In this document: positions 1 through 64,000 of the stretch, in pieces
How positions within the stretch are numbered: the first letter of the stretch is position 1
Layout of the letters: every line of letters starts with the position of its first letter
Assembly (NCBI RefSeq): GCF_030323025.1
Contig: NZ_CP097329.1
Coordinates: 4,264,001-4,328,000 of the forward strand
Direction: 5' to 3'
DNA length: 64,000 nucleotides
Source: Pseudanabaena mucicola str. Chao 1806
GTDB taxonomy: Bacteria > Cyanobacteriota > Cyanobacteriia > Pseudanabaenales > Pseudanabaenaceae
Made by a program: the position numbers and the translations under genes
Notes under the pieces: model-generated
Told to the model about the DNA's origin: nothing
The model's database searches: none
What the model saw: only the letters and a program-made list of their open reading frames with translations

Positions 1-3000
1 AGCCTAAGATACTTGACACCTCTCCGTCACAAAGATAACGCACCCCTGAAACTCACCAAATCATTGGATGATCAAGAATTATTAGCAATTAAAGCAGTTC
101 AAAACCAACAATCATTGTTGAAAGGAATTGATTATCGAGGTACTAAAGTTGTCGGAGTATCATATTTGATCAAAGGAACTCCTTGGATCATGATCTCTAA
201 GATGGATCGAATAGAAGCTGATGCTCAATTAAATGAACTGGCGGCTGTTACTAGTATTCTAACGCTCTTATTCATTACGATTTTGCTCTATATTGCGAGA
301 CAACTATGGAGAAATAGCGAATTAGCCCTACTTGCTTCACAGCAGCAATCTACCATTGATCGCGTTGCTATTAATGAACACGAAGCAAAGCTTTATAGCA
401 CTGCGATCAAGACTACCATCGATGGTTATGCTCTGTTTGATCGCCAAGGTAAGTTTATTCAGATCAATGATTCTTTAGCCAAAATCACAGGTTACAGCAC
501 CGAAAAATTATTAAATCTCAGTGTTTTTGATCTAGCTGTAGATGATTCCCTTGAGCTCAGAAACTTTATCACTAACTATGACGGAACCCAGCAGCAAAGA
601 CTTACACAAAAATGGCAACGCCAAGACAAACAAGTCATTGATGTTGAAATTGGCATTTCCTATTTTACCGAAGGCGAAGGTAAATTTTTTATTTTTGTAC
701 AGGACATCACGAATAGCCTGCGGATTCAAAGACAACTCGAGCAATCTATACAACTACATACTTTTTTGAGCCGAGCTAACGAAGCGATCTTAAGAATACG
801 TAATCCACAGGAGCTATTACAAAAAATTTGTGAAATTGCGATCGAGTATGGAGGATTTCAGTTAGCTTTGGTGGGTATTCCTAATCCTGCTACAAAAATG
901 ACCACATTCACAGCAGCAGGTTCAGCAAGTTATCATCTGAAAAACATCCAAAGCTCCATAGATCCTGATCTAGATATTATCCATAGATCCACAAGTCAGG
1001 CTATCCGCGAAATCCGTCCTGTAATTGCTAATGATTTTTTAGCTAATTCAATTACTACACCTTGGTATGAACTAGCTCTTAGCCACGGTCTTAGAGCTAG
1101 TGCTACCTTCCCATTCAGTATTGACAGACAAATGATCGGCGCGATTATGTTTTATGCATCAGTAGTCAACTACTTTACTGATGATGTCATTGTTTTACTG
1201 AAAGAATTAGCAGAAGATGTTGAACTTGCTCTAGCATTAGCAGATTCTGAGAGATTACGTAAACAAGCTGAAAGCTTTCTAAAAAAAAGTGAGGAACGAT
1301 TTCTCTTAGCGCTGATTAATGCTCCCTTCCCGATTATTCTCTATACAGAAGAGGATGTGATCTTACAAATCAATCGTGCTTGGATCAATCAATCAGGTCA
1401 CGAAGATTGCGACATTCAAGAGATTAGTCAATGGACGGAACAATTTTGTCATGACTATCTACCGCTAATTAAACCGCAACCAAACCATGATAGAGAGCGC
1501 TATCTAGATCAGGAAATCACATTAACAATTGCTGATGGTTCACAGCGTATTTGGCGATTTGGCTCGGCAAACTTAGGACATGTTGCTGATGGGCGCGAAA
1601 CATTAATATCGATCGCAACAGATGTAACTGAACGCAAAGCCAACGAATTAGCCCTACAAAAAGCAAAGGAACTAGCTGAAGAAGCCAACCAAGCTAAAAG
1701 TGATTTCCTCGCTAACATGAGCCATGAGTTGCGAACTCCCCTGAATGGGATTCTTGGCTATGCTCAGATCTATTTAACTGATCCTGACTTTACTCTCAAG
1801 CAAAAAGAAGGTTTTCAGATCATTTACCAATGTGGTAGTCATATAATGGATTTGATTTCTGAGATTCTAGATTTATCAAAAATAGAAGAACGTAAGCTAG
1901 AGCTTTATCCCAAAGAAGTAGAATTCCCAAACTTCTTGACTGGCGTAGCCCAAATGTGTGGAATTAAAGCGGAAGCGAAAAATTTATTATTCCATTATGA
2001 AATTTCTGATCGCTTACCTTTTTTTGTATCAGTGGATGAACAACGCTTGCGCCAAGTTCTGCTTAATCTGCTAGGCAATGCGATTAAATTTACGGACTTT
2101 GGTAGTGTAACCATGAAAGTCGAGGTGATCTCCCAAGACTTGTCCGAAGAGGTAACATCAGCATCTCAATCTCCAGAGATGTTATCAGATGTATTGACAG
2201 ATGCATCAATAATTACAAGAAAAATTCGATTTACGATTATTGATACAGGTCGAGGTATTGCTGCAGACGACCTTACTCAGATTTTTCTGCCCTTTGAGCA
2301 GGTTGGCGATCGCCATAATCGTCCTGATGGCACTGGTTTAGGACTAGCTATCTCTCAGAAATTAGTGGCAATGATGGGAGGTGTACTTTGTGTTGAAAGT
2401 GAACTGGAGAAGGGTAGTCGTTTCTGGTTTGATTTAGAATTACCTGAAACTAGTGCTACGATCTTTACCCAAGAAACATCTAATTTGACAAATAATCGTG
2501 TGATTGGCTATGTGGGACAAAAGCAAACGATTTTAGTTGTAGATGACAAATGGGTAAACCGTAGTGTCATCGCTAAGTTGCTAGAGTCATGGGGCTTTAA
2601 TGTGCTCGAAGCGGTCAACGGAGATCATGGAATTACCATGGCAACTTCTAATTCCATTGATGCCATTATTACCGATTTAGTTATGCCTGTGCTGGATGGA
2701 TTTAAAATGGCTCAGAAACTTAGAGAGATGCCACAATTTCTGCATATCCCTATTCTAGGGATTTCTGCTGGTGTCTTGCCTGAAAACCAAGCAAAAAGCT
2801 TAGAAGCAGTCTGTAGTGACTTTTTAGTGAAGCCCATTGAATCAAAAACTTTACTCAACAAATTAGCTCAGCATCTGAATCTATCTTGGATTTACGCCGA
2901 GTCTTCGCATTCTCTAAATTTTCCTGATTCGTATAATGCAGAAAGACGTATCTATCAAGAAGCTATTCCTCCAAATACAGAACTCACGATCATTCTTAAT

Positions 3001-3162
3001 GCTTTGGATTGTGAAGACTTTAAAGTGATCGAGCAAGAAGCCCAGCGAATTTCTCTACTAGGCACTCAATACCAGTGGTTTGTTAATCGCCTAGTAACTT
3101 TGGCACAGAATTTTGACAAAATGAACATTTTGAAGCTTATCAACTCGAATAATGAGCAGTAA
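1..3162 (+). CDS. Hybrid sensor histidine kinase (5' partial)
   Basis: Membrane-anchored two-component kinase with its own receiver domain. The frame is open to the left edge, so the N-terminus lies outside the window; the TTG at 13 is only the first possible start inside it. Numbered from that TTG: the tail of an extracellular sensor domain, a membrane segment near residues 78-96, PAS (about 125-235), GAF (about 250-400), a second PAS (about 425-550), HisKA with phospho-accepting His571 in SHELRTP, a HATPase with N-box (LLGNAIKF) and G-box (GTGLGLA), and a receiver domain with Asp888 in TDLVMPVLDG. The signal sensed is unknown, and no partner regulator lies next to it. The stop codon shares its last base with a mobile repeat starting at 3162. 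Confidence 0.93.
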   Translation, partial: SLRYLTPLRHKDNAPLKLTKSLDDQELLAIKAVQNQQSLLKGIDYRGTKVVGVSYLIKGTPWIMISKMDRIEADAQLNELAAVTSILTLLFITILLYIARQLWRNSELALLASQQQSTIDRVAINEHEAKLYSTAIKTTIDGYALFDRQGKFIQINDSLAKITGYSTEKLLNLSVFDLAVDDSLELRNFITNYDGTQQQRLTQKWQRQDKQVIDVEIGISYFTEGEGKFFIFVQDITNSLRIQRQLEQSIQLHTFLSRANEAILRIRNPQELLQKICEIAIEYGGFQLALVGIPNPATKMTTFTAAGSASYHLKNIQSSIDPDLDIIHRSTSQAIREIRPVIANDFLANSITTPWYELALSHGLRASATFPFSIDRQMIGAIMFYASVVNYFTDDVIVLLKELAEDVELALALADSERLRKQAESFLKKSEERFLLALINAPFPIILYTEEDVILQINRAWINQSGHEDCDIQEISQWTEQFCHDYLPLIKPQPNHDRERYLDQEITLTIADGSQRIWRFGSANLGHVADGRETLISIATDVTERKANELALQKAKELAEEANQAKSDFLANMSHELRTPLNGILGYAQIYLTDPDFTLKQKEGFQIIYQCGSHIMDLISEILDLSKIEERKLELYPKEVEFPNFLTGVAQMCGIKAEAKNLLFHYEISDRLPFFVSVDEQRLRQVLLNLLGNAIKFTDFGSVTMKVEVISQDLSEEVTSASQSPEMLSDVLTDASIITRKIRFTIIDTGRGIAADDLTQIFLPFEQVGDRHNRPDGTGLGLAISQKLVAMMGGVLCVESELEKGSRFWFDLELPETSATIFTQETSNLTNNRVIGYVGQKQTILVVDDKWVNRSVIAKLLESWGFNVLEAVNGDHGITMATSNSIDAIITDLVMPVLDGFKMAQKLREMPQFLHIPILGISAGVLPENQAKSLEAVCSDFLVKPIESKTLLNKLAQHLNLSWIYAESSHSLNFPDSYNAERRIYQEAIPPNTELTIILNALDCEDFKVIEQEAQRISLLGTQYQWFVNRLVTLAQNFDKMNILKLINSNNEQ

Positions 3163-3251
3163 CTGATGTTACATGGAAGTTTCTAAGACCTTCACTCTCT
3201 CCCATTAAGGGAGAGTGCCTAGGGGTGATATTTGTTCTACGTAACATCAGT
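3162..3251. repeat. Palindromic mobile repeat, family A, copy 1
   Basis: About 90 bp with terminal inverted repeats: left end ACTGATGTTACATGG, right end CTACGTAACATCAGT. Between them is a hairpin built on CTCTCCCATTAAGGGAGAG. It is the reverse complement of the copy at 3469-3570. No coding capacity, so it looks like a MITE-type non-autonomous element. Confidence 0.75.
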
Positions 3252-3448
3252 AGTAAATGTCATGAATGGAAATCAATCAGCAATCATTTTTATCGCTCAA
3301 TAGGTGAATCGGGGATATGAAACAGTAAGTCAGATGCGATGGACAAGGGGAATAGGCTATCTCAAATGACAAACCCTAGAGCTAATCAATCGAGGCAAAG
3401 ATGAAACATAACCCTCCTGATTCGATGTTTTACACTGACGAATATGCT

Positions 3449-3661
3449 AAGTAGCTCAACTTAATTACTGATGTTACGTGGAACAAATATCACCCTCACC
3501 CCCCTGCCCCCTCTCCCTTAATGGGAGAGGGGCTAGGGGTGAGGGTCTTAGAAACTTCCACGTAACATCATTTAATTAAAACCCAAACCGAGAGTTTGTT
3601 CCGCCCGCGTAGCGGGCGGAACAAACTTCTCGGTTTTTAGTTTACTTATGTCTAGCTACTT
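3449..3661. repeat. Palindromic repeat, family B, copy 1 (interrupted)
   Basis: Ends are AAGTAGCT and AGCTACTT. The core is a perfect hairpin of the form TTTGTTCCGCCCG...CGGGCGGAACAAA followed by CGGTTTTT, which could also terminate transcription. The second copy is at 40915-41113. This copy is split by the family A element at 3469-3570, flanked by TTAATTA on both sides. The stretch 3252-3448 before it holds no gene I can support. Confidence 0.7.
3469..3570. repeat. Family A repeat, copy 2, nested in family B
   Basis: 102 bp with inverted ends TGATGTTACGTGGAA and TTCCACGTAACATCA around an internal hairpin CCCTCTCCCTTAATGGGAGAGGG. It lies opposite to copy 1. TTAATTA occurs on both sides (3461-3467, 3572-3578), and removing the element restores the family B sequence seen at 40915. 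Confidence 0.78.
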
Positions 3662-3869
3662 ATCTACAACTCTTTATAAGATTGAGACCATGCTCACAAA
3701 ACTGTTTGTCATAGTGCGCGAGAATATGCTAGAGATGAAGATGGTGATTGCTTTTCGAGGTTCACGTCAATTTGTCTATGGCAAGATGAAAACTGCAATA
3801 TTTCTCAACAAAAGTTGCAGTAGTAGATAAGCTAAATAATTCTTCTGGTGACGCCAAGGTGATTTCGCT

Positions 3870-6800
3870 ATGAATTTAGATGAATTGGCTTTAGGGATGG
3901 TGCTTAGAGGGGTTTTACCCGATCGCACGGTCACGATTATTAGTATTTCGCGTTATGGCACTGAAGCCGTTGACATTACCTATAAGGACTCTTTGGGTGC
4001 ATTAGGAAATGAGTTGCTCTATAGAGATCGTGAGTCCGAGCTAGAAATTGTTCAAGTCGGTCATCCGTGGAGCTTTGATGGCGATGGCGCTTTGCTAAGA
4101 CTAGTTTCTGAAGCATACAGAATTCACTTAGCGCATCTGTTCGATCCTCTTCTGGCTGTGCATACGTCTTTGGTAGAACCGCTTCCCCATCAGATTACGG
4201 CAGTGTATGGCGAAATGCTTTCTCGTCAGCCTTTGAGATTTTTACTTGCCGATGACCCTGGGGCGGGGAAGACAATCATGGCAGGATTGCTGATTCGTGA
4301 GTTATTGATGCGCGGGGACTTACATCGTTGTTTGGTTGTTTGCCCTGGTAGCTTGGCGACTCAGTGGCAGGATGAGCTATCTACTAAGTTTCATCTCCCT
4401 TTTGAAATTCTCTCAAACGATCGCATTGAAACAGCAAGAACGGGAAACGCTCTAGCAGAAATGCCTCTGGTAATTGCTAGGCTTGATAAGCTCAGCCGCA
4501 ATGACGACTTGCAGGCAAAACTAGCGCAGACAGACTGGGATTTAGTGGTCTGTGATGAAGCCCATAAGATGTCTGCATCTTTTTTTGGTGGAGAAGTTAA
4601 GGAAACTAAGCGATATAAATTAGGTAAGCAGTTATCACAGGTTGCTCGACATTTTTTGCTAATGACGGCAACGCCTCACAATGGTCGAGAGGAAGATTTT
4701 CAATTATTTATGGCGCTACTGGATGGCGATCGCTTTGAGGGGAAATTTCGTGAAGGAGTCCATGCTAGTGATGTCTCCGATCTCATACGCCGCCTTGTTA
4801 AAGAAGATATGCTCAAATTTGATGGGAAGCCGCTATTCCCAGAGCGACGCGCATATACCGTGAGTTATCAACTATCGGTATTAGAAGAAAGTCTTTACCG
4901 TCAAGTGACTGATTATGTGCGTGATGAGTTTAATCGTGCTGATGCTTTAGAAAATGAAGGGCGAAAGGGTACGGTTGGTTTTGCCTTGGCAATCTTACAA
5001 CGTCGCTTGGCATCTTCACCAGAGGCAATTTATCAGTCGATTAAGCGGAGACGAGAACGACTCCAAAAGCGTTTGCAAGAAGAAGAACTGCGAAGGCAAT
5101 ATCCGTCAATAGTTCTCTCTAAGTTAGATGCTGTAGATCGTGATATCGATCCAGATGATTTGGAAAATGACATGGAGGACTTTGCGGCGGATGAACGCGA
5201 GATGACTGAAGAGGAGTTAGTCGATCTCGCTTCGGCATCGCGGACGATCGCCGAGTTGCAGGCAGAAATTGCCAAGCTTAAAGAACTAGAAGAACTAGCG
5301 GCTAGAGTGCGGCGCAGTGGGACAGATCGCAAGTGGGAAGAATTATCGGGGTTGTTGCAGGACTGTACGGAAATGTTTGATGCTGGTGGCTATCGCCGCA
5401 AGTTGGTGATCTTTACCGAGCATCGCGATACGCTTAACTATCTTGTCGATCGCGTTAGTACCTTACTCGGTCGCACCGATGCTGTGGTCACTATTCACGG
5501 TGCGATCGGTCGAGAGGAGCGCAAAAAAGCAGAACATGCCTTCAAACAAGATGTGGTTGTCCAAGTGTTAATCGCTACGGACGCGGCGGGAGAGGGGATT
5601 AATTTACAAAGGTCGCATCTCATGGTGAACTATGACTTGCCTTGGAATCCGAATCGTCTAGAGCAGCGCTTCGGACGTATTCATCGGATTGGACAGACAG
5701 AGGTTTGCCACTTGTGGAACTTGGTGGCGGCGGAAACCCGTGAAGGTAGTGTTTATGCGACTTTGCTCAAAAAAATTGAAGCGGAACAGGAAGCCTTGGG
5801 CGGTAAGGTGTTTGATGTGCTAGGAAAAGCGATCGCAGGTGCAGAACTTCGCGATTTAATGATTCAGGCTATTCGGTATGGCGATCGCCCTGACATTCGG
5901 GAAAAGCTCAATCAGGCATTGGTCGATAAGCTCGATCAGCAAAGACTGCGTGACCTGTTAGAAGAGAGAGCTTTAGCCCATGATTCGATGGATGCTTCTA
6001 GGTTGCAGCGTATTCGTGAAGATATGGAACGGATGGAAGCCCGTAAACTTCAGCCTCACTTTATTGCGGAGTTCTTCCTGAGAGCTTTTACGGATTTAGG
6101 CGGCAGCATTCGTCAGCGTGAACCCCATCGCTATGAAATTACCCATGTACCTGCGAGTATTCGCAACCGTAGTCAGCAAGTGGGGTTGGGCGAACCTGTG
6201 GGCAGAAGTTATGAGCGTATTTGTTTTGCTAAGGATTTAATTAATGTGTCTGGGAAACCCATAGCTACTTTTGTTTGTCCTGGGCATCCTTTACTTAATA
6301 GTGTTATTTCACTGCTGATGGAGCAGAATCGTGATTTGCTCAAACAGGGGGCGGTATTAGTAGATGAAACTAGTACGAACCAGAATCCGCGTGTAATGGT
6401 TTACCTAGAGCATTCAATTCAAGATGCGCGAACAAATGCTGATGGGAGTAGGCGCGTAGTCTCTCGCCGTATGCACTATGTGGAGATTGATGCTGAAGGA
6501 CATACTCAGGATGCAGGATATGCCCCTTATTTGGATTATCGACCCTTGCGAGAGGATGAGCAATCGCAGATGCCGACACTTTTGGCTCGATATGCGTTTT
6601 ATCAAGAAATTGAATCGAAAGCGATTGGCTATGCGATCGCCCATTTAGTACCACAGCATTTTGCCGAAATTCGCGATCGCCGTGAAAAGTTGATCGACAA
6701 AACGATCGCTGCGGTAAAAGAACGACTGGCTAAAGAAATCAGCCATTGGGATCGACGAGCAAATGAGTTGAGCGCCCAAGAATTGGCTGGTAAACCCAAT

Positions 6801-7397
6801 GCGAAGCTCAACTCCGCAAGGGCAAGACAGAGGGCAGACGATCTAGAAGCGCGGATGAAAAAACGGTTAGACGAACTTGCTCAAGAGCGACAACTAACCC
6901 GCTTACCGCCAATTGTGGTGGGCAGTGCCTTGATTATTCCTGCGTCAGTGTTTACGCCGCCTAGCATTGTTGAGAAGGAAAGTGTGAACCCAGACTATGA
7001 AGCGCGTCGCCGCGTGGAGTTAAGGGCGATGGCGGCAGTGATGGCGCAGGAAGTGCAGCTCGGTTTTAAACCTGTCGATGTGAGCGATCGCCGTTGTGGT
7101 TATGATATTGAGTCCTATGTGGGGGATGGACGCTTGCGATTGCTGGAGGTTAAGGGTAGGGTTGAGGGGGCAGATACAGTGACGGTGACTAAAAATGAGA
7201 TTTTAGTCGCCTTGAATAAGCCAGAGAGTTATCTGTTAGCGATGGTCAAAGTGCCGCAGGATGAGGATGCTCTCTGTGCTGTTCGTTATGTTCAGCAGCC
7301 ATTTCAAAGGGAGCCAGATTTTGGTTCGATTAGCGTAAACTATAGTTGGCAAGAGCTATGGGCAAAGGGTCAGGAGTTAACAGGATGGCAACATTAG
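3870..7397 (+). CDS. SNF2-type helicase/translocase with C-terminal DUF3883
   Basis: 1175-residue superfamily 2 DNA translocase, first gene of the defence-type locus. Walker A is DDPGAGKTIMAG near residues 128-139, the DEAH box near 229-232 (VVCDEAHKMS), motif III LMTATPHNG follows, and motif VI QRFGRIHRIGQ is near 599. A charged coiled-coil-like stretch (about 390-480) sits between the two RecA lobes. The C-terminus (about 1050-1130: GYDIES, LLEVKGR) fits DUF3883, a nuclease-like domain often fused to defence helicases. Architecture resembles BrxHII of BREX type 3 and DrmD of DISARM. The ATG at 3870 has AAGGTGA upstream. It overlaps the next start by 13 nt, implying co-transcription. Function in defence is inferred from context. 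Confidence 0.9.
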   Translation: MNLDELALGMVLRGVLPDRTVTIISISRYGTEAVDITYKDSLGALGNELLYRDRESELEIVQVGHPWSFDGDGALLRLVSEAYRIHLAHLFDPLLAVHTSLVEPLPHQITAVYGEMLSRQPLRFLLADDPGAGKTIMAGLLIRELLMRGDLHRCLVVCPGSLATQWQDELSTKFHLPFEILSNDRIETARTGNALAEMPLVIARLDKLSRNDDLQAKLAQTDWDLVVCDEAHKMSASFFGGEVKETKRYKLGKQLSQVARHFLLMTATPHNGREEDFQLFMALLDGDRFEGKFREGVHASDVSDLIRRLVKEDMLKFDGKPLFPERRAYTVSYQLSVLEESLYRQVTDYVRDEFNRADALENEGRKGTVGFALAILQRRLASSPEAIYQSIKRRRERLQKRLQEEELRRQYPSIVLSKLDAVDRDIDPDDLENDMEDFAADEREMTEEELVDLASASRTIAELQAEIAKLKELEELAARVRRSGTDRKWEELSGLLQDCTEMFDAGGYRRKLVIFTEHRDTLNYLVDRVSTLLGRTDAVVTIHGAIGREERKKAEHAFKQDVVVQVLIATDAAGEGINLQRSHLMVNYDLPWNPNRLEQRFGRIHRIGQTEVCHLWNLVAAETREGSVYATLLKKIEAEQEALGGKVFDVLGKAIAGAELRDLMIQAIRYGDRPDIREKLNQALVDKLDQQRLRDLLEERALAHDSMDASRLQRIREDMERMEARKLQPHFIAEFFLRAFTDLGGSIRQREPHRYEITHVPASIRNRSQQVGLGEPVGRSYERICFAKDLINVSGKPIATFVCPGHPLLNSVISLLMEQNRDLLKQGAVLVDETSTNQNPRVMVYLEHSIQDARTNADGSRRVVSRRMHYVEIDAEGHTQDAGYAPYLDYRPLREDEQSQMPTLLARYAFYQEIESKAIGYAIAHLVPQHFAEIRDRREKLIDKTIAAVKERLAKEISHWDRRANELSAQELAGKPNAKLNSARARQRADDLEARMKKRLDELAQERQLTRLPPIVVGSALIIPASVFTPPSIVEKESVNPDYEARRRVELRAMAAVMAQEVQLGFKPVDVSDRRCGYDIESYVGDGRLRLLEVKGRVEGADTVTVTKNEILVALNKPESYLLAMVKVPQDEDALCAVRYVQQPFQREPDFGSISVNYSWQELWAKGQELTGWQH

Positions 7398-7407
7398 TAC
7401 GGATTGC
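7372..7407. repeat. 36-bp direct repeat, copy 1 (covers the Uma2 start)
   Basis: Contains the ribosome-binding site AGGAG, the ATG and the first eight codons of the Uma2 gene. It recurs at 8040-8075 with one difference in 36 bases. Confidence 0.85.
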
Positions 7408-8032
7408 TCAGATTGAGACTTTACAGGGTCAAACTACGATTTTGCATGATATTGATTGGCAGCAATTTGAGGCGATTCTGGAAGATTTGGGAGACAACCG
7501 CGCATCACGGATTGCTTATTTTGATGGTGTATTGGAGATTAGAATGCCGCTACCTGAGCATGAACGTACCAAAGTAATTATTAGCAATCTCCTCGTTATT
7601 TTGTTAGAAGAACTTGACTGGGAATGGGAATCATTGGGTTCATCGACTTTTAAAACTAAAAGTATGAAGGCAGGAATTGAGCCTGATGATTGCTTTTATA
7701 TTAAAAATTATGTCGCCATGATTGGTAAGAAACGTTTGGATATGAGTATTGACCCACCACCAGATATTGCGATCGAGGTCGATCTCACTTCTAATACTCA
7801 GATCAGTGCCTATGAAGCTTTGGCTGTGGCTGAAATTTGGCGATATGCCAATGGTAAATTGTCGATTCGCCTTTTGCGTGAGGGGAAATATGTGGAGTCG
7901 TTAGTTAGCTTGTCTTTTCCCGATTTTCCTGTGATTGATGGCATATCGCAGTTTTTAGAGCGTGGTACAGAATTATCAATTAGCTCTTTACGGCGAGAAT
8001 TTCGCCAGTGGGTAAGAGATCGGTTGCATTGA
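7385..8032 (+). CDS. Uma2 family (DUF820) endonuclease-fold protein
   Basis: 215-residue protein of the Uma2 family, a PD-(D/E)XK-like nuclease fold very abundant in cyanobacteria; substrate and role are unproven. The ATG at 7385 is chosen because AGGAG lies 8 nt upstream and family homology begins there; the open frame reaches back to 7346 inside the helicase gene. Family signatures: a DILHD/W...QFEAIL N-terminal strand region, DGVLEIRMPLPEHE, and the acidic core PDIAIEVDLTSN. The final ATGG...TAG overlap with the helicase stop suggests translational coupling. It could be a nuclease component of the locus or a passenger. Confidence 0.85.
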   Translation: MATLVRIAQIETLQGQTTILHDIDWQQFEAILEDLGDNRASRIAYFDGVLEIRMPLPEHERTKVIISNLLVILLEELDWEWESLGSSTFKTKSMKAGIEPDDCFYIKNYVAMIGKKRLDMSIDPPPDIAIEVDLTSNTQISAYEALAVAEIWRYANGKLSIRLLREGKYVESLVSLSFPDFPVIDGISQFLERGTELSISSLRREFRQWVRDRLH

Positions 8033-8039
8033 AATTGAT

Positions 8040-8075
8040 AGGAGTTAACAGGATGGCGACATTAGTACGGATTGC
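8040..8075. repeat. 36-bp direct repeat, copy 2
   Basis: Second copy of the Uma2 start region, 8 nt after the Uma2 stop codon. The reading frame beginning at its ATG (8053) does not continue into a Uma2 sequence, so it is an orphan start. It covers the 3' end of the reverse-strand antitoxin. Confidence 0.8.
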
Positions 8076-8293
8076 ATGGTTAAAGCTTTGCCTTTTCGAT
8101 ATTCTTGGCGTGCTGACTCAACTTGATCTAAAAGGTTGGGGACTTGCAGGAGCGCGTTTGTCTCGGTTAATGAATCATCGTCACTTTGATTGTTGAGATT
8201 AAATGCCAAAAATTCAACAAAGGCTAATGCTTGCTTTTGCTGCTCGATGGGGAGTTGCTGTACAGTGTTGACTACTTTTTCTAAGATGGTCAT
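8045..8293 (-). CDS. DUF2281-like antitoxin, C-terminus probably replaced
   Basis: 82 residues on the reverse strand. The N-terminal 35 residues (MTILEKVVNTVQQLPIEQQ, then VEFLAF) match the DUF2281/antitoxin pattern common in cyanobacterial toxin-antitoxin pairs. The last ten residues or so are read from the reverse complement of the 36-bp repeat at 8040-8075, so the natural C-terminus seems lost. No toxin follows. It points against its neighbours in the operon-like block. Possibly a remnant of a deleted pair. Confidence 0.6.
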   Translation of the reverse strand: MTILEKVVNTVQQLPIEQQKQALAFVEFLAFNLNNQSDDDSLTETNALLQVPNLLDQVESARQEYRKGKALTMQSVLMSPSC

Positions 8294-8478
8294 AGGTTTA
8301 AGCTTTTATTCTCTTGTTGTCTAGTCTAGATCATAGTCATATCAAAACCAGAATAGGGTGAGGCGGCGCAAAGTGCTGTATGTCGTGAAATTTGTGAGAT
8401 AATGCCAAAAATCACAAGCAATCTTACATTTACATAGATGAGTGCTGCTAAGAACGGGTTACGGAAAAATTAATCGTC

Positions 8479-11400
8479 ATGACTTACAAAAAGAAACTCA
8501 TCGAGGTGGCTCTGCCCCTAGAAGCCATTAATAAAGAATCGGCGCGGGAGAAGTCGATTCGGCATGGGCATCCTAGCACTTTGCATTTGTGGTGGGCGCG
8601 GCGACCTTTGGCGGCTTGTCGGGCGGTGTTGTTTGCATCGTTGGTGGATGATCCTTCGAGTTTGCCCGATGAGTTTCCGACAGAGGATGAGCAGAATATT
8701 GAGCGATTAAGGTTATTTGGGATTATTGAGCGTTTGGTGAAGTGGGAGAATATCAATAATCAGGATGTTTTGAATGAAGCAAGGGCAGAAATCCTCAAAA
8801 GTACCAATGGTAATCCGCCGCCTGTATATGACCCATTTTGTGGTGGTGGCTCGATTCCATTAGAGGCACAGCGTTTGGGTTTAGAAGCACATGGGAGCGA
8901 TCTAAATCCTGTGGCGGTGTTGATTACGAAGTCATTGATCGAGATTCCACCCAAGTTTAAGGATATGCCGCCTGTAAATCCATTAGCTCGTGCAAAAGAT
9001 GTTAGACAAGAGGGAACTGGGAACAGAGGATCGAAAAATGAGCGAAATTCAATCACATCGGGATCTAATTGTTTGGCAGAAGTCGATGGATCTGGTAGTA
9101 CAGGTTTATCGTCTGAGCGATCGCTTTCCAAAGGTGGAGATGTATCGGATGACCAGTCAGATTACTCGAGCGGTGGTGTCGGTTCCAGCGAACATAGCGG
9201 AAGGAAACGCAAGGGGAACTCGCAAGGACTACGCCAATTTCCTAGCGATCGCCAAGGGATCGTTAATGGAAACAGAGACGTTTCTGATGTTAGCGGTGCG
9301 TCTCGACTATTTGACTCCGCAGGAGGTGAATCCGACTCTGAACCTGATTGTGGAAATCAGCAAGATGCTAACTGCTCTCCGCAAAAGACTGCTAGAGTCC
9401 TAACCAATTCTGTTACCCGTTCCCTCTTTCCCCTCACCTACAAAGGGGCGCAGGGTTTGGCGGATGATGTGCGCTATTACGGTGCATGGATGCGGGATGA
9501 GGCTTTTAAGAGAATTGGGCATTTATATCCGAAGGTGATTATAGGGGATAGGGGACAGGTTTTGGGGGGAGAGGGAAGAGGGGAGAGGGAAGAGGGAAGA
9601 GGGGAAGCTACTGTTCCCCGTTCCCTATCCCCTACTTCCTACACAGTAATCGCATGGATTTGGGCGCGAACGGTGAAATGTCCGAACCCTAGCTGTGGTT
9701 GTGCAATGCCTTTGGTGCGATCGTTTGCTTTGTCAACTAAGAAGGGTAAAGAGGCATGGATTGAGTATGAGGTAATAGGTAATAGGGAAGAGAGAACAGT
9801 AGCCTCCCCTCTTCCCTCTCCCCTCTCCCCTGTTACCTCTTCCCTATTACCTCTCCCCTCTCCCCTCTCTTCTCTTCCCTCTTCCCCCTCAATTCGCTTC
9901 TCTGTCAAGTCTGGAACTGGCAAACCTCCCGAAGGGACGGTGAGCCGCAAGGGTGCGCGGTGTATTGCTTGTGAGTCTGATGTGAAGTTGGATCATGTCC
10001 GTGCTGAGGGTAAGGCAGGACGGATGGGAGCGCAATTAATAGCGATCGTGGCTGAGGGAAATAAAGGAAGAGTTTATCTTTCGCCAAGTGATGAACAGGA
10101 AAATATTGCTAATTCTGCTCAACCTACATGGAAGCCTGAAACGGAACTTGTCCAAAATTCTCGCCATGTCACGCCTATTGTCTATGGAATGACAAAACAC
10201 TCTGATCTATTTACTTCTCGTCAACTTGTTGCTCTCACAACTTTTAGCGATCTAGTAAAAGATGCAAGAGAAAAAGTTATTGCTGATGGTGGAACTGAAG
10301 ATTATGCAAATGCTGTTGCTACATATTTGTCATTTGGTGTGGACAGGTTAGCAGATAGAAATTCTACTATTTGCTCTTGGGATAGCGGTAGAGATAGTAC
10401 ACGCAATACCTTTGCAAGGCAAGCAATACAAATGACTTGGGACTTTGCAGAAACTAATCCAATGAGCGATTCTACTGGAAATTTCTTAGGAGCAATTGAC
10501 TGGGTTTACAAAGTTCTACAAGAATCAAGGACAAATACTCATGGATTTGCTAAGCAGCAAGATGCAGTTGAAGAAAAGGTAACAGAAACAGGCTTTCTTT
10601 TCTCCACAGACCCTCCCTATTACGATGCAATTCCCTATGCCGATCTCTCAGACTTTTTCTATGTTTGGTTAAGACAATCCCTTAATGGAATTTATCCTGA
10701 TCTTTGTTCAACTCTGTTAGTCCCGAAAACTCAGGAAATGATTGCAGATCATTTTCGTCATGGGAGCAGGGATAAAGCAAAGCAGTTTTTTGAAGACGGG
10801 TTAAGTAAAGTTTTTCATCAAGTTCGCAAGTCTGCCCATCCTGATTATCCATTCACTGTTTACTATGCTTTCAAACAAACAGAATCAGATGATGAAGACT
10901 CTGAAAATGAGACGGATTCAAGTTCTATAGCTTCGACTGGCTGGGAGACAATCCTAGAAGCACTGATACAGTCTAGCTTTGCCATTACAGGAACAGTTCC
11001 ACTCAGGACAGAACTCGCAAATCGCATGAGAGGACAAGGTAGCAATGCTCTCGCCTCCTCCATCGTCCTAGTCTGCCGCCCTCGCCCCGACAATGCCACC
11101 TCAACCACTCGCCGCCAATTTCTCAACGAACTCAAACGCGAACTCCCCGACGCACTCAAAAAACTGCAACAGGGCAACATTGCCCCCGTTGACCTTGCCC
11201 AAGCCAGCATTGGACCTGGTATGGCAGTCTACTCCAAATATGCCAAAGTCCTCGAACCCGACGGCTCCGCCATGCGCGTCCGCACCGCACTACAACTCAT
11301 CAACCAAGCCCTCGATGAATACTTCGCCGAACAAGAAGGCGAATTTGATACCGACACACGCTGGGCGCTAGCTTGGTTCGAGCAAAGCCAATTTAACGAA

Positions 11401-11838
11401 GGCGCATACGGCGATGCCGAAACCCTATCCACCGCCAAAAACATCAGCGTCCAAGGCTTAGTCAACTCAGGCATTCTCTTCGCCAAAGGCGGCAAAGTCA
11501 GACTACTCAAACGCGACGAACTCCCCGCCGACTGGAATCCCGCCAACGACAACCGCACACCCGCATGGGAAGTCGCCCATCACCTCATTCGCGCCCTCGA
11601 CAAACTCGGCGAAACAGGAGCCGCTAACTTACTTGCCCAAGTCGGCATCGACAAAGGCGAAATCGCCAAAGACCTGAGCTATCGTCTATATAGCATCTGC
11701 GATCGCAAAGGCTGGACACAACTAGCCCTCGACTACAACAGCCTCGTCATCTCATGGCAAGCGATCGTGCAACTAGCGATCGCACAGCCCAAGCCAAGCT
11801 ATGAAGAAACACCACTATTTAATTTAGAAGGTAACTAA
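8479..11838 (+). CDS. DUF1156 adenine-specific DNA methylase with three internal insertions
   Basis: 1119-residue N6-adenine methylase of the DUF1156/COG1743 type, the kind called PglXI in BREX type 3. SAM-binding motif DPFCGGGS starts at Asp118; the catalytic DPPY motif starts at Asp711 (TDPPYYDAIPYADLSDFF). A CxxxxCGC-type zinc-ribbon segment lies near 400 (CPNPSCGC). Family order is kept but broken by three in-frame inserts: residues about 177-316 (Ser/Gly/Asp-rich, encoding another gene in a different frame), about 355-387, and about 433-473 (both purine- or pyrimidine-rich DNA). All fall in likely surface loops between conserved blocks such as PPVNPLA and YKGAQGLADDVRYYG. Third-position usage changes to C-rich after about 11040. 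Whether the enzyme is active is uncertain. Confidence 0.9.
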   Translation: MTYKKKLIEVALPLEAINKESAREKSIRHGHPSTLHLWWARRPLAACRAVLFASLVDDPSSLPDEFPTEDEQNIERLRLFGIIERLVKWENINNQDVLNEARAEILKSTNGNPPPVYDPFCGGGSIPLEAQRLGLEAHGSDLNPVAVLITKSLIEIPPKFKDMPPVNPLARAKDVRQEGTGNRGSKNERNSITSGSNCLAEVDGSGSTGLSSERSLSKGGDVSDDQSDYSSGGVGSSEHSGRKRKGNSQGLRQFPSDRQGIVNGNRDVSDVSGASRLFDSAGGESDSEPDCGNQQDANCSPQKTARVLTNSVTRSLFPLTYKGAQGLADDVRYYGAWMRDEAFKRIGHLYPKVIIGDRGQVLGGEGRGEREEGRGEATVPRSLSPTSYTVIAWIWARTVKCPNPSCGCAMPLVRSFALSTKKGKEAWIEYEVIGNREERTVASPLPSPLSPVTSSLLPLPSPLSSLPSSPSIRFSVKSGTGKPPEGTVSRKGARCIACESDVKLDHVRAEGKAGRMGAQLIAIVAEGNKGRVYLSPSDEQENIANSAQPTWKPETELVQNSRHVTPIVYGMTKHSDLFTSRQLVALTTFSDLVKDAREKVIADGGTEDYANAVATYLSFGVDRLADRNSTICSWDSGRDSTRNTFARQAIQMTWDFAETNPMSDSTGNFLGAIDWVYKVLQESRTNTHGFAKQQDAVEEKVTETGFLFSTDPPYYDAIPYADLSDFFYVWLRQSLNGIYPDLCSTLLVPKTQEMIADHFRHGSRDKAKQFFEDGLSKVFHQVRKSAHPDYPFTVYYAFKQTESDDEDSENETDSSSIASTGWETILEALIQSSFAITGTVPLRTELANRMRGQGSNALASSIVLVCRPRPDNATSTTRRQFLNELKRELPDALKKLQQGNIAPVDLAQASIGPGMAVYSKYAKVLEPDGSAMRVRTALQLINQALDEYFAEQEGEFDTDTRWALAWFEQSQFNEGAYGDAETLSTAKNISVQGLVNSGILFAKGGKVRLLKRDELPADWNPANDNRTPAWEVAHHLIRALDKLGETGAANLLAQVGIDKGEIAKDLSYRLYSICDRKGWTQLALDYNSLVISWQAIVQLAIAQPKPSYEETPLFNLEGN
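9009..9427. mobile_element. IVS-like insertion carrying a four-helix-bundle gene
   Basis: Inverted ends AGAGGGAACTGGGAACAGA (9009-9027) and TCTGTTACCCGTTCCCTCT (9409-9427) match at 17 of 19 positions and enclose the IVP gene. This is the design of the 23S rRNA intervening sequences, where a stem encloses an IVP frame, but here it sits inside a protein gene. Exact borders are uncertain by a few bases. Confidence 0.7.
9038..9403 (+). CDS. Four-helix bundle protein (23S rRNA intervening-sequence protein family)
   Basis: 121 residues, wholly inside the methylase gene but in another forward frame. Matches the TIGR02436/S23 family throughout: HRDLIVWQKSMDLVVQVYRL, then RMTSQITRAVVSVPANIAEG and KDYANFLAIAKGSL-ETE, ending in a helix that finishes RKRLLES. 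Length is the family norm (about 120). Start chosen at ATG 9038 (MSEIQSHRD); a purine-rich stretch precedes it. Family members bind nucleic acid as pentamers and include the DGR accessory protein Avd, but no reverse transcriptase is near. Its conservation, against a featureless methylase frame at the same bases, shows that this frame is the one under selection. Confidence 0.85.
   Translation: MSEIQSHRDLIVWQKSMDLVVQVYRLSDRFPKVEMYRMTSQITRAVVSVPANIAEGNARGTRKDYANFLAIAKGSLMETETFLMLAVRLDYLTPQEVNPTLNLIVEISKMLTALRKRLLES
9541..9637. repeat. Purine-rich palindromic insert in the methylase gene
   Basis: Left end ATAGGGGATAGGGGACAGG, right end CGTTCCCTATCCCCTAC are near inverted repeats, with repeated GGGAGAGG/GGAAGAGG units between. 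It lies between YPKV and TVIAWIWARTV, adjacent conserved blocks of the methylase. Confidence 0.65.
9778..9895. repeat. Pyrimidine-rich insert in the methylase gene
   Basis: GGTAATAGGGAAGAG (9778-9792) and CTCTTCCCTATTACC (9837-9851) are perfect inverted repeats, followed by a long CTCCCCT/CTTCCCT tract. Related in style to the insert at 9541. It is translated in frame as a Ser/Pro/Leu-rich stretch. Confidence 0.65.
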
Positions 11839-11840
11839 TC

Positions 11841-12128
11841 ATGAACATCCAACTTGTCAATGCGATCGTGCAAATGACCCAAACCCTCTCAAATGAGGAG
11901 CAACAGTTGCTGATCCAAAAACTGAATAAATTACTACTTGATGAATCAAAGCAAACAGATCCAGTAACTCCCATCACGACTACAGAGACATCACCACCAA
12001 CCCCAGAACAGGGATGGGAAGCATTTTCGACACTAGGGCAAATTGCTGTAGCAGGAAAACTAAATAACGTGGCGATCGACCACGACAAATATCTATACAG
12101 GCTACCAAATGAAAAAAATACTTATTGA
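11841..12128 (+). CDS. Putative antitoxin of a PIN-domain pair
   Basis: 95 residues. The N-terminal half (QLVNAIVQMTQTLSNEEQQ, then LIQKLNKLL) is a short amphipathic helix pair like those of cyanobacterial antitoxins; the middle is Thr/Pro-rich linker; the C-terminal tail (VAIDHDKYLYRLP) probably wraps the toxin. Starts 2 nt after the methylase stop and overlaps the PIN gene by 20 nt, the usual antitoxin-first arrangement. No DNA-binding motif is obvious. Confidence 0.65.
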   Translation: MNIQLVNAIVQMTQTLSNEEQQLLIQKLNKLLLDESKQTDPVTPITTTETSPPTPEQGWEAFSTLGQIAVAGKLNNVAIDHDKYLYRLPNEKNTY

Positions 12129-12525
12129 TACAAGTGCTTGGGCAGCCATATCTGACAATAAAGACCGCCACCATGCATCGGCATTAAATTTTATTAAAAA
12201 GATCAATGGTAAATACAAACTGATTACCACCAATTATGTTCTTGATGAAACTTATACGCTATTGCTAATGAATGCAGGTTATCAAACCACCATAGCCTTT
12301 AAACAACGCATAGACATTATGGTTGCCAGTCAAGTATTAGAAATTGTCTGGATAGATGATGCGATCGCTAACCAATCATGGCAAATATTCGCGAAATTTA
12401 ATATAGATAAAGAATGGTCTTTTACAGACTGCACCTCCTACGCAGTTATGAAACAACTAAACATCGCCGAAGCCTTTACCCTCGATCACCATTTTGTCCA
12501 AATGGGCTTTGTCAAACAACCATAA
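12109..12525 (+). CDS. PIN-domain toxin (VapC-like RNase)
   Basis: 138-residue PIN domain. The acidic residues expected for metal binding are present: Asp7 in LIDTSAW, the Asp/Glu of VLDETYT, Asp in FTDCTSY, and the C-terminal LDHHF. Length and motif order are typical of VapC-type endoribonucleases. It overlaps its presumed antitoxin (11841-12128). The pair may stabilise the surrounding defence locus or act as an abortive-infection module; this is inference. Confidence 0.85.
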   Translation: MKKILIDTSAWAAISDNKDRHHASALNFIKKINGKYKLITTNYVLDETYTLLLMNAGYQTTIAFKQRIDIMVASQVLEIVWIDDAIANQSWQIFAKFNIDKEWSFTDCTSYAVMKQLNIAEAFTLDHHFVQMGFVKQP

Positions 12526-12596
12526 AGCCCAACACCGCACAAGGCAATTTATTTAACACTTGATTTGATACTTGATTTAAAACTTGAGGTAACTAA

Positions 12597-13202
12597 ATGC
12601 CCTATAGCAACTTCACCCTCAGACAAGTCGAAAAAGACTTTCATTTACAAATCGAAGAAAAAATCGATCTGTTTGCCCATGTCCAAGCGATCGCCCCCAG
12701 TGACGATCTCAAACGCATCCTCACCGAAAATATTCCCCTCGCCCTTGCCATCAACACCGAAAAAGCGCGATCGGAATTTTTGATTGCACCAACACTGCTA
12801 GAACTGAGACGGCGATCGCCAATTCCCATCAGCTTATTTTCTGGCACAGAATTTAGCATCAGCCCCGAACAAGGCTTGTCAGGCTATTGTGATTATTTGA
12901 TTAGTTTATCCAAGCAGCAACTGATGATTAGCGCTCCAGTGATTGCGATCGTCGAAGCCAAAAATGAAGATATCAAGTCTGGGCTAGGACAATGTATAGC
13001 AGAAATGGTCGCCGCCCAATTATTTAACGAACTCGAAAACAACTACATTGACACAATTTACGGCATTGTCACATCAGGAGAAATCTGGAAATTTCTGCAA
13101 ATTTCTGAGCAAAATGTGGCGATCGATCTTACTGACTACTACATCAACAACATTGACAAAATTATCGGTATTCTCTTGTCTTTCATTTCTACCGAAGTAT
13201 AG
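12597..13202 (+). CDS. Conserved cyanobacterial protein, probable PD-(D/E)XK fold
   Basis: 201 residues, not a named family that I recognise. The segment GYCDYLIS...VIAIVEAKNEDIKSGLGQCIAEM has the spacing of a PD-(D/E)XK core (Asp, then Glu-x-Lys, then a Gln-containing helix), and VTSGEIWKFL resembles the strand after the core in restriction-type nucleases. ATG 12597 has GAGG 6 nt upstream. It is followed after 6 nt by a Uma2 gene, so they are probably co-transcribed. Nuclease activity is a prediction from motif spacing only. Confidence 0.6.
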   Translation: MPYSNFTLRQVEKDFHLQIEEKIDLFAHVQAIAPSDDLKRILTENIPLALAINTEKARSEFLIAPTLLELRRRSPIPISLFSGTEFSISPEQGLSGYCDYLISLSKQQLMISAPVIAIVEAKNEDIKSGLGQCIAEMVAAQLFNELENNYIDTIYGIVTSGEIWKFLQISEQNVAIDLTDYYINNIDKIIGILLSFISTEV

Positions 13203-13208
13203 ATAATT

Positions 13209-13847
13209 ATGAAAATCACCCTTGATATACCTCAAATCGACTTAGAGAAATTAATTGCACCAGCGATCGCTGAGCCGCGTATACCTCTCTATAACATCAC
13301 TTGGCAGCAATATGAAAACTTTATTGAGATGTTTTCTGGACATCAAAACTTACATCTAACCTATCTGCAAGGAGTTTTAGAAATCGTGACGCTTTCGCCA
13401 GAGCATGAAATGCTAAAAACCCTAATCGCAAGGCTTTTATATATCTATGCCGATGCTCTGGATATTGACCTCTTTAGCTGTGGTTCTGCTACCTGCAAAT
13501 CTCAATCAACCAATCGCGGACTAGAACCCGATGAAAGCTTTTGTATTGGCGATCGCAAACAATTCCCAGATCTAGCGATCGAAGTAACCGTCACCAGTGG
13601 CGGTATCAACAAACTCGAAATTTATCAAGGCTTACAGATTCCCGAAGTTTGGTTTTATCAGCGCGATCACTTTACCCTCTATCTCATTAAACAAGACGGT
13701 ACTGGCTATACAGAGATTACTCAAAGTCAAATTTTTCCTAATCTAGACCTAAACCTAATGGCGGAATATATCCATCCCGATCGCGAACCTGAAATGGTCA
13801 GAGCATGGCGCAAGCTCATTAATAGTGCCTTCCCACCCAAGAATTAG
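13209..13847 (+). CDS. Uma2 family (DUF820) protein
   Basis: 212 residues, second Uma2 member of the locus. Family marks: YNITWQQYENFIEM, YLQGVLEIVTLSPEHE, LEPDESFCIGD and the core FPDLAIEVTVTSGGI. More similar in layout to the 7385 gene than to the 13922 gene. The stop codon lies in one arm of a perfect 49-nt palindrome (13837-13885) that could end transcription or stabilise the mRNA 3' end. Confidence 0.85.
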   Translation: MKITLDIPQIDLEKLIAPAIAEPRIPLYNITWQQYENFIEMFSGHQNLHLTYLQGVLEIVTLSPEHEMLKTLIARLLYIYADALDIDLFSCGSATCKSQSTNRGLEPDESFCIGDRKQFPDLAIEVTVTSGGINKLEIYQGLQIPEVWFYQRDHFTLYLIKQDGTGYTEITQSQIFPNLDLNLMAEYIHPDREPEMVRAWRKLINSAFPPKN

Positions 13848-13885
13848 CGGTGCGGCGCGAAGCGCCGCACCGCTAATTCTTGGGT
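13837..13885. terminator. Perfect hairpin covering the Uma2 stop codon
   Basis: 23-bp stem with a 3-nt loop; arms begin CCCAAGAATTAGCGGTGCGG and end ACCGCTAATTCTTGGG, then TTTTAA. The coding and non-coding parts are equally palindromic, which suggests a mobile hairpin that landed at the gene end. Confidence 0.6.
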
Positions 13886-13921
13886 TTTAATATCTATTTT
13901 GAGAATAAAACATGGAAAGTC

Positions 13922-14542
13922 ATGATGATTGCTAACCTTCAATCCCCTATACTGTCTCCCGCCGAATATCTGGCATGGGAAGCCGAGCAAGATACTAAAC
14001 ACGAATATGAAAACGGCAAAATTATCGCCATGACGGTTGGCACAATTCCCCATAGCCAAATTTCTGCCAATCTTGCAGCCCTGCTCATTCCCCATCTGCG
14101 GGGCAAAGGTTGCAAAGTCGCTATCAGCGATGCCAAAGTCACCACCCCATCAGGCAAATACTACTATCCCGATCTCATTGTCACCTGTGATGATCGCGAT
14201 CGCTTTGCGCGTGACTTTTTGCAATACCCCACGATCATTGTCGAAGTGTTGTCACCCGCTACCGAAGCCCGCGATCGCGGCATCAAACAGCAACACTATA
14301 TGCTGATCGAAACTCTACAAACCTACATTCTGATCACACCAGATCGACCCAGAATCGAGATCTATCAGCGTCGTAGCGACTTAGCTTGGGAATATCTATC
14401 CATCGCGATCGAGCCAACAGACTTAGAAGGTAAAAATAAAACCAACGATCCACTCATTCAGATCGCCAGCCTAGACCTAACCTTTCCCCTATCCATTCTT
14501 TACGAAAATATTAACTTCCCTTCTGAATCTAACGACCTATAA
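13922..14542 (+). CDS. Uma2 family (DUF820) endonuclease-fold protein
   Basis: 206 residues. The canonical Uma2 pattern is complete: SPAEYLAWEAEQDTKHEYENG at the N-terminus, GTIPHSQISANL, DAKVTTPSGKYYYPDLIVTC, and the core TIIVEVLSPATEARDRG with the following helix KQQHYMLIETLQ. ATG 13922 is chosen (a second ATG follows); the open frame begins at a TTG inside the upstream palindrome, which is unlikely to be used. Classic Uma2 subgroup, distinct from the other two in this locus. Confidence 0.88.
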   Translation: MMIANLQSPILSPAEYLAWEAEQDTKHEYENGKIIAMTVGTIPHSQISANLAALLIPHLRGKGCKVAISDAKVTTPSGKYYYPDLIVTCDDRDRFARDFLQYPTIIVEVLSPATEARDRGIKQQHYMLIETLQTYILITPDRPRIEIYQRRSDLAWEYLSIAIEPTDLEGKNKTNDPLIQIASLDLTFPLSILYENINFPSESNDL

Positions 14543-14581
14543 CAATTTCATACTCATCTAACCAATCTGTTAATCAAACCT

Positions 14582-17500
14582 ATGGCAATTAGCAATCACG
14601 AACGTATCGGTCGCGCCCTCAAATATCTCAAAGAAGGACTATATCCATTCATCGAACGCGAGATGAAAAGCGCCTATCGTACTGATTGGCTAACTGCTGC
14701 CAGAGCATCTGTTGACCCAGATCCAAATCTCAAACGCACCCTCGACGAAATTCTCCAAGACGATCCTGCGGCTCAATTAAAGCTCCTCGATCGCCAATGG
14801 AATGAAGTATTTAAAAAAATCCTCAGCAAAGCCGATCGCTCGATCGTTAATGAACTAATTGCCACCCGCAATAATTGGGCGCATGGATCTAGCTCTGTCT
14901 CCACCGAAGATGCCTATCGCGCCCTCGATAGCGTTGCTCGTCTGCTCGATTCCATTGGTGCAACAGCACAATCTGAGGCGATCAGCAAACAACTCTATGA
15001 ACTGATGCGGCAAAGGTACGAAGAACAAGCCCGTCGTGAAACCAGAAAAGCCACCACTGTGATCGAAGGCTCACCCCAACAAGGGCTGAAACCTTGGCGA
15101 GAAATCGTTACTCCCCACCCAGATATTGCCTCTGGACGCTACCAACAAGCCGAATTTGCCGCCGATCTCTGGCAAGTTTATCTCGATGAAGGCTCCGATG
15201 AGTATCGCTTGCCCACCGAATTTTTTCGCCGTACCTATATCACCGCAGGACTCAAGCAACTCCTCGCAAATGCCCTCAATCGCTTAGCTGGCAATGGTGG
15301 CGATCCTGTAATCGAGCTACAAACTAACTTTGGTGGTGGTAAAACCCATGCCATGCTTGCGCTTTACCATCTCTGCTTAGGTGTTTCCACGAAGGATTTA
15401 CCAGGTATAGAAGCAGTATTTGCAGAAGCTAATGTCTCAGAACCTCCCCAAACAGTCCAAACCGTTGTCCTAGTTGGCAATAAAATTTCCCCTGGACAGA
15501 CCCATACCAAGAAAGATGGCACAGTCATTCACACACTTTGGGGCGAAATCGCGTATCAGCTTGGTGGTAAAGAAGGCTATGAAATGATTCGTCAGTCTGA
15601 TGAGACAGCAACTAATCCAGGAGACACACTAAAGCTTCTCTTCAATCGCTATGCTCCTTGTGTGATTCTAATTGACGAATGGGTGTCCTATGCCCGTCAA
15701 TTACACGATCGCACTGATTTACCCGCAGGTAGTTTTGACACACACTTTACCTTTGCCCAAACTCTGAGCGAATCTGCCAAAAACGCCGATCGCACCTTAC
15801 TTGTAGTCAGTATTCCCTCATCGGATATCGAAATTGGTGGCGATTACGGACAAGAAGCTCTATCGAGACTCAAAAATGCGATCGGGCGAGTGGAATCTCC
15901 TTGGCGACCTGCCAGCGCTGAAGAAAGTTTTGAAATCGTCCGCCGTCGTCTCTTTCAACCAATTACTGATCCCAACCTATTTGTGGCAAGGGATGCTGTT
16001 GTCCGCACCTTTTCCGAAATGTATCGCAGTCAAGCACAGGAATTTCCAAACGAATGCCGCGAAGCTAACTACGAACGCCGCATCACAGAAGCCTACCCCA
16101 TTCATCCCGAACTATTCGATCGCCTTTACAGCGACTGGTCAACGCTGGATAAATTCCAGCGCACTCGCGGTGTCTTGCGACTGATGGCAAAGGTGATTCA
16201 TTCTCTTTGGGAACGCAGCGATCGCAGCTTAATGATTTTGCCAGCCAGCGTCCCTCTTGACGATCCGTTAGTTCAGTCTGAGCTAACTCGCTATCTTGAA
16301 GACAACTGGGTTCCCGTCATTGAAAAAGATGTTGATGGGGCTAATTCTTTGCCTGCTGCCTGCGATCGGGACAATCCCAACTTAGGACGCTACTCTGCCT
16401 GTCGGCGTGTCACCCGCACGATCTATCTTGGTTCCGCCCCCACATTAAGAGCCGCAAATCGCGGTATTCAAGATCGTCACATCAAACTAGGTTGTGTCCA
16501 ACCAGGAGAGTCGCCAGCTACCTTTGGCGATGCTTTGCGCCGTCTTACCGATAGCGCCACCTATATCTACGTTGATGAAAGTGGACGCTACTGGATTTCT
16601 ACGCAACCTAATGTCACTCGCACCGCTAGCGATCGCGCCACCCGTATCTTGTCCGACGAGCCAGAACGCATACATACAGAAATCGTGCGCCGCCTCAAAA
16701 GCGACAAAAATAAGGGTGAATTTGCTGGCATCCATATTGCCCCTGAAAGCTCTGCTGATATTCCAGATGATTCCAGCATGGGCGTTCGCCTAGTTGTGTT
16801 ATCCCCCAACTTTCCCCATACCAATAAGGCAACTAATAGCGAAGCTTATAGCCAAGCTCAGGAAATATTGAATAAACGTGGTGGCAGCCCACGCTTCAAC
16901 AAAAATTTATTACTGTTTGTGGCTCCAGATAAAAGTAAGCTCTCGCCACTGGAACAATCAACTGCACAGTACCTTGCTTGGAAGTCGATTACCAATGAGT
17001 GCGACATTCTCAATCTCGATCCTTTTCAAACGAAACAAGCTGATGCCAAGTGTCAGCAATTCAATGAGTCAGTTGATATTCAATTAAAAGAAGCTTATCA
17101 ATGGGCATTAGTCCCTGCTCAACCCGATCCGCAACAAGGAATAACGTGGCAAGAAGTTCGCCTACAATCTCAAGAGTCTCCTATCCTCAAGGCAAGCCGC
17201 AAGCTTTCCCATGACAATTACTTTCTCACCCAATATGCTGCGGCAAACATGAAATTAGAAGCACTCGATCCCTTTTTGTGGCGAGATGTCAATCATCTCG
17301 AAATCAAAAAGCTCTGGAGCTATCTTGCCCAGTACCTCTATCTACCCAAACTGCGCGACGAACAGGTGCTACTACGGGCAATTTCTGAAGGTGTTTCATC
17401 GTTACTTTGGCGAGAAAACTTTGCCTATGCCGATGCTTTTGATGAAACCCAACAACGTTATGTTGGTTTACGGGGTGGTGAAATGAGCTTACTAACTAAC

Positions 17501-17938
17501 TCAACGGGGCTAATCGTAAAACCTGAAATAGCTCAAAAACAGTTTGATGCTGATGAGGCTAAAAGAAAAGAATCTGCAACAAACAAACAGACAACTGACT
17601 ATCAATACACCACATCTAGCCAAGGAATTACTAACATCGTCAAAGATGGCAGTTCCAGCACAGCCAAATCAAATCTAAGATCAGAAAATCTCCCGCCGCC
17701 TCAACCCAAACGTTTTTACGGATCGATCAAACTCAACCCTTTGCGCTGTCAGCGTGACATGGAGCAAGTTACTAAGGAAGTGCTAGAGCATCTAATGAGC
17801 TTGGCAAATGCTGAAGTCGAAATTACATTAGACATTCAAGTGCGATCACAAGAAAGTATTTCCGATACAGTTATCCGCACCGTAACAGAAAACTGTCGTA
17901 CCCTCAAATTTGACAGTCAGAGCTTTGAACAGGATTAA
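14582..17938 (+). CDS. DUF499 AAA+ ATPase with N-terminal Swt1-like HEPN domain
   Basis: 1118 residues. Residues 1-150 form an all-helical domain with the RNase-type HEPN signature RNNWAH (Arg96-His101), as in Swt1-family HEPN domains. The ATPase follows: Walker A FGGGKTHAM near 251-259 and Walker B VILIDEWVSYA near 361-370. A coiled, charged region and a Ser/Thr-rich linker (about 995-1045) precede a small C-terminal domain. DUF499/COG1483 proteins are related to BrxC/PglY of BREX and commonly neighbour DUF1156 methylases. Here it closes the locus, 3 kb after the methylase. The HEPN domain could be an RNase effector released on infection; that is inference. Confidence 0.88.
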   Translation: MAISNHERIGRALKYLKEGLYPFIEREMKSAYRTDWLTAARASVDPDPNLKRTLDEILQDDPAAQLKLLDRQWNEVFKKILSKADRSIVNELIATRNNWAHGSSSVSTEDAYRALDSVARLLDSIGATAQSEAISKQLYELMRQRYEEQARRETRKATTVIEGSPQQGLKPWREIVTPHPDIASGRYQQAEFAADLWQVYLDEGSDEYRLPTEFFRRTYITAGLKQLLANALNRLAGNGGDPVIELQTNFGGGKTHAMLALYHLCLGVSTKDLPGIEAVFAEANVSEPPQTVQTVVLVGNKISPGQTHTKKDGTVIHTLWGEIAYQLGGKEGYEMIRQSDETATNPGDTLKLLFNRYAPCVILIDEWVSYARQLHDRTDLPAGSFDTHFTFAQTLSESAKNADRTLLVVSIPSSDIEIGGDYGQEALSRLKNAIGRVESPWRPASAEESFEIVRRRLFQPITDPNLFVARDAVVRTFSEMYRSQAQEFPNECREANYERRITEAYPIHPELFDRLYSDWSTLDKFQRTRGVLRLMAKVIHSLWERSDRSLMILPASVPLDDPLVQSELTRYLEDNWVPVIEKDVDGANSLPAACDRDNPNLGRYSACRRVTRTIYLGSAPTLRAANRGIQDRHIKLGCVQPGESPATFGDALRRLTDSATYIYVDESGRYWISTQPNVTRTASDRATRILSDEPERIHTEIVRRLKSDKNKGEFAGIHIAPESSADIPDDSSMGVRLVVLSPNFPHTNKATNSEAYSQAQEILNKRGGSPRFNKNLLLFVAPDKSKLSPLEQSTAQYLAWKSITNECDILNLDPFQTKQADAKCQQFNESVDIQLKEAYQWALVPAQPDPQQGITWQEVRLQSQESPILKASRKLSHDNYFLTQYAAANMKLEALDPFLWRDVNHLEIKKLWSYLAQYLYLPKLRDEQVLLRAISEGVSSLLWRENFAYADAFDETQQRYVGLRGGEMSLLTNSTGLIVKPEIAQKQFDADEAKRKESATNKQTTDYQYTTSSQGITNIVKDGSSSTAKSNLRSENLPPPQPKRFYGSIKLNPLRCQRDMEQVTKEVLEHLMSLANAEVEITLDIQVRSQESISDTVIRTVTENCRTLKFDSQSFEQD

Positions 17939-17969
17939 ACTCATGCCTTTTTTATTACAAGTTTTAATT

Positions 17970-18116
17970 AACGTCAGTTCGGGTTAAACTGGCAAATTTT
18001 AAAAGCCCAAAAGTAAAAGCCTTGCTAAGCAAGGCTTTTACTTTTGGGCTTTGAGAGAGGGTTTGCGTAGCAAACCCTCTCTCAAAGCTAGTTTCAAATT
18101 ATTCCGAACTCGCGTT
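17970..18116. repeat. Palindromic repeat, family D, copy 1
   Basis: 147 bp with ends AACGTCAGTTCGGGTTAA and CCGAACTCGCGTT. Two internal hairpins: AAAAGCCTTGCTAAGCAAGG with its partner, and GAGAGGGTTTGCGTAGCAAACCC with its partner. Nearly identical to 52162-52308. It follows the DUF499 gene and could act as terminator. Confidence 0.75.
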
Positions 18117-18286
18117 GATTTAAGTTATGTTTAGCCACTTATCGCTAGCGAGCAGTCACTATTGATAAAGATTCAAGTAAATGCTCTGACGAGTTGTGAG
18201 ATGTTAGGTGATCGCGAGAGGTGTTGAGAAGCGATCGCAAATGAATACTTAACTAAATCCCTCAACCTCAAGAACTTAGCCAATAT

Positions 18287-18380
18287 TATAGAATAACTTT
18301 TAGGTGGGTCTCGACTTCGCTCAGTTCTCGATGTAAGCTAGCTTAGCGAAGTCAAAGTTGTAGTTTTTATTTGAATTATT
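18287..18380. repeat. Palindromic repeat, family F, copy 1
   Basis: Begins TATAGAATAACTTTTAGG and ends GTAGTTTTTATTTGAATTAT; the centre pairs CGACTTCGCTCAG with TTAGCGAAGTC. Other copies are at 19045 (partial) and 62509. Its end touches the stop codon of the glutaredoxin-like gene. The rest of 18117-18286 holds nothing I can name. Confidence 0.6.
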
Positions 18381-18633
18381 GATAACGCTGAAGTAATTCT
18401 TCAAGTTTACTCATAGGCGATCGTGGTGGAAATCTTGGTAATTCTTGCTCTTGTTGGCGATCATTCAGTACACACAAGACAGGTATCTCGTATTGGTAGC
18501 GGTCAAACCATAAGGAATTAGTAGTGATGTCCCGAATCTCTAGATCAAAATTCACATTTTTGACCTGTTGCAATTTTGTTAGCAAACCCTCACACAGACA
18601 ACATCCTTGCTTGCTATACAAAAATAATTTCAT
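18376..18633 (-). CDS. Glutaredoxin-like (thioredoxin-fold) small protein
   Basis: 85 residues on the reverse strand. The N-terminus MKLFLYSKQGCCLCEGL has the strand-Cys-x-x-Cys-helix start of a thioredoxin fold (Cys11, Cys12, Cys14), and YEIPVLCVLN supplies the cis-Pro loop. This is the COG0695-like glutaredoxin family DUF836 often found next to tRNA genes in cyanobacteria. Likely a cytosolic disulfide oxidoreductase; the partner is unknown. Its 3' end is overlapped by a mobile repeat. Confidence 0.8.
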   Translation of the reverse strand: MKLFLYSKQGCCLCEGLLTKLQQVKNVNFDLEIRDITTNSLWFDRYQYEIPVLCVLNDRQQEQELPRFPPRSPMSKLEELLQRYQ

Positions 18634-18682
18634 AGATTTTTGTTGAATTCAATTTTACTATGTTATATTAGTGAACCGTTAA

Positions 18683-18756
18683 GGACGCATAGCTCAGTTG
18701 GTTAGAGCACCACGTTGACATCGTGGGGGTCGATGGTTCGAGTCCATTTGTGTCCA
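18683..18756 (+). tRNA. tRNA-Val (GAC)
   Basis: 74 nt without encoded CCA. Acceptor arm GGACGCA pairs with TGTGTCC (one G-T), discriminator A. Anticodon stem CCACG/CGTGG with loop TTGACAT gives anticodon GAC. The T-arm loop is GGTTCGAGTCC. An integrase relic lies 116 bp downstream, suggesting that it was once an integration site. Confidence 0.95.
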
Positions 18757-18871
18757 TAGGCTGGAGAGCTAATAAAAGTATGGCTTTTGGGAGTCCTGAT
18801 CAACTCCTGAAGGTCTATTCTAGTGATTATAAGACAATAGATTTAGGCTGTTAAGGATTGTTTTGGATAGT

Positions 18872-19057
18872 AACTTTACCCCGAAATTTCCCCCGATGAA
18901 AATTACTATAGAAGACCATTGCGGAAGGCTGAGATTAAGATAGCAATACGAGGGCAAGCGCTACACAAGGGCTGTTGGCGTTAACAAACAATGATGTAAC
19001 AGGAAGATCCCGTAGCGCATGAAAGAAATCCTCAGAGATAAACTAGATGTAATCTAG
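18872..19057 (+). pseudogene. Relic of a tyrosine-type site-specific integrase (N-terminal part)
   Basis: One reading frame spells a recognisable integrase N-terminus broken by stops: NFTPKFPPMKITIEDHCGRL, then RLR, stop (18941), QYEGKRYTRAVGVNKQ, stop (18992), NRKIP, stop (19013), RMKEILRDKLDVI, stop (19055). Cyanobacterial integrases begin with this GRLRLRW-GKRY-LGV-NRK pattern from memory; the first stop is a TAG where a Trp (TGG) is expected. The catalytic domain is gone. Position after tRNA-Val fits a former prophage or island junction. Confidence 0.6.
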
Positions 19058-19086
19058 CCAAGCGAAGTCGTAGTTTCTATTTGAAT
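19045..19086. repeat. Family F repeat, truncated copy
   Basis: Matches the right half of 18287-18380 (AGCGAAGTC then GTAGTTTCTATTTGAATT). Overlaps the end of the integrase relic. 19087-19259 shows no gene. Confidence 0.5.
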
Positions 19087-19259
19087 TGGCGCTCAATTGA
19101 CTCACCAGTGCGACAGGAGATCATTCAATAAGAAATAAAATCGATGCCAGCTAATAATCTATCCGTTATTTTTCATGTAGCGGCTTATTAAAATGCGACC
19201 TGTTCAAGATGCGATCGCCAAAGTAATAAAAACTGCTCTTGCATGATTAACAAGTCTCT

Positions 19260-19661
19260 CTATAAATTTGCAGCCCACAAAATAGAAACGTCTTGATATT
19301 GGCTAAACATATGATCAGCAGTCACAATCGTTATATTTTCCAATTGAGCCTGTGCGATTAACATTCGATCAAATGGATCGCGATGATGTAAAGGCAAAGC
19401 CGCAGCTTTTAAGGCATGATTGACTGAAATATCGAGCGATCGCGCTCCCAATTGCACCATGCGACTTGAGATATAACTATCGACTGGTTCTGGCAGTGGC
19501 AACTTGCCGAGCGCAACTTTGATAGACATTTCCCAGACACTTGCCACTGAAAACCACACCTCATTGGTTTCATCGACTATGCAAGCGATCGCCTCTTCAC
19601 TCAAACGCTCTGGCTGAGCAAACCACCACAACCAGATATGAGTATCCATTAACAGTTTCAC
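19260..19661 (-). CDS. PIN-domain toxin (VapC-like)
   Basis: 133 residues. Metal-binding acids: Asp6 in LLMDTHIWLWW, Glu in SVWEMSIK, Asp in HHRDPFDRML and Asp in VTADHMF. The DTHIWLWW start with DPFDRML is the COG3744 PIN subgroup common in cyanobacteria. Predicted endoribonuclease. Its start overlaps the antitoxin stop by 4 nt, so the pair is translationally coupled. Confidence 0.92.
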   Translation of the reverse strand: MKLLMDTHIWLWWFAQPERLSEEAIACIVDETNEVWFSVASVWEMSIKVALGKLPLPEPVDSYISSRMVQLGARSLDISVNHALKAAALPLHHRDPFDRMLIAQAQLENITIVTADHMFSQYQDVSILWAANL

Positions 19662-19903
19662 CCTTCACCACCCTCAAATGCTGACAAAATATCTTCTGGC
19701 AAAGGATCGTTAAAATCTTCAGGCACGATAAAGCGTCCCTTATCTATGCCTAAACTCGCTTTACGATTAGAAGAAGTACAAAATGGAACGAGCTTGGCAA
19801 CGGGAACACCTCGGTTAGAAATAACAATCTCTTCTCCAAGTTCAACCCTTGCCAAAAGTCGGGAAAGATTGGTTTTAGCCTGATGAATATTAACAGTTTC
19901 CAT
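19658..19903 (-). CDS. Phd/YefM-type antitoxin
   Basis: 81 residues. METVNIHQAKTNLSRLLARV and GEEIVISNRGVPVAKLVP form the Phd/YefM DNA-binding core; the C-terminal tail, acidic and Gly/Pro-rich, should neutralise the PIN toxin encoded just downstream. Such antitoxins normally repress their own promoter; the 33-bp gap upstream contains TTAGTCTAGTATGTTT-like repeats (TAAGTTTA twice) that could be the operator. Confidence 0.9.
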   Translation of the reverse strand: METVNIHQAKTNLSRLLARVELGEEIVISNRGVPVAKLVPFCTSSNRKASLGIDKGRFIVPEDFNDPLPEDILSAFEGGEG

Positions 19904-19936
19904 ATAAACATACTAGACTAAGTTTATGGACTAAGT

Positions 19937-20221
19937 TTAGTATAACAGAGCATCTCTAACAACTTGCCTTGTGCGATCGCCTATGCCTTGTGCTACAGAT
20001 TCGCGATTACCAGCCACATTTAATACTTTGATTTGTTGCTCCCATAGCCAATCGTGCAAAGTTAGAGCATTGGGATTGATGAGATAAGGCTTCTGATATT
20101 TGATGCAAGTAGCGATCGTCAATTTGGTTCCGTCGCTGTCGATATGATCCGCAAAGATCACCGTTGCATCAGCAGCTAGGACATTGTGGACAGTGCGAAC
20201 CTCTGAATCTTTAACAGGCTA
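19937..20221 (-). pseudogene. C-terminal fragment of a putative molybdenum-carrier family protein
   Basis: Reverse-strand frame reads NVLAADATVIFADHIDSDGT, then KLTIATCIKYQKPYLINP and IKVLNVAGNRES, the second half of the putative molybdenum cofactor carrier/YpsA-like family (PF12694). Conserved sequence continues upstream of the first usable GTG (20161) to a stop near 20222, and the N-terminal nucleotide-binding half is absent. I read it as a truncated gene; a short functional protein from GTG 20161 (74 residues) is less likely. Confidence 0.6.
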
Positions 20222-20281
20222 TGATTTCTTTTCCAACGTGCCGCCCGACATTCAAAAAACAATTGAATCAAAGAAAGGTTG

Positions 20282-20671
20282 TTAGGTTTCAATTACGGTA
20301 GTTTTTAAACCGATTAGATCGGGTCCGATCGCACCGACGATATAAACTTCAATCTCGATTTTGCCAACTTTAAAAACTTGGACATTTTCTAATGTAGCGA
20401 TCGCTGCTTGCAGATCGCGAAACCTTTGGGCAATCTCCCGATCTTCATCGTCAAACCAATCTTCATCGGTGGTGACGGGTGCAAAGAATTCTTCTAGGGT
20501 AATAGATTCAATTGCTGAGTCCGCAGTTTTTTGCGATCGCGTGAGGATGGTTTCAGGTGTGAGGCTTGTAGATTCCCATGTGAAAGGTTCTAGGGGATAT
20601 TCGGATTCACTGGGGAATAGCAAATCTTTGGAGAGTTTAGTGATGCGATCGATGATTTCTTTGGCAGTCAT
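20282..20671 (-). CDS. Nuclease A inhibitor-like protein (NuiA family)
   Basis: 129 residues. Family marks: LSKDLLFPSESEYPLEPFTW near the N-terminus, the acidic centre EEFFAPV-DEDWFDDED, and the terminal GLKTTVIET. NuiA inhibits the sugar-non-specific nuclease NucA in Anabaena; no nucA is present in this window, so the target is either elsewhere or different. Acidic overall, as expected for a nuclease inhibitor. No signal peptide. Confidence 0.8.
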   Translation of the reverse strand: MTAKEIIDRITKLSKDLLFPSESEYPLEPFTWESTSLTPETILTRSQKTADSAIESITLEEFFAPVTTDEDWFDDEDREIAQRFRDLQAAIATLENVQVFKVGKIEIEVYIVGAIGPDLIGLKTTVIET

Positions 20672-20772
20672 GGGTAAAGCCTAATTTTGGTTGCTATGAC
20701 CATACAGCCATTATTGGATCGGGTGCTGTTACAAAGTGCGATCGCCCAAGGATCGGATAGCGTGACATTGCT

Positions 20773-21156
20773 ATGCTGGTTGTAAAATCTCCCTACATGA
20801 ATGTAATGACAAAGCTTATTAAGTCAATAAAGCAGTCAGAATCACTTCAGGTTTTAGTCCGCAGATTTGCAACTTATCTTGTCTTATCAGCAGTTTTCAT
20901 ACTACTAGGACTAGGGATAGGCGTTATTGGCTATCACTGGTTTGCAGGATTAAGTTGGGTCGATTCCTTGGTTGAAGCTGCCATGATTCTGAGTGGCATG
21001 GGGCCAATTAGCCCATTACCAAATATCAGCGCTAAGATTTTTGCCTCTACATATGCGCTTTTTAGTGGTTTAATCTTTGTCCTAGCAATGGGGATCGTTT
21101 TATCTCCCGTTGTCTATAGTTTGCTAAGACATTTTGATGTTAATAAAGAAGCTTAA
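20773..21156 (+). CDS. Small two-helix membrane protein, channel-like
   Basis: 127 residues with two hydrophobic spans (about 32-54 and 95-117) and a short loop between them (WFAGLSWVDSLVEAAMILSG then MGP). This span-pore loop-span layout recalls two-TM ion channels, but no TVGYG filter is present; SGMGP occupies the equivalent place. I do not know a characterised homologue. In-frame ATGs at 20797 and 20809 are alternative starts. Confidence 0.6.
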   Translation: MLVVKSPYMNVMTKLIKSIKQSESLQVLVRRFATYLVLSAVFILLGLGIGVIGYHWFAGLSWVDSLVEAAMILSGMGPISPLPNISAKIFASTYALFSGLIFVLAMGIVLSPVVYSLLRHFDVNKEA

Positions 21157-21285
21157 CTGCTGCAATGGTTTAGATCACTAATTTTTTGCACGGTGGGATC
21201 TCTTATCTATAAAAGCCATGCTCCACTTACCCCATTGCGATTGCTTTCCTAATAGCGCCCATAGTTTTTACATAATGTAATCAGG

Positions 21286-21711
21286 ATGCAACTTATGATT
21301 ATCTTGAAGAGTATTTTAGTTTGGCTAGTGTTTATCTTTGCGGAGAGCCTAAATGGAACTGCACGAATATTTTGGCTAATACCATTACTAGGCGATCGCC
21401 TTGCTCATCAGATTTCATTTGCGATTGGCTCTTTGTTGATTGTGACGATCGCCACGCTATTCATAGGATGGCTTGAGGCTAGTAAATTTATACAATTACT
21501 GAGTATTGGTCTAGCTTGGTTATTGCTGACGGTGTTGTTTGAGATCGCTTTAGGGAGATTCGTACTGGCTTATTCATGGGAACAAATTGCTGCTGACTAT
21601 AACTTGTTACAGGGTGGCTTAATGCCCATTGGTTTAGTATTGCTAGTGCTATCCCCATTTATCGCGACAAAAATACGAGGCATTTTGTCAGATAGAAATA
21701 TAGCCAATTGA
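21286..21711 (+). CDS. Four-helix integral membrane protein, unknown function
   Basis: 141 residues with four predicted membrane spans (about 3-22, 43-62, 66-88, 110-128) and conserved-looking polar loops (AESLNGTARIF, SWEQIAADYNLLQGG). I recognise no named family, though this pattern recurs as a hypothetical protein in cyanobacteria and proteobacteria. It may pair with the preceding membrane protein, but the 130-bp gap makes co-transcription uncertain. Confidence 0.6.
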   Translation: MQLMIILKSILVWLVFIFAESLNGTARIFWLIPLLGDRLAHQISFAIGSLLIVTIATLFIGWLEASKFIQLLSIGLAWLLLTVLFEIALGRFVLAYSWEQIAADYNLLQGGLMPIGLVLLVLSPFIATKIRGILSDRNIAN

Positions 21712-21775
21712 ATGAACTATCAAGATTTCCACTAGAACATTACGCGATCGCTATATCTATAAAAGTCAAAAGCCA

Positions 21776-22144
21776 ATGCCGAAAATACCCGACTGTGATC
21801 GCTGTCGCCACTATGCCCATAGCCATGATTTAGTCTGTGAGATCCATCCTGTAGGCATTGATGGTGAAGTATGCCCCGATCTCAAGTTGCCAGTGACCTA
21901 TGAGACTGACCATGTGCAAAGATTGACGCGATCGCAACAGTACCAAATCCTCATGACGCATCCCATGTTTACGGGTTTGTGTCCCCAATGTCGTCATGAG
22001 TACCAAGGCGATCGGTCACATTTAAGTGACTCAGCTATGCGTTCACCACAACATTTACCCCGCAAGGGGACGGAAACACTACAGTTTCCGACTCTTGGAT
22101 CTAGCGAATACTTCAGGACTGGGTATGTGGATTTCACCGAATGA
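21776..22144 (+). pseudogene. Zinc-ribbon-like protein, C-terminus replaced by foreign sequence
   Basis: The first ~80 residues (CDRCRHYAHSHDLVCEIHP, later CPQCRHEY) hold Cys pairs typical of a small zinc-binding cyanobacterial protein. After about 22022 the frame runs into a CRISPR-like repeat and transposase debris, so the expected second CxxC knuckle is missing. Probably non-functional or shortened. The role of the intact family is unknown to me. Confidence 0.55.
22041..22077. CRISPR. Solitary CRISPR-repeat-like sequence
   Basis: 37 nt beginning GTTCAC and ending GGACGGAAAC, with internal hairpin CCCCGCAAGGGG. Length, the GTT start, the central stem and the GAAAC end are standard for cyanobacterial CRISPR repeats. 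38 nt of unique, spacer-sized sequence follow (22078-22115), then a transposase fragment where a second repeat would be expected. No cas genes and no second repeat in the window. Confidence 0.5.
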
Positions 22145-22172
22145 GGGTGCAAAATTCTGGTTGTCGGTACTT
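22116..22172 (+). mobile_element. IS256 (mutator-type) transposase fragment
   Basis: 19 codons reading GLGMWISPNEGAKFWLSVL, the characteristic NEGAKFWL block of IS256-family transposases. Nothing else of the gene remains; it joins directly to the IS630 fragment. Confidence 0.6.
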
Positions 22173-22174
22173 TA

Positions 22175-22465
22175 TGGGTTGGATCAATTGTTGCTATGGA
22201 CAATTTGCCAGTACATTACGCAGAAATTGCGAAAACCTTAATTGAATCTGTTGGGGCTAAGGTCAAGTTTCTACCTCCTTATTCTCCAGACTTATCACCG
22301 ATTGAGTTATGTTGGTCAAAGTTAAAGAAAATTATTCGCTCAGCTAAAGCTCGTACAATCAAAGATCTTGATGCGGCAATTACTAAGTCTATTCAGACTA
22401 TTACTGATGAAGATGCACTTAATTTGTTCCATCATTGTGGCATCTGCTTTGAGCCTTTTAGGTAG
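22175..22465 (+). pseudogene. IS630-family transposase, C-terminal fragment
   Basis: About 96 codons: GSIVAMDNLPVHYAE, then KVKFLPPYSPDLSPIELCWS and a helical tail to a natural stop. These are the second Asp (MDN) and the final Glu (PIE) blocks of the DDE_3 domain of IS630 transposases. The N-terminal half and first catalytic Asp are lost. The joint with the IS256 fragment at about 22173 marks a deletion or recombination between two insertions. Confidence 0.85.
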
Positions 22466-22568
22466 CTTCTTTTGTGGCGGGTTTGATCAGAATTTGCTGT
22501 AAGTTAGATAATTTACAAAATTCTGATGTTAAAGTTACACATTTCGGGTTAGAATAGCAAAGCCTTAC

Positions 22569-22651
22569 GGGGGTGTGGCGGAATGGTAGACGCTACGGAC
22601 TTAAAATCCGTTGACCGCAAGGTCGTAAGGGTTCAAGTCCCTTCACCCCCA
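22569..22651 (+). tRNA. tRNA-Leu (UAA), no intron
   Basis: 83 nt, class II with a long variable arm. Acceptor GGGGGTG/CACCCCC, discriminator A, anticodon stem ACGGA/TCCGT with uninterrupted loop CTTAAAA, anticodon TAA. Many cyanobacteria carry a group I intron after the first anticodon base; here it is absent. Confidence 0.96.
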
Positions 22652-22672
22652 TTTCATAACCTTATTAAAAAT

Positions 22673-22694
22673 CCCTGCATCAGCAGGGCTTTTT
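22673..22694 (+). terminator. Intrinsic terminator after tRNA-Leu
   Basis: Stem CCCTGC/GCAGGG with loop ATCA, then CTTTTT, 21 nt after the tRNA end. Confidence 0.8.
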
Positions 22695-22704
22695 AATACT
22701 TTTT

Positions 22705-22772
22705 ACAGAAGAATTTTTGAAAGTGCCGCTTTCAAAAATTCTTCTGGTTTTTAAGTCAGCGCAAAGGGCTGT
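22705..22772. repeat. Palindromic repeat, family E, copy 1 (shortened)
   Basis: GAATTTTTGAAAGTGCCGCT with its pairing arm, then the family tail TTTTTAAGTCAGCGCAAAGG-GCTGT. It lacks the usual left end. Lies between tRNA-Leu and the end of hemH. Confidence 0.55.
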
Positions 22773-22777
22773 AATTT

Positions 22778-23791
22778 TTAAGCAGGAACTGCTGCCATTT
22801 TGGTTGTGCCGAGGGATTCCATAATTAACTCAGCGAGATCATTGATAAAAACTGGATGACTATTTAAAGCAGGAACGCGATCGAAATTATGAATGCCTGA
22901 TTCTTCCGCAACTTCACGATATTCAATATCAATCTCTTGTAAGGTCTCAATATGCTCAGACACAAAACTGATGGGAACAACTAAGAGATTCTTAATACCA
23001 CGTTTAGCAAGATTGTGAATTGCTTCTTCAGTATAGGGCTGTAACCATTCCACAGGACCAACTCGACTTTGATAGGCGAGGGTATGAGCATTGTAGCGAT
23101 GATAATCCCGCCTTAGAGCTTTCATGATGCCATCGACACAATTTTCCATTTCCGATTGGTAGGGATCATTGTATTCGGTGACATACCTTACGGGTACACC
23201 GTGAGCACTGAAGAAAATATGCACATCTTCAGGATCACCAAATTTTTGCAACTTAGCATCGATTAATTCATTCATGGCGCGGATGTAACCCGTGCGATCA
23301 TACCAAGATTGGATCGTGATGCGTTCGATCGCTTGCAGTGCAGGATCATTTTCCCAGAGATCATCCAGCTGCTTAAGGCTGGAGCCACTGGTGCTGATCG
23401 AGTATTGAGGATATAGAGGCAACACCACAAGGCGAGTAATCCCATCTTCTTTAATTTTGGCGATCGCCTCAGTAGTGTAAGGATGCCAATAGCGCATACC
23501 GACATACACCTTAGCCTCGATGCCATTGCGCTGCAAGACATTTTCGATATTTTCGCCTTGTTCCTCGGTGATTTGCCGTAGGGGAGAACCACCACCAATC
23601 AAGCGGTAATTTTCTTGGCTAATGGGAGCGCGACTAGCCGCAATTAAGGAAGCGATCGGCTTTTGTAGAAAGGGAATCGGTAGGCGAATAATTTCTGGAT
23701 CGGCGAACAGGTTATACAAGAAAAGGTAGACATCATCTAACTTCTCAGGACCTCCTAAATTTAACAGTAGTACTCCAACACGACCAGACAT
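22778..23791 (-). CDS. hemH: Ferrochelatase
   Basis: 337 residues; inserts Fe2+ into protoporphyrin IX, the last step of heme synthesis. Clear family blocks: [16 protein letters not shown] at the start, [37 protein letters not shown] and the active-site [12 protein letters not shown] (catalytic His) and [16 protein letters not shown] (catalytic Glu). It ends just after the catalytic core ([14 protein letters not shown]). Many cyanobacterial enzymes have about 50 further residues forming a linker and a chlorophyll-binding-like CAB helix; these are missing here and no such sequence lies beyond the stop. Monocistronic, with a repeat on each side. Confidence 0.97.
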
Positions 23792-23915
23792 AAAACAGTT
23801 TCCTAAATTTGATAATTTTTTGATGATTTATAAATTTTTGCGATTTACCAGAGATACAACCCACGGATATATCTCTGTGGTTTTAATTGAAATAATAGAA
23901 ATAATGCGTATAAAT

Positions 23916-24018
23916 ACAGCGCTTTAAGCTTATTTAAAACCCAGAAATACTTTTGAAAATGGCTCTTCGCAACACTTTCAAAAATATTTCTATACTACTC
24001 AAAGCCTAAATAGGCTGT
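23916..24018. repeat. Palindromic repeat, family E, copy 2 (inverted)
   Basis: Starts ACAGCGCTTTAAGCTTATTT and ends AGCCTAAATAGGCTGT; centre AGAAATACTTTTGAAAATGG pairs with the following CACTTTCAAAAATATTTCT. The rest of 23792-24150 shows no gene; the hemH promoter should lie just above 23791. Confidence 0.7.
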
Positions 24019-24150
24019 AAGTTAAAAAAATATATGCGAATATATAGGGCTAATTAAATTAAGTTGTAAAGCTTTTTTAACTTTCAACTCTCTCTAAATC
24101 TTAGTCTAAGTTATAAATAACTATAGGCTTTTGTTTTGAGGTTCATCAGC

Positions 24151-24186
24151 AAAAGCAGAGCAGCACTTTCCACTACTCTGCTTTTA
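24151..24186 (-). terminator. Terminator of the response-regulator transcript
   Basis: On the reverse strand GCAGAGTAG and CTGCTCTGC flank a short loop, followed by TTTTGC; it starts at the stop codon of the response regulator. Confidence 0.6.
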
Positions 24187-24570
24187 TTTCCTGTCTAGCC
24201 ACTGTTTGACACAGGCTTCTAACAAATCAATATCCAAAGGCTTTGTCAGATAATCATCACAACCCGATGCGATCGCCGATTCCTTATCACCTTTCATTGC
24301 ATGAGCCGTCACTGCCACAATCGGAATTTGAGCAGTGCGATCACTAGCTTTGAGCTGTCTCGCAATTTCCCAGCCATCAATTTCTGGCAAAGATAGATCT
24401 AGCAAAATTAGATCGGGGTGATTTTTTTCTAGCCAATCTAACGCCGTTTGACCATCTTGGATACAGGTGACGTTATAGCCTGAATCTTGAAACACCTGCT
24501 CTACCAAAACTTGGTTGTCAGGGGCATCTTCGACCACTAAAATTAGCGGCGGGCTGTTAGGTGCGGGCAT
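24184..24570 (-). CDS. CheY-like single-domain response regulator
   Basis: 128 residues, one receiver domain only. Acidic pocket VVEDAPDN, phospho-acceptor Asp in LLDLSLPEIDG (about residue 57), the Thr/Ala switch VAVTAHAM and Lys in YLTKPLD. The DAPDN and AHAMKGD features place it with receivers split from or acting on hybrid kinases. Overlaps the end of the DUF362 gene by 14 nt, so the two are co-transcribed. No output domain, so it presumably acts by protein contact. Confidence 0.93.
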   Translation of the reverse strand: MPAPNSPPLILVVEDAPDNQVLVEQVFQDSGYNVTCIQDGQTALDWLEKNHPDLILLDLSLPEIDGWEIARQLKASDRTAQIPIVAVTAHAMKGDKESAIASGCDDYLTKPLDIDLLEACVKQWLDRK

Positions 24571-25522
24571 AGGTACTAAGCGGTTCTTTGATGAACTTAA
24601 TATATAGATGTTTAAAGGTTGATCGTACTACTCTCGGTAACTCAAAGTCGATCGCCATCATTGTTGTGGGTAATTGCCAGTCAGGGATTTGTAACTGTGG
24701 GATCTGATCACCAACAATATCGATAGCATCTAAATCACTACATAGTCCTGTACGAATCGCGGCGGCAATCGTTGGCACATCGAAGGGATTTACGCCAAGA
24801 ATCTCTACCATAACGCGATCAAGGGCAAAAACATCACGGGAAGCCGCTAAAACTCCCAACTCTTTTGGCTCACCTGCACTAGGACCATTGCCCTCATGTC
24901 CAATAATCCCATCAATGATTGTCAATTCGGGATTAATTGTGCGTGCAGTCTCTATTAGCATTTGAGCGAAACGATTCACATCCTTACCTGCTTCCATATG
25001 CCACCAAGCTTTCATTTTCCCGGGCACACAGCCAAAAAGGTTTTTCACGCCGAGGGTAAGGGTAAGCTGCATATGGGATTTTACTTTAGGCAAATTGATC
25101 ACCACATCCGCATCCATCGCTTCTTTGCTAAGACGAAGATTATGTAGCTCTCCTTCCCCCTCCGTTTCGTAGCGCTTGCCATGAAACTCAACAATCGGAA
25201 TTCCTAATTCTTCGGCAAGGGGTAATAAACCATTGGCTTTAGCAATCCCTTTGACACTACCAAAGGCTGGACTATCACCTAAAAATGGTTTACCGCCAGC
25301 ATCGATCACCATCTTGGCAACGCAGTATACCAATTCAGGTCGAGTGGTGCATTCTTTAGTAGGACGTGAGCCTGTAAGTAAATTGGGCTTGAGGAGAACG
25401 CGATCGCCTGTTTTGACGACGCTGGACATACCTCCTAGAGGTGCAAGTACTGCCTCAAGAGATTGCATCAGCGATGCAATTTCATAGCTAGAGGTATGTA
25501 AAAGACTGACAGTTGGTTTCAT
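24557..25522 (-). CDS. DUF362 domain-containing protein
   Basis: 321 residues. DUF362 marks: GDRVLLKPNLLTGSRPTKEC near the N-terminus, GDSPAFGSVKGIAKANG, DADVVINLPKVKSHMQLTLT and GVKNLFGCVPG. Family members are often fused to ferredoxin domains; this one is not, and has few cysteines. The biochemical role is unknown (some relatives act in Fe-S or cofactor metabolism). Upstream partner of the overlapping response regulator. Confidence 0.88.
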   Translation of the reverse strand: MKPTVSLLHTSSYEIASLMQSLEAVLAPLGGMSSVVKTGDRVLLKPNLLTGSRPTKECTTRPELVYCVAKMVIDAGGKPFLGDSPAFGSVKGIAKANGLLPLAEELGIPIVEFHGKRYETEGEGELHNLRLSKEAMDADVVINLPKVKSHMQLTLTLGVKNLFGCVPGKMKAWWHMEAGKDVNRFAQMLIETARTINPELTIIDGIIGHEGNGPSAGEPKELGVLAASRDVFALDRVMVEILGVNPFDVPTIAAAIRTGLCSDLDAIDIVGDQIPQLQIPDWQLPTTMMAIDFELPRVVRSTFKHLYIKFIKEPLSTYART

Positions 25523-25640
25523 GAAGATTTCTAGAAGGTGGTTGGACAGCGAACTGCTTAGAATTACTTAAAAATATAGCTTAAAACCCAGAATGTTTCG
25601 CCGCCTGCTATTCTGGCATCAAAATAATCTGGGTTGATAC

Positions 25641-28409
25641 TTATGCTCTATTAAGTAGGGTTTTAAGGCGAATACTCTCTAGCTCTAAGACCTTTAGAGC
25701 TAAATTGCGATCGCGTTGCATCAGATCATCAAAGGTATCAACAGGGATCGCTAAAACCCTAGTTGGTGATGATTTAGCCGTAATTGTACCTGTCAAATTA
25801 GTATGGGTTAGCACCTCTAACTCATCTAACACTTTTCCTGATACAAGATGAGAAACCGTTTCCGATAAATCAGCACGGATAATTCTAATTTCGACATTGC
25901 CTTCAACGAGCAATAGCAGTTCGCGACATGTATCGCCTGCTTCGGTAATATGTTCGTTATCTTGGTAGGACTTTACATAGGAGCGATCGCCTAGCTCGAT
26001 CAGAATTTCATTATCAAGGGAATGGAAAAAGTCACTATTAAATAGATAGACCACCCGTTCTAATTTCTCAAAACTCGCTAAAGGTAATGAGTGAGAGCTT
26101 TTGAGGATGAGAGTGATTATGTCTTGGACTAATGGGTGTTGGTTGTCAATCTCCACTGCCGCAACCCGACTTGCCGCAAAGTCCAAAATCTGTAACAAAT
26201 ACAAGCTCACTGCTTGAATTAGGGGGTTAGGTTCTTGTAAGAGATTGGTAAGAGTCTCAACTACTTCAGAAACTGCGATCGCCATTGAGCAAGACATATT
26301 TTCTGAAGATGTCCTCAGTAAGTTAATCTGGGTAGATGGAATTTTGGATAAACAAACTGAGTTTGGCTCTTCAAGGATATCTTGCAAAACTGCGGGCGAA
26401 AGTTTACCCAAATCAATAGCAATGTCGTTGCCTTCCTCGATATTGAGGTTAGCGATCGCATCTAGTAATGCTAATACCAAAATTTTCTTTTTGCGGACGA
26501 TTGCATCTAGCAGCAAGGATACGGCAGGTCGATACTCTAGAAGGCAAGGTTGACTGAGATTATGGTAAGACTGCAATAGTTGGTCAAGGCGATTGAGATA
26601 GAAATAGCATTTCTGTTTGAGAGAAGCATCATGATCAAAACCTCGGTTAATCTCTCTTTCTTCTGCAGGAGAAATGTTATAGGTTTGGACTAGCTGCTGC
26701 GAGGCAGTGTCAGCATCTAGATTTTGGAGATAAACTAAGCGCTCAAGAGCCTTACGATAGCCTGAAATGCGTACTAAGTTTTCAAGATTACGTTGGCGAC
26801 TGGGGTCGAGTAGTTGTGGATCTTCTACACCTAACTCTTCTAAAAGAGTACGGTGTTCGGTATCGGAAATATCTAGCTCCATGCGTAGTTGCCTCAAGAG
26901 TTCTAAACTACTTGAAGAGTTAGTATAACCCTCCTCCAAGGATTCACGAAGTATACCCTTATAGGCTTCATAGCGCTTTTGCTTGGTAAATCCTGGCAGA
27001 ACTTTCGCCAAGACATAGACTTCGTGAGGATTGAGATCATCCACATCGCGATCGCTGAAGTATTGGTTAAGAGGAAAATTCATCTTCAATAGTTGCTTAC
27101 GAAATCTTCCTGCTAAGCCTTCTCTAGCGTAAAGTTCAGGATCACGCTTGAGGGCACGGGCAAGCCACAAGGTACTGAGTAATACCAGAATTACATCTAT
27201 GGTTTCTTGGAAAAAATTGGGTAGAAGGCGAATAAAGGGACGACCACCAAAGATAAAAAACAAGTTGAAAGCAAGAAAGGTAGTAATGCTAAATAAATGA
27301 TGGCGAATCTGTAAATTAGAAGTTTTTTGTTTGGCGAAGAGCAGATAGGAACGATAAAGACGTTCGCTGAGATTACCCAAAATATATCCTAATCCTGTAA
27401 ATAAGCCCAAGGTTAGCGGCACTGCTAAAATCTTGGGAATAGGAATAGCTTGATTATATAGATAAAAACCAGAGGACATTAATTTTTGAATGGAATTTCC
27501 TTCCATTGCCCAAGCGCCAGAAAAATAATAGTCCCAACTTCCAGCATAGAGATAGTAATAGAAGAAATAGCCGACTACTAATCCCAGATAGCAGTAGTAG
27601 AGAAATTGAGATTCAGGCTTCTCAATACCATCCCAGTACGATCGCTCTGAGTCAATATCAATACAGGGATTTTGGCAGGCAACACAAGCACTTTGTTCTT
27701 TCCCATCACTAGTTATTGTGCGGCACATTGATTGGGTAATCGGTACTTCGCTCATGTGAGCTTTAGTCGCCAAGAGAGCTGATGGTTCTGCATAAATCTT
27801 TTGGACAGGAGCCATTGGACAAAAGTAATTGCACCAAGTCTTACCACCATAGAGATATCCTACCGTGATCGCGGCTGCGATCGTCATAATTAACCATAAG
27901 CCTAAGGCGATCGCATTGCCATTAATAAACAAAATGCGACTACACAAACCAATAAATAGGAGTCCAAATTGGAGATATAAATAATTCTTTCCTAGCCAAG
28001 AATCCTTTTTTACTTTGGGAATTTCATAACGAACTTTCCCAGTTTTGCTATCAGTTCTTTTGACTTGTCTCTGCCAACCTAAAGCACGAGGAATTTGCGA
28101 CAGAAAAGATAATGGACAAATACGTCGCCATAGTTCATGTCCAAATACTAATAAGATAAAAATAGCGCTAGGGACAATTATTCCCCAAAATATTGGCGCA
28201 CCGAGGGGATAAGGCTGCAATTCTAAGCAAGTATTTTGCACAGATATGCAATCTTCAGGCTTAATACGAAAAGGACTCCAAGTTTGATTTGGAGTTGTAA
28301 TTAACGGAGAAATTGGATCATTAAATAGAGAAGCAATAAGAATTAACCAAGCACAGGTTAATACCCAACGGACTTTTCGGATTTGCTGCTCAGATATATT
28401 GAAAAGCAT
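25641..28409 (-). CDS. Membrane Fe-S protein (NapH/CcoG-like) with C-terminal cNMP-binding domain
   Basis: 922 residues. The N-terminal half has several membrane spans and cysteine blocks of a NapH/NosR-like polyferredoxin: RRICPLSFLSQ, TWCNYFCPMAPVQKIY and MCRTI...ACVACQNPCIDID, enough to bind two [4Fe-4S] clusters. The middle (about 500-800) is helical and without a recognised domain. The last ~120 residues (HITEAGDTCRELLLLVEG, LDELEVLTHT, TRVLAIPVDTFDDLM) form a cyclic-nucleotide-binding jelly roll. It diverges from nrtA across a 311-bp gap, so it may share nitrogen control. A redox membrane protein gated by cNMP is inference. Confidence 0.85.
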   Translation of the reverse strand: MLFNISEQQIRKVRWVLTCAWLILIASLFNDPISPLITTPNQTWSPFRIKPEDCISVQNTCLELQPYPLGAPIFWGIIVPSAIFILLVFGHELWRRICPLSFLSQIPRALGWQRQVKRTDSKTGKVRYEIPKVKKDSWLGKNYLYLQFGLLFIGLCSRILFINGNAIALGLWLIMTIAAAITVGYLYGGKTWCNYFCPMAPVQKIYAEPSALLATKAHMSEVPITQSMCRTITSDGKEQSACVACQNPCIDIDSERSYWDGIEKPESQFLYYCYLGLVVGYFFYYYLYAGSWDYYFSGAWAMEGNSIQKLMSSGFYLYNQAIPIPKILAVPLTLGLFTGLGYILGNLSERLYRSYLLFAKQKTSNLQIRHHLFSITTFLAFNLFFIFGGRPFIRLLPNFFQETIDVILVLLSTLWLARALKRDPELYAREGLAGRFRKQLLKMNFPLNQYFSDRDVDDLNPHEVYVLAKVLPGFTKQKRYEAYKGILRESLEEGYTNSSSSLELLRQLRMELDISDTEHRTLLEELGVEDPQLLDPSRQRNLENLVRISGYRKALERLVYLQNLDADTASQQLVQTYNISPAEEREINRGFDHDASLKQKCYFYLNRLDQLLQSYHNLSQPCLLEYRPAVSLLLDAIVRKKKILVLALLDAIANLNIEEGNDIAIDLGKLSPAVLQDILEEPNSVCLSKIPSTQINLLRTSSENMSCSMAIAVSEVVETLTNLLQEPNPLIQAVSLYLLQILDFAASRVAAVEIDNQHPLVQDIITLILKSSHSLPLASFEKLERVVYLFNSDFFHSLDNEILIELGDRSYVKSYQDNEHITEAGDTCRELLLLVEGNVEIRIIRADLSETVSHLVSGKVLDELEVLTHTNLTGTITAKSSPTRVLAIPVDTFDDLMQRDRNLALKVLELESIRLKTLLNRA

Positions 28410-28572
28410 GATTTTAATACGAAGTTTACTTATAACTTAATTGTAAAATTATAAAGATTGATTAGGTTTATTTATCTAATTAATCTATGGAATTTATCTC
28501 TAAAAGCAAGATTTAACAGGCACAAAAGCATAGTTTTAGCTAAATTTATACAGAGACTACATGGAGCAACCT

Positions 28573-28616
28573 GTAGATCACCTTAGCAAAAAAAATCATA
28601 GATTAAAACTTATCTT
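28573..28616 (+). promoter_or_regulatory. Candidate NtcA-activated promoter of nrtA
   Basis: GTA-N8-TAG at 28573-28586 is one base from the NtcA consensus GTA-N8-TAC; TATCTT (28611-28616) follows after 24 nt and fits the -10 box spacing of class II NtcA promoters. The remainder of 28410-28720 is AT-rich with no gene. Confidence 0.4.
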
Positions 28617-28720
28617 TATTATAAGAATAATAGACTTTACTCTATTTGCCCTTCACCCTAAGATACCAATAGAGATAAATCAATCGTTCTTATTAGATAG
28701 CCATCTGAATTAAAGAAGTT

Positions 28721-30061
28721 ATGTCTAATTTCAATCATTTATCGCGGCGACGTTTTATCGCCACCGCAAGTGCTACTGCTCTTAGTTCAGTACTTCTCAA
28801 GGCATGTGGCAATCCCCCCGAGGATAAGCCAACCATAACTTCTGCGAATGTGGCTAGGATTAACCTTCCTGCCGATCAAGTTCCTGAAACAACCAAGGTC
28901 AAGCTAGGTTATTTGCCAATTGTTGAGGCAGCACCACTAGTCATCGCCAAAGAGAAGGGTTTCTTTGCAAAATATGGCATGACCGATGTTGATATTTCCA
29001 AGCAAGCAAACTGGGGAGCCGCCAGAGATAACGTCAAAATCGGTTCCGCCGCAGGTGGCATTGATGGTGGTCAGTGGCAAATGCCAATGCCCTATTTAAT
29101 TTCTGAAGGGATTATCACCGACAACCTCAAAGTCCCCATGTATGTACTATTGCAGTTGAATACACAGGGTAATGCGATCGCCGTAGCAGATAAGCATAAA
29201 GGTAAAGGTTTAACTCTAAAAGTTGAGAAAGCTAAAGAGTTCTTCGAGAAAACTAAAGCTGAAGGCGCAAAATTCAAAGCCGCTTACACCTTCCCTAAAG
29301 CCAACCAAGAATTCTGGATTCGTTATTGGCTAGCCGCCAATGGAGTTGATCCTGATACAGATATCGAACTGTTGACTGTACCTGCGGCGCAAACTGTAGC
29401 TAACATGAAGACAGGTACGATGGACGCATTCAGCACTGGCGACCCGTGGCCTTATCGCATTGTCAAAGAGAAGATCGGCTTCATTTCCGCTCTTACTGCC
29501 GAAATTTGGAAAGCACATCCTGAAGAGTATTTAGCAATGCGTGCTGATTGGGTCGATAAGAATCCAAAAGCAACTAAGTCTATGCTCAAAGCAATCATGG
29601 AAGCGCAGCAATGGTGCGACAACTTCGACAATCGCAAGGAACTCATACAGATTGTTTCCACTAAAAATTACTTTGGAGTCGATCCTGAGATCCTGCAAGA
29701 GCCGATGATGGGCAAATACGATATGGGTGATGGACGTACCATTGATGACAAGAGCATGGCTCCCCTCTATTGGAAAGATGCGAAAGGCAATGTCTCCTAT
29801 CCCTATCAAAGTCATGACCTTTGGTTCCTAACTGAGAGTGTACGTTGGGGATTCTTACCAAAAGATTCTCTCGCAAAGGCAAAGGATTTGATCAAGAAGG
29901 TTAACCGTGAGGATCTCTGGCGCGAAGCTGCGAAGGAAGCAGGTTTCTCTGATATTCCCACCAGCACTTCTCGTGGTATAGAGGAATTCTTTGACGGCAC
30001 AAAATTTGATCCTGAAAATCCTCAAGCCTACCTCGACAGCCTCAAGATCAAGAAGGCTTAA
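28721..30061 (+). CDS. nrtA: Nitrate/nitrite ABC transporter, substrate-binding lipoprotein
   Basis: 446 residues; binds nitrate in the periplasm for delivery to NrtB. N-terminus has a twin-arginine-like SRRRFIATA followed by a hydrophobic segment and a lipobox ending at Cys29 (LLKAC), so it is a lipid-anchored protein. Binding-domain blocks: [57 protein letters not shown], and [14 protein letters not shown]. First gene of nrtABCD, expected to be NtcA-activated. A stem-loop after the gene could keep NrtA in excess over downstream products. Confidence 0.97.
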
Positions 30062-30085
30062 TTCAAAGGTTTGAATGTCTCCTTA

Positions 30086-30123
30086 GCTCTAGAAATGTTG
30101 ACTTTGAACAGCATTTCTAGAGC
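30086..30123 (+). terminator. Stem-loop after nrtA
   Basis: GCTCTAGAAATG pairs with CATTTCTAGAGC; no T-run follows. Likely stabilises the nrtA mRNA end or partly stops transcription before nrtB. Confidence 0.5.
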
Positions 30124-30343
30124 AGCTAGTAAATATAAACTAAGTCAAAAACAATGTAAAAAATCCTAAAAGTATCAGTATTGACCTTAATTTATTCTTT
30201 GTCTCTTTGATACATAAACAACTCACCTAACGCAATTTTTAGAGTTGTAAGAACAACACTCAAAGAGCTAAATGCTAAGAATCAAGACTTATATAAAATC
30301 TAAATCTAAAAAAACAACCAAATTTCAGAGGAGTAAACAGTTT

Positions 30344-31186
30344 ATGGCAGCAAGTATTGGTAATCGTAAAGGTAGTCTAGGACAATCACTCGTCAAGTTT
30401 TTGGGAAAGAATGCTCAGAATTGGGTGCTTCCAATTATTGGTATTGTAGGCTTTCTAGCTGTTTGGCAATTGCTTTCTAGCATTGGCTTAATTAAGTTAC
30501 CAAGTCCTTTTAATATCCTCTCAGAAAAGTCTACTCGTGACCTGTTGCTCTATCCCTTCTTTGATCGCGGTGGTACTGACAAAGGACTTTTCTGGCAGAC
30601 TCTCGCTAGCTTTGAGCGGGTTGCAAAAGGATACTCACTAGCAGCGATCGTTGGAGTTGGCTTAGGAATTTTGGTAGGTACTACCCCAGTAATTGATAAG
30701 GCTGTTGACCCCCTCTTCCAGTTTCTAAGAACAGTGCCTCCCCTTGCATGGGTTCCCATCGCTCTAGCCGCCTTGCGTCAAAACGAACCTGCTGCCCTAT
30801 TCGTTATTTTCATTACTGCTATTTGGCCAATCTTACTTAATACGGCTGTTGGTGTAAAGCAAATCCCTCAAGACTATCGTAACGTTTCGCGAGTGCTACA
30901 ACTTTCTAAACAAAAATATTTCTTCAAGATTTTGATTCCTTCAGCATTGCCCTATATTTTCACTGGTTTACGCATTTCCATCGGGCTTGCATGGCTTGCA
31001 ATTATCGCTGCGGAAATCATTATGTCAGGTATTGTTGGTATAGGTTTCTTCATCTGGAACTCCTACACCAATGACAAGGTAGGTGAAGTTATCTTGGCTC
31101 TGGTTTACATTGGTGCTGTGGGCTTGCTTCTCGATCGCGCCGTAGCATTTGTTCAGACTCTGATCTTGCCTGAAGAACAGAAGTAA
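30344..31186 (+). CDS. nrtB: Nitrate/nitrite ABC transporter, permease
   Basis: 280 residues; the membrane channel of the NrtABCD importer. Five to six membrane spans and the EAA loop typical of binding-protein-dependent permeases (NVSRVLQLSKQKYFFKILIP then SALPYIFTGLRISIG). Start chosen at ATG 30344, which has AGAGGAG 10 nt upstream and gives the usual NrtB length; the frame is open back to an ATG at 30272 without a good ribosome site. Confidence 0.96.
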   Translation: MAASIGNRKGSLGQSLVKFLGKNAQNWVLPIIGIVGFLAVWQLLSSIGLIKLPSPFNILSEKSTRDLLLYPFFDRGGTDKGLFWQTLASFERVAKGYSLAAIVGVGLGILVGTTPVIDKAVDPLFQFLRTVPPLAWVPIALAALRQNEPAALFVIFITAIWPILLNTAVGVKQIPQDYRNVSRVLQLSKQKYFFKILIPSALPYIFTGLRISIGLAWLAIIAAEIIMSGIVGIGFFIWNSYTNDKVGEVILALVYIGAVGLLLDRAVAFVQTLILPEEQK

Positions 31187-31253
31187 GGGGTTTAGCATTG
31201 GCGCGATTATTTACAAAATTTACCACAAAACCTATATCGCCAATGCTAAACCC
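31187..31253. repeat. Inverted-repeat element inside the nrt operon (1)
   Basis: GGGTTTAGCATTGGCG and CGCCAATGCTAAACCC form a 16-bp stem around an AT-rich loop, beginning directly after the nrtB stop codon. Confidence 0.55.
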
Positions 31254-31314
31254 TTTATGCCATCCACCAATGAACTATTACTGAGAATTGGAAGTTATCG
31301 GTGGATATTCAAGG

Positions 31315-31387
31315 GTAAGGGCAAAATATTAACAATTCAAAGTTGTCTTTAATTTCAAAAATTGTTTCGTTAATGCTTTGCCCCTAC
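31315..31387. repeat. Inverted-repeat element inside the nrt operon (2)
   Basis: Ends GTAAGGGCAAAATATTAAC and GTTAATGCTTTGCCCCTAC, imperfect inverted repeats around a 35-bp centre; GTAGGGGCAAAGCATT-type ends recur in cyanobacterial repeats (from memory). Confidence 0.5.
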
Positions 31388-31430
31388 GATTTTTTACAAA
31401 TTGTGATGGTTGTATCTGGAGAATTATAAA

Positions 31431-33428
31431 ATGCAGAATTTTGTTTTAGTTGATCAAATAGAGAGAACATTCCCTCTAGGTGGCGGAAAAGAATATATTG
31501 CTCTTAAAGGAATTGATCTGCAAATAGAGAAGGGTGAATTCATCTCTCTCATTGGTCACTCTGGTTGTGGCAAGTCAACTTTGCTCAATATGATTGCAGG
31601 GTTAGATCTACCCACTGGCGGTGTAGTGATGCTCGAAGATGAGCGCGTATCGCGTCCTGGTCCCGATCGCATGGTGGTATTCCAAAACTATTCGCTTTTA
31701 CCTTGGCTATCGGTACGTGAAAATGTTGCTCTTGCAGTCGATGAAGTGCTTTCTAATTTGCCCAAGGGTGAGCGTCATGATATAGTAGAGCGCTATGTAA
31801 ACATGGTGGGGCTTGCCCATGCGATCGATAAGCCTCCCACGCAGCTATCGGGTGGAATGCGTCAACGGGTAGCGATCGCTCGGGCGCTAGCAGTCCGTCC
31901 GAAACTCCTACTCCTTGATGAACCCTTCGGTGCGTTGGATGCGTTGACTCGCGGTAATCTGCAAGAGAAGTTAATGCAGATCTGTAATGAAGACAAGATC
32001 ACAGCCGTGATGGTTACCCACGATGTCGATGAAGCTGTATTACTAAGCGATCGCATTGTCATGTTGACCAATGGACCCGCCTCGAAAATTGGAGGTATTT
32101 TGGAAGTTGACATCCCCCGTCCTCGTCAACGGATGGAAGCGGTTAACCATCCTAGCTATTACAGCCTCCGTAGTGAAATCATCTATTTCTTGAATCAACA
32201 AAAGCGGGTGAAGAAAATAAATGCCCGTAAAGTTGCAACAGTTGCTCGTCATGGCTTAGAAAAAGTCAACCTCGAAATTGGCTTCGTTCCTTTAACTGCC
32301 TGTGCACCGATCGCTGTTGCTAAAGAGAAAGGTTTCTTTGATAAGCATGGTTTGGATGAAGTTTCCCTCGTTCGTGAAACCAGTTGGCGCGGCGTTGCTG
32401 ATGGCATTTCGGCTGGTTATCTTGATGCCGCACTAATGCCTTCAGGTTTACCGATGTGGCTCACTCTAGGAGGCAATGGTACTTGCAAACCGATTGTTAC
32501 GGCTTTAACCATGACTCGTAACGGTAACGCAATTACCCTCGATAAGCATTTCTATGATCGCGGCATCCATACCCTCGCTGATTTCAAAGAGATGTTACAA
32601 AATACACGCGATCGCACTCACCGTATGGGTGTAGTCCATCCCTCATCGATGCACAATCTCTTACTCCGTTACTGGCTAGCGGCTGGTGGCATTGACCCTG
32701 ATCACGATGTGCAACTCAAAACCATCCCTCCTGCTCAAATGGTCGTTGACCTCAAAGCAGGTAGTATTGACGGCTTCTGCGTAGGCGAACCTTGGAACTT
32801 CCGTGCAGCCATGGAAAATATCGGCTTCACCGTTGCAACGGATTTAGAAATCTGGAACGGGCACCCTGGAAAAGTACTCGGTGTGCGTGAAGATTGGGCA
32901 AATGCTTATCCAAATACCCACATCGCGCTCGTTAAGGCTCTGCTAGAAGCCTGCATCTATTGCGCCGATCCCAATAACGCCGAAGAGATCCGCCAGATTC
33001 TCTCCCGTCGTGCTTATGTCAGCACCAATGTTAATTACATACACTTGGGTAACCCCGATGAAGTTACCTGTGCGCTTGACACCCCCATGCGTGAACCTGC
33101 TCATCATCTGTTCTATGGTGCTGGTGTTAACCGTCCAAGCCGTACTGAGCATCTCTGGCATATTACTCAGATGGCTCGTTGGGGCGATGTTCCTTTCCCT
33201 CGTAACTGGGTAGAAGTACTTGAAAAAACCTGCCGTGTTGGTGTATTTAGTACCGCTGCCCGTGAACTCGGATTAACTGACATCACGTACAGCCGCAATG
33301 CAATTCAACTCTTTGATGATATTCCCTTTAATGCTGAAGATCCAATTGACTATCTCAATCATCTAAATATCAAGCGCAATATCACAATGGCAGAAGTTGC
33401 AATGGAATCAATGCGAATGGTTGCTTAA
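31431..33428 (+). CDS. nrtC: Nitrate/nitrite ABC transporter, ATPase with NrtA-like domain
   Basis: 665 residues; cytoplasmic ATPase subunit unique to cyanobacterial nitrate transporters. The ABC domain fills residues 1-250: Walker A GHSGCGKST, signature LSGGMRQRVAIARA, Walker B LLLLDEPFGALD, H-loop MVTHDVDEA. The rest resembles NrtA (VNLEIGFVPLTACAPIAVAK, KEKGFFDKHGLDEV) and acts as a nitrate-responsive regulatory domain in Synechococcus. ATG 31431 is chosen because GGAG lies 9 nt upstream; a TTG at 31410 opens the frame earlier. Confidence 0.96.
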   Translation: MQNFVLVDQIERTFPLGGGKEYIALKGIDLQIEKGEFISLIGHSGCGKSTLLNMIAGLDLPTGGVVMLEDERVSRPGPDRMVVFQNYSLLPWLSVRENVALAVDEVLSNLPKGERHDIVERYVNMVGLAHAIDKPPTQLSGGMRQRVAIARALAVRPKLLLLDEPFGALDALTRGNLQEKLMQICNEDKITAVMVTHDVDEAVLLSDRIVMLTNGPASKIGGILEVDIPRPRQRMEAVNHPSYYSLRSEIIYFLNQQKRVKKINARKVATVARHGLEKVNLEIGFVPLTACAPIAVAKEKGFFDKHGLDEVSLVRETSWRGVADGISAGYLDAALMPSGLPMWLTLGGNGTCKPIVTALTMTRNGNAITLDKHFYDRGIHTLADFKEMLQNTRDRTHRMGVVHPSSMHNLLLRYWLAAGGIDPDHDVQLKTIPPAQMVVDLKAGSIDGFCVGEPWNFRAAMENIGFTVATDLEIWNGHPGKVLGVREDWANAYPNTHIALVKALLEACIYCADPNNAEEIRQILSRRAYVSTNVNYIHLGNPDEVTCALDTPMREPAHHLFYGAGVNRPSRTEHLWHITQMARWGDVPFPRNWVEVLEKTCRVGVFSTAARELGLTDITYSRNAIQLFDDIPFNAEDPIDYLNHLNIKRNITMAEVAMESMRMVA

Positions 33429-33533
33429 TTTGCCTTCCCCCTCAATCCCCCTCTTCCTTAATAAGAGAGAGGGATTGAGAAAATATCTAATCTTATTCCG
33501 CTCTCCCAAATAGAAATTTATTACAGAAAACCC

Positions 33534-34367
33534 ATGACCCAAACAATCCTTGACAAAAGCCAGATCGATACGATTCCGCCTCAAGAATCTTTCTTGCGTA
33601 TCGAAAACGTTTCTAAGATCTATCCCACTCCTAAGGGTGAATATGTAGTTCTTAAGGATGTCAATCTGCATATTCAAGAAGGGGAGTTTATTTGCTTAAT
33701 TGGTCACTCTGGTTGTGGTAAATCTACTCTCTTAAACATGGTTGGAGGATTTTCTAAGCCATCTGTTGGGGAAGTTATGGTTAATGGCAAATTAATTACC
33801 AAACCCGGTCCCGATCGCATGGTGGTGTTTCAAGGCTATGCTTTATTGCCTTGGTTGACAGTATATGAGAACGTCATGCTTGCAGTTGACTCAGTGAATC
33901 CAAATCTCTCTAAGAGCGAAAAAAACGATATTGTGCGTCATCACCTTGCGATGGTGGGACTAAGCGAAGCTGCTGAGAAAAAACCAACCCAAATTTCAGG
34001 AGGGATGAAACAGCGTGTTTCCATTGCTCGTGCCCTCGCCATCCGTCCTGAATTGCTGATTCTAGATGAACCCTTTGGCGCACTCGATGCAATTACTAAA
34101 GAAGAACTCCAAGAGGAGCTATTGCAAATTTGGACAGAGCATCGCTGCACGGTACTGATGATTACCCACGATATCGATGAGGCTCTTTTCTTAGCTGATC
34201 GCCTTGTGATGATGACGAACGGTCCCGCCGCCAATATCGGTGAAATTATGCGAATTCCTTTCCCCCGTCCCCGCGATCGTACTCAAATCATGGAAGATCC
34301 GTTGTACTACGATCTTCGTAATACAGCTCTAGACTTCCTATATAACCGTTTTGCCCATGATGAATAA
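33534..34367 (+). CDS. nrtD: Nitrate/nitrite ABC transporter, ATPase
   Basis: 277 residues; second ATPase subunit, pairing with NrtC. Complete ABC motifs: GHSGCGKSTLLNMVGGF, ISGGMKQRVSIARA, LLILDEPFGALDA and MITHDIDEALFLAD. Lacks the NrtA-like extension of NrtC. The 105-bp gap after nrtC contains a CT/GA-rich hairpin (CCCTCTTCCTTAATAAGAG then AGAGGG). Operon ends with a strong terminator at 34370. Confidence 0.96.
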   Translation: MTQTILDKSQIDTIPPQESFLRIENVSKIYPTPKGEYVVLKDVNLHIQEGEFICLIGHSGCGKSTLLNMVGGFSKPSVGEVMVNGKLITKPGPDRMVVFQGYALLPWLTVYENVMLAVDSVNPNLSKSEKNDIVRHHLAMVGLSEAAEKKPTQISGGMKQRVSIARALAIRPELLILDEPFGALDAITKEELQEELLQIWTEHRCTVLMITHDIDEALFLADRLVMMTNGPAANIGEIMRIPFPRPRDRTQIMEDPLYYDLRNTALDFLYNRFAHDE

Positions 34368-34369
34368 GC

Positions 34370-34403
34370 AAATTTCCCCTTTCCTTCGGCAAAGGGGAAA
34401 TTT
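34370..34403 (+). terminator. Terminator of nrtABCD
   Basis: Perfect 13-bp stem AAATTTCCCCTTT/AAAGGGGAAATTT with loop CCTTCGGC, 2 nt after the nrtD stop codon. Confidence 0.75.
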
Positions 34404-34407
34404 GTAA

Positions 34408-34520
34408 CTATTGCAGTGTAGTTTTCAAGCGAGTATATACTCATTTGAAAACTACACTGCAATCCTTTAAGAGGGGTTTGAGTTTTCATTTTTCCCAAGG
34501 CAAAATGAAAACTGCAATAG
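34408..34520. repeat. Palindromic repeat, family H
   Basis: Ends CTATTGCAGTGTAGTTTTCA and CAAAATGAAAACTGCAATAG share inverted termini CTATTGCAGT; GTAGTTTTCAAGCGAG and its arm form an inner hairpin. A short match (GATGAAAACTGCAATA) is at 3783. Confidence 0.55.
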
Positions 34521-34534
34521 TAAAATATATTTCT

Positions 34535-34615
34535 GGTAGTCATACAATATAATTGTGTTGCGGGCGCTTCGCGCCCGCAACACAATTACTAAAAAAATTA
34601 CTTTGCAGCACTACC
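34535..34615. repeat. Palindromic repeat, family G, copy 1
   Basis: 81 bp, ends GGTAGTCATACAA and TTTGCAGCACTACC, centre a perfect hairpin AATTGTGTTGCGGGCGC/GCGCCCGCAACACAATT. Same element inverted at 43654-43734. Confidence 0.75.
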
Positions 34616-34650
34616 CAAAAATCTTTGTTTTGACATAGATAGTTAAATTA

Positions 34651-35502
34651 ATGACTGCCATAGAATTTGCCGACCGTCTAGCTGTAATTGCTACCATGCA
34701 CCACAAGGAATCAGCGATCGCGCCAATTTTACAAGCATCTTTAGGCATCAAAGTTACAGTTCCACAAAATTTTAATAGTGACTTATTTGGCACATTTACT
34801 CGGGACATTGAGCGCCCTGCCAATCAAATTGAAACTGCAAAAATTAAGGCTAAAAAAGCTTTAGAGATAATTGACACAGATTTAGCGATCGCTAGTGAGG
34901 GAAGTTTTTTCCCACATCCCATTTTAGGTTTAGCTTACAATCGCGAACTAGTTTTATTAATTGATCAGAAGCATAATTTCACCGTGCATGGTGAATTTCT
35001 CTCAACAGATACAAATTTCCGTCATCAAGAGGTTTCTAGCTACGAGCAAGCGTACGAATTTGCTATCAAAATTGGCTTTCCAGATCATGCAGTTGTCTTA
35101 TTACCAGATGCACAAACATCCGCAAAGCAATCAATATATAAGGGAATTAATTCAAGAGATCTTCTCAAAGAGAATGTAATGGAATTATTAAAGACATATC
35201 GAACAATTCATATAGAAACTGATATGCGGGCACTCTACAATCCCACCCGCATGAAAAATATTGCCAAAGCAACAGAGGATCTTGTTCGCAGATTACAACA
35301 GATCTGTCCTAACTGTAGTTTTGTGAACTTTGATGTAGTACAAAAATTAAAAGGTTTGCCTTGTGAACTTTGTGGATTGCCAACTCAGTCTATCCGTGCA
35401 CATTTATACAAATGCGATTATTGTAAGTTTCAACAAGAATTTATATTTCCCAATGGCATCCAATATGCTGATCCGATGTATTGTTCCTATTGTAACCCTT
35501 AA
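34651..35502 (+). CDS. DUF6671 family protein
   Basis: 283 residues. Matches the pattern I know as DUF6671: MHHKESAIAPILQASLGIKV near the start, DTDLAIASEGSFFPHP, NRELVLLIDQ and TDMRALYNPTRMKNI. The C-terminus is a double zinc ribbon (CPNCSF, CELCGLP, CDYCKF, CSYCNP; eight cysteines). Function unknown; cytosolic. ATG 34651 follows TTAAATTA without a strong ribosome site. Its stop is 26 bp before a family E repeat. Confidence 0.8.
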   Translation: MTAIEFADRLAVIATMHHKESAIAPILQASLGIKVTVPQNFNSDLFGTFTRDIERPANQIETAKIKAKKALEIIDTDLAIASEGSFFPHPILGLAYNRELVLLIDQKHNFTVHGEFLSTDTNFRHQEVSSYEQAYEFAIKIGFPDHAVVLLPDAQTSAKQSIYKGINSRDLLKENVMELLKTYRTIHIETDMRALYNPTRMKNIAKATEDLVRRLQQICPNCSFVNFDVVQKLKGLPCELCGLPTQSIRAHLYKCDYCKFQQEFIFPNGIQYADPMYCSYCNP

Positions 35503-35528
35503 ACCTAATATTGAGGTGTTGCAACCAT

Positions 35529-35631
35529 ACAATGCTTTGCGCTCACTTAAAATTCAGATATACATTTGAAAGTATCACTTCGTGACAATTTCAAATGTAT
35601 ATCAGTACTGCTCAATGCTTCAATAGGTTGT
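35529..35631. repeat. Palindromic repeat, family E, copy 3 (inverted)
   Basis: Starts ACAATGCTTTGCGCTCACTT and ends TTCAATAGGTTGT; central arms ATATACATTTGAAAGT and ATTTCAAATGTATAT. It supplies the upstream half of the long open frame over thyX and shows that the early starts there are not real. Confidence 0.7.
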
Positions 35632-35718
35632 ATCCATCCGCATACTAAAGTTTTAGTGGATTTACTATGCCTCAAAGTCAATCAAGACTACAATCTTATT
35701 GAATTAAGAATAAGCATC

Positions 35719-36540
35719 ATGTTTCAACCCCAAGCCTCAATCATAGCTGATAGTGTTAACTTAACAGGCGATCGTCTGACTACTTTTGTGCTAACCTATC
35801 ATCGTATGATTCACTCAGAATTCATGACTCATCGAATGCTCAGCAAAAATAGCAGCAGCAGTCGCGCCATTCCCGTCGAGAAAATGATTAAACTTGTCGA
35901 GAGTCAAGAGGTCTATCCATTACATTGGGGTAAAAATCAAAAGGGAATGTCTGCTCAAATCGAAGTTACTGAAGCTGACATGCAAGCTGCATCAGCAGTA
36001 TGGCAAGAAGCAAGGTTAGATGCGATCCGTCATGCAAGGAGACTAGTGGAAATTGGCATTCATAAACAAGTAGTGAATCGACTTTTGGAACCTTTTTCTA
36101 CAATTACTGTAATTTGTTCAGGTACGGAATATCAAAACTTTTTTGATCAGCGTTGTCATCCCGAAGCACAGCCTGAGATCCAAGCCTTAGCAAACAAAAT
36201 GAAAGTAGCCTATGATATGAGTCAACCAAAGCAACTAGCCTCAGGGGAATGGCATTTACCGCTAATTAAACAGGAGGATATTGATGAAATTAGCGATATT
36301 AATGAATTGATTAAGGTTGCCGTAGGACGCTGTGCAAGAGTGAGCTATCTCAATCATGATGGGGTTCGTAGTCTCGCTGATGATATCAAACTGCACGATC
36401 GCCTATTAACTTCTAAACCTGCTCACCTGTCACCTTTTGAGCATGTTGCGATGGCTCTTCCTAATTCTGAAAAACGTGCTAACTTTATTGGTTTCCAAGC
36501 CTATCGATTTGATCTAGAACGTAATCAAGTTACTAAATAA
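35719..36540 (+). CDS. thyX: FAD-dependent thymidylate synthase
   Basis: 273 residues; makes dTMP from dUMP using reduced flavin and methylene-tetrahydrofolate. The ThyX signature appears as HRMLSKNSSSSRAIP, i.e. HRxxSxNxxSxR with Ala in place of the usual Tyr. Further family marks: YHRMIHSEFMTHR, NRLLEPFSTITVICSGTEYQ and HLSPFEHVAMA. Start set at ATG 35719: the upstream part of the frame (to 35566) is a mobile repeat and no homology is expected there. No thyA is seen in the window, consistent with ThyX being the sole enzyme in many cyanobacteria. Confidence 0.93.
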   Translation: MFQPQASIIADSVNLTGDRLTTFVLTYHRMIHSEFMTHRMLSKNSSSSRAIPVEKMIKLVESQEVYPLHWGKNQKGMSAQIEVTEADMQAASAVWQEARLDAIRHARRLVEIGIHKQVVNRLLEPFSTITVICSGTEYQNFFDQRCHPEAQPEIQALANKMKVAYDMSQPKQLASGEWHLPLIKQEDIDEISDINELIKVAVGRCARVSYLNHDGVRSLADDIKLHDRLLTSKPAHLSPFEHVAMALPNSEKRANFIGFQAYRFDLERNQVTK

Positions 36541-36555
36541 CAATAGATATTCTCA

Positions 36556-37812
36556 ATGTCCTGTGCCAAAACAGCTAAACCTAGCCCAAAAGGATTCGCT
36601 AAGTCGTCATCTCCAATTTTTTTAAGTGCTTGCCTGATTGTCAAAAATGAGGAACAGCGCTTATCGCAATGCTTAGAGAGTGTAAAATCGCTCGCTGATG
36701 AAATTATTGTCGTAGATACTGGTTCGAGCGATCGCACCGTTACTATAGCCAAGAAATTTCAAGCACGAGTCTCATATTTTCCGTGGTGTGATGATTTTGC
36801 AAAGGCGCGAAACTATGCGATTGCAAAGGCTAAGGGGAAATGGATACTTATAATTGATGCTGATGAGATTTTGGAACAAAGTGCGATCGCAGTTTTGCAA
36901 AAGGTGATGCAACGGAATGATTGTTTAGCTGTAAACGTGCTGCGATCAGAAATTGGGGCAAAGCAAGCCCCCTATTCTCTAATATTACGCCTGTTCCGCA
37001 ATCATCCTGCAATTAACTTTACGGGAATCTATCATGAATCCATTGATCAATCAGTAGCTGCATTACAGTTCAAAGAACCGCATTGGCAAGTTCTCAATGT
37101 AGAAGTTCCAGTTTTACTTCATTTCGGCTACATGGATAGTGAAATTCAGTTAAGACATAAGTACGAATTTGCCCAAAGATTAATGCATAAACATTTGAAA
37201 GTATTTCCAGATGATAGTTATATGCTCAATAAATTAGGTGCTTTGTATATTAATAATCCCGATAGTGATCGCGATTTTGGTATTTCTCTATTACAAAAAG
37301 GCTTATCATTAATTGATGATACCGATCAACAGAATTTGACTCGCTGTGAGATTTATTACCATTTAGGACTTGCCTATCAACAAAATGGGGATTGGGAATT
37401 AGCAAAACAAGCCTATGAACAAGTCATCAATATAGATGTTCCCAATCTTGTCAAATTATCTGCCTATGTCAATTTAGGGAATATCTATCAAGAGCTTAAT
37501 CAAAAGGAAGCGATCACCTATTTTGAAAAGGTGACTCAAATTGCACCTAACTTTGCTCAAGGATATTTTAATTATGGAATTGCGCTCAAAACTTCAGGAC
37601 GTTTCACCGAAGCGATCGCTGCTTATCAAAAAGCTATTTGTCTGGAGCCAGATTATGCTGATGCTCATCAAAATTTAGGTGTGGTACTGATGAAAGTAGG
37701 GTATTTCCCAGAAGCGATCGCATCTTTTACCACAGCCATTCAACTTCATGAGCAGCAAAAAAATTATGAAACTGCGGCTATATTGCGATCAGCGTTACAG
37801 GAGTTCCAATAA
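36556..37812 (+). CDS. Family 2 glycosyltransferase with TPR repeats
   Basis: 418 residues. N-terminal GT-A domain: LSACLIVKNEEQRLSQCLES, EIIVVDTGSSDRT and the metal-binding ILIIDADE (DxD-like). Residues about 270-405 hold three or four TPR units (e.g. AYVNLGNIYQELNQKEAITY, GYFNYGIALKTSGRFTEAIA). This SunS-like GT2-TPR layout is common in cyanobacteria, sometimes for glycosylating proteins. Acceptor unknown. Starts 15 bp after thyX. Confidence 0.9.
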   Translation: MSCAKTAKPSPKGFAKSSSPIFLSACLIVKNEEQRLSQCLESVKSLADEIIVVDTGSSDRTVTIAKKFQARVSYFPWCDDFAKARNYAIAKAKGKWILIIDADEILEQSAIAVLQKVMQRNDCLAVNVLRSEIGAKQAPYSLILRLFRNHPAINFTGIYHESIDQSVAALQFKEPHWQVLNVEVPVLLHFGYMDSEIQLRHKYEFAQRLMHKHLKVFPDDSYMLNKLGALYINNPDSDRDFGISLLQKGLSLIDDTDQQNLTRCEIYYHLGLAYQQNGDWELAKQAYEQVINIDVPNLVKLSAYVNLGNIYQELNQKEAITYFEKVTQIAPNFAQGYFNYGIALKTSGRFTEAIAAYQKAICLEPDYADAHQNLGVVLMKVGYFPEAIASFTTAIQLHEQQKNYETAAILRSALQEFQ

Positions 37813-37848
37813 AGATTTTGGCTTTGCCAAAATCTTTATTGGGTTTTT
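37808..37848. terminator. Bidirectional terminator between convergent genes
   Basis: AATAAAGATTTTGGC/GCCAAAATCTTTATT stem around a short loop, then GGGTTTTT; serves the glycosyltransferase gene (stop 37812) and the convergent DUF2459 gene (stop 37836). Confidence 0.75.
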
Positions 37849-38495
37849 AGTTGTTCGGCAAGATTTCGGGCTAACAGAGCGCGATTGGGACAGGTAGAAA
37901 CCCCTGCTTGGCGCAAAGCTTGCGCCGCCCATGTATTGCAGTTGGACACTGCAATATATTTGGGAACAGCCGCATAGAAATTACTCACCCCATATTGACC
38001 ATTCCCAATCGCCGCTAAACGATCGCCCATTCTATTAACTGCAAAAGTCTGTTTGACATAAGCCAACAAATTTTGAAATCCTGATTCTGATAGTTCAATT
38101 TTAAAAACAGGAAATTTAAAAAACTGTTCAGGCGGTTCCGCAAAGCTAGCTACATGGAGAACACTATCCGATGGAATGAATACTGCCCGCAGGATCGAAG
38201 GAATTGACTGATCACCTGCAAAATAAAACTGGCGATCACCCCAACCCACTTCTACAAATGGCGAATTTTGCCAATTTTCTGCACCAAAGTTCTCTTTATC
38301 CCGTTGCGCCCATGCTAAGCCTGAGTGCCAGTCATGCTGAACAAAATAAATCGTGCGAGTTTTGGCATTGGGTGCTGGTGGAAATAGCCCTGTAACAGGA
38401 ATAGGGCAATAGAAAAAATAACTAGCGATCGCTACTGCCATCCCCAACAATATCCCCAACAATATCGCAATTTTTCTTTTGCGGGACACGAGCAA
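37836..38495 (-). CDS. DUF2459 (TIGR02117) family protein
   Basis: 219 residues with one N-terminal membrane span (about 9-27) and a periplasmic or lumenal domain. Family marks: TIYFVQHDWHSGLAW, VEVGWGDRQFYFAG and SNCNTWAAQALRQAGV, with conserved His and Cys resembling an NlpC/P60-like papain fold. Function is not established; in other bacteria the gene is linked to polyhydroxyalkanoate loci, which is not the case here. Confidence 0.85.
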   Translation of the reverse strand: MLVSRKRKIAILLGILLGMAVAIASYFFYCPIPVTGLFPPAPNAKTRTIYFVQHDWHSGLAWAQRDKENFGAENWQNSPFVEVGWGDRQFYFAGDQSIPSILRAVFIPSDSVLHVASFAEPPEQFFKFPVFKIELSESGFQNLLAYVKQTFAVNRMGDRLAAIGNGQYGVSNFYAAVPKYIAVSNCNTWAAQALRQAGVSTCPNRALLARNLAEQLKTQ

Positions 38496-38565
38496 CCTTC
38501 AATCTACTTGTCTAATTATCACAAAGCTAAAAGATAAAGAAAGAGTACTTTGCACCCTTTCTTTT

Positions 38566-40608
38566 TTAGTTACGCAGATCAGCGATCGCATTCATTGCTA
38601 CATTGGCGATCGCCTGATCGGTCGCCTTAGGCAAATGGTAATACTTACCACCACCTGCGGCAGCGAGTTCCTTGGCAAAGCCAGTTGATACAAATTTATT
38701 TTCCGTATCGATGACCAATAGACCAATATTCAAAGCGCGAATCTTGCGACAAATATCGATTAACTCACCTTTGATATCGGGCTTAGTAGCAGGATCGATG
38801 GGTTCACCTTGCGATCGCGCTAGTGGCACATTGCCGCGACCATCGGTAATCGCCACAATCGTAACTGAGCCAACATCGCCCGATTGTCTAGCATTCAAAC
38901 CCACCCGTACCGCTTGGGTTAGACCATGCGCTAAGGGAGAACCGCCACCGCAGGGCATTGTATCTAAACGCCGCCTTGCTGCTTCAATGGAACGGGTAGG
39001 CGGAAGTAGTACATCCGCTTGCTCGCCTCTGAATGGGATCAGGGAAATCTGGTCACGATTTTGATAACTATCCGTCAGCATTCGCAACGCAGCACCCTTC
39101 GCCGACTGCATCCGATTGAGCGCCATTGAGCCAGAAGCATCGACCAAGAAAATCGTTAACGCCCCTGCTTTACGAGCCAACTTCTTAGCACGAATATCTA
39201 CATTTTCAACAATAACTTTACGGTGAGGGTAACGCGCTCTGCGGGCTTTTTGGTAGGGAGCCGAAGCGCGGAGTGTGGCATCAACGGCAATGCGATCACT
39301 CTTCCCTTGAGGCAAGACTGGCTTAATATAACGCCCACGCTCTTGGGAATAGATGAGATTACGTGTACCCGATCGCCCTTGCTTTTGCATGGACTGTGCG
39401 AAAAATAGCACTTCAGGATCGAGTATTACGCCTTCAGGATCAAAAATAAACTCTTCAGGAATTTCAGGAGATTCATCTTCCTGCTCTTGCTCCTGTTCTT
39501 GATCATCCTGATCTTCCTCCTGTTCCTGTTCACCGTCATCTTGATTTGGTGGTGGTGGTGCTTGCTGCTGTTGCTCAGGCGCTTGCTGCTGTTGATCTAG
39601 AGAAAGAGGCGATCGCGGCACGATTACCAGTTCCACCGCTTGACGCAAATCATCAGCATTAACTTGAGTGCGCCCATCCAGCGCCGCCGCCGCCTTCGCC
39701 ACCCGCACTGCAAATAGTTCTGCACGATGCCCCTGCACGCCACCGCGCACAGCTTCCGCAATCAGATATTGCATCTGCGCCCTCGAGATGGTCACATCCT
39801 TCAGCCACTCCCGCGCCAAAATAATCTGAGTTCGCAGATCATCCACATCCGCATCATAGTTCCGTAAAAAAGCTTCAGGAGAGTTGGCATACTCCAAAAC
39901 CATATCCACTGCTTCCACACGCTGATCGAGGGAGAGAACACCATCGGCAGACAGATTAACTGCAATCCGATCCATCAAATGCTGACTTAACGAGCCTTCC
40001 TCTGGGTTATAAGTGGCAATTAGCAAAGGCTGACATGGATGTTGGAAGCTAATTCCTTCACGTTCGACTTGGTTATAACCAGTGGAGAGAACTGAAAGCA
40101 GTAAATTAGAAATCTGTGGATCAAGCAAATTGATTTCGTCAATGTAGAGAACGCCACGATGAGCTTCAGCCAATAGCCCTGCTTGAAACACAGTCTGACC
40201 TTCACGCACAGAACGGCTCACATCAACGGAACCAATCAACCGATCTTCCGTAATCCCTAAGGGAATTTGCACAAAAGGGGCAGGAATAACTTTGGTTCGC
40301 ACCTCACTAAAATCTTTGCCCTGCATTGCCTCTACCAGCACATCATCCCAGATGTCAGGTTTAGTCGGATCGCAATTGCTGAGGGATTCAACAGCAACTT
40401 CAATAGGCGGCAATAGGGCATGAATCCCACGAGCAAGGACAGATTTAGCCGTACCGCGTCTACCTGAGAGGGCAATCCCACCGATAGCAGGATCGATCGC
40501 TACTAGTAATAAAGCGGTTTTTATCGCTTCTTGACCGACCACAGCCGCAAGGGGAAAGGTGATAGGGATATTTGTAATGTTTGTGGTTAGGGGCAGTGAA
40601 GATACCAT
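38566..40608 (-). CDS. chlD: Magnesium chelatase subunit D
   Basis: 680 residues; with ChlI and ChlH inserts Mg2+ into protoporphyrin IX, the first step towards chlorophyll. N-terminal AAA+ domain with Walker [11 protein letters not shown] (about 46-55) and sensor regions ([12 protein letters not shown]). The centre (about 350-410) is the typical Pro/Gln plus acidic linker. C-terminal integrin I domain with MIDAS motif DASGSM (about 487-492). Full length for the family. ChlI and ChlH are not in the window. It is notable that hemH, the competing branch enzyme, lies 15 kb away. Confidence 0.97.
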
Positions 40609-40709
40609 TGAGCAAGATACAAGTAAAAAAAAATAAGAAAATTAATTTAGAGTTTTAGAAAATGAAATTTTAAGTTTCGGCTCAATTATACCTTTTATAG
40701 TAGTTTTCA

Positions 40710-40860
40710 TAGGACTTACGCAAAATAACCAAGAACTTGAGTTCTTGGTTATTTTGCGTAAGTCGGCTTTAGCTGACTCAAGAACTTCTGTAATCAACCT
40801 GTTTTAACGGGTTTAAGCTTTCATCCCGTAATTTATTCTAGGGATATTGCATAAATCCTA
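40710..40860. repeat. Mobile repeat, family C, copy 3, with 5-bp duplication
   Basis: 151 bp, ends TAGGACTTACGCA and TGCATAAATCCTA. Flanked by TTTCA on both sides (40705-40709, 40861-40865). Internal hairpins around CAAGAACTTGAGTTCTTGG. Longest of three family members in the window. Confidence 0.78.
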
Positions 40861-40914
40861 TTTCATTTAGACCACATCCAATTAGAATCGTTTTTTCTAA
40901 GATTCAACACTTCT

Positions 40915-41113
40915 AAGTAGCTCAACTTAATTAAAACCCAAACCAGAGTTTTGTTCCGCCCGCTACGCGGGCGGAACAAAACTCTCGGTTTTTGTTTACT
41001 TTAGGACTTACGCAAACCGAACGAATTTATTACGCATTGGGTAGATGTGGTGCGGGCTTCGCCCGCACCACATCTACCCAATGCGTAAGTCCTATACTTA
41101 TGTTTAGCTACTT
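40915..41113. repeat. Family B repeat, copy 2 (interrupted)
   Basis: Ends AAGTAGCT/AGCTACTT, central hairpin on GTTCCGCCCGCTACGCGGGC. Split by the family C element at 41002-41094, which duplicated TACTT. The other copy is at 3449-3661. Confidence 0.75.
41002..41094. repeat. Family C repeat, copy 1, nested in family B
   Basis: 93 bp, ends TAGGACTTACGCA and TGCGTAAGTCCTA, central hairpin GTGGTGCGGGCTTCGCCCGC. Flanked by TACTT (40997-41001, 41095-41099). Reverse complement of the copy at 59710 apart from small changes. Confidence 0.85.
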
Positions 41114-41150
41114 ACCCATAAGCCAGTAAGATCAGTATCTATTCATACAA

Positions 41151-42041
41151 TTGTGGAGATATGTGAGTGTGAGACAGATAGAAAAAGGCAACAAATCTCG
41201 ATCTAATGGAAGGCATAATCTACACTACTTAGCGGTCATTGCATCTACGCTCACCATAGCCACACCAATCGTCCTATTTGGATTAGCGAATCACCTCACC
41301 GCGCAAACCATCACCGATGCGATCGCTTCCCATAGCAACCCAGTTAACTCAGAAATCAATTCCCTAGAATCAATTCGGAAACGCGGCAAATTAATTATTG
41401 GTGTTAAAGATAATCTGCCACCATTGGGATTTCGTGATCGCGATGGTAACTTAGTAGGATTAGAAATCGAACTTGCCCGTGAACTAGCCAAAGAACTCAA
41501 TATCCCCATTGAATTTGTCCCACTCAAAAATCGAGACCGTCTCTCAGCTATAGCCAATAATCAGGTGGATTTAGCGATCGCGCAAATTACTGTCACCAAT
41601 AATCGCGCCCGTCTAGTTGATTTCTCCTTGCCCTACTACACCGACAGTTCCATTGCGATCGCCAAACAGGGGCTCACCCGTCAAGACCTCAGCCAACCTA
41701 TAGCAATCGCAGTTCTCAAAAATTCTGCTTCCATTGCTGTAATCCAATCGCAATTCCCCAAAGCAGCCATTATTGGCGCTAATTCCTATAAGGATGGGCT
41801 AGCTGCTCTACAAGCGGGCAAAGTCACAGCCTTCGTCGGTGATCGCAGTAGCCTTAGCCAATGGCTCAAGGAACATCCTGAATATGAAATTATTGGTCAA
41901 CCTTTAGCTGTCCATAGTTTAGCAATCGCCTTACCACGTGGACTCCAAAATTTAGATCTGCGCGATCGGGTCTTGGCGATCGTGGAGAAATGGCGTAAAG
42001 GTGGCTGGCTCAAAGAAAGAGTAAAATATTGGGGATTGTAG
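41151..42041 (+). CDS. Amino-acid-type ABC transporter substrate-binding protein
   Basis: About 296 residues. Hydrophobic N-terminal signal/anchor (about 25-48), then a class II periplasmic binding fold: SIRKRGKLIIGVKDNLPPLG, FRDRDGNLVGLEIELARELA, VDLAIAQITVTNNRARLVDF and SLPYYTDSS. Typical of the polar amino acid (ArtJ/FliY/GlnH) family; ligand not predictable. No permease or ATPase beside it, so it is an orphan component. Start uncertain: TTG 41151, or GTG at 41163 or 41169; there is no in-frame ATG. Confidence 0.88.
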   Translation: MWRYVSVRQIEKGNKSRSNGRHNLHYLAVIASTLTIATPIVLFGLANHLTAQTITDAIASHSNPVNSEINSLESIRKRGKLIIGVKDNLPPLGFRDRDGNLVGLEIELARELAKELNIPIEFVPLKNRDRLSAIANNQVDLAIAQITVTNNRARLVDFSLPYYTDSSIAIAKQGLTRQDLSQPIAIAVLKNSASIAVIQSQFPKAAIIGANSYKDGLAALQAGKVTAFVGDRSSLSQWLKEHPEYEIIGQPLAVHSLAIALPRGLQNLDLRDRVLAIVEKWRKGGWLKERVKYWGL

Positions 42042-42114
42042 ATACCGCAATCCTAAATAGTTTGTTGTAATCACCGTAGGTTCAGTTAGCGATATTGTGT
42101 TTGAGGATGGTGCT

Positions 42115-43524
42115 GTGAAAAAAGGAATACAAAAAGGTTTTGTGAATTTAGTTGCCTCTAGCCTTGTGCTATGTGGTGGCATGAATGCGATCGCCACCCT
42201 TCCTTTCATCGCCGCCGCACCTGCACAGGCACAATCCGATGAAGACACGAATATTCGGGTTTATAAATTAGCTAGCCCTGCGGTCGTCTCGATTCAATCA
42301 CAACGAGGTAATGGTAGCGGCTCAATTATCGATCCAACGGGCTTAGTTTTGACCAATGCCCATGTTGTAAGGGGGGTCACCATCGTTAATGTCATCCTCA
42401 GTGACAAGCGTCAGTTTCGTGGAACTGTGATCGCCAGTAGCCGTAACCCTGACCTCGCACTCATTAAGCTAGATGGAGTCACCACCAATCTACCGACTAT
42501 TTCCATCGCCACTTCCAATGGTATTCAAGTGGGACAGCGTGCCTTTGCGATCGGCAATCCCTTCGGACGCTTTGCAGGCACACTGACTACAGGCATCATC
42601 AGTCGCATTGATCGAGATCGCAAATTATTACAAACCGATGCAGCCCTCAATCCTGGAAATTCGGGTGGACCTTTGCTCAATAGTCGGGGGGAATTAGTAG
42701 GCGTAAATACCGCTATTTTTACCACCACTTCGACCAATAGTGGCATTGGTTTGGCGATCGAAGCCGATACCGTTAACCAATTTATTATGGCTGCGCGTCA
42801 AGGTCGAATGCCAAATTTCACCTCTAATCTACCCAGAACTAGTACTCTCAAACTAGATGGTAATCCAATTGCCTCTTCCCTTGGCACAAATGACAATACC
42901 TTACCCGATGGCAGCTACTACAAGGCATATCAATTCCAAGGGCAAGCAGGACAATCGGTAGTGCTCGAAATGCGCGGTACTGGGATTGACCCTTACCTCG
43001 TTCTCTTTGATCCCAATGGGCGCAAAATTGCCGAAGATGATGATGGAGGTGGTGGTAAAAATGCGCGTATTGCTATTACCTTGCCTAATACAGGCACATA
43101 TACCCTCTATGCCAACTCCTATGAAGTCGGCGATACAGGCTCCTTTACGCTTGCAGGGAGTATCAGCAATAATTACACCGTCGAAACCACAGGCGATCGC
43201 GATATCCTCTTACAAAAGAATGGCATTCTAGGCGATAGGAGCCGTGTTTTAGCCAGAGATGGTAGTTTATTTGAGACCTTCAGCTTTAATGCCCAAGCAG
43301 GACAAGTTGTCCAAATTGATCTAACCAGTTCTGACTTTCACCCCTATCTTGTTCTATTTGCCCCTAACAGCAAAGTTTTAAAAGAAAACAATGGCTTTCC
43401 GAGTCGCACCAGTGCATCAATTACTGTTGAGCTACCCTTCACAGGAACCTATCGCACCATCGTCAATGCCTTCGATCGCACAGGCAAAGGTACATACAAA
43501 CTAATCGTAAAAAGGCTCAGATAG
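42115..43524 (+). CDS. Trypsin-like (HtrA/S1C) serine protease with two PPC domains
   Basis: 469 residues. Sec-type signal peptide (charged start, hydrophobic core, APAQAQ cleavage region). Protease domain about 45-230 with catalytic His in LTNAHVV, Asp in NPDLALIKLD and Ser in NPGNSGGPLL. Two pre-peptidase C-terminal (PPC) domains follow (GQSVVLEMRGTGIDPYLVLF and GQVVQIDLTSSDFHPYLVLF repeats). No PDZ domain, so it differs from DegP/HhoA. GTG 42115 gives a clean signal peptide with GAGGA upstream; GTG 42097 is an alternative. Likely periplasmic or exported. Confidence 0.92.
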   Translation: MKKGIQKGFVNLVASSLVLCGGMNAIATLPFIAAAPAQAQSDEDTNIRVYKLASPAVVSIQSQRGNGSGSIIDPTGLVLTNAHVVRGVTIVNVILSDKRQFRGTVIASSRNPDLALIKLDGVTTNLPTISIATSNGIQVGQRAFAIGNPFGRFAGTLTTGIISRIDRDRKLLQTDAALNPGNSGGPLLNSRGELVGVNTAIFTTTSTNSGIGLAIEADTVNQFIMAARQGRMPNFTSNLPRTSTLKLDGNPIASSLGTNDNTLPDGSYYKAYQFQGQAGQSVVLEMRGTGIDPYLVLFDPNGRKIAEDDDGGGGKNARIAITLPNTGTYTLYANSYEVGDTGSFTLAGSISNNYTVETTGDRDILLQKNGILGDRSRVLARDGSLFETFSFNAQAGQVVQIDLTSSDFHPYLVLFAPNSKVLKENNGFPSRTSASITVELPFTGTYRTIVNAFDRTGKGTYKLIVKRLR

Positions 43525-43526
43525 TG

Positions 43527-43624
43527 TAAAAGCCTTGCTAAGCAAGGCTTTTACGTTTGGGTTTTGAGAGAAGTTTTTTTGCTGCACCAACAAAATCCGT
43601 TTCAAATTATCCCGAACTCGCTTT
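43527..43624. repeat. Family D repeat, truncated copy 3
   Basis: Shares the hairpin AAAGCCTTGCTAAGCAAGGC and the right end TTTCAAATTATCCCGAACTC with copies 1 and 2, but lacks the left end. Begins at the protease stop codon and may terminate that gene. Confidence 0.6.
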
Positions 43625-43653
43625 AAAACACAAAATGGAAATGCCATTCTTTT

Positions 43654-43734
43654 GGTAGTGCTGCAAAGTAATTTTTTTAGTAATTGTGTTGCGGGCGCGA
43701 AGCGCCCGCAACACAATTACATTGTATGACTACC
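43654..43734. repeat. Family G repeat, copy 2 (inverted)
   Basis: Reverse complement of 34535-34615, loop differing (GCGAAGC). Outside it, AACACAAAATGG and CCATTTTGTGTT form a further inverted pair, so it may be nested in another element. Confidence 0.72.
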
Positions 43735-43750
43735 ATTTTGTGTTCTGTTA

Positions 43751-45217
43751 TTAAATCTTAGGTTGACGTTTGTGCCATTCCGTTGACTGCTCGTAGCCAT
43801 AGGCAACTTGCAGCAGCACATCCTCGCGCAAGACATTAGAAACCAGTTGCAGACCGATGGGTAAACCTTTGGAGTCGAAACCGCAAGGAATACTAATCCC
43901 AGGAAGTCCCGCAAGGTTAACAGGAATCGTCATCAAATCTGATAGATACATCCCAAGGGGATCTTCGGTTTTACTGCCAGATTGGAAAGCGGTAGTCGGA
44001 GCCGTGGGGCAAACAAGGACATCAACCTGCTCAAAGGCTTTTTGGAAGTCTTGTACAATTAAAGTCCTGACCTTCTGAGCCTTCAGATAATAGGCATCGT
44101 AATAACCTGCGGACAACACATAAGTCCCAATCATGATCCTTCGCTTGACTTCTGCACCAAAACCTTGCTCGCGAGTATTCTCATACATACTTAGCAAATT
44201 ATCGGCATTTTGATCTCGCAAACCGTACTTCACGCCATCATAACGAGCGAGGTTTGCCGATGCCTCAGAGGGGGCAATGATGTAATAGGTCGGCAAACCA
44301 TAGCGGAAGCGCGGACAGGAAATTTCATAAACCGCTGCACCCATACTCTCGAAATGGGCGATCGCTTTTCTGACCGCCGCTTCCACTTCACTATCTAATC
44401 CTTCACCGAAGGTTTCCGTAATTACACCAACTCTTTTGCCTTTGAGGGATTGGGTTAAATCAGGTGTTAATAAAGCTGCATAGTCAGGAATTTCCGTCTT
44501 AATGCTAGTTGAATCCTTGGGGTCATAACCTGCGATCGCGCCCAAGAAAATCGCCGCATCTTCAACGGTGTTAGCAAAAGGTCCTATTTGATCAAGGGAC
44601 GAGGCAAAGGCAACTAGCCCAAATCGTGAGACTAGTCCATAGGTGGGCTTGAGTCCTACCACACCACAATAGGACGCAGGTTGACGAATCGAGCCCCCCG
44701 TATCGGAACCTGTAGCAATTACACATTCACTGCTAGCAACTGCTGCAGCCGAGCCACCTGATGATCCCCCAGGAACATAGGCTGTATTCCAAGGATTAGC
44801 GGTCTGAGCGATCGCTGAGCTTTCAGTTGAGCTACCCATTGCAAACTCATCGAGATTAGTTTTGCCAACCATCACGGCTCCTGCATCGCGCAATTTAGTC
44901 GTAATTGTTGCCTCATAAGGTGGCACGAAATTTCTAAGCATATTTGAGCCACAGGTAGTGGGCATTCCCTTAACGCACATATTGTCTTTCATTCCAAGAG
45001 GAATACCTGCTAGGGGTGGCAATTCTTCACCTGCGGCGATCGCGGCATCAATCACTTTGGCTTGAGCGATCGCCACTTCAGGAGTAACCGTGACAAAACT
45101 ATGTAATTTCGGTTCTAGCCGATCAATGCGATCTAAATACTCTTGAGCAACTTCAGTTGCTGATCGCTCTTTATTGATTAAGGTTTGCCGAATTTGGGCG
45201 ATCGATGACATAAACAA
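43751..45217 (-). CDS. gatA: Aspartyl/glutamyl-tRNA(Asn/Gln) amidotransferase subunit A
   Basis: 488 residues; glutaminase subunit of GatCAB, which amidates Glu-tRNA(Gln). Amidase signature with the Ser-cis-Ser-Lys triad: Lys in [26 protein letters not shown], and nucleophile Ser in [15 protein letters not shown]. Length and N-terminus match the family. ATG at 45217 or, two codons later, 45211. No gatB or gatC nearby, as usual in cyanobacteria. Confidence 0.97.
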
Positions 45218-45368
45218 TCTGATGGGTTATTGGGCAGAATCCCAATTATAAAACCAAAGCAGTTAAAGCTGACGATAGGATAATTTAACAATCTTCTGGA
45301 CAAGTGCCAAGAAAGCAAATACAATATACCCGCAAATTAAGGTATGTTCGCACCACTTGGAGGTCATT

Positions 45369-45746
45369 ATTCCTGAACCGCTAACCCTGACTGTGAGTTT
45401 ACGAGGCAGCCGCGAAGTCAAGGACACCTATCAAATGATCCGCCTCACAGGTCTTCTCGATGCTTTTTCTGAGCCAGCCTTTAAGAAGGTAATTGGTAAG
45501 TGCGTTGAGGATGGTCCTTTTAATGTGATTTTAGATCTGTCAACCATTGATTTTGTTGATAGCTCCGGGCTTGGGGTTTTGGTGCAAATGGCTAAAAAAA
45601 CTCATGGTCTGAGTGGAACTCTTCAGATTATTACCAATCCTAGAGTGACCCAAACTGTTAAGCTAGTTCGCCTAGACCAATTCCTCTCACTCCAGACATC
45701 AATTGATGAAGCTCTGGCAAAAATTGATCAAACCAAGCAAGGATAG
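45369..45746 (+). CDS. STAS-domain anti-sigma factor antagonist
   Basis: 125 residues. STAS fold with the phosphorylatable Ser in DFVDSSGLGVLVQ; QIITNPRVTQTVKLVRLDQF is the usual cyanobacterial C-terminal helix. Regulates a partner-switching anti-sigma factor or kinase; none is adjacent. Start: the good ribosome site GGAGG at 45359-45363 sits 5 nt before ATT 45369, in the position where family homology begins (PEPLTLTVSLRG). The TTG at 45357 overlaps that site and has none of its own; no in-frame ATG exists. An ATT start is therefore proposed. Confidence 0.85.
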   Translation: MPEPLTLTVSLRGSREVKDTYQMIRLTGLLDAFSEPAFKKVIGKCVEDGPFNVILDLSTIDFVDSSGLGVLVQMAKKTHGLSGTLQIITNPRVTQTVKLVRLDQFLSLQTSIDEALAKIDQTKQG

Positions 45747-45922
45747 ACACACTATTTGCATAACAAAAGCACACTCGACATACTCGACATGTTTTTTAAA
45801 CTTAGGTCGATTCGGAAATGAACAAAACTCATAACTAAAATTATCGGGAGATTAATTGGGGCAAATCTTCTCTGTTTGATATTTATATTGAATCTACGGA
45901 ATTTAAAAAATATTAATGACCT

Positions 45923-46075
45923 GATATAGCTTTTTTCAAGCAAGCTAGGTGTGGAGATTTCTCTCGATGAAGATTGTAGAAATGTACCTCATGGTTTTGG
46001 AAGATGGTTTGCCATCTTCCAAAACCATGAATCAAAATTCTTGCTCGGCAAAAATTTTGATTTTGAGGTTATAAA
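45923..46075. repeat. Palindromic repeat, family K, copy 1
   Basis: Opens with GATATAGCTTTTTTCAAGCA, as at 52344. Contains a perfect 17-bp stem ATGGTTTTGGAAGATGG/CCATCTTCCAAAACCAT (45991-46028) and a second stem (TCAAAATT/AATTTTGA, 46032-46057). No reading frame of interest. The stretch 45747-45922 shows nothing. Confidence 0.55.
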
Positions 46076-46194
46076 ATTTGCAAAATTAAACTGAACTGCC
46101 ATCTAATCCAGAAAACCTCTATCAAAACTATTGTTTTGAGTTTGTACCGATTTAAGCAGAATCAACTTATGATATTAAGTAAGGCAAAGTTTAT

Positions 46195-46233
46195 AGACAT
46201 TGATGGGCAAGCATTGCTTGCCCATCAATGTCT
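46195..46233. repeat. Perfect 18-bp hairpin upstream of mini-RNase III
   Basis: AGACATTGATGGGCAAGC, loop ATT, then the exact reverse complement; no T-run follows. 113 bp before the mrnC start. TTTGTCTAAACATGATT-type direct repeats (ATTTTGTCTAAACAT twice) follow at about 46277-46306. Confidence 0.7.
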
Positions 46234-46345
46234 AAAATAAATGTAAATGTTCGATATCTACCTCTGTATCTAAACATTTTGTCTAAACATGATTTTGTCT
46301 AAACATAACTTTAAGTAAATTATTGTGTAATGGCATTACTCCATA

Positions 46346-46738
46346 ATGTCTCTTATCCGAACTGTTGACAATGTTGCTGAGATCCCAATCTCTGCTCTAG
46401 CCTATATTGGAGATGCTATATATGAAACGCAGATGCGATTGCATTACTTGCTGCCACCACGTACTGCTAAGCAATATCATCAACTTGTAGTCAGTCAAGT
46501 TAGAGCAGAGCAACAAGCGCAACTTCTTGAAAAAATAGATCTCACAGAATTTGAGTCTGATCTGGTAAGACGTGGTCGCAACGCTGCGGGGTCAGCTCCT
46601 CGTAAAGTCAATCCTCATATTTATCAAAAAGCCACAGGATTTGAGGCACTGATTGGTTATCTTTACTTAACTGATCGTGATCGCCTCGACCAAATTTTTA
46701 CTCAGCTAATTAGCCATATCGATCCCCCATCACCATGA
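46346..46738 (+). CDS. mrnC: Mini-ribonuclease III
   Basis: 130 residues, an RNase III catalytic domain without the dsRNA-binding domain. Motifs: ALAYIGDAIYETQMR (with the acidic metal ligand), RRGRNAAGSAPRK and GFEALIGYLYL (second acidic pair). In Bacillus it matures 23S rRNA ends. Its TGA overlaps the ATG of rlmB (ATGA), so both 23S rRNA enzymes are made together. Confidence 0.93.
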   Translation: MSLIRTVDNVAEIPISALAYIGDAIYETQMRLHYLLPPRTAKQYHQLVVSQVRAEQQAQLLEKIDLTEFESDLVRRGRNAAGSAPRKVNPHIYQKATGFEALIGYLYLTDRDRLDQIFTQLISHIDPPSP

Positions 46739-48156
46739 CATCGCAACCCAAACTGAAGTCGAATAAGAAAAAGTCTAATAGAGATCAAGATCGAAATTTT
46801 GAGAACCGTCCCGAAAAATCCTTTGATAAATATTCGGAGAAGCGTTCCAGTCAATATTCTGATAAACGCTCAGATAATCGTCCCGACCGATCTTCTGACA
46901 AGTCCTTTGATAAGCCTTATAAATCCTTAGAGAGAAGCTTCGATAAGCGATCAGATCGCGCAGATAAACGTTCTGATTCCAAGTATTCGGGCAAGTCCAA
47001 CAAGTATACTGACAAATATACAGATCGTCACTCTGAGAAAAGTTTTGAGAGACGTGCAGATGTACCTGAACCAAGGTTTGATCGGCAGTTTGAAAAGCCC
47101 ATTACCAAAAAGATCGGGGAAAAGTTTGCTAATAAAAAATTCGTTGACAAGAAATCTGGCGATAAATTTGTTGATAGGAAATTTGGAGATCGCCATATTG
47201 GTCGCGATAGCACTGAGCGCTTTGACCGAGGTGATCGCAATTTTGATCGTAATCGGAAGTTTGATTTGGATCAAAATTTTGGTGATCGACCATCGGTTCC
47301 TAACTTCGAAAGGCGATCGCTACCACCAGTTGGGCGCAACTTTGATCGTGATGACGAACTAGCGATTGTGCCACCCAAGCAAACTGAGGCAAATCCTGAT
47401 ATCGTCTATGGTCGCCATGCCGTTGAAGCAGTATTAAATAGCGATCGCAGCATTAACCGTATTTGGGTCACACCAAGACTGCGTTACTCTGCTGACTTCT
47501 TGCCACTCATTGATGAAGCCAAATCAGGTGGAGCTGTAGTTGATGAAGTTGATAATACACGTCTTGATCGCATCACTGAAAATGGTAGGCATCAAGGGAT
47601 CGCAGTTCAAGTTTCAGCCTATGAATATGCTGATCTTGATGAATTGATTGTGCAGGCAAAAGAGAAATCAGCTAATCCTGTGATTGTTATTGCTGATGGC
47701 ATCACCGATCCCCACAATTTAGGATCAATTATTCGCAGTGCGGCGGCTCTTGGAGCACAAGCTCTGGTTATTCCTCAGCGTCGTGCGGTGGGGATCACAG
47801 CTACTGTCGCCAAAGTTGCGGCTGGCACATTAGAGGTTCTCCCCGTTGCGCGTGTAGTTAATCTCAATCGTGCCCTTGAGAAAATCAAAGAAGCTGGTTT
47901 CTGGGTTTATGGAACTGTTGCAAATTCGGGTGATGCAATTCACAAAGCCCAGTTTACAAATGCGATCGCCTTGGTAGTTGGTGCAGAAGGTGAGGGATTA
48001 AGTCTTTCCATTCAGAAAAATTGCGACTTTATTGTATCTATTCCTTTAGATGGAAAAGTGGAAAGCTTAAATGCTTCCGTAGCAGCAGGAATGGCGCTGT
48101 ACGAGATTTTCAGACAACGATGGGTAAATACGTTAAACCTGAACAATTTGTCTTGA
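46735..48156 (+). CDS. rlmB: 23S rRNA 2'-O-methyltransferase (RlmB/TrmH family) with long disordered N-terminus
   Basis: 473 residues; SPOUT methyltransferase that methylates a ribose in 23S rRNA. Residues about 1-215 are low complexity, built of short Asp/Lys/Arg/Ser units (DKRSD, SFDKR, DKYTD, KFGDR). The enzyme part starts near 222 (IVYGRHAVEAVLNSDRSINR): substrate-binding domain, then SPOUT knot with ADGITDPHNLGSIIRSA, GAEGEGLS and SIPLDGKVESLNASVAAG. The N-terminal extension probably binds RNA. Co-translated with mrnC. Confidence 0.95.
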   Translation: MTSQPKLKSNKKKSNRDQDRNFENRPEKSFDKYSEKRSSQYSDKRSDNRPDRSSDKSFDKPYKSLERSFDKRSDRADKRSDSKYSGKSNKYTDKYTDRHSEKSFERRADVPEPRFDRQFEKPITKKIGEKFANKKFVDKKSGDKFVDRKFGDRHIGRDSTERFDRGDRNFDRNRKFDLDQNFGDRPSVPNFERRSLPPVGRNFDRDDELAIVPPKQTEANPDIVYGRHAVEAVLNSDRSINRIWVTPRLRYSADFLPLIDEAKSGGAVVDEVDNTRLDRITENGRHQGIAVQVSAYEYADLDELIVQAKEKSANPVIVIADGITDPHNLGSIIRSAAALGAQALVIPQRRAVGITATVAKVAAGTLEVLPVARVVNLNRALEKIKEAGFWVYGTVANSGDAIHKAQFTNAIALVVGAEGEGLSLSIQKNCDFIVSIPLDGKVESLNASVAAGMALYEIFRQRWVNTLNLNNLS

Positions 48157-48265
48157 AGTCATGTTTTAAGTTATATAAAGATATAGGATGAAAGCTTTAA
48201 GTTTACTAAGGCTCTCTATTCACCTAAACCATTCACTTTAACTATGTAAACTCATAGGTGGTAAC

Positions 48266-48550
48266 TTGTTTAAGAACATTTTTACATCAATTCTGGAAAC
48301 GTTTGGTTTGGCATTGTGGGTCGAAATTGTCACCGATTCACCACATTGTACATATTATTTTGGTCCTTTCATTAATGAGTCTGAAGCTGAAGCTGCAAAA
48401 AGTGGTTACATCGAGGATTTAGTGGCAGAAGGAGCTAAGGGTTTGGCGGTAACCGTCAAGCGTTGCAAGCCTGAAAATCTCACAGTTTATGATGATTCAC
48501 TGGATTTTAAGTTTGACCGCTTTCCTGCATTTAGCGGTCAAACTCTGTAA
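48266..48550 (+). CDS. DUF1816 domain-containing protein
   Basis: 94 residues. LALWVEIVTDSPHCTYYFGP and DLVAEGAKGLAVTVKRCKPE are the DUF1816 core, a small cyanobacterial family sometimes discussed near phycobilisome linkers; function not established. Start is TTG 48266 with AGGTGG 5 nt upstream; no in-frame ATG. A hairpin terminator follows. Confidence 0.88.
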   Translation: MFKNIFTSILETFGLALWVEIVTDSPHCTYYFGPFINESEAEAAKSGYIEDLVAEGAKGLAVTVKRCKPENLTVYDDSLDFKFDRFPAFSGQTL

Positions 48551-48598
48551 TCACTGAATTGATCAGTATCTCTATAACATTGATCATCAATAGACTAC

Positions 48599-48622
48599 AG
48601 GGGCTGATGCCCCTAGTTTTTT
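48599..48622 (+). terminator. Intrinsic terminator after DUF1816 gene
   Basis: AGGGGC-TGAT-GCCCCT stem-loop then AGTTTTTT. Confidence 0.8.
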
Positions 48623-48798
48623 CTCATATAAGTGCATAAAGAAGTTCTGTAAAAGATCTAGAACTGTGCATGTTAGTGATCGCTGGAAGTCAGTTTAATT
48701 ATTTAACTTTTGAGAATTATAATTCTGCCCCAAATGAAAGGCTAACTATTAACGTTAGTTTCACAATTCCTAAGTTTTTTTATTATTTAGTGAGCGTT

Positions 48799-49452
48799 AT
48801 GTTATTTGGATTTGGTAAAAAACTAACACTTCCAACTGCGACGGATGCTCTTCCTGGTAGACCGACGGCAATTCCTACAGCATCACATCATTTTCTCAAT
48901 GGTAATCCGCTTAAACCCCCTTTCCCTCAAGGGATGGAAACTGCTGTATTTGGATTAGGGTGTTTTTGGGGAGCTGAGCGTCGGTTCTGGCAACAGATGG
49001 GGATTTATGTAACGGCTGTTGGCTATGCTGCGGGCTTAACACCTAACCCTACCTACGAAGAGGTCTGCTCTGGCATGACTGGACACAATGAGGTTGTGCT
49101 AGTTGTGTATGATCCTAAGTTAATCAGCTACTCCAATTTGCTAAAAGTATTTTGGGAATCGCATAATCCCACGCAGGGAATGCGACAGGGCAATGATCAA
49201 GGTACTCAATACCGCTCAGGCATTTATGTCTATAACGATATCCAACGCAAGTTAGCGGAGGATTCACGAGAAGTGTATCAGGATGCACTGAAGGCTGCAG
49301 GAATAAAGCAAGGTATTACCACTGAAATTCGTGATGCAGGCGAGTTTTATTATGCTGAGGGTTACCATCAGCAATATCTGGCGAAAAATCCCAATGGCTA
49401 TTGTGGTCTAGGTGGTACAAATGTCTGCTATCCTGCTGCCACAGTTGCTTAA
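48799..49452 (+). CDS. msrA: Peptide-methionine (S)-S-oxide reductase
   Basis: 217 residues; reduces S-methionine sulfoxide in proteins. Catalytic Cys in [14 protein letters not shown]; family blocks [51 protein letters not shown] and the resolving-Cys tail [17 protein letters not shown] 48799 is chosen (GTGAG upstream, family-typical start MLFGFGKK); the frame opens at 48670 but that part is AT-rich without homology. Confidence 0.95.
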
Positions 49453-49490
49453 ATTACACAAAAGAGTTTACAACACAAAATTTTTTTAGT

Positions 49491-49516
49491 AAAAGCCTCA
49501 CATCGCGAGGCTTTTA
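49491..49516. terminator. Bidirectional terminator
   Basis: AAAAGCCTC-ACATCGC-GAGGCTTTTA between the convergent msrA and LpxB-like genes. Confidence 0.78.
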
Positions 49517-49526
49517 TATTATGTTC

Positions 49527-50783
49527 TTATATTGCGTTTATTACCATTGCGGCGAGTTTACTAGCTGCACCTGCTTCTCCGCATACCTGTTTTAAGCGAT
49601 CGCGCATTTTCTCTAGTTCTTCAGGATGGTCAAGATAAACTAAAATTTGCTCAGCAACTTTGGTGGGGGTAAGTTCTCCCAAAAGCTCTGGCACGATCGC
49701 TTCACCTGCCCAGATATTTGGCCAAGATAGCAGTTGACCTTGTTGCTGAATTTGGGAAATCAGGATGGAATTGATGAGCTTGGATAGTACCTTACCGATT
49801 AGTGGGGCAGATGCAAGTAGTCCCAATATGCCATCCCAGCCAACCTTCATATCAGTATAGTTTGTCGGTAAAAGGACGATCATTGGCTGCTGAAGAGAGG
49901 CAAGCTCAGCAGTATTTGCGCCAACGGTAGTAACACATAGTTGGCTACTCTTGATGAGGTCATGGGCAGGAAATTCACGATGAATATTAATCGTTGTCCC
50001 TTTAGCAGTTAATAAGTTGCCATCAGCCAATTTTGCTGTCGAACCCTCACTATCTGAGGTCGGGAAACTAAACTGGGCATAGGTTGCCAAAATTTCAGGT
50101 GTTGTCGTAGGTGCAAGGACAATCACTAGTTCAATATCTGGATATTTTTGATGCAGGATATCAGCGATCGCCACAACGAGAGGTACGCCAATCTTAAGTT
50201 TATGACCCTTTGACCCAGGCATAAAACAAATGCGTTTCTGTGTTCGTGATTCTGATTGCGGTCGGGATTCTAAGCGATCCACCATTAAGTCTCCAATAAC
50301 CTGCGCTTTATGTCGGAATGGGTGAGGAATTTTAGTAGCGATCGCCTCATTGCGTACCGCTAACAAATCTACCCAGCGATACCATCTTGCCTCCCACTCA
50401 GCATAAATCAAAGTTTTGTAGCCCAGTCGTTTGGCGATCACCAAGGCAAAAAACTGATCCCCCCCCAAAAATACAACAAGCCCCTGTTTTGACCATTGCC
50501 AATCATGATTTTTTCCCCATAGGAGAAAATCAAAAAACTGCTCCTGTGGTAAGACGCGATCAACATGGGGAAAGCTTTGGGCGAGTTGCGCTTCCTGTCC
50601 ACTAGCATTCTGACAAGGTGATAAAGCAATCGAAATTCGAGTTTTCGACGCATCACTAGGAGATCGCCATGAATTTTCTAAGGCTTTCAGAAAAGGATAT
50701 ACCCATGTAGTCAGCTCCCCTGGTCCATTGGACAGGATCAGGATATCCTTGGCAATATCTGTGACAAGAGGAGTGGATAGCAT
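49527..50783 (-). CDS. LpxB-like lipid-A-disaccharide synthase-related protein
   Basis: 418 residues, GT-B glycosyltransferase-like. ILILSNGPGELTTWVYPFLK at the start, FLGGDQFFALVIAKRLGY, LIYAEWEARWYRWVDLLAVR and FMPGSKGHKLKIGVPLVVAI resemble LpxB, and the late block TVGANTAELASLQQPMIVLLP is the donor-binding turn. It is the conserved cyanobacterial 'lipid-A-disaccharide synthase-related' protein, not proven to act on lipid A, since many cyanobacteria lack standard lipid A. A TnpB element starts 29 bp upstream of its ATG. Confidence 0.82.
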   Translation of the reverse strand: MLSTPLVTDIAKDILILSNGPGELTTWVYPFLKALENSWRSPSDASKTRISIALSPCQNASGQEAQLAQSFPHVDRVLPQEQFFDFLLWGKNHDWQWSKQGLVVFLGGDQFFALVIAKRLGYKTLIYAEWEARWYRWVDLLAVRNEAIATKIPHPFRHKAQVIGDLMVDRLESRPQSESRTQKRICFMPGSKGHKLKIGVPLVVAIADILHQKYPDIELVIVLAPTTTPEILATYAQFSFPTSDSEGSTAKLADGNLLTAKGTTINIHREFPAHDLIKSSQLCVTTVGANTAELASLQQPMIVLLPTNYTDMKVGWDGILGLLASAPLIGKVLSKLINSILISQIQQQGQLLSWPNIWAGEAIVPELLGELTPTKVAEQILVYLDHPEELEKMRDRLKQVCGEAGAASKLAAMVINAI

Positions 50784-50811
50784 GAATAATTACCGATTTT
50801 TATTTCCAATC

Positions 50812-51000
50812 TTGACACTCCCCGCACTGAAGTGACGGGGATTCCTGATTCAGCGAGACAACTTGCCAGATAGACTTACATCTATTTGGCAGAGGTCGAA
50901 CTCTCCACAGGCGTGAATTTGGGTATGCCCTACCCTATTTAGACCAATAGCTAAAATATTCAGAGCCGCATTGTGGTCACGGTCTAATACAGTGCCACAA
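50812..51000 (-). ncRNA. Candidate omega (right-end) RNA of TnpB
   Basis: In characterised TnpB systems the guide RNA overlaps the tnpB 3' end and runs through the right end into flanking DNA. Here that would be the region from the tnpB tail to the hairpin at 50816-50845, with the guide reading ATTGGAAATAAAAATC onward. Upstream boundary is a guess. Confidence 0.4.
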
Positions 51001-52025
51001 TGTCCACAGTGATGTGTACGCTGACTCAATGTTTTGACAACTTGCTTACCGCAGTTTGAGCAATTCTGGCTTGTATATTGGGGCGGTACAGCCACAGTAA
51101 CCTTGCCAAATACCTTGCCAAAATACTCAACCCATTGGCAAAACATTGACCAGCTTGCATCACTGATCGACTTAGCTAATTTGTGGTTTTTAACCATGTT
51201 GCGAATTTGCAAATCTTCATAGGCAATCAGGTCGTTAGACCTCACTACGCACCTTGCAGTCTTTACCGCAAAGTCTTTACGCTGCCTACTTACTTGCAAA
51301 TGCTTTTTAGCTAATCGTTTAATTGCTTTTCTACGATTAGCAGATCCCTTTTTACGCTTAGAAACCCTGCGCTGCAATTTTTTGAGTTGACGCTCTGACT
51401 TTCTAAGATATCTAGGATTCTCAACTACTTCGCCTTTTGAGTCAGTGTAGAAGTGATTAAGTCCAAAATCCAATCCGATTGTGGTTTGAGTCGGCTCTAT
51501 TTCTTCACGCCGATCAACATCAACACAGAATTGAGCATAGTAACCATCAGCCCGTCTTACCAGTCTGATTCGTTTTATCTGCTCTATCTGGTAGAAGTTA
51601 AGGTCACGTGAAACGATTAATTTGAGTCTGCCAATCTTAAAGCCATCAGTCAAAGTTAGATATTTCCGATCTTCACTAAGCTTCCATCCTGAAGTTTTGT
51701 ATTCCACAGAATGACCACGCTTCTTGAATCTGGGAAAACCTTTCTTCCCTGATACTTTCTTCTTGCAATTTTCAAAGAACCGATTAATTGCTGACCATGC
51801 TCTCTCAGCACTGGCTTGTCTGGCTTGAGAATTTAGCTTTTTCGCAAACTCAAACTCTTTGGCAAGCACAGCGCAGTATTTATTCAGGTCGTACTTATCG
51901 CTATCCTTTACATCCATCCATAGCCTTAAAGCCTTATTACGCACAAACAGAGCAGTACGAATCGCCTCATCTATGAGGTTGTACTGCTCTGTCTTGCCTT
52001 TAAGTTTTGCTTCAAGTACTAACAT
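50850..52025 (-). CDS. tnpB: RNA-guided endonuclease TnpB
   Basis: 391 residues from the ATG at 52025, the family-typical start MLVLEAKLKGKTEQY; the frame opens further upstream in the element's left end. RuvC-like catalytic residues are intact: Asp in IGLDFGLNHFY, Glu in DLIAYEDLQI and Asp in VLDRDHNAALNIL. A CxxC...CxxC zinc finger (CSNCGK, CGHCG) lies between them. Helical basic region KLQRRVSKRKKGSANRRKA precedes. All signs point to an active nuclease guided by the omega RNA. Confidence 0.93.
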   Translation of the reverse strand: MLVLEAKLKGKTEQYNLIDEAIRTALFVRNKALRLWMDVKDSDKYDLNKYCAVLAKEFEFAKKLNSQARQASAERAWSAINRFFENCKKKVSGKKGFPRFKKRGHSVEYKTSGWKLSEDRKYLTLTDGFKIGRLKLIVSRDLNFYQIEQIKRIRLVRRADGYYAQFCVDVDRREEIEPTQTTIGLDFGLNHFYTDSKGEVVENPRYLRKSERQLKKLQRRVSKRKKGSANRRKAIKRLAKKHLQVSRQRKDFAVKTARCVVRSNDLIAYEDLQIRNMVKNHKLAKSISDASWSMFCQWVEYFGKVFGKVTVAVPPQYTSQNCSNCGKQVVKTLSQRTHHCGHCGTVLDRDHNAALNILAIGLNRVGHTQIHACGEFDLCQIDVSLSGKLSR

Positions 52026-52125
52026 GGATTTAGTAAGTCTTATGCTGTATATTATAGCATACATTAATACAAAGCCGTCCTTCTAGGACGGGGTTTTAGA
52101 CCCAATTTCCCGATAAACCCAAAAC

Positions 52126-52156
52126 ATAAGTGGCGGCGCTTCGTGCCGCCACTTAT
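52126..52156. repeat. Perfect hairpin
   Basis: ATAAGTGGCGGC, loop GCTTCGT, GCCGCCACTTAT. Directly outside the TnpB left end and before a family D repeat. Confidence 0.65.
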
Positions 52157-52161
52157 TATTT

Positions 52162-52308
52162 AACGTCAGTTCGAGTTAAGCTAGCAAATTTTAAAAGCCT
52201 AAAAGTAAAAGCCTTGCTAAGCAAGGCTTTTACTTTTAGGCTTTGAGAGAGGGTTTGCGTAGCAAACCCTCTCTCAAAGCCCGTTTCAAATTATCCCGAA
52301 CTCGCGTT
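52162..52308. repeat. Family D repeat, copy 2
   Basis: 147 bp, same orientation as copy 1 at 17970 and nearly identical. ATTT occurs on both outer sides, a possible short target duplication. Confidence 0.78.
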
Positions 52309-52343
52309 ATTTAAAAACCTGTATTCGCTTACGCTCAAGGGGA

Positions 52344-52475
52344 TATAGCGTTTTTCAAGCAAGAGAGGTACTGCGATTAATTAAAGTACCTACGAATTCG
52401 CTCAGGCAACAATGGCTGAGCGAATCCGTAGCCATACAAACTCGGTGATACCTTTTTTCTCGTCACGTCCCTTAA
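52344..52475. repeat. Family K repeat, copy 2
   Basis: Begins GATATAGCGTTTTTCAAGCA like 45923. Contains stem CTACGAATTCGCTCAG/CTGAGCGAATCCGTAG (about 52390-52432). The remainder to 52669 is AT-rich without a gene and should contain the btpA promoter. Confidence 0.55.
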
Positions 52476-52669
52476 AGGTGATGCAATTGATTGAGTGATT
52501 TATTTTGTTCCTCTGCAACTGGCGCGATCACTAAAACTCATTTTCTGTATTGTCGCCAGAAATTGAAATGACGGGATCGAATTCACGATAAAATTATGCA
52601 CTCATAATCAAGTTAAATTAAAAGCTAGTAACTGAGCTTTTTATCCAAATTTTTATAAATATCACGCAT

Positions 52670-53533
52670 GTGGATTTAATTAGTTTATTTGATACACCTA
52701 AACCCGTAATCGGGGTCATTCATCTTTTACCATTGCCTACTTCACCACGTTGGGGGAGCAGCCTTAAAGAGGTCATTGATCGAGCCGAACAAGAAGCCAC
52801 CGCCCTTGCCGCAGGCGGAGTCCAAGGAATTATCGTAGAGAATTTTTTTGACGCTCCCTTTACCAAAGATCGAGTTGATCCTGCGGTGGTTAGTGCCATG
52901 AGTTTGGTTGTGCATCGTGTCAAGCAGATGGTCGGTATCCCTGTAGGCATTAACGTGCTGCGGAATGATGGTCATAGCGCGATGGCGATCGCATCCTGTG
53001 TTGGCGCTCAGTTTATCCGTATCAATGTCCTTATGGGCGTAATGGCAACCGATCAAGGAATTATTGAGGGTGATGCTTATCAACTACTACGTTATCGCCG
53101 TGAACTTGGGACAGATGTAAAAATATTTGCTGATGTTTTGGTCAAACACGCTCAACCCATTTCAGTACCCAAAATTACTGCGGCGGTTCACGATACGATT
53201 CATCGCGGACTTGCCGATGCTGTGATTCTATCGGGATGGGCAACAGGCAATCCACCCACAACGGAGGATCTCAAGGAAGCAAAGCTTGCTTGTGATGAAA
53301 CACCTCTATTTGTTGGCTCTGGCGCAACATGGGATAATGTGCCGCAATTGATGCAATATGCTGATGGTGTCATTGTTTCCAGTTCCCTCAAGCGCAATGG
53401 TCAAATTCAACAGGCGATCGATCCGATTCGGGTCAGCCGTTTTGTTGAAGCTGTCCGTTTGGATATTGCTAACCGCAAAAAAAATCTGGCTGAAGAGCAA
53501 ATATTGCGATCGCCAACTGTGTCAATTGGATAA
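52670..53533 (+). CDS. btpA: Photosystem I biogenesis protein BtpA
   Basis: 287 residues, TIM-barrel-like BtpA family. Marks: GVIHLLPLPTSPRWGSSLKE, EQEATALAAGGVQGIIVENF, GINVLRNDGHSAMAIA and FADVLVKHAQPI. In Synechocystis BtpA stabilises the PSI reaction-centre proteins PsaA/PsaB and is bound to the thylakoid surface. GTG start at 52670 (GTGGATTTAATT); no ATG fits. Monocistronic as far as seen. Confidence 0.94.
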   Translation: MDLISLFDTPKPVIGVIHLLPLPTSPRWGSSLKEVIDRAEQEATALAAGGVQGIIVENFFDAPFTKDRVDPAVVSAMSLVVHRVKQMVGIPVGINVLRNDGHSAMAIASCVGAQFIRINVLMGVMATDQGIIEGDAYQLLRYRRELGTDVKIFADVLVKHAQPISVPKITAAVHDTIHRGLADAVILSGWATGNPPTTEDLKEAKLACDETPLFVGSGATWDNVPQLMQYADGVIVSSSLKRNGQIQQAIDPIRVSRFVEAVRLDIANRKKNLAEEQILRSPTVSIG

Positions 53534-53618
53534 AATCTTATCGAACTGATCGAAAACGTGGGTTCATCCCTCATCCTTGGGGCTATTAGCAGGTAGGTAC
53601 AAATTGTCTGGAACAAAT

Positions 53619-54503
53619 ATGCGAAAACGATCTGAGCCTTGGTTGCATCGGTGGTCGCACCCTGCGATCATTGCGATCGCTATATTTGGCTTTTCGCTTA
53701 CAACCTATTTAACCGTCACACACTTCTTTGGTCAAAAAGTTGCTCTTTGTGATGTTCAAGGCAGTGGTTGTGACCTAGTACTAAGTAGCGAATATGCCAA
53801 AATCTTTGGTATCCCCCTTACGATTTTTGGAGCCTTAGGTTATCTGACGCTGGGGCTTCTGGCTGGAGTACCAATGTTGCTAAAACGCGACGATCCCAAA
53901 GAGCAAGCCAAAATCAGGGAAGTTGCCAATTTCTTGATGTTTATGGTGTCGTCAGCAACATTTGTTTTTAGTGGTTACTTAATGTATCTACTTGCATCAG
54001 GTAAAGTTGACAGCATTAACGGACAACCACAGTTTTGCCTTTACTGTGTCACTTCAGCGACAAACATGGCGTTGATTTGGTTTCTGACAGTATTTGGCAA
54101 TTCTTGGAAAGATGTGGGGCAGTTATTCTTCACAGGTGCGATCGTGGCAATCATTACTTTAACAGGTACTCTTGGTGTCTATGCTAGCCAGAGTAAACTT
54201 GCTGTGCAAAGTAACTCCTTTGCTGGAAGGCTTGCTCAGCACTTGACTGCCACCAGTGCAAAGATGTACGGTGCATATTGGTGTCCGCACTGTCACGACC
54301 AGAAGGAAAGATTTGGCGAGGCAAAAAAATTAATTCCTTATGTGGAATGCGATCCCAAAGGTGAAAATCCCCAAACCCAACTATGTATAACCAAGGGCAT
54401 TAAGGGTTATCCCACTTGGGAAATTAGTGGCAAGATGTTTTCAGGCGATCGCTCTCTAGATGAGCTAGCTGATTTATCAGGTTATACAGGCGAGCGTAAA
54501 TAA
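53619..54503 (+). CDS. VKOR-thioredoxin fusion (disulfide bond formation protein)
   Basis: 294 residues. N-terminal four- to five-span VKOR domain with the loop cysteines (VALCDVQGSGCD) and the quinone-side CxxC (FCLYC), then a lumenal thioredoxin-like domain with CPHC (YGAYWCPHCHDQKERF) and cis-Pro in KGYPTWEI. Same architecture as the structurally characterised Synechococcus VKOR homologue. Passes electrons from folding proteins to quinone. ATG 53619 chosen; the frame opens at 53577. Confidence 0.95.
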   Translation: MRKRSEPWLHRWSHPAIIAIAIFGFSLTTYLTVTHFFGQKVALCDVQGSGCDLVLSSEYAKIFGIPLTIFGALGYLTLGLLAGVPMLLKRDDPKEQAKIREVANFLMFMVSSATFVFSGYLMYLLASGKVDSINGQPQFCLYCVTSATNMALIWFLTVFGNSWKDVGQLFFTGAIVAIITLTGTLGVYASQSKLAVQSNSFAGRLAQHLTATSAKMYGAYWCPHCHDQKERFGEAKKLIPYVECDPKGENPQTQLCITKGIKGYPTWEISGKMFSGDRSLDELADLSGYTGERK

Positions 54504-54510
54504 AATTATC

Positions 54511-54548
54511 AAATAAAAAAGGGATGCATTGCATCCCTTTTTTTATTT
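54511..54548. terminator. Bidirectional terminator
   Basis: AAATAAAAAAGGGATGC-ATT-GCATCCCTTTTTTTATTT, symmetric, between the convergent VKOR and PstS-like genes; it overlaps the PstS-like stop codon. Confidence 0.85.
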
Positions 54549-55517
54549 GATAGGAATGAATCCTAATTTCTGGACAATTTGCTGACCTTGAGGCGAAAGG
54601 GCAAACTCGATAAATTGCTTAACAACAGGAGTAGTGGTTTTCTTAGCTCCTAAAAACAAGCTACGACTAATCGGATACTTACCAGATTTAATCGCGGCAA
54701 TATCAGTAGCATTTATGTCATCAATTGCCACTATTCTGACAATTTCCTGCTTTTCCACTTGAGAAACTGTGGCATAACTGATGCCATTGTCACCTAAATC
54801 TCGCAAAATTGCTGTCGTTTCATCCTGTTTCCAAGTAATGAAGTTAGGGCTATCAGGAGGAAAGTTTTGACCAAGCAGGACGATATCTTGAAAAGCTTCT
54901 CTAGTGCCACTTGAGGTTGCACGATTAATTACTTTAATCGGTTGATTTGTACCACCAACTTGTGACCAATTAGTGATTTTGCCCTGATAAATATCACGTA
55001 CTTGCTCCTTAGTTAAATTGCCTTTAAAGGGATTGTTAATGCCCACTACTACCGCGATCGCATCTTTAGCGATCGGTACTAGTTGAACACCTGCTTGGGC
55101 TTCTGCGGCTTTGAGGGGGCGAGATGTTGCAGCGATCGCGATCGAGCCACTGATCAGATTTTGCAAACCTTGACTAGAGCCATTAGGTTTACCATCAGGC
55201 AATCCGAATGTTGTGGGGATATTCGGATTAACTTGGCTATAGGCAGTCCGCAGTTCTTTAATTAACGTCACCATCGTGGTACTGCCGTCAATTTCCAAAA
55301 CATTGGGATTGGGCAAAGATGTATCAAAATTTAAGCTAGTTGGAGTTGGCGCACTGGTTTTAGTCGCCGTAGGAGATGTTGCTTCAGGTGCGGCTGTCGA
55401 AGTTGGAGATTGAGTTGGTTTGCTCTGCTGCGAAAAGAACCAATAGCCACCACCCGCAATCCCTGCTGTAACCAGTAATGACAGAACTAAAACTGTAGTT
55501 TCTTTGCCCTGTGACAT
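54543..55517 (-). CDS. PstS-family phosphate-binding-type protein
   Basis: 324 residues. One N-terminal membrane anchor (about 8-28), a Thr/Pro/Ser-rich linker (about 35-60), then the PstS fold: LEIDGSTTMVTLIKELRTAY, GSIAIAATSRPLKAAE, ITNWSQVGGTNQPIKVINR and ATSSGTREAFQDIVL. No lipobox Cys. No pstCAB nearby, so it may be a phosphate-scavenging or signalling orphan. Ligand not certain. Confidence 0.88.
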   Translation of the reverse strand: MSQGKETTVLVLSLLVTAGIAGGGYWFFSQQSKPTQSPTSTAAPEATSPTATKTSAPTPTSLNFDTSLPNPNVLEIDGSTTMVTLIKELRTAYSQVNPNIPTTFGLPDGKPNGSSQGLQNLISGSIAIAATSRPLKAAEAQAGVQLVPIAKDAIAVVVGINNPFKGNLTKEQVRDIYQGKITNWSQVGGTNQPIKVINRATSSGTREAFQDIVLLGQNFPPDSPNFITWKQDETTAILRDLGDNGISYATVSQVEKQEIVRIVAIDDINATDIAAIKSGKYPISRSLFLGAKKTTTPVVKQFIEFALSPQGQQIVQKLGFIPIK

Positions 55518-55622
55518 AAATTTTAAATACCTAGATATCTGGCATAACTTTAGCGTGAATTCAGATTAAAAGCCTCTACCAACAACATATTTGTATAAGA
55601 GATAAGCGGTGCTTTGCGCCGC

Positions 55623-56858
55623 CTATCTTTCTATGCTATTTAATAATCCAATTAAGCTTTGTCCCACAGCATAGGCGAGATTTACAGGAACAGCATTGCC
55701 AATCTGTTTATATTGACTGGTTAATGCCCCAACAAAATCCCATTCATCAGGAAAGGTTTGAATTCTTGCATATTCTCTAACAGTGAGAGGTCTTGTTTCG
55801 TCAGGATGACATCTTTCTGTTTGCTTTTGGGCTGGTGAACAGGTCAGGGTTAAACTAGGTTGATCCCAAGCTAATCTCCTTGCCATTCCTGTTTTACCAC
55901 CTCCTAGAAAATAACTTTTTTGCATATATTCTTTTTGCAAATCATCGGGCAAGTCTCGCCAATAACCACCTTGAGGTACAAGATCTAATATTTCCTTTTT
56001 CCTTTTTGCATAGGTTTGACCTTGAGACTTTGGTACATCCGTTGGATACAATTCACCTGCTTTGAGTGCGTCTTTAAGCACCATAACTTTGTTGTGAGGT
56101 GTGGGCCATTTAAAATCAGCAATCTTGACTAAATCATTTCTAATACCGATTAAAAATAGGCGTTCTCTTTTTTGTGGAACCCGATAAAATATAGCCTTCA
56201 AAACCTGTGGTTCTATCAGTGTATAACCAAGATCTTGAATGATTGATTTCATTACAGACAAGGTTCTACCGTTATCATGTTTTAGTAATCCACGGACATT
56301 TTCACCTAAGAATATTTTGGGTTGTAGTTCTTTAATAGCTCTAGCAAATTCAAAAAACAATGTTCCTCTTGTATCTTCAAATCCTAGTTTATTACCTGCA
56401 TAGGAAAAGGCTTGACAAGGGAAGCCACCTGCAAGCAAATCAATATTAGAAAATTCTGTAAAATCTACATTTTTAACATCGCCTTCGATGACATTCCAAT
56501 TTGGTCGATTAGTGCGTAAAGTTTTGCAAGCATCTTTATCAAATTCATTTAATGCGATCGCATTAAATCCAGCACGCTCTAGTCCAATTGCAAGTCCACC
56601 CGCACCCGCAAAAAGTTCTATTGAATTAAATATCTTGATGGGTTTAATAGTATTTATATTATTCTCTGGACTTTGAGAAAATATGTTTCTAATTTCTTCA
56701 AAGTGTAGTAAATCAGATATTTTATATTCTTTTTTATTAGTGACAGAGTTAAATACAGGTGTTATTTTTTGATTTTTCTCCCATTTTAATAATGTTGACT
56801 TAGAAACAGATGTGATATCTGCTAAAAGTTCGGCGGGAATAACTTGTGTATCAAACAT
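55623..56858 (-). CDS. DNA (cytosine-5)-methyltransferase with N-terminal HTH
   Basis: 411 residues, the modification enzyme of a type II system. Residues 1-65 form a MerR-like helix-turn-helix (VSKSTLLKWEKNQKITPVFN) that may control expression. Methylase motifs follow: I SIELFAGAGGLAIGLERAGF, IV GGFPCQAFSYAG with catalytic Cys, VI ENVRGLL, VIII QKRERLFLIG, IX-X RPLTVREYARIQTFPDEW and QIGNAVPVNLA. Its start overlaps the nuclease gene by 8 nt. AT-rich with few HIP1 sites, a sign of recent acquisition. Confidence 0.93.
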   Translation of the reverse strand: MFDTQVIPAELLADITSVSKSTLLKWEKNQKITPVFNSVTNKKEYKISDLLHFEEIRNIFSQSPENNINTIKPIKIFNSIELFAGAGGLAIGLERAGFNAIALNEFDKDACKTLRTNRPNWNVIEGDVKNVDFTEFSNIDLLAGGFPCQAFSYAGNKLGFEDTRGTLFFEFARAIKELQPKIFLGENVRGLLKHDNGRTLSVMKSIIQDLGYTLIEPQVLKAIFYRVPQKRERLFLIGIRNDLVKIADFKWPTPHNKVMVLKDALKAGELYPTDVPKSQGQTYAKRKKEILDLVPQGGYWRDLPDDLQKEYMQKSYFLGGGKTGMARRLAWDQPSLTLTCSPAQKQTERCHPDETRPLTVREYARIQTFPDEWDFVGALTSQYKQIGNAVPVNLAYAVGQSLIGLLNSIER

Positions 56859-57599
56859 TGAAATTATCGAAACCTGCGTATTTTTTGAAAGATAGTAAAA
56901 ATAGACTTTTTAATAAGTTATTATCGATTGCATTAAGTTCTTGAATTACAGAATTTGATTCTTGTTCAAAGTCACCACTACTTACAATGTCGTCAATCAC
57001 TGATGGTAACTTCTCACACAATTTTTTAAAAGCTGTTTGATCACCTGTCACTAATTCATAAAACCTATCAATCGACATTTGGCGTATGCGTTGATCTGAA
57101 ACGGAAATACCACCTAATTTTATGTGCCAAGCTATATTTTGACTTTTTTTGCTATTACTTCTACCAATAGACATATAGCATTTGGATTAGTTCTTATAGT
57201 CTTTTGCATCATCTCATATGTTTCTGCTGAAGATTTAGAATTCATGGTGTTGTGCTTATTCTTCATCTCCACATAATAACTAAGCTGATCATTAGATATG
57301 TCATAACCTGATTCAGGTAAATACCATCCATTTTCACTACCTATATATCGAAATATATTTTGATGAAAATATCCAATCTGGTTTGTATTTGATTTATCTA
57401 CTTGTCTTATAACTTCATTCTCAATTACATCATTAATATTTTTGCCATAAACTTTAGAATCGAAAGTTAGTTTAATGGGATCGATCAGATTTTTATTAAA
57501 TTCAGATAAATCAACTTTGAATCTATATTTATTTACAGTTTCTTTGACATGGTTATACAAGTTTTCATTACTAATAAAATCAAGATTATAATCTCTCAT
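56851..57599 (-). pseudogene. Eco47II-family restriction endonuclease, frameshifted at an A7 run
   Basis: Two overlapping frames make one enzyme: 57599-57132 (DPIKLTFDSKVYGKNINDVI, QIGYFHQNIFRYIG, YVEMKNKHNTMNS, LLVEVIAKK) and 57174-56851 (KKSQNIAWHIKL, IRQMSIDRFYELVTGD, FKKLCEKLPSVIDDI). These fit the Eco47II/PF09553 family, which cuts GGWCC. The break is at seven A's (57144-57150); reading A AAA AAA with a -1 slip joins both parts into about 249 residues, the usual length. So it is either a one-base deletion from A8, a sequencing error, or programmed frameshifting. Confidence 0.82.
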
Positions 57600-57740
57600 T
57601 TTTGTGATTCTAAATTGACAGGGGGATTTATTCCTGAATTTTAAGATGTTTTACTATGATACAGACATACTGATGACTCAGCAAATTCAAAACCTTCATG
57701 AGCTAAGATCTAGTCTAGAAGTAGTAATCATTGACGTGAC

Positions 57741-59099
57741 GTGTTTCAACAACTCCGATTTCAGGCAAACCAAATTTGGCGACATCAGGTCGTGGCAGTC
57801 CTTGCCAATCTCAAGGTAGCGATCGCCCTTCTATTATTAATTGCCCTGTTTAGCATCCTTGGCACGGTGATCGAGCAGGGGCAAACCCTTGATTTCTATC
57901 GCGAAAATTATCCTGAACATCCTGCCCTATTTGGTTTCTTGTCGTACAAAGTGATTTTGGCGATCGGATTAGAACATGTTTACGGTAGCTGGTGGTTTCT
58001 CACTTTACTGATTTTGTTTGGCACAAGCCTCACCGCTTGCACTTTCAATCGCCAATTGCCAATCCTTAAGGCTTCTAATCGTTGGTTTTACTACACTAAG
58101 CCCCAAAGTTTTGCGAAACTGCCCCTTGCTACGGAAATTGTCGGCGGCAATCTCACCCAGCTAGCACAGTCATTACAGTCTAAAAATTACAAGGTATATC
58201 AAGCTGACGATCGCCTTTATGCTCGTAAAGGACTTATTGGCAGAATAGGTCCAATCATCGTTCATGCCAGTATGTTATTGGTTTTGATTGGCTCGATCTG
58301 GGGTTCGATGACAGGTTTCATCGCGCAGGAAATGGTTCCCAGCGGCGCGACATTTCAAGTAAAAAATATAACGGAAGCAGGGATGTGGTCGGCTTCTCAA
58401 GTTCCCAAGAATTGGTCAGTGCGCGTTAATCGCTTTTGGATTGATTACACACCAACAGGAAGAATTGATCAGTTCTATTCCGATTTGTCGGTTATTGATA
58501 AAGATGGCAAAGAAGTCGATCGCCAAACGATCCATGTGAACAAGCCCTTGAAATACAAGGGAGTCACCTTCTATCAAGCGAACTGGGATATTCACGCCAT
58601 CAAATTTACGCTGAATAATAGTCCTGTTCTCCAATTGCCTGTCAATAAATTGGAATCTCAAAATGGTGGGCGGCAAGTTTGGGGAACATGGATTCCGACT
58701 AAGCCTGATCTCAGTGCAGGAGTGACACTCATTACGCCAGATTTGCAAGGTACTTTCTTGATTTATGACGAGCAAGGAAATCTACTCACGACAGTGCGAA
58801 CTAATGGTAAAGCAGAAGTTAATGGTGTTACCTTTACGCTAAAAGAAGCAATCGGCAGCACAGGCTTACAAATCAAAGCTGACCCCGGAATTCCCATTGT
58901 TTACGCAGGATTTGGACTGTTGATGTTGGGTGTCATGATGAGCTATATCAGTCATTCACAGATATGGGCTTTGCAGGTTGGCGATCGCCTTTATGTTGGA
59001 GGCAAGACCAATCGCGCCCAAGTCAGTTTTGAAGCAGAATTAGTCGATGTTACGAATGTGGTTGATAGTCAGGCGATCGCTTCTGGAGTTGCTGCCTAA
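57741..59099 (+). CDS. ccs1: Cytochrome c biogenesis protein Ccs1 (ResB family)
   Basis: 452 residues; with CcsA forms the system II heme-delivery complex for lumenal c-type cytochromes (cytochrome f, c6, c550). N-terminal spans ([20 protein letters not shown] and [19 protein letters not shown]), [20 protein letters not shown], a large lumenal domain, and a last span [19 protein letters not shown] with the conserved His. ResB marks [14 protein letters not shown] and [17 protein letters not shown]-like (here VNKPLKYKG). GTG start at 57741. Called ccsB in some cyanobacterial annotations. Confidence 0.94.
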
Positions 59100-59117
59100 T
59101 TACAGTTAAATAAACTT

Positions 59118-59684
59118 ATGTATAAAAATTCTCAAGATTTTCCTTTTACCAAGATTTTAGAAGACAATTGGCTGACTGTGCGGCGCGAACTTGAACAACT
59201 CAGCGATCGCAGTTTTGTGGAATGGCCAGAAAAGCACCTCTATCAAAATGGCTGGGATATTTTCGGTTTGTACGCCTTTGGCATGAAACTAGACAAAAAT
59301 TGCCAACTCTGTCCCGAAACCACCAAACTAGTTGAGCAAATTCCTAATCTCGTCACCGCAGGCTTTTCTTCCCTTAGACCTGGCACTCATATCAAGCCCC
59401 ATACTGGCTATCCCGATGGCGTACTGCGCTGTCATTTAGGATTAGTTGGTTGTGAAGGATGTGGACTGAGAGTTGGTGATGAGACACGCAAATGGGAAGA
59501 GGGTAAGACGTTGGTATTTGACGACACCACTGAACATGAGGCATGGAATCGTGGTACACAAACCCGCATCGTTCTACTCTTAGATTTTAAATACCCTGTA
59601 GAGGAAGAGAAGTCCAATAATTTAGAGGATAAAAGTGTAATGGAATTACTTAAGGGCGCTTTACCATTCTTTAAGAAGAAATAA
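59118..59684 (+). CDS. Aspartyl/asparaginyl beta-hydroxylase-type dioxygenase
   Basis: 188 residues, PF05118 double-stranded beta-helix. Metal ligands in IKPHTGYPDGVLRCHLGLVG and DTTEHEAWNRGTQTRIVLLLD, the Arg binding 2-oxoglutarate. A stand-alone domain common in bacteria; substrate unknown. 18 bp after ccs1, perhaps the same transcript. The C-terminal 20 residues are charged and not part of the fold. Confidence 0.88.
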   Translation: MYKNSQDFPFTKILEDNWLTVRRELEQLSDRSFVEWPEKHLYQNGWDIFGLYAFGMKLDKNCQLCPETTKLVEQIPNLVTAGFSSLRPGTHIKPHTGYPDGVLRCHLGLVGCEGCGLRVGDETRKWEEGKTLVFDDTTEHEAWNRGTQTRIVLLLDFKYPVEEEKSNNLEDKSVMELLKGALPFFKKK

Positions 59685-59709
59685 ATCTCTTCACCATTTG
59701 CAATATAAG

Positions 59710-59802
59710 TAGGACTTACGCATTAGGTAGATGTGGTGCGGGCTTCGCCCGCACCACATCTACCTCAATCTTAAGAAATTCGTTCGGTTTGCGTAAGTCC
59801 TA
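59710..59802. repeat. Family C repeat, copy 2, with 5-bp duplication
   Basis: 93 bp, inverted relative to 41002-41094. Ends TAGGACTTACGCA and TGCGTAAGTCCTA. Flanked by ATAAG (59705-59709, 59803-59807). Confidence 0.85.
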
Positions 59803-59805
59803 ATA

Positions 59806-59939
59806 AGTTCAGAATAATTTGAAATAGACTTTGCTCTGCTACACAAACCACCGCTCGAAGCTCACAATCAAAAGCTTTGCTAAGCAAAGCTTTTGATTGT
59901 GAGCTTATAAAGTCTATAAATTTAACTATAACTGACGTT
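59806..59939. repeat. Family D repeat, copy 4 (inverted, diverged)
   Basis: Left AGTTCAGAATAATTTGAAAT and right AACTATAACTGACGTT correspond to the inverted ends of copies 1 and 2; centre hairpin CAAAAGCTTTGCTAAGCAAAG. Abuts the family C copy on its left and a family E copy on its right. Confidence 0.6.
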
Positions 59940-60042
59940 ACAGCCTATTGAAGCTTTGAATACCATAGAAATATTTTTGAAAGGGGCGCGAAGCGCCCCT
60001 TTCAAAAATATTTCTGGGGCTTAAGTAAGCGCAAAAAGACGT
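59940..60042. repeat. Family E repeat, copy 4
   Basis: ACAGCCTATTGAAGCTTTGA start, central stem AAATATTTTTGAAAGGGGCG with its arm, tail TTAAGTAAGCGCAAAAAGAC-GT. 60043-60193 holds the ferredoxin gene's 3' flank, with a CTTTTGAAGAGGC-type weak hairpin only. Confidence 0.7.
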
Positions 60043-60193
60043 AACTAAACTTGCAAGAGACCAAAATCATTGAATTTTTGTCTCCTCTTGGTTGAAATAA
60101 AAATTTAATAGTTTTGGCTAGGATTGATTGCTGTTTAAAACAATATCACCAAAAAAGGCTCTCAATCCTTTTGAAGAGGCTGGGATTTAGTTA

Positions 60194-60529
60194 CTAAGCA
60201 ATCACACTAGAGCCAAAGCGAATTGAGTAGACCTCTTGTTCCTTGTCAGTGTAGATTTCGACATCGGACTTGGGATAGGAAACACAAAGCAAAATATAAC
60301 CCTTAGCATCTAGCTCTTCACCCATGCCTCCGATGCCCATGCCTTGGCTTTGGTCAACTTCACCCTTCACGATTTGGGCAGCGCAAGTTGTACATACACC
60401 TGCATAACAAGAGCAGGGCAAATCAACACCCGCAGAGATCGCGGCATCAAGAATAGGTTGGTCTTCGGGGACAGGCACAATATAGGTTTGTCCGTGATGA
60501 TGGAGGGTAGCTGTAAAGATCTGAGTCAT
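60194..60529 (-). CDS. [2Fe-2S] plant-type ferredoxin
   Basis: 111 residues. Cluster ligands Cys41, Cys46, Cys49 in PCSCYAGVCTTCAAQ and a fourth in YILLCVSYPKSD. DQSQGMGIGGMGEELDAKGY replaces the standard DQSFLDDDQ loop, and there is a C-terminal tail of about 15 residues (SIRFGSSVIA), so this is not the main photosynthetic PetF type but one of the auxiliary low-abundance ferredoxins. Electron partner unknown. Confidence 0.92.
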   Translation of the reverse strand: MTQIFTATLHHHGQTYIVPVPEDQPILDAAISAGVDLPCSCYAGVCTTCAAQIVKGEVDQSQGMGIGGMGEELDAKGYILLCVSYPKSDVEIYTDKEQEVYSIRFGSSVIA

Positions 60530-60595
60530 TTTTATAAATTTTAGTGCGTAACGTGAATGATAAGATAAGCAACTGGCTTAATTTTATCTTCTCCT

Positions 60596-61237
60596 ATGCA
60601 ATCCCGCCACATCGCCCGCGAACTCGCATTATTTAGTATCAATCAATTACCTAGCCAACCCCAAAAGCTAGAAACAAAAACCCTTGATGACATCGTTACT
60701 GCGGTTGTGCGATCACTGCATGATGAAACTAAAGAATTATTACAAACCGCCAGTGTGGAGTTACAACGCAGTCAAGAACGCATATCTTCTAGCGAAATCC
60801 GTACAGGTGATATCCGCCAAGATCTTCAAGCAGTTGAAGGGATGGTTCGCGAGGCGATCGAGCTAACCAAAAATGCGATCAACAACATTGGTTCAGCATT
60901 GGAGTTTCCTGTGACCTTAGTGTTGTCCCAACGGGATGAAGTGCGTAACTACGCGATTGATATTCTCAAAACTGTAAATACGAAGCGATCACACATCGAC
61001 GAAACTATAAGTAGCGCACTAGTGAATTGGCAACTTGATCGCCTTGCCCAAGTGGATAAGGATATTTTGCGGATTGCCACGGCAGAAATGATGTTTATGG
61101 GTGTAGCGAGCAAAATCGCGATTGATGAAGCGGTAGAATTAGCAAAACGCTATAGCAGTGAGGATGGCTATCGGTTTATCAATGGTGTACTCCGCCGTAT
61201 TGACGATCAACTGAAAGCATTACGTAAAACCCAATAA
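60596..61237 (+). CDS. nusB: Transcription antitermination protein NusB
   Basis: 213 residues; binds boxA RNA with NusE in rRNA antitermination. SRHIARELALFSINQLP at the N-terminus and VDKDILRIATAEMMFMGVAS, KIAIDEAVELAKRYSSEDGY and RFINGVLRRI at the C-terminus are diagnostic. A cyanobacterial insertion (about 55-105, helical, Gln/Ser-rich) makes it longer than the E. coli protein. Confidence 0.95.
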   Translation: MQSRHIARELALFSINQLPSQPQKLETKTLDDIVTAVVRSLHDETKELLQTASVELQRSQERISSSEIRTGDIRQDLQAVEGMVREAIELTKNAINNIGSALEFPVTLVLSQRDEVRNYAIDILKTVNTKRSHIDETISSALVNWQLDRLAQVDKDILRIATAEMMFMGVASKIAIDEAVELAKRYSSEDGYRFINGVLRRIDDQLKALRKTQ

Positions 61238-61479
61238 AGCAGACTGGCATTGTTGCATAAAATGGGGAAGGGAAGGTAAATTAGGTATTGATTAGGAGAA
61301 CAAAACCAGCAAATGAAACAGAAATATCAACTTCACAGCTTCTGATTGATTTGTCATAGCTATAAAGGTTAATTTCTAAAATCATCAATCTAATTCAGGA
61401 CTTAATAGGCTGTATTGCCTAGCTTCTAAATATTCATCAACAATTTTTAAAACTTCGATAAGTTATTGCAACTAAAATC

Positions 61480-61704
61480 ATGAGCAACGATCTAAATTTT
61501 CAATCTAATTCTCTAAGTAACGATAGTGGCAATATCGACATTAAAGAACATGATGGCAAAGCCAATCCTAAGCCACAAGATAGTTTCGTCAAGCTTGCTA
61601 TGCGTAATATGGTAAAAAAGGGTGGAACATCGCTATTTCATTTTTCTCTGACAATTTTTGGTGTGATTGGCATCTTAGTAGGTTTAGCGATCGTTTTTCA
61701 TTAG
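61480..61704 (+). CDS. DUF3285 small membrane protein
   Basis: 74 residues. The block SFVKLAMRNMVKKGGTSLFH followed by a single membrane span (FSLTIFGVIGILVGLAIVF) is the cyanobacterial DUF3285 family. Disordered polar N-terminus. Function unknown; single-span and probably thylakoid or plasma membrane. Confidence 0.85.
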   Translation: MSNDLNFQSNSLSNDSGNIDIKEHDGKANPKPQDSFVKLAMRNMVKKGGTSLFHFSLTIFGVIGILVGLAIVFH

Positions 61705-61802
61705 CATCTCAACAGTAAAATTAAAATATTGATACACAGATACAAATTTCTGACATCTATGTTTAAAGGTTTATACATAGCAACAGGATAAGAATAGTGA
61801 AT

Positions 61803-61904
61803 ACAGTCTAATGAAGCTTTGAATGGTCTAGAAATATTTTTGAAAGTGTTACGAAGCGCCACTTTCAAAAATATTTCTAGATCTTAAATAAGCGCAAAGC
61901 ATTT
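61803..61904. repeat. Family E repeat, copy 5
   Basis: ACAGTCTAATGAAGCTTTGA start, stem AGAAATATTTTTGAAAGTG with its arm, tail CTTAAATAAGCGCAAAGC. Lies 60 bp before ybeY. Confidence 0.7.
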
Positions 61905-61963
61905 AGGATTTCTATATTTAGACGAATTTAGATTAATTTTTTGTTAATTGAGGTTATTGAGAG

Positions 61964-62455
61964 TTGAGCATTGATCTATATTGCGAAGTCTATCCAGAAG
62001 TTATCTCTCATCATCCAATCTCATTGGAGCAATGGCAGGAATGGTTTTCTGTATGGGAGAAGTATCTATTGAATAAACAGGAAATCAATGATGGAGAATA
62101 TGAACTATCACTAGCCATTACAGATGACGATACGATTCGTCAGTTCAACTTGCAGTACCGCCAACAGAATCGACCAACGGATGTTCTGTCCTTTGCTGCC
62201 TTAGAGTCGGAACTTCCTGAGATCCCCTTGACAGATGACGACTATGTAGAACCAACTAATTTGGGTGATATTATAATTTCCCAAACTACAGCAATCCGTC
62301 AATCTGAAGAAAGAGAACATTCATTAGTCTACGAATTTGCTTGGTTAGCAGCTCATGGATTGTTACACTTACTAGGATGGGATCATCCAGATGAGGAAAG
62401 TTTAGAAGCAATGCTCAAGCAACAGGACTCAATGCTGAGTCTAATTTCAATATAA
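61964..62455 (+). CDS. ybeY: Endoribonuclease YbeY (rRNA maturation factor)
   Basis: 163 residues; zinc-dependent single-strand RNase for 16S rRNA 3' maturation and 70S quality control. Metal site HGLLHLLGWDH (H-x3-H-x5-H); also YRQQNRPTDVLSFA and LGDIIISQTTA. TTG start at 61964 with GAGGT upstream; no in-frame ATG before the homology. Followed by dgkA, a common cyanobacterial order. Confidence 0.94.
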   Translation: MSIDLYCEVYPEVISHHPISLEQWQEWFSVWEKYLLNKQEINDGEYELSLAITDDDTIRQFNLQYRQQNRPTDVLSFAALESELPEIPLTDDDYVEPTNLGDIIISQTTAIRQSEEREHSLVYEFAWLAAHGLLHLLGWDHPDEESLEAMLKQQDSMLSLISI

Positions 62456-62475
62456 ATCAAGATAATGTAACGAAT

Positions 62476-62682
62476 ACAGTCTATTGAGGTTTTGAGTAGC
62501 ACAGAAATATAGATAATTCAAATAAAAACTACAGCCTCGACTTCGTTCAGCTAATTTACACGGAGGGCTGAGCGAAGTCTAAGCCCCACTAAAAGTTATT
62601 CAAAACAACTATAATTTTGAAATTGGCGCGAAGCAACACTTTCAAAATTATTTCTGGGTTTTAAGTAAGTGCAAAGCGCTGT
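62476..62682. repeat. Family E repeat, copy 6 (interrupted)
   Basis: ACAGTCTATTGAGGTTTTGA start and GGTTTTAAGTAAGTGCAAAG-CGCTGT end; stem AATTTTGAAATTGG with its arm. Split by a family F element. Confidence 0.65.
62509..62615. repeat. Family F repeat, copy 3, nested in family E
   Basis: TATAGATAATTCAAATAAAA to AAAAGTTATTCAAAACAACT-ATA; centre CGACTTCGTTCAGC pairs with GCTGAGCGAAGTC. Inverted relative to 18287-18380. Confidence 0.6.
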
Positions 62683-62799
62683 ATAAGGTGATTTTTGGGG
62701 CTGATATTTGAAAATAGCTATGATTGAAAGCATAAGTTGGGTAAACTATTTGGCAGCATCTTGACAATTGCTTGGCAAAATCTAATTGGAAAACGATCC

Positions 62800-63303
62800 A
62801 TGAATATTGATTTACCGATCTCAAGAATATTTGCAATTAAATCGCCCCAATCGCTTTTTTTATCTGAGCAAATGACTCCAATCGACGAGTTTGAACAATC
62901 CGAAGAGATAGCAAGCCAGCGCATTAATTCTTTTCAAATTGCCACAAATTTATTTCTTAGTTTTAAATATGCTGGACAAGGCGTTAGCTATGCCTTTCGT
63001 ACTCAGAGGAATTTCCGAATTCATGTAATCATCGGGTTGATCGCTTTATTCCTCAGTCTCTATTTTAAGTTATCTGCCATCGCCTGCTCGATAATTAGCT
63101 TGACGATCGCCCTAGTTTTAGTACTGGAATTACTAAATACGGCTTTGGAAGCAGTTGTAGATTTAACTGTAGGTCGTGAGTTTCATCAGTTAGCCAAAAT
63201 TGCTAAGGATTGCGCTGCAGGAGCAGTATTAATTGCGGCGATCACTGCGCTGATTATTGCGGGAGCGTTGTTATTGCCCCATATTTTGATTGCCTTTGCA
63301 TAA
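62800..63303 (+). CDS. dgkA: Diacylglycerol kinase (DgkA family)
   Basis: 167 residues from ATG 62800; small trimeric membrane kinase family, phosphorylating diacylglycerol or undecaprenol. Signature LELLNTALEAVVDLTVG with the catalytic Glu/Asn, and FKYAGQGVSYAFRTQRNFRI before the first span. Three spans follow. Start is uncertain: the open frame begins at TTG 62737, and ATG 62872 (MTPIDEF) is another choice. Confidence 0.9.
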   Translation: MNIDLPISRIFAIKSPQSLFLSEQMTPIDEFEQSEEIASQRINSFQIATNLFLSFKYAGQGVSYAFRTQRNFRIHVIIGLIALFLSLYFKLSAIACSIISLTIALVLVLELLNTALEAVVDLTVGREFHQLAKIAKDCAAGAVLIAAITALIIAGALLLPHILIAFA

Positions 63304-63687
63304 TCTCACCAAAGTTGAGAGACAAGTGCATCTGTTCTTTAAAAGCGCATATTTAAGTTTGTAGATAGAATTAACAGATTGAGAAACTAACTGTTTGAGA
63401 TAATAAAAAACTAGCGATGCAGAGGCAAAATGATTACGTAGTTGTTTAGGATAGACTAATCCTTGCAACAATTGGTCGTTATGCTATTTGGCTTTGTCTA
63501 GCTCATCTTCTTTACATCTTTTTCGACCACCGTCTATGTCTTACTAGACATAAAAGCTCATTTAAAATATTCTCCAAATCTCTTTATTGGTTCAGTAGCG
63601 CACCAATTAGCATCATGCGCTACATCACGAATGATCACCATGAGGCTATAAAATGTATTGCGAGTTACCTAAGAAATACAAGATTAT
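63304..63687 (-). other. Gap before carB with a possible decayed reverse-strand gene
   Basis: Reverse-strand frames carry protein-like pieces in different phases: DVAHDANWCATEPIKRFGEY near 63630, DGGRKRCKEDELDKAK near 63510, and LLQGLVYPKQLRNHFASASL near 63450. I recognise no family; they could be one degenerate gene. Otherwise this stretch should hold the carB promoter. Confidence 0.3.
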
Positions 63688-64000
63688 ATGCCCCGCCGTA
63701 ATGACATTCAGAAGATTTTGCTGATTGGCGCTGGTCCGATCGTGATCGGGCAAGCCTGCGAATTTGACTATTCGGGAACCCAAGCCTGTAAGGTTCTACG
63801 GGACGAGGGCTATTACGTGATCCTAGTTAACTCCAATCCCGCTACGATCATGACCGATCCCTCCACAGCTGATCGGACTTATGTTGAACCAATTACCCCC
63901 GAAGTCGTAGCTCAGATTATTGAAAAAGAGCGTCCTGATGCCATCCTGCCGACGATGGGTGGACAGACCGCTCTAAATACAGCCGTAGCCCTTGCGAAAA
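63688..64000 (+). CDS. carB: Carbamoyl-phosphate synthase large subunit (3' partial)
   Basis: First 104 codons; the gene runs off the right edge. The N-terminus [20 protein letters not shown] followed by [20 protein letters not shown] and [13 protein letters not shown] is the first ATP-grasp (carboxyphosphate) half of CarB. It joins ammonia from CarA, bicarbonate and ATP into carbamoyl phosphate for pyrimidine and arginine synthesis. ATG 63688 is the family start. Confidence 0.97.

What the first reader, a model, noticed from the sequence alone, without database searches (positions are those of the whole stretch)
22022..22465. Orphan CRISPR-like repeat with one spacer-sized tail at an IS256/IS630 junction
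A 37-nt sequence with the hallmarks of a cyanobacterial CRISPR repeat (GTT start, CCCCGCAAGGGG stem, GGAAAC end) is followed by 38 nt of unique sequence and then, exactly where the next repeat should begin, a 57-bp IS256 transposase scrap joined to an IS630 scrap. It also replaces the end of a zinc-ribbon gene. This may be a shattered array end or a repeat moved by an IS.
Basis: partly seen in the sequence, partly recalled or inferred. Interest (0 to 1): 0.65.

Follow-up and report, generated by a model that had tools for sequence, protein, structure and literature searches.

The report
Stranded CRISPR repeat in IS scraps
A single leftover CRISPR repeat, of the type III kind that this cyanobacterium still uses in its working arrays, sits with one spacer-sized tail between a broken gene and two transposon fragments; it is most likely a fossil of a lost array, and of ordinary interest.

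Summary
Window 22041-22077 is a genuine 37-nt CRISPR repeat: its 3' 25 nt are identical to the repeats of array C in the same Pseudanabaena genome, and the whole repeat matches array C at 33/37. The genome carries three arrays with this core (8, 58 and about 77 repeats) and exactly two stranded repeats, this one and one at 594862. Arrays A and B lie beside type III-A/III-D cas genes. The type I-B-like systems elsewhere in the genome use unrelated repeats.

The repeat is followed by 40-42 nt of sequence unique to the species, then 52-54 bp from inside an IS256 transposase, then an IS630 tail. An intact zinc-ribbon paralogue shows the gene was cut at about 22017. A same-species MAG has the same junction, so it is not an assembly error. 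In that MAG arrays B and C have replaced nearly all their spacers, while both stranded repeats are unchanged.

Best reading: a one-unit relic of an old array-C-like locus, caught in illegitimate joints. I found no protospacer, leader, second repeat, promoter, guide target or mobile-element context. One feature is unexplained: the tail folds back on the crRNA 5' handle in a perfect 7-bp hairpin (0/185 real spacers, 0/2000 shuffles).

The parts
21776..22017 (+). 5' part of a zinc-ribbon gene, truncated; the open frame runs on through the repeat to 22144 as a chimeric 122-aa ORF
   Evidence: 96% aa identity to the paralogue at G000 28267-28497; nt homology 21727-22002 at 90.6%, extended by eye to GGTC at about 22017; paralogue continues to CPMCGWEG-stop
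22018..22040 (+). 23 nt of unassigned sequence; possibly the remnant of a preceding spacer; not a leader
   Evidence: Found only in this species; alignment to leaders of arrays A, B, C not better than random 23-mers
22041..22077 (+). Stranded CRISPR repeat, 37 nt, type III family, with intact CCCC-GCAA-GGGG hairpin and ACGGAAAC 3' end
   Evidence: 33/37 identical to array C, 34/37 to the second stranded repeat, differences only in positions 1-12; identical in same-species genome G058
22078..22117 (+). Spacer-sized tail (40-42 nt), no known protospacer; nt 1-13 form a 7-bp hairpin with the repeat's 3' end (CGGAAAC-ACTACA-GTTTCCG)
   Evidence: no match elsewhere; hairpin: 0/185 real spacers, 0/2000 shuffles reach 7 bp
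22118..22171 (+). Internal scrap of IS256-family (Mutator) transposase gene, 52-54 bp
   Evidence: 98% identical over 52 bp to 18 copies in the genome and 94% over 54 bp to the copy at 3319611
22172..22501 (+). 3' scrap of an IS630-type (DDE_3) element, ORF 22196-22465
   Evidence: 85% to G000 1561422-1561723 and 688224-688634; Pfam DDE_3 E 4.4e-17
22569..22651 (+). tRNA-Leu marking the start of conserved synteny with ferrochelatase (hemH)
   Evidence: Rfam tRNA 63.6 bits; conserved with hemH in G002, G021, G022 but with a different upstream gene there

Best explanation
This is a fossil repeat-spacer unit from a former type III CRISPR array of the array-C family. A fragment carrying one repeat and about one spacer was left or inserted at a chromosomal breakpoint. 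On the left it is joined to a cut zinc-ribbon gene; on the right it is joined to an internal scrap of IS256, itself joined to the tail of an IS630. The joints look like illegitimate end-joining or deletion, not transposition, because no IS end survives at them. With only one repeat the unit cannot lose its spacer by repeat-repeat recombination and, lacking a leader, is not expected to gain new ones, so it stays frozen while the real arrays turn over. Shown: the repeat's identity, the cut gene, the two IS scraps, the junction in a second genome, and the spacer turnover of the arrays beside the unchanged stranded repeats. Inferred: that the tail was once a spacer, that the unit came from an array in this lineage, and that it has no function now.
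For: Repeat family present in three arrays of the same genome. Arrays A and B flank type III-A/III-D genes with Cas1 and Cas6. Closest relatives are array C (33/37) and a second stranded repeat 486 nt past the start of the last array B repeat (34/37); the second stranded repeat and the degenerate leader-distal repeat of array C both begin ATTCACCA, and the window repeat shares TTCACCA. Tail length fits array C spacers. A paralogue proves the gene truncation. Both stranded repeats are identical in G058, while array C shares only 8 old spacers and array B none of the 9 compared. Relatives keep tRNA-Leu and hemH but have a different gene upstream, so this is a rearranged site.
Against: No second repeat, leader or protospacer was found to prove array origin of the tail. 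All four differences from array C lie in positions 1-12 and none in the structured 3' part, which is not what uniform decay predicts (though a different repeat variant as source would explain it). The 7-bp handle hairpin is odd for a former spacer.
Confidence: 0.83

Rival explanations
1. Solitary repeat unit acting as a repeat-mimic RNA (Racr-like decoy) that binds Cas6 of the type III systems, left by a former phage or plasmid.
For: The hairpin and cleavage-site region of the repeat are intact. The tail folds on the handle, which would keep the RNA from serving as a normal guide, and the RNA folds better than shuffles, z -2.4. Plasmids of the genus do carry this repeat family with type III-A genes.
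Against: No promoter-like site upstream; the repeat lies inside a read-through reading frame of a host gene; neighbours are chromosomal, with no convincing phage genes; no phage match, and no exact 25-nt or 21-nt core in viral contigs; identity to the nearest host repeat is 89%.
Confidence: 0.06
2. Ectopic guide that regulates a host gene (CreA/creR-like), with the tail as a partial match to a promoter.
For: A single ectopic repeat with a tail conserved in two strains resembles the anatomy described in PMC9458426.
Against: No seed match better than shuffled controls near the locus or at the array A, B or C loci; own genome holds no 16-nt match with up to 2 mismatches except one that overlaps an array B repeat; the repeat belongs to the type III family, not to the two type I-B-like systems present.
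Confidence: 0.03
3. Repeat transported by IS256 or IS630.
For: An IS256 scrap adjoins the tail; an IS256 copy lies 1.9 kb upstream of array C (copy at 3319611).
Against: The scrap is internal, without an inverted repeat; the other IS256 copies examined lack a repeat next to the same bases; the junction is unique in the genome.
Confidence: 0.05
4. Homing guide of a CRISPR-associated transposon near tRNA-Leu.
For: A stranded repeat-spacer lies about 490 bp upstream of a tRNA gene; such guides are known for type V-K elements (PMC11406308).
Against: The tail has at most a 6-nt seed match around the tRNA; the repeat belongs to the type III family; no Tn7-type genes among the neighbouring proteins examined.
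Confidence: 0.01

Closest known systems
Type III CRISPR array repeats of Pseudanabaena (arrays A, B, C of this genome; plasmid pPg_04 of P. galeata CCNP1313)
   Same: Same 3' core of 20-25 nt, hairpin CCCC-GCAA-GGGG and ACGGAAAC handle
   Different: One repeat only, no leader; 5' 12 nt differ at four positions from array C
Solitary repeat units / RNA anti-CRISPRs (PMC10651486)
   Same: A lone repeat resembling the host's own repeats, with no other repeat nearby
   Different: On the host chromosome between a broken gene and IS scraps; no promoter seen; no viral or plasmid context
CreTA ectopic repeats (PMC9458426, PMC8501985)
   Same: Ectopic repeat outside arrays with a short guide-like tail
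   Different: No target promoter found, no toxin module matched, repeat belongs to the type III family and is not degenerate in its 3' half
Degenerate leader-distal repeats of CRISPR arrays
   Same: Shares TTCACCA with the terminal repeat of array C
   Different: Located about 0.96 Mb from array C, and intact in its 3' half

Membership tests
CRISPR repeat (type III family of this genus) | Sequence match to repeats of a bona fide array in the same genome | tested here: met
   33/37 to array C; 20-nt core identical to the consensus repeats of arrays A, B and C
CRISPR repeat (type III family of this genus) | Association of the repeat family with type III cas genes | tested here: met
   Arrays A and B beside Csm3/4/5, Cas10, III-D proteins, Cas6, Cas1; P. 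galeata plasmid III-A operon with the array A repeat
CRISPR array | At least two repeats separated by a spacer | tested here: not met
   Only one repeat-like site in the 64-kb window at up to 3 mismatches
CRISPR array | Leader upstream of the first repeat | tested here: not met
   Upstream 23 nt no closer to the leaders than random 23-mers (49% score as well)
Solitary repeat unit / Racr | Encoded on a virus, prophage or plasmid | tested here: not met
   Chromosomal neighbours, no convincing phage genes; no viral contig or phage hit
Solitary repeat unit / Racr | Own promoter, expressed as small RNA | tested here: inconclusive
   No sigma-70-like site upstream; expression not testable here
Solitary repeat unit / Racr | Inhibits the cognate CRISPR system | not testable with these tools
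   Needs an experiment
CreTA / regulatory ectopic repeat | Guide partly matches a promoter next to a PAM | tested here: not met
   No match above control near the locus or at the array loci, none elsewhere at 16 nt with 2 mismatches
CAST homing guide | Spacer matches the nearby tRNA attachment site; transposon genes present | tested here: not met
   At most a 6-nt seed match around tRNA-Leu; no Tn7-type proteins among the neighbours examined

The most novel reading that the evidence does not exclude
A chromosomal solitary type III repeat that is kept as a decoy RNA: Cas6 binds its intact hairpin, and the tail locks the 8-nt handle in a second hairpin so that the RNA occupies type III components without acting as a guide, tuning or blocking immunity.
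Probability: 0.04. Interest if true: 0.65.

Novelty: new member of a known kind. Interest (0 to 1): 0.22.

Why it matters
If it is a relic, it is a small clear case of a repeat-spacer unit stranded outside an array and frozen while arrays in the same genome replaced nearly all their spacers: a useful time marker, and a caution for tools that call solitary repeats functional. If it were a decoy RNA, it would extend repeat mimicry from mobile elements to the host chromosome and to type III systems.

Tried and rejected
Leader relic upstream of the repeat: by eye CTCAG-CTATGC resembles the leader end CAGAACTATAGG, but random 23-mers do as well half the time. Tail as a B-type repeat fragment (shared TTTCCGACT): found as a 2-mismatch hit overlapping array B, but the match stops after 9 nt. 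Tail as protospacer match: phages, plasmids, IMG/VR exact 20-mer, genus genomes, nothing. Self-targeting guide: scans against shuffled controls, nothing. Phage- or plasmid-borne copies: IMG/VR exact 25- and 21-mers 0 hits, phages none, plasmids only the P. galeata III-A arrays. GTDB genome scan for the TTCACCAC-type repeat: only the two stranded copies in the sister MAG, so a source array with this exact repeat was not found.

Full report
Observation. Its 20-nt core CCCCGCAAGGGGACGGAAAC occurs once in the window, with no match in 100 shuffles. In the whole genome (G000, one contig of 4.53 Mb; the window is 4264001-4328000) the core occurs 143 times at up to 2 mismatches.

Where the other copies are. 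All but two lie in three arrays: A at 568787 (8 repeats, GTTTCAAAATATTTACCCC...), B at 590054 (58 repeats, ATTTCCGACTACCTTTACCCC...) and C at 3321514 (about 77 repeats, CTTCGCCACGATATTTACCCC...). The two stranded copies are the one in the window and one at 594862, 486 nt past the start of the last repeat of array B, beyond a cytochrome c6-like gene. The window repeat is 33/37 identical to array C and 34/37 to the other stranded copy, and all differences lie in the first 12 positions. The degenerate last repeat of array C begins ATTCACCA, as the second stranded copy does.

Which system it belongs to. Arrays A and B lie beside type III-A and III-D genes, two Cas6 genes and Cas1. The array A repeat also occurs with a complete III-A operon on plasmid pPg_04 of Pseudanabaena galeata CCNP1313. 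The genome's two loci with Cas3 (at 45 kb and 3.19 Mb) score as type I-B by PADLOC and use unrelated repeats. So the stranded repeat belongs to the type III family, as far as sequence can say.

The surroundings are scraps. On the left, the zinc-ribbon ORF has an intact paralogue at 28267-28497(-), 96% identical in protein. Homology ends at about 22017, and the window copy has lost the last dozen residues including CPMC. On the right, 22118/22120-22171 is an internal stretch of an IS256 transposase gene, 98% identical to 18 copies in the genome, and 22172-22501 is the end of an IS630 element. No IS end lies at the repeat side. In three related genomes tRNA-Leu and hemH are syntenic but another gene precedes them, so this is a breakpoint relative to those relatives.

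It is not an assembly error, and it is older than most spacers. A same-species genome, G058 (its contig C142 matches JADBWH010000008.1, MAG Pseudanabaena sp. M53BS1SP1A06MG, in length and in repeat position), has the same junction, 2723 of 2737 bases identical, with the repeat and tail unchanged. It also has the second stranded copy. Between the two genomes array C shares only eight spacers, all toward the leader-distal end, and the nine leader-distal spacers of array B on the G058 contig are all different. The stranded repeats were therefore in place before most of the current spacers.

The tail. It is 40-42 nt, inside the range of array C spacers (34-45). It has no match in phages (best E 2), plasmids, IMG/VR by exact 20-mer or 26 genus genomes outside this species. 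Lack of a protospacer is common for real spacers (PMC8616872), so this does not decide. It has no guide-like match near the locus or at the array loci better than shuffled tails.

An unexplained feature. The first 13 nt of the tail pair with the last 7 nt of the repeat: CGGAAAC-ACTACA-GTTTCCG. None of 185 real repeat-spacer units in the two genomes has more than 5 such pairs, and 0 of 2000 shuffles of the tail reach 7. The 77-nt RNA folds with z -2.4. This was noticed after the fact, and real spacers may be selected against it, so the first control is biased. If the RNA exists, its handle would be masked.

Mechanism. Best supported: a fossil. A piece of an old array-C-like locus with one repeat was left at, or ligated into, a breakpoint together with IS scraps. 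Alone, it cannot recombine with a neighbour repeat, and without a leader it is not expected to gain spacers. The breakpoints and their age relative to array turnover are shown; array origin of the tail and absence of function are inferred. The rival with most interest is a repeat-mimic RNA as in PMC10651486, but the locus lacks the mobile-element context and a visible promoter. CreTA-like regulation (PMC9458426) and a transposon homing guide (PMC11406308) lack any target match.

Verdict. Observation confirmed with small corrections; interpretation partly right (relic yes, IS transport unsupported). Interest is low to moderate.

Noticed in passing
G000:C1:594862-594898 (L032:14863-14899): A second stranded repeat of the same kind, between a cytochrome c6-like gene and a Cas6 gene whose C-terminus matches a Cas6-fused HTH profile, conserved in the sister MAG.
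   Followed up: partly
window 22071-22090: Perfect 7-bp hairpin between the repeat's 3' handle and the start of the tail, longer than in any real spacer unit of the two genomes.
   Followed up: partly
L164 (NZ_CP112878.1 86880-110910): A mobilizable plasmid of P. galeata carries a type III-A operon with arrays, one of which has the same repeat as chromosomal array A of this genome, with a nearly identical leader end.
   Followed up: no
L095:4180-4540 (minus strand) and window 21727-21750: Zinc-ribbon cassette begins with TTCCACTAGAACATTACGCGATCGC; similar copies follow the intact paralogue. Related genes occur in several copies in some genus genomes, as if the cassette were dispersed.
   Followed up: no
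L162:1173-1897: The array beside the I-B-like locus at 45 kb contains a perfect internal duplication of at least 300 nt, spaced 425 nt (several units).
   Followed up: no
window 22673-22688 and G058 C157 near 1015: The loop of the terminator-like stem after tRNA-Leu is inverted between the two strains (CATCAG versus CTGATG).
   Followed up: no
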